Source: Gemmatimonadota bacterium (GTDB lineage Bacteria; Gemmatimonadota; Gemmatimonadetes; Gemmatimonadales; GWC2-71-9). Taken from it: a stretch of 34,962 nucleotides of DNA. Numbering within the stretch: the first letter of the stretch is position 1; the number at the start of each line of letters is the position of its first letter. Shown in pieces: positions 1 through 34,962 of this stretch. The stretch lies in the NCBI GenBank assembly GCA_016199245.1, contig JACQHC010000164.1:1-34962 (forward strand). The letters are read 5' to 3'. Made by a program: the position numbers and the translations under genes. The notes under the pieces were generated by a model. That model made no database searches. It was given only the letters and a program-made list of their open reading frames with translations, and was not told where the DNA came from.

Positions 1-1743
1 CGCCTGCGCCGGCGACTCCGCGAACGCGAAGATCGTCGCATACCATTCCGGGCCGTACGCCTCCCGCGTGATCGGACCCCAGTACTCACCCGGCTCCGGG
101 TTCTCGTACGACGGCGTCTGCTCCAGCGTCTTCGGGTCGGCACGCGTCAGGTCCGGGCTGATGACCGCCCAGCTCTGCCCCTCGTCCGTCGATTTGTGCA
201 CATACTGGGACGTGAGGTAGAGCACGTCGGGATCGTGCGGCGACGTCATGATCGGGTACGTCCACCAGAACCGATAATTGATGTCCGCCGCGCCCCACCC
301 GTAGTGCGTCTCCGGGTTCGGCGAGATGTCGCGGATCTGCTTCGTGCGACGGTCGAATCGGGTGATCCAGTGGTGGTTGCCCGCATATACGACGTTCGCG
401 TCGTCGGTGCGCGGCGCCACGTACCCGTTCTCGCCGCCGCCCACCGTGTACCAGTCCTCCAGGCTGTTGACGCCGAAGTCCGACCGGCTCGGCACCGTGA
501 TCGTCGTGTTGTCCTGCTGCGACGCGTACAGCCGGTACGGCTCGCCGTTGTCCACGGCCACGTGGTAGAGCTGCGCCGTGGGCTGGTTCATGATGCCGGA
601 CCACGACTCGCCCCCGTTGAACGTCACGATGGCGCCCCCGTCGTTGGCTTCCACCATGCGCAAGGGGTTGGCCGGGTCAATCCACAGGTCGTGGTTGTCC
701 CCGTGCGGCACCTCGATCCGCGAGAACGTCCTGCCCCCGTCGGTTGACTTCCACAGCCCCGTGTTCAACACGTACACCGTGTTGGCGTCCTTAGGGTCCG
801 CGAAGATGTGGTGGTAGTACCAGGGACGCTGCGTCAGGTTCGCATCGTCGTTCACGCGCGTCCACGTCGCACCCCCGTCCTCCGAGCGGAATACCCCCTT
901 CGTACCCAGCTCCGCGTCGATGATCGTCCACACCCGGTTTGGCTGCACCGGCGACACCGCGATCCCGATCCGTCCCTTCAGTCCGCCAGGAATCCCGCGG
1001 TTGTTGGTCAGCTCCCTCCACGTGTCTCCTCCGTCCATCGACTTGAACAGTCCCGTCCCCGGACCGGCACTCGTGAACCCCCACGGATAGCGGCGCAGTT
1101 GCAGGAAGGACGCGTACAGCACGTTCGGATCGCTCGGGTCCATGACCAGGTCGATCGCGCCGGTGTTCACGTCCCGGTACAGAACCTTCTCCCACGTCCG
1201 GCCCCCGTCCTTGGAGCGGTACACTCCCCGGTCCGGACTCGGACCCCACGGGCTCCCCAGCGCCGCCACGTAGACCAGATCCGGGTTGCGCGGATGGATT
1301 CGCACCCGGGCGATCTGGCTCGTTGTTCCCAGGCCCACGTGGCTCCACGTCTTGCCCCCGTCGGTCGTCTTGTACACCCCGTCGCCGACCGACGCGTTGC
1401 CACGGATGCACGCCTCACCCATCCCCACGTACACCACCTGCGGCGCCGACTCCGCGATCGCGATCGCGCCCACCGACCCCGTGTGGAAATACCCGTCCGA
1501 GATGTTCGCCCAGTGAATGCCCCCGTCCGTCGTCTTCCACACACCCCCGCCCGCCGTGCCCTGGTAGAAGGTGAAGTTGTCCACAGGGTCCCCTGCTACC
1601 GCCAGCACCCGACCGCCTCGCGTCGGACCCGCCAATCGCCACTCGACCAGGTCTAGGTACGAGGGCTCCACCATCTGGGCGTCCACTGCCACCGGCGCCA
1701 GGACCATCAACGCCGCGAGCCCGATGACCGTTGTGCCGCGCAT
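1..1743 (-). CDS. Secreted BNR/VPS10-type beta-propeller protein (partial, C-terminus outside window)
   Basis: The frame is open from ATG at 1743 to the window edge, giving 581 codons; the C-terminal part is missing. An apparent signal peptide (hydrophobic GLAALMVLAPVAVDAQ) ends near residue 23. The mature part holds a run of Asp-box repeats (S/T-x-D-x-G-x-T-W), for example YKTTDGGKTWS, YRSKDGGRTWE, FKSMDGGDTWR, FRSEDGGATWT and WKSTDGGRTFS. These are the signature of sialidase/VPS10-like propellers. Proteins of this type, often labelled glycosyl hydrolase or VPS10-domain protein, usually exceed 900 residues. An N-terminal SxRxGGR-like segment (AGPTRGGRV) is typical of the group. GGAGG at 1748-1752 precedes the start by 4 nt. 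Substrate and enzymatic activity are unknown; the propeller may only bind. It lies 131 bp downstream of the deacylase gene on the same strand and could be co-transcribed with it. Confidence 0.88.
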   Translation of the reverse strand, partial: MRGTTVIGLAALMVLAPVAVDAQMVEPSYLDLVEWRLAGPTRGGRVLAVAGDPVDNFTFYQGTAGGGVWKTTDGGIHWANISDGYFHTGSVGAIAIAESAPQVVYVGMGEACIRGNASVGDGVYKTTDGGKTWSHVGLGTTSQIARVRIHPRNPDLVYVAALGSPWGPSPDRGVYRSKDGGRTWEKVLYRDVNTGAIDLVMDPSDPNVLYASFLQLRRYPWGFTSAGPGTGLFKSMDGGDTWRELTNNRGIPGGLKGRIGIAVSPVQPNRVWTIIDAELGTKGVFRSEDGGATWTRVNDDANLTQRPWYYHHIFADPKDANTVYVLNTGLWKSTDGGRTFSRIEVPHGDNHDLWIDPANPLRMVEANDGGAIVTFNGGESWSGIMNQPTAQLYHVAVDNGEPYRLYASQQDNTTITVPSRSDFGVNSLEDWYTVGGGENGYVAPRTDDANVVYAGNHHWITRFDRRTKQIRDISPNPETHYGWGAADINYRFWWTYPIMTSPHDPDVLYLTSQYVHKSTDEGQSWAVISPDLTRADPKTLEQTPSYENPEPGEYWGPITREAYGPEWYATIFAFAESPAQA

Positions 1744-1812
1744 AAAACCTCCGCTAAGGCCTGCAATCTGTGCAGTTCGGGGCCTACTCGCGATCACCCC
1801 GTGGAAGCAAAG

Positions 1813-1828
1813 AAGACGGCGTCGCCTT
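1813..1828 (-). terminator. Weak candidate terminator after the amidohydrolase gene
   Basis: Read on the minus strand, AAGGCG and CGTCTT form a 6-bp stem (one G-T pair) with a 4-nt loop. It is followed by the pyrimidine-rich TTCTTTGCTTCC. It lies about 47 nt beyond the amidohydrolase stop. The short stem and broken T-tract make this tentative. Confidence 0.3.
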
Positions 1829-1874
1829 GACCCCTCGACGCAGGAGGGGGACGCGACCCGCAAGGGCAGCGCCG

Positions 1875-3656
1875 TCACGACGTTGCCCGGGCCTGCCTGG
1901 CGACGCCCGTGTCCGTCCGGCCCCGCCCGAAGAGGGCGCGGCCCGGGAGTGCACCGGTGTGCTCGCCATTGCGGATCACAACCACGCCGTTCACGATCAC
2001 GTCACCGATCCCCTCGGGGAATTGGTGTGGGTTGTCGAACGTGGCGCGGTCGTTGACCCGAGCCGGATCGAAGACCACCAGGTCCGCCCACATTCCCGGG
2101 CGGATGAGCCCCCGGTCGAGGAGCCCCATGCGTTGCGCCGGCAACGATGTCATTCGGCGCACCACGTCCTCCAGGGTCCCCACGCCCAGGTCCCGGACGT
2201 AGTGGCCCAGCACCCTGGGGAACGTGCCATACCACCGGGGGTGCGGCTTGCCACCGAAGTCCGGCGACGCCGCCGTGCCGTCGGAGTCGAAGCTCAACAG
2301 CGGGTGCCGCAACGCCAGCTGCACGTCCTTCTCGGACATGTAGAACATCACGATACCGACGTCCCCACCCTGCTCGATGAACAGGTCGAGCGCCAGGTCG
2401 TCCGGCGCCTTGCCCTGCTCCCGAGCGATCTCGCCGAGCGTCTTCCCCACGTACTGCTCCGGGTTCTTCGGCACCGATGCGACGATCACGGCGTTGAAGC
2501 CCGACGCGCCGGTCGTCTCGTTGTAGTACTTGGTGTTCATGTACTGCGTGACTTCACGCTTGATGCGCGGGCGCAGCTCCGGGTCGGCCAACCGCGCGAG
2601 GAACTTCTCGGTGCCACCCTCGTGGGCCCACCGCGGGATCTCCGTGGAGAGCCCGTGCGACGCCGCGATGTAGGGGTACACGTCCGCGGCGATGTCCACG
2701 CCCCGTCGCCTCGCCGCCTCAATGGCCGCGAGCGCCTGCCCCATCTTCCCGAAGTTCGGCCGGCCCGCCGCCTTCAGGTGAAAGATCTCGACGCGGACGC
2801 CCCCCTGTTCGCCGATGGTCGCGGCCTCCTCGATCGCCTCCACGATGTGCGCACCCTGGTCCCTCATGTGTGTGCCGTAGATGCCACCGTACGGCGCCGT
2901 CACCTTCGCCAGCTCGATCAACTCCTGTGTGCCGGGCACCGCGTCCGAAGGCCTGCCCTCAGGCCCCAGTTGCTCCTGGCCCGGCGTCTCGAGCGCCATC
3001 ACGAGCCCGACGGCACCGTCCTTCATCCCCTCGTCCAGGAGTCGCTTCATCTCCTCCAGCTCCTCGGCCGTCGGCTTGCGCTGCACCCCTTCACCCATCA
3101 CGTACCTGCGCAGCTGGCCCGCGCCGATGTAGGACATGACGTTGCCAGAGGTCCCGGAGGATTCCAGGCGCTCGAAGTACCCGCGCAGCGTTGTCCAGTC
3201 GGCCTCGATGCCGTAGCCCCCGCCGCCAGCACCCGGCTTGCGCGGCGCCACCGACGAGCCCTCGCCAAGGATCTCGGTCGTCACGCCCTGGCGGATCTTG
3301 CTCAAGCCGCGCCCGTCGCGCAGCAGCGAGAAATCCGAGTGCGTGTGCATGTCGATGAACCCCGGTGTGACGACCCTGCCCGTCGCGTCGATGACCTCGG
3401 CCGCGCTCGCCTGGTTCAAGTCGCCCACCGCCGCGATGCGCCCGTCCCGCACACCCACGTCGGCGTAGAACCACGTTCCGCCCGTGCCGTCGATCACGCG
3501 CCCGCCACGGAGCACGATGTCATACCGCTCCCCACCAGTGTCGGGAGACGAACATGCCGGCATCAGGAGCGCCGTTAGGAGTGCCGCTGGGCGCACCAAG
3601 CCCCATATCGTGCCGGACTTCTTCTGCTTCTGCGCCCATGCCGATGAAGTACCCAT
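1875..3656 (-). CDS. N-acyl-D-amino-acid deacylase family amidohydrolase, lipoprotein
   Basis: A metal-dependent amidohydrolase of the D-aminoacylase branch, expected to release D-amino acids or related N-acyl compounds by amide hydrolysis. With the start at 3656 it has 593 residues. The beta-sandwich opening YDIVLRGGRVIDGTGG is followed by the metal site GFIDMHTHSD (His104, His106). Further conserved family segments are YGTHMRDQG, IFHLKAAG and SFDSDGTA, and the sequence ends in the usual composite beta-sandwich (GMWADLVVFDPARV). The N-terminus has a hydrophobic stretch ending in LLMPAC (Cys35), a lipobox-like site, so the enzyme is probably exported and lipid-anchored. GAGG at 3664-3667 sits 7 nt before ATG 3656. 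In-frame ATGs at 3662 and 3740 are alternatives, but the longer form would bury the signal sequence. The exact substrate cannot be read from sequence. Confidence 0.9.
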   Translation of the reverse strand: MGTSSAWAQKQKKSGTIWGLVRPAALLTALLMPACSSPDTGGERYDIVLRGGRVIDGTGGTWFYADVGVRDGRIAAVGDLNQASAAEVIDATGRVVTPGFIDMHTHSDFSLLRDGRGLSKIRQGVTTEILGEGSSVAPRKPGAGGGGYGIEADWTTLRGYFERLESSGTSGNVMSYIGAGQLRRYVMGEGVQRKPTAEELEEMKRLLDEGMKDGAVGLVMALETPGQEQLGPEGRPSDAVPGTQELIELAKVTAPYGGIYGTHMRDQGAHIVEAIEEAATIGEQGGVRVEIFHLKAAGRPNFGKMGQALAAIEAARRRGVDIAADVYPYIAASHGLSTEIPRWAHEGGTEKFLARLADPELRPRIKREVTQYMNTKYYNETTGASGFNAVIVASVPKNPEQYVGKTLGEIAREQGKAPDDLALDLFIEQGGDVGIVMFYMSEKDVQLALRHPLLSFDSDGTAASPDFGGKPHPRWYGTFPRVLGHYVRDLGVGTLEDVVRRMTSLPAQRMGLLDRGLIRPGMWADLVVFDPARVNDRATFDNPHQFPEGIGDVIVNGVVVIRNGEHTGALPGRALFGRGRTDTGVARQARATS

Positions 3657-3759
3657 GACCATGCCTCGAAGGTGGAAAGGACGAGAAACGCGCACGGGAG
3701 AATGGCTATGACTCGGGGCGCGACGCAGATCCCGCATCATACGGCTGCCGGCGCACGGC

Positions 3760-3845
3760 GCCGGGCTGTCGGATCAACTTGGCGCTACGATACTGCCGGC
3801 TTGCTAAGGAACGCGTGAACAGCCCATGAGCACGCGCTCAGATTC
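3760..3845. repeat. Left arm of 86-bp imperfect inverted repeat
   Basis: Aligned with the reverse complement of 3983-4068, this arm matches at about 71 of 86 positions without gaps. The inner 50 bp match at 43, including uninterrupted blocks CCGGCTTGCTAAGGAA (16), GTGAACAGCCCATGA (15) and GCGCTCAGATTC (12). It faces the amidohydrolase gene. Confidence 0.9.
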
Positions 3846-3859
3846 ACGGAAGTTTGGCC

Positions 3860-3869
3860 TGTCAAGTGA
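3860..3869 (-). repeat. Inverted copy of the 10-bp motif TCACTTGACA
   Basis: TGTCAAGTGA on the plus strand is the exact reverse complement of the two copies at 3930-3939 and 3950-3959. All three lie in the 137-bp centre of the large inverted repeat, so this could be a protein-binding site. Confidence 0.6.
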
Positions 3870-3925
3870 CCCAAGGCAATCGACGGGCGGGCGGGCGCCG
3901 ACATCTGCTCACCGTCCATATCTAC

Positions 3926-3965
3926 TGCCTCACTTGACAAACCTGTGTCTCACTTGACAAAACTG
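3926..3965 (+). repeat. Tandem 20-bp repeat containing TCACTTGACA
   Basis: Two adjacent 20-bp units (3926-3945 and 3946-3965) match at 18 of 20 positions, each carrying TCACTTGACA. The embedded TTGACA resembles a sigma70 -35 hexamer, but no -10 hexamer lies 16-18 nt further on for either copy. Confidence 0.75.
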
Positions 3966-3982
3966 AGGGGAGTGATTTCGAC

Positions 3983-4068
3983 GAATCTGAGCGCACATTC
4001 ATGGGCTGTTCACCTATTCCTTAGCAAGCCGGGGTTATCATAGCGCCGAGTTGACCCGGCAGCTCGGC
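3983..4068. repeat. Right arm of 86-bp imperfect inverted repeat
   Basis: Partner of 3760-3845, facing the SusC-like gene. Differences between the arms are scattered, many being transitions. The hexamer TATCAT (4036-4041) here corresponds to TATCGT in the other arm, each followed by AGCGCC, so both arms would present the same outward-facing signal. Confidence 0.9.
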
Positions 4069-4211
4069 CGGCGAGTTGTGTGGTGTCTTTGGAAATCCAC
4101 TGTCGCTGGCACGGAGTAGACAGTCGCGCCAATCCGGGGGAGGTTCCCTCACGATGCCACCCACGGCGTCCAGTCACCCCCTTCGCCCCATTTCGGCCGC
4201 GAGCTTGGCTA

Positions 4212-4228
4212 CAGGCGCAGTGCGCCTG
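4212..4228. promoter_or_regulatory. Perfect 17-bp palindrome, possible operator
   Basis: CAGGCGCA-G-TGCGCCTG has perfect 8-bp arms around one base. It lies 117 bp before the SusC-like start codon in gene-free DNA. A dimeric repressor or activator site is one reading; a small hairpin in the leader RNA is another. Confidence 0.45.
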
Positions 4229-4345
4229 CGGCGATACAAGCCGTATTCCAAGGAGCGACAGGCTCATCCGAAGGCCGGTAGGGGAGCACGAGTGCACAGG
4301 CGGTCATAGATCGACGGTTTCGGCGACCCCTTCAGGAGTGACACT

Positions 4346-7300
4346 ATGGTTCCGCGGAAACTAGTGAGATCGGTTTGGCTGTTCGCAGCCTTCTGGGTCA
4401 CGTCGGCCGCTGCGTTCGCCAGTGCGAGCGCGCAGCAGACAGGGACCGTAAGCGGCGTGTTGACATCTGCCCGCGACGCTCGGCCGCTGGGCGGCACGGA
4501 GGTCCGCATTCCCGCGCTGAACCTGAGCGCTACGACGACCGCCCAGGGGCGTTTCGTTCTGCCCGGCGTGCCCGTCGGGCGATACGACATCACGGCTCAA
4601 CGTATCGGCTACCGCCCAATGACGCTGCCGGTCGTGGTGACGGGAGGGCAGACCGCCACGATCAACTTCGCGATGGAGGAGCGCGCGATCTCGTTGGAGG
4701 AGATCGTGGTGACCGGTGTGGCGGCCGAGACACCGCAGACCCAGACGGCGTTCACGATCGCGAAGATCGACGTGGCCGAGGTCTCGAAGCGGCCCCAGGT
4801 TAACGTGGGCGGTCTGCTGGCGGCCAAGGTCCCCGGCGTCAAGGTGGTCCAGGGATCGGGGCAGCCCGGCACGGAGCCATCGTTTCAGTTCCGTGGACCG
4901 AAGAGCATCACCGGAAGCCAGGCGCCGCTCGTGGTGATCGACGGTGTGATCACGAACGGCGGCATTGCAGACGTTGATCCGGCGGACGTCGCGTCAATCG
5001 AGATCGTAAAAGGTGCCGCGGGCGCCGCGCTTTACGGCTCGCGGGCGCAGGCGGGCGTGATCCAGATCACCACGCACACGGGCCGTCACCTGAGACCTGG
5101 TCAGACGCAGTTCACGGTGCGCACCACGTACGAGGACAACTCGATTGAGCGGTACTACGGCGTGCCGATGCACCACCAGTGGATGATGAATGCCGACAAG
5201 ACCGCGATCCTGGACCTGAACGGGCAGCCGATCACGTACCCGCGCAACGGGGCGCCGGCCCTGAACGACGGCGGGAACGGCCGCAACGCGTTCCGCACCT
5301 TCATGACCAACCCGTACCCCCCGGAGCTACAGCCGCTCCGCGACCCGATCAGGCAGTTCTTCAATCCCGGCGCGCGCATCACGAACTACGTGGCGCTGGC
5401 CGGGACCGAGGGGAGCACCGACTACCGGGTTTCCTTCGACCGGATGAAGGAGGACGGGGCGATCACGCTCATCAAGGGAATGACGCAGTACAACGCCCGG
5501 ATCAACGTAGGTCAGACGTTCGGGAGGTTCCAGGTCCGGACCCAGGCGTACTTCGCGAAGCGAACCCGCAGTCTGCTCGACGAGGGCGGCGGCGGCATCA
5601 TCCGCACCCTGACCTTCACAACCGCGGCCGCCGACCTCCTGAAGAAGGACTCCACAGGCCAAGTCAGCCCATACGGCGAGCCGATCGACCAGGGCAACGT
5701 AGGGCGCAACCCGGTCTACACGCTGCTCAACACGGAGGCCGAGGAGGGGCGGCAGCGAGGCATGGGCGGTCTCGACGCGAGCTGGAACCCGCTCGGGTGG
5801 CTGTCCCTGCAGGCGAACGGCAGCTTCGACCGGATCGAGACGAACACCCACCGCTACGAGCGCCCCGGCCTGATCGATCCGTACAATCCGCCGGAAACCG
5901 GCTTCATCCGGGATCAGCAGGATCGGCGCCTGGAAATGAATGCCTCGCTGACGGCGGCGCTCACCTTCCAGCCCCTCAACGACCTCACGATGCGCGGCCG
6001 GCTTCGCTATCTGGTCGAGAGCCTGGACGAGAACGGCTTCAGCGTCGAAGGGCAGAACCTTCCTGTACAGGGCGTGGAGCGGATCAATCTGATCGGCGGC
6101 ACGCCGAGCCTCAACTCGTACAACCGTCAGGTCCGCTCGGAAGGCTACTTCGCCATCGCCGCGCTGACGTTCAAGGAACGTTACATCCTCGACCTGCTGG
6201 GCCGGCGTGACGGCAGCTCGCTCTTCGGCGAGGATGAGCGCTGGCAGAACTACTATCGCGTGAGCGCCGCCTGGCGCATGTCGCAGGAGCCGTGGTTCCC
6301 GTTCGGCTGGCTCACCGAGTTCAAGCCCCGCTACTCGAGGGGTACCTCGGGCGGGCGGCCGAGCTTCGATGCGCAGTACCAGACCTACCAGGTGAGTGCG
6401 GGCTCGATCGTGCCGGTGACGCTGGGCAACAAGGACCTGCGGCCCGAATTGGCCACCGAGCAGGAATTCGGCCTCGACGCGGTGATCGCGGAGCGGCTCC
6501 AGGTGCAGGCGAACTACGTGAAGACCAAGGTCGAGGACCAGTTGCTGCTGGTCCCGCTGCCGTCAATCGCCGGCTTTACAAGCCAGTGGCAGAACGCGGC
6601 GACCGTGGCGGCGACCACGGGTGAGCTAGCCCTCCAGGCGTCGATCATCGAGCGCGACAACCTGCTGTGGACCGCACGCCTGAACCTCGACCGCACGAAG
6701 AACAAGATCACGTACCTGGGCGTGGCGCCGTACCGCATCTCCGACTACCGCGCCGGCCTCTACATCCGCGAGGGCGAGGTCCTGGGCTCGTTCTACGGCT
6801 GGCGCTACCCGACGAGCTGCGCGGAGCTGCCGCAGGGCACCGACTGCGGCCAGTTCCAGGTCAACGACGAGGGGCACCTCGTCTGGGTCGGCACCGGGAA
6901 CAACTGGTGGGAGGGTAAGTCGAAGAACCTGTGGGGCACGACCGGCACCGTAAACGGCGTGACCTACAGCTGGGGCCTGCCACCCTCCGTGCTGAATTCG
7001 ACCTTGAACCTGCCGGACGTGAAGCTGGGCGACAGCGAGCCGTCGCTGAACGGGAGCTTGTTGCAGAACCTCGAGTGGAAGAACTTCGGCCTGACGCTGC
7101 TGTTCGACGCGGAACGCGGCGCGCAGGTCTACAACCAGACGATGCAGTGGCGGTGCCGGGACGGCCACTGCCCCATGATGGACCAGACGGGCAAGCCGGA
7201 CTCGTTGCAGAAGCCGATCACGTACTACAACGCGCTAGGCGTGTACCAGAACAACAAGAACAACAGCTACTTCACCGAGGACGCGGATTACCTGAAGGTG

Positions 7301-7546
7301 CGCGAGCTGTCGTTCCGTTACACGCTGCGGGGGGGCGGGATGCCGGCGTTCCTGCGAAGCGTCGGCCTCTCGCAGGTCACAATCAACCTCACCGGCCGCA
7401 ACCTGAAGACGTGGACGGGCTACCGTGGGTTCGATCCGGAAGTTGGGAAGAACACCTTCGGGGGCTCGGCCGCGGTGGGTCGGATCGATGAGTACTTCTA
7501 TCCGAACTTCCGCAGCCTGGGGTTCGACATCGAGCTGATCTTCTAG
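4346..7546 (+). CDS. SusC/RagA-type TonB-dependent outer-membrane receptor
   Basis: A 1066-residue active-transport receptor that would import a ligand across the outer membrane using TonB/ExbBD energy. Order of parts: signal peptide (cleavage near ASA29-Q30), carboxypeptidase-regulatory-like beta-sandwich (about 34-112), TonB-box-like ISLEEIVVTG (115-124), plug domain (about 130-245) with the SusC hallmarks VVIDGVI and AALYGSRAQAGVIQITT, then a long beta-barrel ending in a terminal aromatic residue (ELIF), the usual signal for barrel assembly. AGGAG at 4334-4338 is 7 nt from the ATG. The SusD-like partner starts 48 nt after the stop, as expected for a receptor/lid pair. Ligand unknown; the nearby deacylase and propeller genes hint at peptide or amino-acid derivatives, which is inference only. 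Confidence 0.95.
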   Translation: MVPRKLVRSVWLFAAFWVTSAAAFASASAQQTGTVSGVLTSARDARPLGGTEVRIPALNLSATTTAQGRFVLPGVPVGRYDITAQRIGYRPMTLPVVVTGGQTATINFAMEERAISLEEIVVTGVAAETPQTQTAFTIAKIDVAEVSKRPQVNVGGLLAAKVPGVKVVQGSGQPGTEPSFQFRGPKSITGSQAPLVVIDGVITNGGIADVDPADVASIEIVKGAAGAALYGSRAQAGVIQITTHTGRHLRPGQTQFTVRTTYEDNSIERYYGVPMHHQWMMNADKTAILDLNGQPITYPRNGAPALNDGGNGRNAFRTFMTNPYPPELQPLRDPIRQFFNPGARITNYVALAGTEGSTDYRVSFDRMKEDGAITLIKGMTQYNARINVGQTFGRFQVRTQAYFAKRTRSLLDEGGGGIIRTLTFTTAAADLLKKDSTGQVSPYGEPIDQGNVGRNPVYTLLNTEAEEGRQRGMGGLDASWNPLGWLSLQANGSFDRIETNTHRYERPGLIDPYNPPETGFIRDQQDRRLEMNASLTAALTFQPLNDLTMRGRLRYLVESLDENGFSVEGQNLPVQGVERINLIGGTPSLNSYNRQVRSEGYFAIAALTFKERYILDLLGRRDGSSLFGEDERWQNYYRVSAAWRMSQEPWFPFGWLTEFKPRYSRGTSGGRPSFDAQYQTYQVSAGSIVPVTLGNKDLRPELATEQEFGLDAVIAERLQVQANYVKTKVEDQLLLVPLPSIAGFTSQWQNAATVAATTGELALQASIIERDNLLWTARLNLDRTKNKITYLGVAPYRISDYRAGLYIREGEVLGSFYGWRYPTSCAELPQGTDCGQFQVNDEGHLVWVGTGNNWWEGKSKNLWGTTGTVNGVTYSWGLPPSVLNSTLNLPDVKLGDSEPSLNGSLLQNLEWKNFGLTLLFDAERGAQVYNQTMQWRCRDGHCPMMDQTGKPDSLQKPITYYNALGVYQNNKNNSYFTEDADYLKVRELSFRYTLRGGGMPAFLRSVGLSQVTINLTGRNLKTWTGYRGFDPEVGKNTFGGSAAVGRIDEYFYPNFRSLGFDIELIF

Positions 7547-7594
7547 CGCCGACCGTAACGGACTTCGGCACCAAGACGAAAGGTGAGGCGACAG

Positions 7595-9154
7595 ATGACG
7601 GTTATTACGAAGACGATCAGACGGTCCGCGCTGGTCGCGGCGCTGCTGTCGACTGGGGCGTGCCTGGACCTGGCCGTGACGAACGTCGATGCACCGGACC
7701 GGGACCGAGCCCTGGCCACGGCGCGAGACGTGGAGGCGCTGATTTCGGGAACGTTCCGGACCTGGTGGGACCTCCAGCAGCGGAACGCGCCCGGACCCGC
7801 GATGGCCGCCATGGCGGATGAACACACGGGCTCGCAGGCGAACTACGGGTTCCAGGACCAGGGAATGGAGCCGCCGCGTGAGATCATCAACCAGACCGCG
7901 TACCAGTGGGGGTACTGGGTCTACGATCCGTGGCTTCTCATCAACCGCGCCCTCGCGTCCATCCGGGACGGGCTCCAGTCGATCGAACAACTGGGGCTGC
8001 AGATCGGCACCGGCGGGGCGGACAACCCGCGCATCCTCGCGTTCGCGAAGTTCATGCAGGGGCTGTTCCTGGGGAACCTCGCGCTGCAGTACGACCAGGC
8101 CTATGTCCTCGACGAGACGGTGGGCGATCCGCTGACCATGGAGCTCAAGCCGTACGCGGACGTCATGGCGGCGGCGCGGGCCAAGCTCGAGGAGGCGCGG
8201 CAGATCGCCAGTCAGAGCAACTTCACGATTCCTGCTGGATGGATGGGTTCCCGCACCTTCTCGAGGGATGTCTTTGTTCGGCTGACACACTCCTACGAAG
8301 CCCGCTTCATGGCCCAGGTGGCGCGGTCGCCGGCGGAGCGGGCAGCGGTCGACTGGAACGGCGTGCTGTCGCACGTCCAGAGCGGGGTCACCGCAGATTT
8401 CGGCGTGGACCTCGACGGTCCCACCGGCAATTGGCGGATCCAGCTGAAGGCCTTCATGGGAATCGGTAGTGACGTTGACCTGGCGCTGCTCGGCCCCGCG
8501 GATCAGTCGGGCCGCTACTCGGCCTACGAGGCCACCAATCCGGCCACGAAGACCCCGTTCGTCATCGATACGGATGACCGGCGGATCCGTGGCGCCGACT
8601 CCCTGAAGGCACCGGGCCTGTACGTCCACTACCGGCCCACGATCATCCAGCCGGCCGAGCGCGGCCTCTGGTACGGGTCGAACTACGCGCCGTGGTGGTA
8701 CTACACCCTCTCGACCACGCGCCTCGGCTTCGCGCCGGACCTCACGGTCATCGAGATGGGCTTCCTGGCCGCCGAGGCGTACATCCGCACTGGCAGGCCC
8801 GATCTCGCGCTGCCGTACATCAACCAGCGGCGCGTGGCTGTCGGGGGGTTGCCGGCGGCCACGGTGGATGGCGTCTCGGGGGCCCGGTGCACCCCCAGGT
8901 CGGCGGGCCTCCTGAAGAAGGCGTCCACCCGGGCGGAAGGTGCCTGTGGTGACCTGATGCAGACGCTGATCTACGAGAAAGACATGGAGACCGCTTACCT
9001 GTACGCGGGGAGATCGTGGTACGACCACCGCGGGTTCGGGACCCTGCGCACGGGGCGGGCGGTCCAGTGCCCGCTTCCACAAGTGGATCTGGATCTGCTC
9101 GGACTGCCGACCTACTCTTTCGGCGGCGTCGGCGGCCAAAGCGCCGCGCCGTAG
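7595..9154 (+). CDS. SusD/RagB-like surface lipoprotein
   Basis: A probable substrate-capturing lid that partners the upstream SusC-like receptor. It has 519 residues. The N-terminus is a lipoprotein signal ending LLSTGAC (Cys23), so the protein should be lipidated. The body has SusD-like features: Trp-rich helical repeats, and a C-terminal stretch beginning LIYEKDMETAYLYAGRSW that resembles the usual E-R-x-x-E/W-R region. I chose ATG 7595 over GTG 7583 because the purine-rich AGGTGAGG (7581-7588) lies 6 nt before 7595 and covers 7583. It is 48 nt downstream of the receptor and followed by a hairpin terminator, so the pair looks like a two-gene transcript. Overall similarity to SusD is by architecture and context, not by a sharp motif. 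Confidence 0.85.
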   Translation: MTVITKTIRRSALVAALLSTGACLDLAVTNVDAPDRDRALATARDVEALISGTFRTWWDLQQRNAPGPAMAAMADEHTGSQANYGFQDQGMEPPREIINQTAYQWGYWVYDPWLLINRALASIRDGLQSIEQLGLQIGTGGADNPRILAFAKFMQGLFLGNLALQYDQAYVLDETVGDPLTMELKPYADVMAAARAKLEEARQIASQSNFTIPAGWMGSRTFSRDVFVRLTHSYEARFMAQVARSPAERAAVDWNGVLSHVQSGVTADFGVDLDGPTGNWRIQLKAFMGIGSDVDLALLGPADQSGRYSAYEATNPATKTPFVIDTDDRRIRGADSLKAPGLYVHYRPTIIQPAERGLWYGSNYAPWWYYTLSTTRLGFAPDLTVIEMGFLAAEAYIRTGRPDLALPYINQRRVAVGGLPAATVDGVSGARCTPRSAGLLKKASTRAEGACGDLMQTLIYEKDMETAYLYAGRSWYDHRGFGTLRTGRAVQCPLPQVDLDLLGLPTYSFGGVGGQSAAP

Positions 9155-9181
9155 GTGTTTCCGGAAGCCGAGCGGGACAGC

Positions 9182-9205
9182 AAGGGGGCGGTGGTCGGCC
9201 CCCTT
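9182..9205 (+). terminator. Rho-independent terminator after the susD-like gene
   Basis: AAGGGGGC (9182-9189) pairs perfectly with GCCCCCTT (9198-9205) around an 8-nt loop, followed by the T-rich TCTGTTCC. It starts 27 nt after the susD-like stop and should end the receptor/lid transcript before the plug-only gene. Confidence 0.75.
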
Positions 9206-9310
9206 TCTGTTCCCTGCCCGTCAGAAGAGCCCCTTGCTCTGGATCGGCCGCGCTTGGATCATTCGGGTGCGCACCGCGCACGCTGCGCTCGCCTTTGCGG
9301 AGGTCCGACC

Positions 9311-10099
9311 ATGGCTACGCGCCGCCTCTTCCGCTGCCGATGGGTACTGGCTGCAGGTGTGATTGGCGTGCTGATTCCGGCGGTTGGGGAACTGGCCGCT
9401 CAGAACGCGGGCGCCGTGGCGGGCAAGGTCACCCTCGGGAATGGCGGGGAAGGAGTGCCCGGCGTCCGCGTCCGGATTCCAGGGGTACAGCTCGAGAGCA
9501 TGACGGACATTCAGGGGATATTCCTGTTCGAGTCCGTTCCCGCGGGCGCGCACGAGATCCAGGCGGAGGTGGTCGGCTGCCGGTCCGGCTCGTGGACGGT
9601 TCGGGTGCCCCCGTGGCCTGCGGTGCTGCCCCTCAAGCTGGACGGGCCCGCGGTTGCGCGGTTGCGCGAGCTGGTGGCGGCCGGTACGGCCGCTGCCGTG
9701 TCGGAAGCCGAGCTGCCGTTCACCGTGCACCGGCTCGAGCGGAGTGATGTGAACCACACCTCCGCCCGGACGCTGGCGGATCTGATTCGCGGCCGGTTCC
9801 CGGGCATCAAGGTGGTGCAGGGGAGCGGTCAGCCGGGCGAGCGAGTATCCATCCAGTTCCGCGGGACGAGGAGCATCTCGGGCAGCCGTGCCCCGCTGAT
9901 AGTGGTGGACGGCCTCATCACCGAAGGTGGGGTGGTCGACATCGACCGGCTGGACATTGAGAGAATCGAAATACTGAAGGGCTCCGCTGCCGCGGCCATC
10001 TATGGCGCCCGAGGCGAGGCCGGCGTGATCGAGATCACGACGACGCGCGCCGCGCCCGACACTGCGCCGCGCTGCTACTTCTCGCGCACCTCGATCTGA
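9311..10099 (+). CDS. Stand-alone TonB plug-domain protein (no beta-barrel)
   Basis: A 262-residue exported protein that matches only the first quarter of the neighbouring SusC-like receptor. It has a signal peptide (cleavage near LAA30-Q31), a carboxypeptidase-regulatory-like domain (about 35-110) and a plug domain (about 135-245). The plug is strikingly similar to that of the adjacent receptor: IKVVQGSGQPG against VKVVQGSGQPG, PLIVVDGLIT against PLVVIDGVIT, and AAAIYGARGEAGVIEITT against AALYGSRAQAGVIQITT. The stop follows 18 residues after the plug and no barrel-coding frame continues downstream. The TonB box seems degraded (RELVAAG where the receptor has EEIVVTG). GGAGG at 9299-9303 is 7 nt before the ATG, so translation looks intact. 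Function unknown: possibly a periplasmic binding or signalling module, or a decaying duplicate. Confidence 0.88.
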   Translation: MATRRLFRCRWVLAAGVIGVLIPAVGELAAQNAGAVAGKVTLGNGGEGVPGVRVRIPGVQLESMTDIQGIFLFESVPAGAHEIQAEVVGCRSGSWTVRVPPWPAVLPLKLDGPAVARLRELVAAGTAAAVSEAELPFTVHRLERSDVNHTSARTLADLIRGRFPGIKVVQGSGQPGERVSIQFRGTRSISGSRAPLIVVDGLITEGGVVDIDRLDIERIEILKGSAAAAIYGARGEAGVIEITTTRAAPDTAPRCYFSRTSI

Positions 10100-10106
10100 G
10101 CCAGGG

Positions 10107-10137
10107 CGACGCCGGGGACCGCAAGGTTCCGGCGTCG
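10107..10137 (+). other. Strong RNA hairpin with GCAA tetraloop before a start codon
   Basis: CGACGCC and GGGACC pair with GGCGTCG and GGTTCC to give 13 bp (one G-T, one bulged G) closed by the stable GNRA-type loop GCAA (10121-10124). The hairpin begins 7 nt after the plug-gene stop and ends 6 nt before the GTG at 10144. There is no T-tract, so a simple intrinsic terminator is unlikely. Confidence 0.6.
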
Positions 10138-10143
10138 AGCCGC

Positions 10144-12210
10144 GTGCGTCGGGCGCTCGGCGCGCTGCTTCTCGCGCTGGTTCTCCTTCCTTGGTACCGC
10201 CTGGTGGCCTGGCGGGGGATCGGGCCATCGGCCGAGCAGACGCTCCGACTCGGCGCACAGTACTTCCTCGCTCAGTGGGCGGGGCTCCTGCTGGGCGTCG
10301 CCCTGATCCTCGTGCTGAGCCGGCTGCTCCCGCCGGCGCGCGTGGCGACCGTATGGGACGCGGCAAGACGCTGGCTTGTCCAGCCGCCGGTGCTGCGAGT
10401 CGGCGTCACCCTGGCGGTGCTGGCCACGGGACTCTCCCTGACGATCAGCAACTTCGCACTGAACCAACGTCCCATCCTCCTCGACGGCGCGAGTCAGCTC
10501 GTCCAGGCGCGCTATTTCGCTGCCGGCCTGCTCGCCGGACCTCCGCTCCCGGACCCGGCGTTCTGGGAGTTCCAGTTCATGACGCGCACTCCGGTCGGGT
10601 GGGCCTCGCAGTATCCTCCCGGCTTCGCCGTCCTTCTGGCGCTCGGCCTGCGCGCCGGTGCGGTGTGGCTGGTCGGGCCGCTCCTGCTCGGCGTAGCCGT
10701 GTGCCTCACCACACTGGTCGCCGACAGACTCTTTCCCGAAGACCGAGAGACCGCCAGGCTCGGCTCTGCGCTGGTCGCTGCGAGCTACTTCCTGGCCTTC
10801 CACGCCGGCTCCTACATGAACCACGCGCTCGCGGGCGCGCTCGTCGCGCTGGCCGTGTTTGCGTCGCTCCGCGCGCTCGATGGCACGTGGCGGTGGGCGC
10901 TGTTGTCAGGAGCGGCTGTGGGCGCGCTGTTCGCCACGCGCCCGCTCGTGGCCGTGGTGCTCGGATTCTTCGCGACCGTGATCGTGTGGGTCGGCGCACC
11001 CGCTCGCGCACGATTCGACTGGCGGGAGTGGACCAAGCGGCTGGCGGCCGCCGCGGGCGGCGCGGCGCCGCTCGGGCTCGCCGTCATGGCGTACAACGCG
11101 CGCCTGTTCGGCAGCCCGTTCCGTTTTGGGTACGAGGCGGTCGCTGGACCAGCGCACGGGCTGGGGCTCCACACGGACCCGTTCGGAAGCCCATACGGGC
11201 TGCGCGAGGCCGTGGGGTACACTTCCGCCGACCTGCTGGGGCTGAGTCTCGATCTGCTGCAGACTCCGCTTCCCGCACTCGTACTGATCGGTCTGTATCT
11301 GATGCGGGCTCCGAGACTCGACCGCGGCACGCGGCTCGCGGCCGCATGGGCGCTGCTGCCGGTCGGCGCCAACGCGCTGTACTGGCACCACGACCTGTTC
11401 ATGGGCCCGCGGCTCCTGTACGAGTCGGCGCCCGCGTGGTGCCTTCTCGTGGCCGGCGCGGCTCTGCACGTGATCCGTGGCCTGCCGGAAGCGCTCCCTG
11501 GACAGGTCGGTGGCGGCCGCCCGACGGGACGCTTCACGCGAACCGGAGTCGCCGCGACGTTCGCGCTCGCGCTCGGGCTCGGAGTCGCGGTCGCCGGCCC
11601 TGCCAGGCTGCGGGGCTACGCGGCCAACGGGCGCGCATCAGGTGTGACGCTGGCGCCACCCTCCGTGGACCGGCCTGCCCTGGTCTTCGTGCACGAGGAC
11701 TGGGGGTCCCGCCTGGGCACGCGCCTCGCTGTGCTGGGGTTGCGCGTCGACTCGATCCGGGCGGCGCTGCTGGGGAACACCACGTGCGAGCTGGAGCGGT
11801 TGGTCAGAGCCCGCGAGCGCTCGGAGTCGGGGAGCCCGGCGAGCGCCGGGACCGGTTCGCTGCCGGACGCGCAGGGACGCGAGATGCGCCCGCTGCGCGA
11901 GCTCGTGATGCCGTCGGGCTCGACCATCCGCACGTACACGGGAGAGGTCCTGACGCCGGAATGCGAGCGCGAGGCCGCCTCCGACTACGAGGCCGTGCTG
12001 GCCCTCCCGCCCCTGTTGTGGCAGGGGGATCTGCCGGGACTCGGCGCCCACGGCGCGATGTACGTGCGCGATCTCGGGCCCGAGCGGAACGCGCAGCTGC
12101 TCGCACGGTTCCCTGAGCGCGAGCCCGCCCTGCTCGCTCGCGCGGGAGGGAACGAGCTGCGCCTGATCCCGTACTCGACCGGGATGAAGCGACTCTGGAG
12201 CATGGAGTGA
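10144..12210 (+). CDS. Polytopic membrane protein, possible GT-C-type glycosyltransferase
   Basis: A 688-residue integral membrane protein. The first roughly 480 residues hold about ten hydrophobic segments and the last roughly 200 form a soluble, probably periplasmic, domain. After the second or third membrane segment comes an extracytoplasmic-like loop (DGASQLVQARYFAAG, then QYPPGFAVLLALG). Its spacing recalls the first loop and PPG/L pattern of lipid-linked sugar transferases (GT-C fold, PMT/ArnT-like), but the canonical acidic pair is not clear. The start is taken as GTG 10144, which begins directly before the first membrane helix; no Shine-Dalgarno sequence is visible because a hairpin occupies the leader. 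Only 44 nt separate it from the plug gene, so the two may share a transcript. Donor, acceptor and even enzymatic activity are unproven. Confidence 0.72.
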   Translation: MRRALGALLLALVLLPWYRLVAWRGIGPSAEQTLRLGAQYFLAQWAGLLLGVALILVLSRLLPPARVATVWDAARRWLVQPPVLRVGVTLAVLATGLSLTISNFALNQRPILLDGASQLVQARYFAAGLLAGPPLPDPAFWEFQFMTRTPVGWASQYPPGFAVLLALGLRAGAVWLVGPLLLGVAVCLTTLVADRLFPEDRETARLGSALVAASYFLAFHAGSYMNHALAGALVALAVFASLRALDGTWRWALLSGAAVGALFATRPLVAVVLGFFATVIVWVGAPARARFDWREWTKRLAAAAGGAAPLGLAVMAYNARLFGSPFRFGYEAVAGPAHGLGLHTDPFGSPYGLREAVGYTSADLLGLSLDLLQTPLPALVLIGLYLMRAPRLDRGTRLAAAWALLPVGANALYWHHDLFMGPRLLYESAPAWCLLVAGAALHVIRGLPEALPGQVGGGRPTGRFTRTGVAATFALALGLGVAVAGPARLRGYAANGRASGVTLAPPSVDRPALVFVHEDWGSRLGTRLAVLGLRVDSIRAALLGNTTCELERLVRARERSESGSPASAGTGSLPDAQGREMRPLRELVMPSGSTIRTYTGEVLTPECEREAASDYEAVLALPPLLWQGDLPGLGAHGAMYVRDLGPERNAQLLARFPEREPALLARAGGNELRLIPYSTGMKRLWSME

Positions 12211-12240
12211 TACCGATCAGCCGAGGGACGAGGCCCGTTG

Positions 12241-12774
12241 TTACCGCGACTCCCGCCCCTTCCAGGAGCGCGCCACGCTCCCGGCCATGACGCGAGCGAG
12301 CTGCGCGTCATACCTCCTGAGGCCCGCGTCCACCTTCATATCGATCTCCGTGGTGATCTCTCGGACATAGGCCATATACATGTCCGTCGGCGGCATGGCT
12401 GACCACCCCGTGTCCAGCGTGTCCGCGAGCGCCCTGACCTGGTTCTCCGCGCTGATCGTGAGGCTGTAGAGCGTGGGCCCCGCCTTGCGACCACGTGCAA
12501 TGAAGCGGGTACGCGCGGCCTCCGCCCCTCCGTCGGCCTCATCGTCGAACGGGGCGCGCTCCTGCCACCCCGTCTCGATGTGGAGCGTGGAACCGGTCTG
12601 CCGGTTTTCGTAGATGGCGTATCCGTACAACCGAAGCACCGCGGGAACCTCTCGCATGATGTCGTAGAAACTGGCACGGCCGATCCTGTGATCGATGGTC
12701 CCCGGGTGGGCGAGACTGCGCGAGCAGGCGGGCAGGACGACGGCGGTCGACAGCAGAAGCAGAATGGCACGCAC
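12241..12774 (-). CDS. Probable internal-start lipoprotein of unknown function
   Basis: GTG 12774 lies in the same frame as the aminopeptidase and is preceded by GGAGG with an 8-nt spacer, a good ribosome-binding site. The product would have 177 residues and begin with a classic lipoprotein signal ([16 protein letters not shown], Cys at position 16). The rest is soluble, with no family I recognise; it contains [20 protein letters not shown] and a helical C-terminus. A signal sequence in the middle of a cytosolic-to-periplasmic enzyme makes little sense, which favours a separate protein. The entry overlaps the fused call above: both share the stop at 12241. If the fusion is real, this segment would instead be a second membrane-spanning or anchoring stretch. 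Confidence 0.55.
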
Positions 12775-13962
12775 TTGGTGGACCTCCTGCTGAAACCCGC
12801 CACATGGGTGTACCGGTTGAAGAAAGATAGAGCGATCCGGAGGATGAACAAAGTGGGAACGGCCTTCCAGGGGTCGCGGCACCCGCAGTTCCTCCAAGAT
12901 CTCGAAGGGGTCCCGGCTGCCCGCGCTGCGCGCCGCGGCCGAGATCGTTGCCACGGTTTGTCGCAGGTCGCCGGACTGGGCCTCCAACACGCGCTCGAAC
13001 AGGTCGAGCCGGGTCCGGTACAGCCGCGCCGCGATCACGCGGGCGTTATTGAGCGGTGAACGGGCCAGACGGACCCCATCGTACACACGCAACCGGCTGC
13101 CCAGCCCACCGGCGAGTGCGGCTTGCGCATCGACAAAGATGCGCTCCCTCGCCTCGCGCAACGGCGCACCCGAAAGATCCTGCGCGTAGGCGGCCTCGAG
13201 AGTCGTCGCGAGACTGGCATAGAAATCCCCCAGGACGAGCTCGTCTTGCCACACCGCCCTCGCCCGCAGCGCCGCACCCGAGTCAGCCCGCGACCGGAAG
13301 AACCGCTCGGCGCCGCGAAGCCCCACGAACTCCGCGAAGCTCTCATTGAACGGCACGGAACCCGGCACGAATAACGTGTTGTGCGCGATTTCGTGAATCA
13401 CGGTCGCCGCCAGGAACACGTGATCGTCCGAGAGGGCCGTGGACAGCAGCGGGTCGTTGAACCAGCCGAGCGTGGAGAACGCTCCGGACGGCCGGAGATA
13501 AGTGTCGTAGGCGCGCTCCTCAAGCTCCGCGGCCGCAGCCAGCCCGGCCTCGGGATCGAAGAACCCCTTGTACGGCACGACCCCGACGATGGGGTACCGC
13601 CACACATGGCTCGTCAGGCGGTCCCGCGGGCTCGCGGTGAGCACCAGGAGCAGCGTGTCGCGACCGACGTCGGTGAACTGCGTGTAGGTCTCACCCGCCG
13701 CGAGGCCCAGCGAATCCGCGGCGAACGCGCGTGCCGCGAGCACCAGCTCAAACTGCGCTCGGCGCTCTGGCGGTGTCGTTGGGTCACTCGCCAGCTGAGT
13801 GAGAGGCCGGCGCCGGGCCAGGATGCGTGCCTCCTCGTAGGCGGCGCGGAGAACGAACCGGACTTCGCCGAACAGGATCACCGCCGCAACCACCACCAGA
13901 ACCAATGCCAGTCCTACGCGACCGGCGATCCGGATCGACCGCCGCACCACGGCTCGACTCAC
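12241..13962 (-). CDS. COG4324-type aminopeptidase, frame continuous with a lipoprotein-like C-terminal segment
   Basis: The frame runs from GTG 13962 to TAA 12241 (573 residues). Residues 1 to about 360 match the putative zinc aminopeptidase family (COG4324/PF10023): an N-terminal membrane anchor (about 15-33), the family segments [19 protein letters not shown] and [11 protein letters not shown], then the zinc site HEIAH (190-194) with the downstream glutamate in NESFAEF (Glu207). The family normally ends near the DPFEIL segment here. Instead the frame continues for about 35 low-complexity residues and then into [13 protein letters not shown], a lipoprotein signal-like sequence with its own ribosome-binding site. 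Either one fused protein is made or, more likely, two proteins are read from one stopless frame. The gene lies 20 nt after the PorV-like gene. Natural substrates are unknown. Confidence 0.7.
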
Positions 13963-13982
13963 AGGGCCAGCGCCATCGGCGG

Positions 13983-14873
13983 TTACAACCGAAGCCGGGC
14001 CCCGAGGCGATGCGCCCGGTCGCCCAACGCGTCACGCGCGGCGTAGGCATAGTCCACTTGCAGGTCACCGAGCGCCAGGCTGCCCCCGTACGTGTAGCGG
14101 GGGTCAGCGCTTCCCGCCGGCCGTGATCGGTAGGCGCTCCGCGCCAGGACTCCCACCCCTCTCAGCACGATGCCGGCCTCGCCGCCCAACGTCAGGCGGC
14201 TCCCGGTCGCGGGATGCCAGGACATCTCGACGGTCGACAGCAGCCGGAACGACTCCTGAGGATCCACGTAGTTCATGGTGAAGCCGGCGTGCGTGCTGCG
14301 CGGCAGTGGGAGCGTAGACCGATCATCCCAGTTCCCACCGATGTTCCGCCACGTCACACCCAGCGCCATGATATCGAATACCGCGATCGCCAGCCCGAGA
14401 TCGCCGCTGGTGGCGCGCTCCAGCACCCCGGTCGTGTTCAGGCGAACGTGCCGGACGGACGCGCCGAGCGCGACCAGTCCCCGACGGTAGACGAGCGAGC
14501 CCACGCCCAACGCCTCGTACGGCGCATCTCGGCCTGCGACGCGATTGGAATCGTGGCCGAGGTACTGGATCCCGATGCCCCAGTCGAACTGCCCGAGCCG
14601 CCAGCCCATGGCTCCGGCGAGCTGGCGCAACGGCGTCTCGCGACGCCAGGTCCCTTCGAGCGATACACGGTGAATCGTGGCCAGGCCAGCCGGGTTGGTG
14701 AACACCGCCCCGGCGTCTCCCACCAGCGCCGCTCCCGCACCCTGCAACCCCGCGCTGCGGACGGAGCCCGGAAGAAGCGCGATCGGCGGCGGCATCCGTG
14801 CCGCCTGCGCCGCCAGACGGAAGGGAGCGGCGAGCGGGAGGAGAACGGCCGCGGCCGACAGCAGCCGCGCCAT
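13983..14873 (-). CDS. PorV/FadL-like outer-membrane beta-barrel protein
   Basis: 296 residues from ATG 14873. Signal peptide [23 protein letters not shown] is followed by [27 protein letters not shown], the start typical of PorV/PorQ and FadL-like barrels, in which a hatch segment carries the NPAGLA motif. The remainder alternates short amphipathic strands (for example [19 protein letters not shown]), with the final strand ending [12 protein letters not shown] 14882 is an alternative start, only 4 nt after the upstream TAG; neither start has a strong Shine-Dalgarno site, so translation may be coupled to the upstream gene. Sandwiched between two metallopeptidase genes, it could be a channel or export accessory for them. 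That is inference; no type IX secretion gene is visible in the window. Confidence 0.82.
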
Positions 14874-14886
14874 GCGTGTCACGAGG

Positions 14887-17064
14887 CTATCGGACCCGGA
14901 TGAGGTTGAGGCGCGCCTCCACCCCGCTCAACTCTCCGCTCGGCGCGCGTGTCAGTTGCAGGGCGGTACCGCGCTGGCCCGGCGGAATGCGCACGCGGAA
15001 ATACGGCCCGGAACCGGAGCGAAGGATGCCGCTCACGTCGAACGCCCCGCCGATGAACACGACCGGCACGATGGGGAACGACCGGTCGAACGTGGACGGA
15101 GCCTGCCGGTTCAGGTCGGCGAACGTGGTGCGAAACCGCCAGCGCCCATACCGCAGCCGCGCGGGGGCCGTGAAACCCGGGAGGTCGGACACATAGTTGG
15201 CGAGGAACCAGTCCGTGAGCAGCCGCGAGACCGGCTCGCCCGTGGCCGCGGCTACATTCTCCTGCCCGGTCAGCCGGGTCTCCGACAGGCGCCGTATCAC
15301 GTCGTCTCCGAACTGGTCCACGACCCAGCGCAGGAACAGCCACGACGCGCCGCGCTCTTCCAGCGTCCCCGGCGACGTGTCGAACAGCACGGGCCACGCC
15401 TCGGAGTCCTTCAGATAGTTGAACGCGTTCAACAGGTTGCCAACGGCGAAATCGGAAAACGCACGCTGACTGCCCAGGCTCAGGAATCGGAACGCGCCCA
15501 GCTCCTCGGCCAGGTGGGACATCGCCTCGTTGAGCCACAGGTCTTCCGCCTGCCCGGCGCGCAGCACCACGTGCTGGAAGTAGCTGATCATGTGCTGGAA
15601 TTCGTGGACGAACGTGACCGGCACAATCCGTAGCACGGACGACACGGTATGCCGGCACGTCACCGTCTGCGCCGAGTCCGGCACGATGGCGTAGAACACC
15701 TCGCCGTGGTTCGATCGCTCGTCTTTCGCGAACGCCGGATCGATGTCGATGCTGAAGAAGAATCCCGTGACGAACGACTGGCTACACTGGCTTGCCGGCG
15801 TGAGTTTGTTCACCACGGGCGTGAACAGAATCAGCACGCGCCCGTTCTGGTCCACGTCCGACTCTGCCCCGAAGGCCTGAGTGCCCACGTCGTACAACTG
15901 GTCGTCGAACACAGCACCCAGGCTATCGAAATGCGCGGTCGTGAATCCGGACGGGGCGGCCACGTCCTGATAGATGGCGGCGTGCTCGCCAACATACCGC
16001 GCTTCTGCGTCCACGGCCGTGAAGTCTTCGAGGGCATTGCATTTCAGCTTGTTGCACACGCGGAACTGCCGGTGGTCGCCCACCGAGAGCTGGGCCACCA
16101 CGGGCGCTCCCGGCGGCGACTCCATGAGCGGCGGACGCGGTTGGCGCGCGAAGCCCGCTTCCGCCTCGCGCAGCGCATCATGGAACGCCAGGCCGAACGG
16201 CGTCTCCCGCTGCACCGCGCCCCGCGCGAGCACGATGCCCGCCGAGTCCCCGCGCAGGCGATACGACATGGGAAACCCGGGAACGCCGCTCGTGGCCTGC
16301 GGCCCCACGAGGTACTCCGCAGTGTCCCCCGTGGCCGGCGGGAGCACCACGCATCCCGCCACGCGCGACGGATCCACCGCGGCATAGTCGCCGACGGCAA
16401 GCCGAACCGGCGCCGAAGCCGCCGGAGCCGTGTACGTGCCTGACAGCTCGTTGCTCGCCGCCACGCCCGCGCGCGCCCGCACGCTCACGCTCCCCGGCGC
16501 GAGACACACCGGTGCCACGACACTCGTGGTGGTCGCCCCGTTGCCACCGATGCGCCGCGTGGGCACACCGGCGATGTCAACGGTCACGGTCGTGTCGAGC
16601 CCCGTTCCCGAGACGCCGATCGTATCCCCACCGCCGAATGACGTGGGATTGATGCCACTGAGCGCCGGCGGCGCCACGGCCGTAGCCGCGAAGTCCACAG
16701 TGCGGTCCGGCTTCGCCACTAACTGCGCCCGAACCGCGTACGGGCCGGGCGTCGTTCCCAGCCGCACGGCCACCTCCGCCCGGCCGTTGCCGTCCGCCGC
16801 GGTGGTCGAGTCCGACAGCAATGCGCCCGTCCCGGACATCACGGTCCAGCGCACCAAGGCTCGGCGGGCCGCGCTCCCATCCGCGGTTCGCGCGATCACG
16901 GCCAGCGGATTGGCCAGAAACCCGCCCGCGGGCGCGGTCTGCGCGTCCGCGCCCGCCACCTTCTCGATCGTTTCCGGCACGAATACGACGATGTCCTCGC
17001 CGCCGCACGCGAAGGCAAGCGCCAGCGGCACGAGCCGCGTCAGTGACCTCATGGCGTTCGACAT
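14887..17064 (-). CDS. M30-like zinc metallopeptidase lipoprotein with IPT/Ig-like domains
   Basis: 725 residues. The N-terminus (VPLALAFACGGED) carries a lipobox-like Cys20. Residues about 35-130 resemble a bacterial Ig-like domain. About 132-210 resemble an IPT/TIG fold (INPTSFGGGDTIGVSGTGL, VDIAGVPT). The catalytic part has HEFQH (487-491) and the downstream glutamate in WLNEAMSHLAEE (Glu513), the layout of hyicolysin-type M30 and related gluzincins. It is preceded by DVDQNGRVLILFTP, a segment common in that group. A C-terminal beta-rich domain follows. It should hydrolyse extracellular or periplasmic protein. ATG 17064 and ATG 17052 are both possible starts. On the minus strand TTGTCA, 18 nt, TAAGTT just upstream could be its promoter; if so the later ATG is favoured. 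It heads the four-gene minus-strand cluster. Confidence 0.8.
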   Translation of the reverse strand: MSNAMRSLTRLVPLALAFACGGEDIVVFVPETIEKVAGADAQTAPAGGFLANPLAVIARTADGSAARRALVRWTVMSGTGALLSDSTTAADGNGRAEVAVRLGTTPGPYAVRAQLVAKPDRTVDFAATAVAPPALSGINPTSFGGGDTIGVSGTGLDTTVTVDIAGVPTRRIGGNGATTTSVVAPVCLAPGSVSVRARAGVAASNELSGTYTAPAASAPVRLAVGDYAAVDPSRVAGCVVLPPATGDTAEYLVGPQATSGVPGFPMSYRLRGDSAGIVLARGAVQRETPFGLAFHDALREAEAGFARQPRPPLMESPPGAPVVAQLSVGDHRQFRVCNKLKCNALEDFTAVDAEARYVGEHAAIYQDVAAPSGFTTAHFDSLGAVFDDQLYDVGTQAFGAESDVDQNGRVLILFTPVVNKLTPASQCSQSFVTGFFFSIDIDPAFAKDERSNHGEVFYAIVPDSAQTVTCRHTVSSVLRIVPVTFVHEFQHMISYFQHVVLRAGQAEDLWLNEAMSHLAEELGAFRFLSLGSQRAFSDFAVGNLLNAFNYLKDSEAWPVLFDTSPGTLEERGASWLFLRWVVDQFGDDVIRRLSETRLTGQENVAAATGEPVSRLLTDWFLANYVSDLPGFTAPARLRYGRWRFRTTFADLNRQAPSTFDRSFPIVPVVFIGGAFDVSGILRSGSGPYFRVRIPPGQRGTALQLTRAPSGELSGVEARLNLIRVR

Positions 17065-17245
17065 CCGCGCAACTTACGACGCGCCTCGTCGGTTTGACAA
17101 TCTGGAGCATCGCGCCGCGCGCGACGCGACGATGCAGCGCGTCTCGCACCTCGGGTGCTCTCGAACCTCTGGCGCGACAAGTTGGAACGGCACTAGCTTA
17201 CCACGGCGAGCCCCGTCCGTTCGTCGGTTCCCTAACAACCGGTCG

Positions 17246-20200
17246 ATGCCTTTCGTCCACCTCCACACCCATTCCGAGTACTCGCTGCTGGACGGCGCCA
17301 ATCGCGTGCCGGAACTGGTGGCGCGCACCAGGGAACTGGGGATGGACACGCTGGCCGTGACGGACCACGGCAATCTGTACGCGGCCTGCGCCTTCTACAC
17401 CGAGGCCCGCGCGGCGGGCGTCCGCCCGATCCTCGGCGTGGAGGCGTACGTGGCGTTTGGCTCGCGGCACGCCCGGGAGAAGGCGCCGGGCGCGCCGGCC
17501 CACTACTCGCACCTCGTCCTCCTGGCCCGGAATCGCGCGGGCTACCGCAACCTCATCAAGTTGTCGTCGATCGGATTTCTCGAGGGGTACTACCGCCGCC
17601 CGCGGATTGACCGGGACGTGCTGGAGCGTCACGCCGAGGGCCTGGTATGTCTCGCCGCCTGCCTGTCCGGGGAAGTGTCGCTGTGGCTGCGGCAGGGAAA
17701 CATGGAGGCCGCGAAGGCGTCGGCCCAGTGGTTCGCCCGCACCTTCGGACCGGAGGCCTTCTGGCTCGAAGTGCAGAACCACGGCATCGCAGACGAGCGC
17801 GTCGTGGCCGAGGGCATGTTTCACCTGGCGGACGAGCTCGGCCTGCCCGTGGTCCTCACCAACGACGCGCACTACCTGCGCCGGGAGGACGCCGAGGCTC
17901 ACGACGTGTTGCTGGCCATCGGCACCGGCAAGGATCTCGATGATCCGGCTCGATTCCGCTTCGTAGGCCAGGAGAGCTACCTCAAGTCCGAAGCGGAGAT
18001 GGCCGCGCTCTTTCCGGGCAGGCCCGAGCTGCTGGCCCGGACGCAACGCGTCGCGGACCTGTGCGAGTTCGATTTCGAGAAGCGCTACTTCCTGCCCGAG
18101 TTCCCCCGCCCCGCCGGGTACGCGTCGGACAACGACTTGCTCGTCGAGCTGGCCAGCGACGGCGCACGGCGACGCTACGGCACGCCGCTGCCCCCGGCGG
18201 TCAGCCAGCGCCTCGACTACGAGCTCGGCGTGATCACGACGACGGGCTACGCCGGGTATTTCCTGATCGTGCAGGACTTCATCCGCGCGGCACGCGAGCG
18301 CGGGATTCCCGTGGGGCCCGGGCGCGGCTCCTCGGCGGGCTCGCTGGTCGCCTACGCGCTCGGGATCACCAACGTGGACCCGCTGCGGTTCGATCTGCTG
18401 TTCGAGCGGTTCCTCAACCCCGAGCGCGTGTCCATGCCGGACATCGACGTGGATTTCTGCTTCGAGCGGCGGGGCGAAGTGATCGACTACGTGCGGCAGC
18501 GCTACGGTCGCTCGAGCGTGGGACAGATCATCACGTTCGGGACGCTCAAGGCGCGCGCCGCCGTGCGGGACGTCGCCCGGGTGCTGCGCCTGCCGGTGAG
18601 CGACGCGGATCGGATCGCCAAGCTGATCCCCTCCGGACCAGCGTATGCGTTGTCGCTCCAGGAAGCGGCACACAAAGTGCCGGAGCTGGCGACGCTGCGC
18701 AAGGCGGACCCGACCGTGGCGCGACTGGTGGACTTGAGTAGCCGCATCGAGGGGTTGTCGCGCCACGCCTCGGTCCACGCGGCCGGCGTCGTCATCGCCC
18801 CCGGACCACTCGACGAATACGTGCCCGTATGCACGGCCGTGCAAAAGGCGGGCGCCGGCGCCGAACAGGAAGAGGGCATCATCACGCAGTACGACATGAT
18901 CGGCCTCGAGCAGGTCGGCATGTTGAAGATGGACTTTCTCGGCCTCAAGACGCTGACGGTGATCCACGACGCAGTCGAGATGGTCCGGCAGCGCCGCGGC
19001 GTCACGATCGACATGGACCAGATCGACCTCGACGACCCTGAGGTCTACCGGCTGCTGCGGGAAGGCCGGACCGCCGGCGTGTTCCAGTTCGAATCGCCGC
19101 TGGGCACGGACATGCTGCGCCAGCTGCGCTGCGACCGGTTCGATGATCTCGTGGCGACCAACGCATTGGTCCGGCCCGGTCCGCTCGACTCGGGCATGCA
19201 TCTGGTCTACATTCGCCGGAAGCGCGGCGAGGAAAAAGTACGTTACCCGCACCCGGCCCTGCGCGAGGTGCTCGAGCCGACGTACGGCGTGATCGTGTAT
19301 CAGGAGCAGGTGATGCGGATCGCCAACGTGCTGGCAGGCTACAGCCTGGCCGAGGCCGACGTGCTTCGCAAGGCGGTGGGGAAGAAGGACAAGGAGCTGC
19401 TCCAGCGGGAGCTCCTGGATTTCGTCGAGCGGGCCGTAGCGAACGGACACACCCGCCGGGTCATCGAGGACATCGCCTCGCAGATCGAGACGTTCGGCCG
19501 GTACGGATTCCCCAAGGCGCACGCGGTCGCCTACAGCGTCCTGTCGTTTCAGACCGCCTGGCTCAAGGCGCATCAGCCGGCGGAGTTCATAGCCGCCCTG
19601 CTGTCCTCGGAAATCGGCAACAGTGAAAAGGTCGTGGCCTACATCGCCGAAGCCCGGGAGTTGGGACTCCGCGTCCTGCCACCGTCGGTCAACGAATCGG
19701 GGTGGAAGTTCACCGTGACGGGGGACAACGACATCCGCTTCGGCCTCGGTGCGATCCGGAACGTGGGCTGGGGCGCCATCGAGTCAATTCTCGCCGGCCG
19801 GGCCGAAGGCGGGCCGTACACGTCTCTCGCCGATTTCTGCGAACGGGTGGACCTGCGACTGTGCAACAAGCGCGTGGTCGAGTCGCTCATCGCCGCGGGA
19901 GCGCTCGATCAGTTGCACGAGAACCGGGCGCAGCTGGTTGCGGCGCTGGACACGGCGCTGGCGGCCGCGCAGCTGCGGCAGGCGGAGCGCCAGGCCGGCC
20001 AGGCGACGTTGTTCGAAGACAGCGGAGGATCGTCCGCCTCGCCGGCCCCCCTGCCCGACGTCGAGGCGTGGTCTGAGGCGGAGCGCCTGGCCAGAGAAAA
20101 AGACGTGATCGGTTTCTTCATCTCCGGCCATCCACTCGAGCGCTTCCGCGACGAGGTCGCGCTGTTCGGGACGCGCACCACCGCGACGCTGGAGACCTGG

Positions 20201-20725
20201 AGCGAGCACCAGGTCACCGCTGCGGTCGTGGTGACCGTGGTGAACCGCCGCATCAGCCGCAAGTCGGGTGCCGAGTATGCGCGGCTCACGCTCGAGGACT
20301 TCCATGGGGTCGCGGAGGCCATCGTGTTCCCGGAGGCCTGGAGCAAGCTGGCGCAAGTGATCGTGCCAGACGCTGCCCTGCTGCTCACCGGCAGCTACAG
20401 CGCCCGGGATCGCGGCGAGGACCGCGCTCCGTTCGTGGTGGAAGCGGCACAGCCACTCGAGGAGCTCAAGCGTTCCGGCGCTGTCGGGCTCGCCCTCACG
20501 TGGCGCGCCGGCGAAGGGCCCGACCGGGACGCCTCACGGGCAGCCGCGGCGCTGTGCGCGGCGCACCCCGGCGCGGCGCCGGTGCTCGTCGAGTGGACGG
20601 ACGGCAACGGCCACGCCGCGCGGCTGCGCTCCCAGCGCCTCCGGGTCGAGCTGAACGACGTGCTGCTAGCGGGGCTGCGGCACCTCCTGGGACCGGAACG
20701 CGTCCGCCTGGTGCGGGCACGGTAG
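17246..20725 (+). CDS. dnaE: DNA polymerase III alpha subunit
   Basis: The replicative polymerase catalytic subunit, 1159 residues, the usual DnaE length. The N-terminal PHP domain starts HLHTHSEYSLLDG. Candidate metal ligands His7, His9, Asp16, His41, Glu66, His89, Cys139, Asp207 and His209 all appear present, as in DnaE proteins with intrinsic 3'-5' exonuclease. The palm carries GPGRGSSAGS and the catalytic PDIDVDF (Asp399, Asp401). Fingers follow, including the PAEFIAALLSSE segment, then a C-terminal OB-type domain (SGAEYARLTLEDF). ATG 17246 begins directly at the conserved MPFVHLHTHSE; further in-frame codons upstream lie antisense to the metallopeptidase gene and are not DnaE-like. No clear Shine-Dalgarno sequence was seen. 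accA follows after 9 nt. Confidence 0.97.
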   Translation: MPFVHLHTHSEYSLLDGANRVPELVARTRELGMDTLAVTDHGNLYAACAFYTEARAAGVRPILGVEAYVAFGSRHAREKAPGAPAHYSHLVLLARNRAGYRNLIKLSSIGFLEGYYRRPRIDRDVLERHAEGLVCLAACLSGEVSLWLRQGNMEAAKASAQWFARTFGPEAFWLEVQNHGIADERVVAEGMFHLADELGLPVVLTNDAHYLRREDAEAHDVLLAIGTGKDLDDPARFRFVGQESYLKSEAEMAALFPGRPELLARTQRVADLCEFDFEKRYFLPEFPRPAGYASDNDLLVELASDGARRRYGTPLPPAVSQRLDYELGVITTTGYAGYFLIVQDFIRAARERGIPVGPGRGSSAGSLVAYALGITNVDPLRFDLLFERFLNPERVSMPDIDVDFCFERRGEVIDYVRQRYGRSSVGQIITFGTLKARAAVRDVARVLRLPVSDADRIAKLIPSGPAYALSLQEAAHKVPELATLRKADPTVARLVDLSSRIEGLSRHASVHAAGVVIAPGPLDEYVPVCTAVQKAGAGAEQEEGIITQYDMIGLEQVGMLKMDFLGLKTLTVIHDAVEMVRQRRGVTIDMDQIDLDDPEVYRLLREGRTAGVFQFESPLGTDMLRQLRCDRFDDLVATNALVRPGPLDSGMHLVYIRRKRGEEKVRYPHPALREVLEPTYGVIVYQEQVMRIANVLAGYSLAEADVLRKAVGKKDKELLQRELLDFVERAVANGHTRRVIEDIASQIETFGRYGFPKAHAVAYSVLSFQTAWLKAHQPAEFIAALLSSEIGNSEKVVAYIAEARELGLRVLPPSVNESGWKFTVTGDNDIRFGLGAIRNVGWGAIESILAGRAEGGPYTSLADFCERVDLRLCNKRVVESLIAAGALDQLHENRAQLVAALDTALAAAQLRQAERQAGQATLFEDSGGSSASPAPLPDVEAWSEAERLAREKDVIGFFISGHPLERFRDEVALFGTRTTATLETWSEHQVTAAVVVTVVNRRISRKSGAEYARLTLEDFHGVAEAIVFPEAWSKLAQVIVPDAALLLTGSYSARDRGEDRAPFVVEAAQPLEELKRSGAVGLALTWRAGEGPDRDASRAAAALCAAHPGAAPVLVEWTDGNGHAARLRSQRLRVELNDVLLAGLRHLLGPERVRLVRAR

Positions 20726-20734
20726 GGGCGGCCG

Positions 20735-21697
20735 ATGGCTATCGCACCGTCGCTGGACTTCGAGAAGCCGCTGGTGGACCTCCAGCGGCAGATCGAACAC
20801 TTGAAAGACATCGCCTCCGAGCGACAGCTCGACGTCGATCGCGAAATCGCGCCGCTGGAGCGGAAACTCGAAGACTTGCGCCGCGAGATCTACGCCGGGC
20901 TGACGCCGATGCAGCGCGTCCAGGTCGCCCGGCACCCCAGGCGCCCGTACACGCTCGACTACATCAGCCGGATGCTGACCGACTTCGTCGAGCTCAAGGG
21001 CGACCGCCTGTATCGCGACGACCCGGCCATCGTGGGCGGATGGGCCCGGCTCAACGGCCGCCCCATCATGGTCATCGGGCAGCAGAAGGGGCGTGATACC
21101 AAGGAGAACCTGCGCCGGAACTTCGGGATGCCGCACCCGGAGGGATACCGCAAGGCCCTGCGGTTGATGCAGGTGGCCGCGCGGTTCCACGCGCCAATCA
21201 TCACGCTGATCGACACGCCGGGCGCCTACCCCGGGCTCGGAGCCGAGGAGCGGGGGCAGGCGGAAGCCATCGCCCGCAATCTCGCGGAGATGGCGGCGAT
21301 CGAGACCGTGCTCCTCGCCGCCGTGATCGGCGAAGGAGGCTCGGGCGGCGCGTTGGCCATGGCACTCGGCGACCGCGTCCTGATGCTCGAGAACGCCGTG
21401 TACTCGGTGATCTCGCCGGAGGGATGCGCCGCGATTCTGTGGAAGGACGCCTCCCAGAAGGAACGCGCGGCTGAGGCGCTGCGGCTCACGGCGCGCGACC
21501 TGATCCAGCTCGGCGTGATCGACGAAATCGTGCCCGAGCCGGCGGGCGGCGCCCACGCCGATCCCGACGGCGCTGCGCGCGCACTGGCCGACGCCCTCGA
21601 TCGTCACCTGCGGGAGCTGGAGCACGAGCCCGCGCAGCGATTGGTGCGGCGGCGCGCCGACAAGTACCTCAAAATGGGCCAGGTGCGAGAGGCCTGA
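20735..21697 (+). CDS. accA: Acetyl-CoA carboxylase carboxyltransferase alpha subunit
   Basis: 320 residues, normal for AccA. With AccD it transfers the carboxyl group from biotin to acetyl-CoA, forming malonyl-CoA in the first step of fatty acid synthesis. Family landmarks: N-terminal DFEKPLVDLQRQIEHLK, YISRMLTDFVELKGDR, QQKGRDTKENLRRNFGM, TLIDTPGAYPGLGAEERGQ, IGEGGSGGALAMALGD and ISPEGCAAILWKDA, all characteristic of the carboxyltransferase crotonase fold. The AGGGGCG directly after the dnaE stop acts as ribosome-binding site for ATG 20735, implying coupling with dnaE. accD is not in the window. The stop codon is immediately followed by the GTG of the next gene. Confidence 0.97.
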   Translation: MAIAPSLDFEKPLVDLQRQIEHLKDIASERQLDVDREIAPLERKLEDLRREIYAGLTPMQRVQVARHPRRPYTLDYISRMLTDFVELKGDRLYRDDPAIVGGWARLNGRPIMVIGQQKGRDTKENLRRNFGMPHPEGYRKALRLMQVAARFHAPIITLIDTPGAYPGLGAEERGQAEAIARNLAEMAAIETVLLAAVIGEGGSGGALAMALGDRVLMLENAVYSVISPEGCAAILWKDASQKERAAEALRLTARDLIQLGVIDEIVPEPAGGAHADPDGAARALADALDRHLRELEHEPAQRLVRRRADKYLKMGQVREA

Positions 21698-22765
21698 GTG
21701 CCCGACCTCATCGAAGTCCGGTTCAAAGGCAACCGGAAGGACTACTTCACGTCGGACGGCGCCCCCGAGATCTCGGTGGGCGGCGCCGTGCTCGTCGAGG
21801 CGGATCGCGGGCTGGACCTGGGCACCGTGACCGCCATCGGCGAGCTGGCGACGCGCAAGTGCGGGGTCGCGTGCGCCGGCTGCGCCAGCGGGGCTACACG
21901 CGAGCCCAAGGGTCGCGTCGTACGGCGCGCGACCGACGAGGACACCCACCTCGCCGGCGAGCTGCGCAAGGCCGAAGAGGACGTGCGCCGCAAGGTGATC
22001 GAACGCGTGCGGGCCCACGATCTCGCCATGAAGGTGTCCGACGCGGAATGGCAATGGGACCGGAAGAAGCTGACGGTTTACTTCACCGCCGAGCAACGTG
22101 TCGACTTTCGCGCGTTGGTGCGGGACCTAGCGACGTTGTTCCGCACGCGCATCGATCTGCGGCAGATCGGCGCGCGCGACGAGGCCAAGCGCCTGGACGG
22201 CGTGGGCCGGTGTGGCCGGCAATACTGCTGCTCGACCTGGCTCACGGAGCTTCGACCGGTAAGCCTGACGCTCGCCAAGGACCAGTCCCTCTCGTTGAAC
22301 CCCTCGCAAATCTCGGGCGGCTGCGGGCGCCTGTTGTGCTGCCTGCGCTACGAGCACGAGTTCTACGTCGCCAGCCGACGCCGCTTCCCCAAAGAGGGCC
22401 GCACCATCCAGACAAGCCGCGGCGCCGAGCGGGTGCTGGCCATCGATCTCTTCCGGGAACGGGTGCTGCTGCGCGCCGAGGATGGATCGACCCGTGCCCT
22501 CGCGCTGGCCGAGCTTCGTGAGGAGTTGGGCGAGAGCGGGCCGGAGGCGCTTGCGCCGCCGAGTCCACCGCCGCCGCCGGTCACGCCCGAAGAGCCCGAG
22601 TCGCCGGTCGCTCCCGAACGCCCCGACGACGGCATGAGTCCCGGCCGGCGGAAGCGCCGCCGCCGGCGCCGCCGCGGCCGCCGCGGTGGGACCGAGCGGC
22701 CGCCGGGCGATCCGGGCGCGCCGCCTGCCGCCGGCCCCGCGAGTCCCGAGCCGCCCGGTGGGTGA
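21698..22765 (+). CDS. ricT: PSP1/RicT-family protein with Arg-rich C-terminal tail
   Basis: 355 residues. The first 275 or so match the PSP1 domain of RicT (YaaT), a subunit of the Bacillus Y-complex that affects RNase Y-dependent mRNA processing. Conserved are VDFRALVRDLA, RTRIDLRQIGARDEAK, CGRQYCCSTW and SGGCGRLLCCLRYEH; Cys172, 177, 178, 209, 214 and 215 correspond to the iron-sulfur-linked cysteines of the family. Two additions stand out. One is an N-terminal CGVACAGC motif (Cys55, 59, 62). The other is a C-terminal extension: a proline-rich stretch from about 287, then GRRKRRRRRRRGRRGG (317-331). That tail could bind RNA. GTG 21698 follows the accA TGA with no gap and has GAGAGG 5 nt upstream. 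Role in RNA turnover is by family only. Confidence 0.9.
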   Translation: MPDLIEVRFKGNRKDYFTSDGAPEISVGGAVLVEADRGLDLGTVTAIGELATRKCGVACAGCASGATREPKGRVVRRATDEDTHLAGELRKAEEDVRRKVIERVRAHDLAMKVSDAEWQWDRKKLTVYFTAEQRVDFRALVRDLATLFRTRIDLRQIGARDEAKRLDGVGRCGRQYCCSTWLTELRPVSLTLAKDQSLSLNPSQISGGCGRLLCCLRYEHEFYVASRRRFPKEGRTIQTSRGAERVLAIDLFRERVLLRAEDGSTRALALAELREELGESGPEALAPPSPPPPPVTPEEPESPVAPERPDDGMSPGRRKRRRRRRRGRRGGTERPPGDPGAPPAAGPASPEPPGG

Positions 22766-24266
22766 GCGGTTCTACCTCACCACCGCCATCGACTATTCGA
22801 ACGGCGATCCGCACATCGGCCACGCGTTCGAGAAGATCGGGGCGGACTGCGCTGCTCGGTACCGCCGGCTGCGCGGCGACAGCGTCCGGTTTCTCATGGG
22901 CATGGACGAGAACAGTCAGAACGTGGTGGAGGTGGCCGCGCAGGCGGAAATCACACCCCAGGAATGGGTGGACCGGATGGCGGACCGGTTCCTGGACGCG
23001 TGGCGCACCTTGTCAGTCCAGCCCGACGACTTCATCCGCACCACGGAGCCGCGCCACCAGCGGGCCGTTCACGAGCTGCTGCGACGCATCGAACAACGGG
23101 GGCACATCTATCGGGGCGTGTATCGCGGCTACTACTGCACGGGCTGTGAGGCGTTCAAGCAGGAAAAGGACCTCGTAGACGGCCGCTGCCCCGAGCACCC
23201 CACCCTGGAAGTCCGCTGGGTGGAAGAGCCGAACTACTTCTTCCGCTTGTCCGGGTTCGGCGCCCGACTCCGGGAGATCTACGACGCCAATTCCGAATAC
23301 GTGCGACCGCGCGCCAAGTTCAACGAAGTCCGCAACGTCGTCGCGGGAGGGCTCCAGGACCTGTCGATCAGCCGGGCGCGGTTGCCGTGGGGCATTCCGT
23401 GGCCCGGCGATGACACCCACACCGTGTACGTGTGGTTCGACGCGCTGATCAACTACCTCGCCGCCACCGGATTCCCGGAGGCCGGCTTCGAGCAGTGGTG
23501 GCCCGCCGACCTGCACGTCATCGGGCCCGACATCGTGCGGTTCCACGCCGCGGTGTGGCCGGCAATGCTCCTTGCCGCAGATCTTCCCGTCCCGCGCGGC
23601 ATCTGGTCACACGGGTGGGTGAACTTCTCGGGCAAGCGCTTCTCCAAGACGGCCGGCGTCAAAGTCGAGCTCAAGGACGCGATCAGCCGGTACGGAGCCG
23701 ATGCGCTGCGCTACTTCCTGCTGCGCGAGGTACCGTGGGACGGAGACGGCGACTTTACCTGGGAACGATTCGACGCGCGCTACGAGGCCGACCTCGCAAA
23801 CGGATACGGCAATCTCGCCAGTCGCGTGCTCGCCATGACCGCGCGGTATCGCGACGGCGTCGTCCCCACCAACGGGGAACCCACGGCCCTCGACGTTGTG
23901 GGCGATCAGGTCATCGCGGCCTACGGCGGCGCGATGGACCAGTTTCACCTGCACGAGGGGGCGGCGCAGATCTGGCGCCTGGTGGATCGGGCAAACGGCT
24001 TCGTCCAGGAATCGGCGCCCTGGAACCTGGCCAAACGCGGGGAGGCTGCTGCGCTCGATCGCGCCCTCGCTGCGCTCGCGCGGGCGCTCCTCCGGATCAC
24101 GGTGATGGCGAGTCCGTTCATGCCGGAGAAAACCCAGCAGGCGTGGGCCGCCCTTGGCCTGGACGGAGGCATCGCGGCAGCCGGATGGGGAGACCTCCAG
24201 CGGCCAACTGTGGGGGGGGTACGGGTGCGAAAACCGAGTCCACTGTTCCCCAAACCTGGGACGTAG
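22758..24266 (+). CDS. metG: Methionyl-tRNA synthetase
   Basis: 502 residues; charges tRNA-Met with methionine. Start GTG 22758 overlaps the ricT end by 8 nt and gives the expected opening FYLTTAIDYSNGDPHIGHAFEK, with HIGH at 19-22. A single zinc knuckle, CTGC (127-130) with CPEH (144-147), marks the short, one-knuckle type. The class I core is present: YVWFDALINYL and RFHAAVWPAMLL. The KMSKS loop reads RFSKT (294-298), keeping the second lysine but replacing the first by arginine, and the usual GKDI before RFH reads GPDI. There is no C-terminal tRNA-binding/dimer domain. The sequence ends at the anticodon-binding helical bundle. The variations are conservative enough that I regard the enzyme as functional. 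Confidence 0.95.
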   Translation: MGERFYLTTAIDYSNGDPHIGHAFEKIGADCAARYRRLRGDSVRFLMGMDENSQNVVEVAAQAEITPQEWVDRMADRFLDAWRTLSVQPDDFIRTTEPRHQRAVHELLRRIEQRGHIYRGVYRGYYCTGCEAFKQEKDLVDGRCPEHPTLEVRWVEEPNYFFRLSGFGARLREIYDANSEYVRPRAKFNEVRNVVAGGLQDLSISRARLPWGIPWPGDDTHTVYVWFDALINYLAATGFPEAGFEQWWPADLHVIGPDIVRFHAAVWPAMLLAADLPVPRGIWSHGWVNFSGKRFSKTAGVKVELKDAISRYGADALRYFLLREVPWDGDGDFTWERFDARYEADLANGYGNLASRVLAMTARYRDGVVPTNGEPTALDVVGDQVIAAYGGAMDQFHLHEGAAQIWRLVDRANGFVQESAPWNLAKRGEAAALDRALAALARALLRITVMASPFMPEKTQQAWAALGLDGGIAAAGWGDLQRPTVGGVRVRKPSPLFPKPGT

Positions 24267-24301
24267 AGTCGTAAGTCGCGAAACAATAAGCAGTTACGAC
24301 T
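24267..24301. promoter_or_regulatory. Inverted repeat AGTCGTAA...TTACGACT
   Basis: Perfect 8-bp arms (24267-24274 and 24294-24301) separated by 19 nt. It starts right after the metG stop and ends 13 nt before a -35 hexamer. It may be an operator for the following promoter or a weak metG terminator; no T-tract follows. Confidence 0.45.
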
Positions 24302-24314
24302 GTGACCGTGGTGG

Positions 24315-24344
24315 TTGACAAGCGGACGACTTGCGGTCTACTAT
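24315..24344 (+). promoter_or_regulatory. Sigma70-like promoter for the M23 peptidase gene
   Basis: TTGACA (24315-24320), 18-nt spacer, TACTAT (24339-24344). Consensus -35 and four of six -10 matches. It lies 82 nt before ATG 24427. Confidence 0.6.
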
Positions 24345-24426
24345 AGGCCCGCTTTCGGATGGGCTTGCGTCGGCGCAACACCGATGCACACCCCCATCAC
24401 TGCACCCTCTGAGACTTCGGAGCTGC

Positions 24427-25359
24427 ATGCCCAAGACCCGCTGGACGTTCGCATGGGTGCCGCATGGGGCGGGCGCGACCAAGAGCATCACCGTGTCGCG
24501 CTGGGCGCTCCGGGCTCTCATGGGAACCGGAGCGGTGCTGGGTATCGGCCTCGTGGCCTTCGTCACGGCCGCGATCTCTCGCGCCATCGACATCTCGCGG
24601 CTGGAGCGACTGGAGCGCGTCAACCTGCTGCTCACACAGGAACTGGTCAATGCGCGCCAGCTGCTCGAGGAGGTGAGCGACACGATGGCGCTCATCATGG
24701 TGCGCGACCGGCAGGTACGGCTGCTCGCCGGCCTGGAGGAAAACGACCCTGACGTCCAGCAGGCCGGCATCGGCGGACCCACGGGCGAAATGTCCGACGA
24801 TGATCAGCTGCTCGCGGGTGATATCGACGGTCGCACGGCGCTCGCGCTGCGCAACGATGTGGGGGGCCTTACTCGGCGGGCCAATTTCCTGGCGCGGTCG
24901 TTCCTGGAAGCGCAGGAGAGCCTCCAGGTCCACATCCACCGCCTGGCGCAGACGCCATCCATCTCACCGACGCGGGGGTGGCTGACGTCGCGGTTCGCGC
25001 AGGCCCGCATGCACCCGATCTACCACGAGGCGCGCCCCCATGAGGGAATCGACATCTCGGCGCCCCTGGGCACGCCCATCATCGCGCCGGCCGGCGGCCT
25101 CGTGATCGAGGTATCCCCCAACGAGCCCGGCTACGGGAAGACCGTGCGGATCGACCACGGCTACGGCGTCGTGACCCGATACGCGCATTGCTCCAAGATC
25201 CTTGTCCGCGTCGGCCAACGCGTGCGGCGCGGTGCCGAAATCGCCCTGGTCGGCAGTACCGGCATCTCCACGTCGCCCCATCTCCATTACGAGGTGGAGG
25301 TATGGGGACGCACCGTGGATCCCCGCAACTACATCTTCCCCGAAACGATCGTCGACTGA
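24427..25359 (+). CDS. M23-family (LytM-type) membrane-anchored peptidase
   Basis: 310 residues. A cytosolic N-terminus is followed by one transmembrane helix (about 28-50), a coiled-coil-prone segment (about 55-85), and a C-terminal M23 domain (about 195-300). Zinc and catalytic residues are visible: HEGIDIS (His205, Asp209), YAH (His254) and HLHYEV (His285, His287). The fold cleaves peptidoglycan cross-bridges, or in some relatives only activates amidases; the complete site here suggests an active enzyme. The topology of one helix, a coiled coil and an outward M23 domain is typical of cell-wall remodelling or division-linked proteins. GGAG at 24419-24422 precedes ATG 24427 by 4 nt, and a sigma70-like promoter lies upstream. 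The next gene overlaps or abuts its end. Confidence 0.92.
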   Translation: MPKTRWTFAWVPHGAGATKSITVSRWALRALMGTGAVLGIGLVAFVTAAISRAIDISRLERLERVNLLLTQELVNARQLLEEVSDTMALIMVRDRQVRLLAGLEENDPDVQQAGIGGPTGEMSDDDQLLAGDIDGRTALALRNDVGGLTRRANFLARSFLEAQESLQVHIHRLAQTPSISPTRGWLTSRFAQARMHPIYHEARPHEGIDISAPLGTPIIAPAGGLVIEVSPNEPGYGKTVRIDHGYGVVTRYAHCSKILVRVGQRVRRGAEIALVGSTGISTSPHLHYEVEVWGRTVDPRNYIFPETIVD

Positions 25360-26129
25360 AATCCGGTATCACCTCCGGGGCATGGCGGCGCACCGCGGTC
25401 CCGGCATGTCTCGTCCTCACGCTCGCGACCGCCGCGTGCTCGGAGCACAGTTCCCTCTACATCCACGTCATTCGGGACGATGGCCGCCCCGATGCCGGAC
25501 TCGACGTCACCATCCTGCCCGTCGATCCGGAGGCGCTGTACGACTCGCTCACCGCCGCCGCGCGCACGCCGCCGCCACACATCCCGGCGCTGGACGAGGC
25601 CATGCGGCGCTTTCAACCTCGCGAAGCGCAGGGCGCGTTCGACGGCGGCTGGGAAGCCACGAGGGATAGCGTCGAGGCGCTCGCCGACTCGCTGCGCGGC
25701 TCCGACCGGCGCACGCCGGAGTACCGGACCGCCTACACCCGGCTCCGGCGGCTGTACGACCGCCTCGGCCAGCGCGCGGCGGCGCGCGATCGCGCGACGC
25801 GCGGAGAGAACCGCGATCTGGCCGATCGCGCCGCTCGAGCCGCCGAGGAGCTGCGCCGCTGGGAGCGCTCCGCTTTCGCCGGGTACGACACCCTGCTCGC
25901 GCGGCGCATCGAGCGGTCGGGCCGGCAGGGCGTCCGGGCCTCGGCGGACCCCACAGGTCTGATCCACGTCGAGCTCGCCCCCGGTCGCTGGTGGCTGCGC
26001 GCGCGGCGGCGTGTGCGCGACAACCCGTTCCTCGAGCGCCTGTGGAACGTACCCGTGACGACCAACGGGCTGGTCCCCGTGCACGCACGCCTCGTTCCGG
26101 AGAACGCGCGGGTCCAGTGGCGGCACTGA
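25302..26129 (+). CDS. Putative lipoprotein of unknown function
   Basis: 275 residues if started at ATG 25302, which overlaps the M23 gene by 58 nt. There is no ATG, GTG or TTG between that codon and the signal sequence; CTG 25356, overlapping the upstream TGA, is the only other near-start and would give a shorter n-region. A signal of lipoprotein type is clear: AVPACLVLTLATAACSEH. After it comes SLYIHVIRDDGRPDAGLDVTIL, resembling a small beta-sandwich opening, then a long Arg/Ala/Glu-rich helical section likely to form a coiled coil, then a short beta segment (HVELAPGRWWLRAR). I recognise no family. Position between two envelope genes suggests a role at the cell surface or in the periplasm. 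Confidence 0.72.
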   Translation: MGTHRGSPQLHLPRNDRRLKSGITSGAWRRTAVPACLVLTLATAACSEHSSLYIHVIRDDGRPDAGLDVTILPVDPEALYDSLTAAARTPPPHIPALDEAMRRFQPREAQGAFDGGWEATRDSVEALADSLRGSDRRTPEYRTAYTRLRRLYDRLGQRAAARDRATRGENRDLADRAARAAEELRRWERSAFAGYDTLLARRIERSGRQGVRASADPTGLIHVELAPGRWWLRARRRVRDNPFLERLWNVPVTTNGLVPVHARLVPENARVQWRH

Positions 26130-26172
26130 CGGCTGCCTTGCGCCGCGGCCTGCGACTGCCGACTTTGCGAAC

Positions 26173-26913
26173 ATGATGAAGGCGCAGGCGAAGGAGCGAC
26201 GCGGTCCGAGTCGCGCCACCGTGGTGGGGTGGGCGGCAGTCGCGGCGTTGTTGGGCGTTGGCGTGCTGGCGGTGGCGGCGCGGCCGGACCGAGCCGCGCC
26301 GGTCGTGCCACCAGAAACCAACGCGGCAGGTCCGGCGCTTCCCCTCGCCGTTGAACAGGAGCCCGACTTGTTGCTCGCGGCACGGACGAAAGGCGACTCG
26401 GCCGCGCCCATCACGATCTACGAGGTGGCGGACTTCCAGTGTCCCGCGTGCCGGGAGTTCTGGAAGGAGACGCTGCCGGGGATCGAGCGGGAGTACCTTC
26501 GCACGGGGAAAGTGCGGCTGGTCTTCGTCAACTTCCCGATCGTGTCCCTCCATCGCAACGCGCCCGCGGCCCATCTGGTGGCCATGTGCGCCGCGCAGCA
26601 CGGCCGGTTTTGGCCCATGCACGATCTCTTGTTCGAGAAGCAGGTGGAGTGGCAGGCGCTGGCGGATCCGCAGGCGTTTTTCCGCACGCTGGCGCAAACG
26701 CTCGGCCTCACGGGTGAGATGCTCCAGGCCTGCGCGTCGGGCGGCCGATTGCAGGCCATGGTGGAGATGGAGACAGAAACATTGGCGAGGTCCGGCGTCC
26801 GGAGCACACCGTCGTTCATCGTGCAAGGTGCGCTGCTTGCGGGGGCGGCGCCGCTCTCCGTATGGCGCCCCATTCTGGACTCCATTTCCACGGCGGTTGC
26901 GGCGGCGCGCTGA
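26173..26913 (+). CDS. DsbA/BdbD-like thiol-disulfide oxidoreductase
   Basis: 246 residues. An N-terminal membrane anchor or signal (about 16-36) places a thioredoxin-fold domain outside the cytoplasm. The active site is ADFQCPAC (Cys90, Cys93), of the DsbA-like CPxC type; the helical insert typical of DsbA lies in the middle, and RSTPSF supplies the cis-proline region. It would oxidise or isomerise disulfides in exported proteins. ATG 26173 is followed by a second ATG (26176). No good Shine-Dalgarno site is visible. It is 43 nt after the lipoprotein gene, in the same direction. It ends 12 nt from the converging CPBP gene, with no hairpin between them. Confidence 0.9.
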   Translation: MMKAQAKERRGPSRATVVGWAAVAALLGVGVLAVAARPDRAAPVVPPETNAAGPALPLAVEQEPDLLLAARTKGDSAAPITIYEVADFQCPACREFWKETLPGIEREYLRTGKVRLVFVNFPIVSLHRNAPAAHLVAMCAAQHGRFWPMHDLLFEKQVEWQALADPQAFFRTLAQTLGLTGEMLQACASGGRLQAMVEMETETLARSGVRSTPSFIVQGALLAGAAPLSVWRPILDSISTAVAAAR

Positions 26914-26925
26914 GTGCCGCGAGCG

Positions 26926-27672
26926 TCACCCCTGACTGAGCAGAGCGAGGCCGACGTCGTACAGGGCGTGCGTCCACGCGGCGATGCCGAACCCCCGCGC
27001 GGCGTACAGCGCTGAGAGCAGCAGGCCGGCGATCGCCCGGAACGTGAACGACGGAAGCGTGAACGTGTCGCCCAGCGGTCCCACGTAGTGGAAGCCGCTG
27101 AAGATCACCGCGCTCAGCACGATCGCCGTGGCGAGCGCCACGGGCCGGCGCGCGCCGAAGGCGAGCGCTGCCGCGAGGAGCCCCGACACCAGCAGCACGC
27201 GGAAGACCAGTTCTTCGTAAATGCCGGCGCCGAGCGATACCACCAGCTGCGTGCCGAGCGGGAGCGGCGCTCCGGGGTCTTGAGCGAACGGGACAGACAG
27301 AGGGACCCCGGCCAGGAGCAACGCCGTGAGTTGGGCCGTGACCGTGCCAAAGACCGCGGCGTACGCGAGGCTCTCGGCGAGCATGGCCGCCAGGAACGCG
27401 CCGCGCAACTGGCCGCCGTGTCGCCTCCAGTCGCGCCACACGAGCCACGCCCCGACGCCGAACAACGCGATGCCGAACGTCGCCAGGCCAGTCCGGCCGC
27501 CGAACGCCACGAACACGGTCTTGAGCAGCACGTCCGCGCCGTTCCGGATGCCGGCGATGGCCGTACCAGGGAGCACTGCCGCCAGGACCTCGTAGAGCAG
27601 CAGCAGTGGCAGAGCGAACGTGAGGCTGTAGCGCGGCGACCGGCTGGCCGCGACGTACCCGCCGAAGGACAT
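26926..27672 (-). CDS. CPBP-family intramembrane metalloprotease
   Basis: 248 residues with about seven hydrophobic segments. The CPBP/Abi signature is complete: EELVFR (Glu153, Glu154, Arg158), FSGFHYVG (His195) and THALYD (His235), the glutamates and histidines thought to hold the metal within the membrane. Relatives include prenyl-protein Rce1 enzymes and bacterial self-immunity or processing proteases; the substrate here is unknown. ATG 27672 is preferred over TTG 27681, though neither has a strong ribosome-binding site. It diverges from the waaA-like gene with only 72 nt between the starts, so promoters must lie close to or within coding sequence. Confidence 0.92.
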   Translation of the reverse strand: MSFGGYVAASRSPRYSLTFALPLLLLYEVLAAVLPGTAIAGIRNGADVLLKTVFVAFGGRTGLATFGIALFGVGAWLVWRDWRRHGGQLRGAFLAAMLAESLAYAAVFGTVTAQLTALLLAGVPLSVPFAQDPGAPLPLGTQLVVSLGAGIYEELVFRVLLVSGLLAAALAFGARRPVALATAIVLSAVIFSGFHYVGPLGDTFTLPSFTFRAIAGLLLSALYAARGFGIAAWTHALYDVGLALLSQG

Positions 27673-27744
27673 GGCAACCAAGCTAGTGCCTCCCGCACGC
27701 CCCCTCTAGCTGACCCGCGGACCGGAGCGCCCCGGCTCCGGGCC

Positions 27745-28971
27745 GTGGCGCGGATCCTCGGACACCGGGTTGCGGAGAGTCTGGCTGGCCGGCGCGACGC
27801 TGCGGCCGGGTGGCTGGATTGGAGAAGGGAGCGGCGCGGGCACCCGCTGATCTGGCTGCATGCGGCATCTGTGGGCGAGGCGCTCACCGCCGACCCCGTC
27901 CTCCGGCGGCTGCGCACCGCTATTCCCGCCGCGGACGTCATGCTCACGCACACGTCGCCATCCGTGAGCCGCTGGCCGCACTCGCTCGTCGCCGACCACG
28001 TGGGGTATCTCCCGCCCGGCGACCGCCGTACCATGGATGCCCTCTTCGCCCACCTCCAGCCCGTCGTTGTGGTATTCGCGCGCAGCGACCTGTGGCCCGG
28101 GCTGGTCGCCGCCGCTCGCCGGCACTCCGTGCCCGCGATCCTCCTCGGCGGCACCGTCCGACCCGGAAGCACCCGCCTCTTGCCGCCCGTTCGCGCGGCC
28201 CTCCGCCGGACCTACGCCTGCCTGCGATGGGTGGGCGCGGTATCGCCCGAAGACGCTGACCGACTTCGGCGACTCGGCGTTCCTGGCGGCGCGATCCACG
28301 TGACTGGGGACCCTCGGCACGACCAGATTCTAGAACGGTCGGTCTCGCTCACTCCGGCTCAAGAGATCCTCCGGTGGACCGGCGGCGACCCCGTCCTCGT
28401 GGCCGGAAGCACCGAGCCGGATGACGAAGAAGTCGTACTGCGGGCGTACCAGATCGTCGCCGCACGGTGGCCCCGCGCGCGTCTCGTCATCGCTCCTCAT
28501 GAGCCGGCGCCAGACCGAACACGCCAGTTGCTCGATGCCGCGGACTCGCACGGTCTGCATGCCGCCGTTCTAGGGGCCGGAGCGCCGGAGGACACGCGAG
28601 TGCTCCTCAACCGCGGTCTGGGAATGCTTGCGGACCTGTATCTGGCCGCGACGATGGCTTATGTGGGTGGCGGGCTCCGGAAGGGCGGGCTGCATACCGT
28701 CGCGGAACCGGCGGCCTGGGCCGTGCCGGTCATGTTCGGCGATTGCGGGGGCAGGCCACCAACCGACGCGTCTCGCCTGGTAGCGAGGGGAGGGGGCGTT
28801 TCGCTGCCGCTTGCGGGGGCGGCCGACCGGCTAGCGGAGCAGTGGATTCGGTGGCTCGACGATCCCCCCTCAACCCGCCGCGCCGGGCTTGCCGCGCGCG
28901 CGACGCTCAGGGGCGGCGCGGCGGACGAGACGGCCCGGGCGATCTTGCAGTTCTGCCGGAAGAAACGCTAA
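27745..28971 (+). CDS. waaA: Kdo transferase-like glycosyltransferase (WaaA family)
   Basis: 408 residues from GTG 27745. The WaaA/KdtA family attaches Kdo from CMP-Kdo to lipid A precursors at the inner-membrane face. Visible family segments: PLIWLHAASVGEAL with the catalytic glutamate of ASVGE (Glu45), VFARSDLWPGL where relatives have ETELWPN, VTGDPRHDQ, VAGSTEPDDEE, LVIAPHEP, and the C-terminal YVGGGLRKGGLHTVAEPAAWAVPVMFGD. Several positions depart from the usual sequence (TELWPN, GGHN-LEPA), so this may be a diverged lineage or use a different donor; assignment is to the family rather than to exact specificity. The N-terminal membrane segment of typical WaaA is short or absent. No good ribosome-binding site is seen at GTG 27745 and the start is uncertain. 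Confidence 0.82.
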   Translation: MARILGHRVAESLAGRRDAAAGWLDWRRERRGHPLIWLHAASVGEALTADPVLRRLRTAIPAADVMLTHTSPSVSRWPHSLVADHVGYLPPGDRRTMDALFAHLQPVVVVFARSDLWPGLVAAARRHSVPAILLGGTVRPGSTRLLPPVRAALRRTYACLRWVGAVSPEDADRLRRLGVPGGAIHVTGDPRHDQILERSVSLTPAQEILRWTGGDPVLVAGSTEPDDEEVVLRAYQIVAARWPRARLVIAPHEPAPDRTRQLLDAADSHGLHAAVLGAGAPEDTRVLLNRGLGMLADLYLAATMAYVGGGLRKGGLHTVAEPAAWAVPVMFGDCGGRPPTDASRLVARGGGVSLPLAGAADRLAEQWIRWLDDPPSTRRAGLAARATLRGGAADETARAILQFCRKKR

Positions 28972-29005
28972 GGCAGGGGCAACCTGCGCTGAGCTTCCGT
29001 CCAGC

Positions 29006-29071
29006 AGGCTGCTGAAAACGGGTGCCAGGTGGCGATTCGAGCGCCGTCTAGGCGCCCGTTTTCAGCAGCCT
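29006..29071. repeat. 66-nt near-perfect palindrome (REP/MITE-like)
   Basis: The outer 21-nt arms (29006-29026 and 29051-29071) begin AGGCTGCTGAAAACGGG and are perfect apart from one G-T position. Inside them AGGTGGCG (29027-29034) and CGCCGTCT (29042-29049) pair again, leaving loop ATTCGAG and one unpaired base. About 29 bp can pair in a single hairpin. It lies between convergent genes and its last bases overlap the TAG stop of the minus-strand lipoprotein. No T-tract follows on either side. Confidence 0.85.
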
Positions 29072-29456
29072 AGGGAGCGCGCTCGACCACGCAGCCGTCG
29101 AACGTCACCGTCCGCGGCACGATCAGTCCCGCTGTGATGCCGGTGAACAGCAGGTCAGTCAACCGGCTGCTGACCGAGATCCGCAAATCCCGAATCTCGG
29201 CCCGGCCCGTCAACTGCCCGGCCAGGGCGTTCTGGAGCGACGGGCGGGATGTGGGAATCAGCCCCCAGATCAAGAAGATCGCTTTCTGCGACCGCCGGAA
29301 CCTCGTTGGGCACGGCTCCGCACCCGGCGCGGACGCCAGGGTCACGTTCGCGCCGAGCGTGCGCGCGTCAAACGTGTGGACACACGCGCCAGCGGCCAGC
29401 GTTGAGCCAAGCAATCCCGCAAGAGTGAGCGTCCGCGTACAGACTCGTCGCCGCAT
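29070..29456 (-). CDS. Small lipoprotein, Bor-like
   Basis: 128 residues. The lipoprotein signal ends LAAGAC (Cys25). The order of features in the mature part (about 100 residues) recalls Bor-family surface lipoproteins: an early segment after the lipidated cysteine, then a hydrophobic KAIFLIWGLIPTS stretch, a central helical region, and a terminal FTGITAGLIVPRTVTFDGC with a cysteine near the end. The match is by pattern and length, so I keep it tentative; Bor proteins are linked to serum resistance in phage lambda lysogens, but that role need not apply here. ATG 29456 has only a close GGAG upstream. The stop overlaps the large palindrome. Confidence 0.68.
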   Translation of the reverse strand: MRRRVCTRTLTLAGLLGSTLAAGACVHTFDARTLGANVTLASAPGAEPCPTRFRRSQKAIFLIWGLIPTSRPSLQNALAGQLTGRAEIRDLRISVSSRLTDLLFTGITAGLIVPRTVTFDGCVVERAP

Positions 29457-29593
29457 GGCTCCATCGCGTGTGAAAACAAGGGTGCGTGCGTCCGTTCACA
29501 GCACAGCGGGGCCGAGGTGGAGGCCGGAGGCCCCCAACCCGATCCCGCCGTGCCTGCCTTCTGCTGGTTCGTTCCCTACTGCGCTTCCACCAT
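29457..29593. other. Intergenic, no gene seen
   Basis: 137 bp between two minus-strand genes. It holds a direct repeat GGAGGCC GGAGGCC and otherwise nothing recognisable. A promoter for the small lipoprotein gene may lie here, but none is convincing. Confidence 0.6.
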
Positions 29594-30352
29594 CTAGATC
29601 ACGGGCACCATCGGCAGGCCGGGAATAGTGAACGTGTAGTGGATTCCCAGGCCGAGGACCAACGTCTGGGTCTTGGGGAGCGTGAGCGACCCCGTCCCCG
29701 CCGCCGCCTTGGCGCTCATGCTCGTCCAGTCCGCGGCGACGTGTAACCCGAGTCCCATGGGCATGCCGATGTTGATACCGCCGGAAGCGCCGATCCCCGC
29801 TTGCGTCCGCTTGCCGGTCGGCGCACTCACGGCGTTTAGCTGCACGCGCGGCGAGCCCCAGATCTCGAATGAGACGCTCGGCGAGGGCGGCTTCACGGCG
29901 ATGCCAATCCCCAGGGGAACACTGAGGTACTTCGTTGCGTTGGCGCCCGTTCCCACCTTGAGGTAACCGACTCCCGCGTTCAACCCGATGCCCACGGGCA
30001 CGAGCGGCGGGCTGAACAGTTTGAGACCCAGGGTACCGGAGAACTGGATCTCTTTGTCCGACGCCGTGGTGTCCGAGTTGTACTGGCCGGCGCCCACTCC
30101 GATGGCGATGAAGGGCAGCCCAAGCGTGGCCCTGAGCCCGACGTGATTGGGCTTCGTGGTCAGCGTGGACGTGACCCCTCCGACAGTCCGTTTCGTGCTC
30201 AACGTCGTTCCGAAATCGGCGGCGAGGGTCAGGCCGGTTGGCGCCTTGGGCGACACGTACACCGGATTCGCCGCGAGCTGCGCTTCGGCGAGGTTGGCGA
30301 TGCCAAGCGCGAGCGCCAGCACGCCGAGTCCTGCGACACGCGAACGGATCAC
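29594..30352 (-). CDS. Outer-membrane beta-barrel-like protein of unknown function
   Basis: 252 residues from GTG 30352, chosen because a full AGGAGG lies 5 nt upstream; it also puts the signal peptide (IRSRVAGLGVLALALGIANLAEAQ) at the N-terminus. The mature part is Gly-rich with repeated alternating hydrophobic strands (for example VGLRATLGLPFIAIGVGAGQY, VLGLGIHYTF), typical of a small barrel protein. No specific family is recognised. It follows another barrel-like gene on the same strand after 102 nt; those 102 nt hold a hairpin, so the transcript may be broken or processed there. Confidence 0.78.
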   Translation of the reverse strand: MIRSRVAGLGVLALALGIANLAEAQLAANPVYVSPKAPTGLTLAADFGTTLSTKRTVGGVTSTLTTKPNHVGLRATLGLPFIAIGVGAGQYNSDTTASDKEIQFSGTLGLKLFSPPLVPVGIGLNAGVGYLKVGTGANATKYLSVPLGIGIAVKPPSPSVSFEIWGSPRVQLNAVSAPTGKRTQAGIGASGGINIGMPMGLGLHVAADWTSMSAKAAAGTGSLTLPKTQTLVLGLGIHYTFTIPGLPMVPVI

Positions 30353-30409
30353 AGACTCCTCCTGAGAAAGAAGGGTCGAGGGAGCGTTGGGCGACCTATA
30401 CGTACAAGC

Positions 30410-30440
30410 GCCCCGGAAGCCCGTCAATGGCGACCGGGGC
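30410..30440 (-). terminator. GC-rich hairpin between two OMP genes, possible terminator
   Basis: GCCCCGG and CCGGGGC (7 bp perfect) enclose 17 nt, with a small inner GCC/GGC pairing. It lies 14 nt past the stop of the upstream minus-strand gene. There is no T-tract. A TTGACG hexamer in the loop, minus strand, could equally be a -35 element for the next gene. Confidence 0.35.
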
Positions 30441-30454
30441 AGGCGCACGCGGTG

Positions 30455-31084
30455 TCAGCGAATCCACACGGCCGCGATCGAGATGCCCTCGATGTCACCG
30501 AGTCCAAGGCTGACGCGCACATCGAACGCTCGGCTCAGGCGGAAATCGGCACCCAGGCCGAGGCCAAAAATGACATCCGTGTCTCGGCCGACGATCGGTC
30601 CCAAGTAGCGGCTCACGATCGCCGCCGCGGGCTGCGCGTACGGAACGATGCTCACCTGAGAGTTCTCGACGTCGAGCCGGCGTCCCAATGACAACCCGAC
30701 GGGTAACCAGACGTCGGTCCCCCCGTCGATCTGCAGGCCGCCCCCGAAGATCATGGCGCCATCGAGCGGGAAGTCCACGGTGTGGGTGATCACGCGGTAG
30801 CGCGCCTCCACGCCCGCCAGGAGGCGGGAGTCCAGCGCGCCCTCGGAGAGCAGCAGGCCTCCACGCACGCCGACATCGAACGCACCCGACGCGAAGCGAT
30901 ACATCCCTTCGGCGGCGGTGCGCCCGTCGAAATCCGCGAAGCTGACCGCACCGCCGAACTCATGGCGCGTGAACGCGCGATACGGGGCATTGTACGATGG
31001 CAGGCCCGTCGCCTGCGCCAGCGCCGCCGTGGGCGCCACGAGGGCCGCGGCGACCGCCATCCACCATCTGCTGGGACGCATCAT
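30455..31084 (-). CDS. Outer-membrane protein, coupled to atpC
   Basis: 209 residues. Signal peptide MMRPSRWWMAVAAALVAPTAALAQ followed by Gly- and aromatic-rich alternating strands (FDVGVRGGLLLSEGAL, VIFGLGLGADFRLSRAFDVRVSLGLGDI), consistent with a small beta-barrel. The ATG at 31084 overlaps the atpC stop as ATGA, and AAGGAGG lies at the end of atpC, so translation is probably coupled to the ATP synthase genes; ATG 31081 is an alternative. No known family is recognised. A link to ATP synthase function is not implied by its sequence. Confidence 0.82.
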   Translation of the reverse strand: MMRPSRWWMAVAAALVAPTAALAQATGLPSYNAPYRAFTRHEFGGAVSFADFDGRTAAEGMYRFASGAFDVGVRGGLLLSEGALDSRLLAGVEARYRVITHTVDFPLDGAMIFGGGLQIDGGTDVWLPVGLSLGRRLDVENSQVSIVPYAQPAAAIVSRYLGPIVGRDTDVIFGLGLGADFRLSRAFDVRVSLGLGDIEGISIAAVWIR

Positions 31085-31334
31085 GAACCTCCTTGGTGCA
31101 CGCTCTCGGCCACAATCCGCACGGTGTCGTTGCGGACCTGCAAGAAGCCGCCACGAACCGTGAACGTTGCGGCGCCGGATTCCTGTCGGACCACGAGTTC
31201 CCCGCTCCCGAGCAGCGTCATGAACGGCGCGTGCCGCGGCAGGATGCCCACTTTGCCGTCATAGGCGGGGACCACGACGGCTGTCGCGTCGCCGTCATAC
31301 ACGGCGCGCTCAGGCGAGATGACCGTGACGCGCA

Positions 31335-31335
<1 letters not shown>
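31081..31335 (-). CDS. atpC: ATP synthase epsilon subunit, short form
   Basis: 84 residues from ATG 31335 (GTG 31338 is an alternative), overlapping the atpD stop by 1 nt. The sequence MRVTVISPERAVYDGDA, PAYDGKVGILPRHAPF and FTVRGGFLQVRNDTVRIVAE is the N-terminal beta-sandwich of epsilon that binds gamma and the c-ring. The frame stops right after that domain. The C-terminal helical hairpin of about 45 residues, which in many bacteria can extend and inhibit ATP hydrolysis, is absent. Similar short epsilons are known in some phyla, so this is likely natural rather than truncated by mutation. Confidence 0.95.
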
Positions 31336-32759
<1,424 letters not shown>

Positions 32760-32774
32760 TCAGTGGTCGCGATG

Positions 32775-33704
32775 CTAACCCTTCAACGCCTCCGCCCCAC
32801 CCACAATCTCCGCGATCTCCTGCGTGATCTGCGCCTGGCGGGCGCGGTTGAACGTGCGCCGCAGCGCGTCGATCATGTCGCCGGCGCTGTCGGTGGCGTT
32901 CTTCATGGCCGTGCGCCGCGCGCCCTGCTCCGCCGCCGCCGTCTCCACGAGGGCGCGGAACATCTGGTTCCGCACGTAGAGGGGCAGGATGGCGCCCACG
33001 ATCTCGTCCCCCGACGGCCGCAAGATGTAATTGGGAGCGGATGGGCGGATGGGCGGCTGGGCGGCTCGTGGCCCCCTTCGGTCCGCCGGCCCGCCGATCC
33101 GCCGAGCCGCCCCTGCTGGCGGGGTGACCGGGAGGATCCGCATCACCGCGGGCGGCGTGGACAGCGGGCTCTTGAACTGCGCGTACACGACCTCCACCGC
33201 GTCCAGTTCGCCCCCGGCGAATCGATCCATCAACGGACCCATCACCTCGGCAGCATGGGCCGGTGTGGGCCGGTCCCCGATGTCCTGGCGTTGCGAGGCG
33301 AGCGCCCGCCCCACGTACCGGAAGAACCCGATGCCCTTGCGCCCGATGCCGTGCAGCTCCACCTCCGTCCCCGCTCCTTCCAGCTCCGCCATTCGCTGCC
33401 GGGCCTCGCGGATCAGGTTGCCATTGAACGCCCCGCACAACCCCCGATTACTCGTGATCAGCAGCAGCGCGACCCGCCGCGCCGCCCCCGCGGGCTGCCG
33501 TAACAGCGGAAACCTCTCTGCCAGGTCGCGGCTGTACAGATCCGCCAGCAGCTCGGCCAACGCGGCGGCGTACGGTCGCGCCGCCGCCACGCGGTCCTGC
33601 GCGCGCTTCAGCTTGGACGTAGCCACCATCTCCATGGTCTTGGTGATCTGCCGCGTGTTTTCGACGGACCGGATCCGCCGGCGGAGCTCGCGCGCCTTGG
33701 CCAT
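32775..33704 (-). CDS. atpG: ATP synthase F1 gamma subunit with enlarged loop
   Basis: 309 residues, slightly longer than the usual 285-295. The rotor shaft: N-terminal helix RRRIRSVENTRQITKTMEMVA, central SNRGLCGAFN, and C-terminal helix AMKNATDSAGDMIDALRRTFNRARQAQITQEI. Between LLPV-like (ILPV, about 190-193) and the conserved DEIVGAILPLYV lies a Pro/Arg/Gly-rich insert, about residues 195-224 (PPAGAARRIGG... PPIRPSAPN). The DNA encoding it is made of two opposed arrays of 8-bp units. The loop occupies the position where chloroplast and cyanobacterial gamma carry their regulatory insert, but has no cysteine. It starts 4 nt after the atpA stop. Confidence 0.96.
   Translation of the reverse strand: MAKARELRRRIRSVENTRQITKTMEMVATSKLKRAQDRVAAARPYAAALAELLADLYSRDLAERFPLLRQPAGAARRVALLLITSNRGLCGAFNGNLIREARQRMAELEGAGTEVELHGIGRKGIGFFRYVGRALASQRQDIGDRPTPAHAAEVMGPLMDRFAGGELDAVEVVYAQFKSPLSTPPAVMRILPVTPPAGAARRIGGPADRRGPRAAQPPIRPSAPNYILRPSGDEIVGAILPLYVRNQMFRALVETAAAEQGARRTAMKNATDSAGDMIDALRRTFNRARQAQITQEIAEIVGGAEALKG
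33037..33112. repeat. Two opposed arrays of 8-bp units inside atpG
   Basis: 33037-33068 holds four units near GCGGATGG (GCGGATGG twice, GCGGCTGG, GCGGCTCG). 33081-33112 holds four related units in reverse orientation (GTCCGCCG, GCCCGCCG, ATCCGCCG, AGCCGCCC), with 12 nt between. They encode the extra loop of the gamma subunit (residues about 198-223). Confidence 0.8.
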
Positions 33705-33708
33705 CCCG

Positions 33709-34962
33709 CTACCGTACCAGCTTGTTGAACTCTTCGATGGCCGTCTTGAGCTGCGCCGTGAGCGCGTCCGACATGACCTTCTGCGCGCGCAGCGTCCGCA
33801 GGATCTCCTGGTGGCGGGCGTCCATGAACTCGTGGTACTCCCGCTCCCATTGTCTGATCGCGTCGACCTCGACCTCGTCCAGATAGCCGTTCGTCACGGC
33901 GAAGATGATCGCGATCTGCCGCTCGACGGGCATGGGCTGGTACTGCGGCTGCTTGAGGACCTCGACGACCCGGGCACCGCGCGCCAATTGGCGTTGCGTC
34001 GCCTGATCGAGCTCGGAGGCGAACTGCGCGATCGCCTCGAGCTCGCGATACTGCGCGAGGTCCAGGCGCAACCGGCCGGCGACCTGCTTCATCGCCTTGA
34101 TCTGCGCGTTGCCACCCACCCGCGACACGGAGATCCCAGCGTTGATCGCCGGGCGGACGTTCGAGTAAAACAGGTCGGTCTCGAGGAAGATCTGCCCATC
34201 CGTGATCGAGATGACGTTGGTCGGGATGTAGGCCGACACGTCGCCCGCCTGGGTCTCGATCACCGGCAGCGCGGTGAGCGAACCCCCGCCGTAGGCGTCC
34301 GACAGCTTGGCGGCTCGCTCCAGCAGCCGGGAGTGGAGATAGAATACGTCACCGGGATACGCCTCACGCCCGGGCGGGCGCCGCAATACGAGCGACAGCT
34401 GGCGGTACGCCGCGGCCTGTTTCGAGAGGTCGTCGTACACGCACAGCGTCGCCTTCCGCTCGTCGTACATGAAGTACTCGGCCATGGCGCAGCCGGAGTA
34501 CGGGGCGATGTATTGCAGCGGTGCCGGATCCGACGCGCCCGCCACCACGACGATGGTGTAGTCCATCGCACCCTGTTGCTTCAGCTTCTCGACCACGCCG
34601 GCCACCGTGGAGGACTTCTGCCCGATGGCCACGTACACGCAGATGACGTCTTCGCCCTTCTGATTGATGATCGTGTCGATCGCGATGGCGGTCTTGCCGG
34701 TGCTGCGGTCGCCGATGATCAACTCGCGCTGCCCGCGACCGATCGGGATCATGGAGTCGATCGCCTTGATGCCCGTCTGCAACGGCTCCTTCACGGGCTG
34801 CCGCTGCACGATCCCCGGCGCCGGCGACTCGACTTTCCGGCTCCGCGCCGCCTTAATCGGTCCGAGCCCGTCCACCGGCTCACCCAGCGGGTTCACCACG
34901 CGCCCCACCAGCGCCGGCCCCACCGGTACCTCGAACACCCGCCCCGTGCACCGCACCTCGTC
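33709..34962 (-). CDS. atpA: ATP synthase F1 alpha subunit (partial, N-terminus outside window)
   Basis: The frame is open from the right edge to the stop at 33709, 417 residues of a normal chain of about 500-510. Regulatory, non-catalytic nucleotide-binding subunit. The P-loop reads GDRSTGKT where GDRQTGKT is the common form. Other landmarks: [54 protein letters not shown], and VSRVGG with the arginine-finger-type residue. The missing part holds the N-terminal beta-barrel. It heads the visible atpA-atpG-atpD-atpC cluster; other F1/Fo genes must lie elsewhere or upstream of the edge. Confidence 0.97.

Follow-up and report, generated by a model that had tools for sequence, protein, structure and literature searches.

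Results

A long inverted repeat between divergent genes

The element described here lies between two divergent genes, with a gene for an amidohydrolase carrying an apparent lipoprotein signal to its left on the minus strand and a gene for a SusC/RagA-type TonB-dependent outer-membrane protein to its right on the plus strand (Table 1). The amidohydrolase probably starts near 3656-3662, and not at 3740, since the reading frame at the former position opens a lipoprotein signal, VRPAALLTALLMPAC; with this start the two genes are about 690 bp apart. The rest of the window (the whole stretch of DNA that was analysed, 34,962 bp) is occupied by ordinary chromosomal genes, for example those for DNA polymerase III alpha, AccA, methionyl-tRNA synthetase and parts of the ATP synthase. 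No transposase, recombinase or DNA-binding regulator was found among the window proteins scanned. Beyond the full SusC gene there is a 523-aa frame without a Pfam match (7583-9154), followed by a 314-aa frame (9155-10099, plus strand) that has the SusC N-terminal domain and plug only, without a barrel, and is possibly a truncated receptor or the product of a frame break.

Table 1. Positions of the genes, repeat arms and motifs at the locus
Feature	Position	Strand	Remarks
Amidohydrolase, apparent lipoprotein signal	1875-3662	-	Pfam Amidohydro_3, 2.4e-31; start probably at 3656-3662
Left arm of inverted repeat	3760-3845	+	71/86 matches to the reverse complement of 3983-4068
TATCGTAGCGCC	3781-3792	-	Left arm, toward amidohydrolase
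Perfect block CCGGCTTGCTAAGGAA	3796-3811	+	16 bp; mirror copy 4017-4032
Perfect block GTGAACAGCCCATGA	3815-3829	+	15 bp; mirror copy 3999-4013
Perfect block GCGCTCAGATTC	3834-3845	+	12 bp; mirror copy 3983-3994
Centre between arms	3846-3982		137 bp; three TCACTTGACA copies inside
TCACTTGACA, left copy	3860-3869	-	Mirror symmetry reaching inward past the arms
20-bp direct tandem, two copies 90% alike	3926-3965	+	TCACTTGACA at 3930-3939 and 3950-3959
Right arm of inverted repeat	3983-4068	-	Pairs with 3760-3845, ungapped
TATCATAGCGCC	4036-4047	+	Right arm, toward SusC-like gene
SusC/RagA-type TonB-dependent outer-membrane protein	4346-7546	+	TIGR04056, 457.6 bits against a cut-off of 368

The whole element is 309 bp long, with two arms of 86 bp each. 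It is clear that this inverted repeat is real and far outside chance: its ungapped score of 41 compares with no more than 13 when the region was dinucleotide-shuffled 100 times, the region folds as DNA at -105 kcal/mol (z -10.3), and the runner-up inverted repeat in the 35-kb window is only 32 nt at 72%, making the element the longest by far. With 15 of 86 positions differing between the arms, the repeat is unlikely to be an artefact of assembly. The G+C content of the element is 57%, against 68% for the window.

Twelve of the 15 differences between the arms are transitions and three are transversions. In the outer third of the arms the mismatches are isolated, while further inward they fall in runs of 3, 3 and 4; at least three runs of at least three mismatches were seen in 0.07% of permutations. 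This clustering suggests separate conserved DNA sites over random decay, and a block pattern drawn from two arm sequences would be compatible either with constraint or with a few multi-base events. It was also observed that both arms (3806-3829 and 3999-4022) carry AAGGAA, three further bases and then GTG AAC AGC CCA TGA overlapping an ATG, which may be a Shine-Dalgarno sequence with a four-codon mini-frame; an origin by chance is conceivable.

The mirror symmetry extends inward into the centre, where TCACTTGACA is found once in the leftward and twice in the rightward orientation, the two rightward copies being spaced by 20 bp, or roughly two helical turns. Three of the four copies of TCACTTGACA in the organism's own genome (2.58 Mb, 67% complete) are inside the element; the fourth, read by eye, is in a gap adjoining a ferredoxin-like gene. 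The expected number of TTGACA-N14-TTGACA pairs in the window is 0.04. Besides the element, a scan of the same genome with the TCACTTGACA tandem pattern returned only short weak matches. Two other genomes of the phylum have CACTTGACA-like copies in close succession, 21-23 bp apart: in one (L087:1500-1555) a reading frame has three related copies upstream of it, and in the other (L086:1490-1532) the copies lie just downstream of a reading frame. These pairs, whose count is near chance level, may hint at recurring tandem motifs and are a weak parallel.

The first-pass annotation of this stretch proved exact on recount for the arm coordinates, the 86-bp length, the identity of about 71/86 and the 137-bp centre. 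The TATCRT-AGCGCC that it had noted in each arm is present in both as an uninterrupted TATCRTAGCGCC, and its statement that no transposase or recombinase is nearby agrees with the proteins scanned here. The inward symmetry of TCACTTGACA, the clustering of the mismatches and the more internal start of the amidohydrolase had been missed.

Promoter, RNA and coding potential

A scan for sigma-70-like sites found no promoter of that type in the element, and a variable spacer occupies the stretch 16-18 bp upstream of TATCRT. As RNA the two strands fold at -189 and -188 kcal/mol (z -14.9 and -14.4). There was no Rfam match up to E = 1 and no terminator-like tail at the element. Wobble-compatible differences between the arms number six for the top strand and six for the bottom, giving no strand bias. 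Short reading frames are present in both arms, reading inward as MSTRSDSRK... and MNVRSDSSK... and outward as ...NLSACSWAVHAFLSKPAVS and ...NLSAHSWAVHLFLSKPGLS, and the mismatches are distributed over the codon phases as 7, 4 and 4, again without bias. A coding sequence was rejected, since there is no codon-phase bias and the blocks are without silent changes, so that conservation at the DNA level fits better. Taken together, the absence of a strand bias and of a codon-phase bias argues against either a conserved hairpin RNA or a coding sequence.

Searches for further copies

The whole element and a profile of both arms were used to search the organism's own genome, and apart from short weak matches only the two arms themselves were recovered. 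BLAST against 101 genomes gave elsewhere only matches of 20-44 bp (E 0.0004 to 0.01), taken as chance given a search of that size. A search of 394 further genomes of the phylum with the strict core pattern, allowing up to three mismatches, found nothing, and the best match of the two-arm profile in 288 genomes of the order had E = 0.013. No match to the element was found in the viral collection or the phage records, and the plasmid records gave one weak 35-bp match and no more. In the genome collection an 18-base core pattern occurred once in each of three unrelated genomes, without an inverted partner, and these hits were likewise taken as chance. Neither dispersed copies nor copies upstream of SusC-like genes, the two BLASTN outcomes foreseen in the first-pass annotation, were therefore seen anywhere searched in this genome or its relatives.

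Since the nearest SusC relatives are only 38% identical, and the relatives searched include no second species of the genus, there is no true orthologous intergenic region for comparison. In a non-exhaustive look at relatives, no SusC homologue was seen neighbouring and divergent from an amidohydrolase. Another genome has a hairpin about 400 bp ahead of a SusC homologue (L043:968-1096); its nearly perfect 62-bp stem is of unrelated sequence, and it was set aside as a different element.

Discussion

The inverted duplication, the pattern of blocks, the tandem TCACTTGACA copies and their placement are directly observed. The explanation that we prefer for them, tentatively, is that one cis-acting regulatory unit was duplicated in inverted orientation and has since diverged, each half of the element now serving one of the two divergent genes. 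The perfect blocks of 16, 15 and 12 bp favour this reading because short sites kept among drifting spacers are what would be expected of a control region, and outward-facing arms in a divergent gap, together with the kept blocks, favour a duplicated divergent control region in particular. The concentration of TCACTTGACA in the element and its 20-bp spacing also count in its favour. Against it count the absence of the unit ahead of other genes, both in this genome and in the relatives searched, the lack of a sigma-70-type promoter together with the variable spacer upstream of TATCRT, and the lack both of an adjacent regulator gene and of a divergent SusC/amidohydrolase pair among the relatives seen. 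The duplicated divergent promoter/operator put forward in the first-pass annotation is still the best fit as regards placement, block conservation and the TTGACA tandem, but is without comparative support.

In this reading the left half of the element faces the amidohydrolase gene and the right half the SusC-like gene, and each unit, read outward, carries TCACTTGACA, then GAATCTGAGCGC, TCATGGGCTGTTCAC, TTCCTTAGCAAGCCGG and TATCRTAGCGCC. A DNA-binding regulator would recognise the blocks and the 20-bp tandem, and both genes would answer one signal through transcription leaving each arm in the outward direction. In a more elaborate version, which we regard as improbable, regulator sites in two long mirrored arrays, and the helically phased tandem that lies between these arrays, would make up a composite bidirectional operator and jointly control the receptor and the hydrolase, perhaps via looping or cruciform formation.

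As the main rival explanation, the element could be the solo relic of a non-autonomous mobile element, with the arms as terminal inverted repeats and the centre as a gene-less remnant. The arm-centre-arm layout and the lower G+C would fit, and transposon ends also show block conservation. Draft assemblies often lose repeats, and this one is 67% complete. However, searches of this genome, of 101 genomes by BLAST, of 395 by the core pattern, of 288 by the profile, and of the collections of viruses, plasmids, phages and genomes found no second copy. The 7-bp direct repeat GCCGGCG (3747-3753 and 4067-4073) would also speak for a relic, but flanks of this kind yield such a repeat by luck with a probability of 12%, and it extends into the right arm, and so is not a clean target duplication. 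Furthermore, the mismatches are scattered at the outer ends with the perfect blocks inside, whereas transposon tips usually show the reverse. We therefore consider the relic proposed in the first-pass annotation rather unlikely, within the limits of an incomplete genome and a genus represented by one species. The single copy would suit a neutral inverted duplication without function, produced by replication template switching or repair, as would the predominance of transitions (12/15), and single template-switch events can yield clustered multi-base differences. Independent decay would, however, seldom leave mismatches so clustered and three blocks intact (P ~0.0007), and the extra tandem of the same 10-mer is left unexplained; on balance this explanation is unlikely.

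The strong folding of both strands, and mismatch runs that would make symmetric internal loops, could point to a transcribed long-hairpin RNA acting as a leader, an attenuator or an RNase III substrate. Any inverted repeat of such length folds well, though, the wobble-compatible differences favour neither strand, and neither an Rfam match nor a terminator-like tail accompanies the fold, all of which makes a hairpin RNA improbable. Lastly, inverted repeats around a small centre adjoining a SusC-like gene, with a 16-bp perfect block in the arms, recall the invertible promoter switch of the Bacteroidales that was also suggested in the first-pass annotation. Here the arms are only 83% alike overall, the scan for sigma-70-like sites found no promoter in the centre, and no serine recombinase family match was obtained in the 67% complete genome. 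Two tyrosine recombinase matches were obtained there, both on other contigs and so outside the window; judged by sequence, one looks to be of the XerC/D type, while a stray integrase seems the best description of the other. In one survey every invertible promoter controlling resistance genes adjoined an invertase gene (PMC8748976). A switch of this kind is accordingly the least likely of the explanations.

Nothing marks the element as a new kind of system, and it shares features with several known ones. Like divergent intergenic regulatory regions with paired inverted operator sites, it lies between divergent genes and presents mirror-image conserved blocks toward each, but its mirrored unit, at 86 bp plus the inner motifs, is of unusual length and is without a recognised promoter or regulator. 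Miniature inverted-repeat elements such as the Correia/Neisseria repeats and RUP (PMC2229807) are similarly small, non-coding and intergenic with inverted-repeat ends, whereas the present element is single-copy, lacks TA ends and has no convincing target duplication; it is also longer, at 309 bp, than that class, which is described as under 200 bp (PMC2229807). The invertible promoters of the Bacteroidales (PMC8748976) likewise have a short centre framed by inverted repeats and lie near an envelope gene, but the arms here are imperfect and there is no local invertase or recognised promoter.

If the element is a relic or a chance duplication, then it is ordinary. Should it instead act as a shared operator, the SusC-type receptor and the probable lipoprotein hydrolase would belong to a single response, and the element would offer a handle on the regulators of a poorly studied lineage, whose promoters have received hardly any attention.
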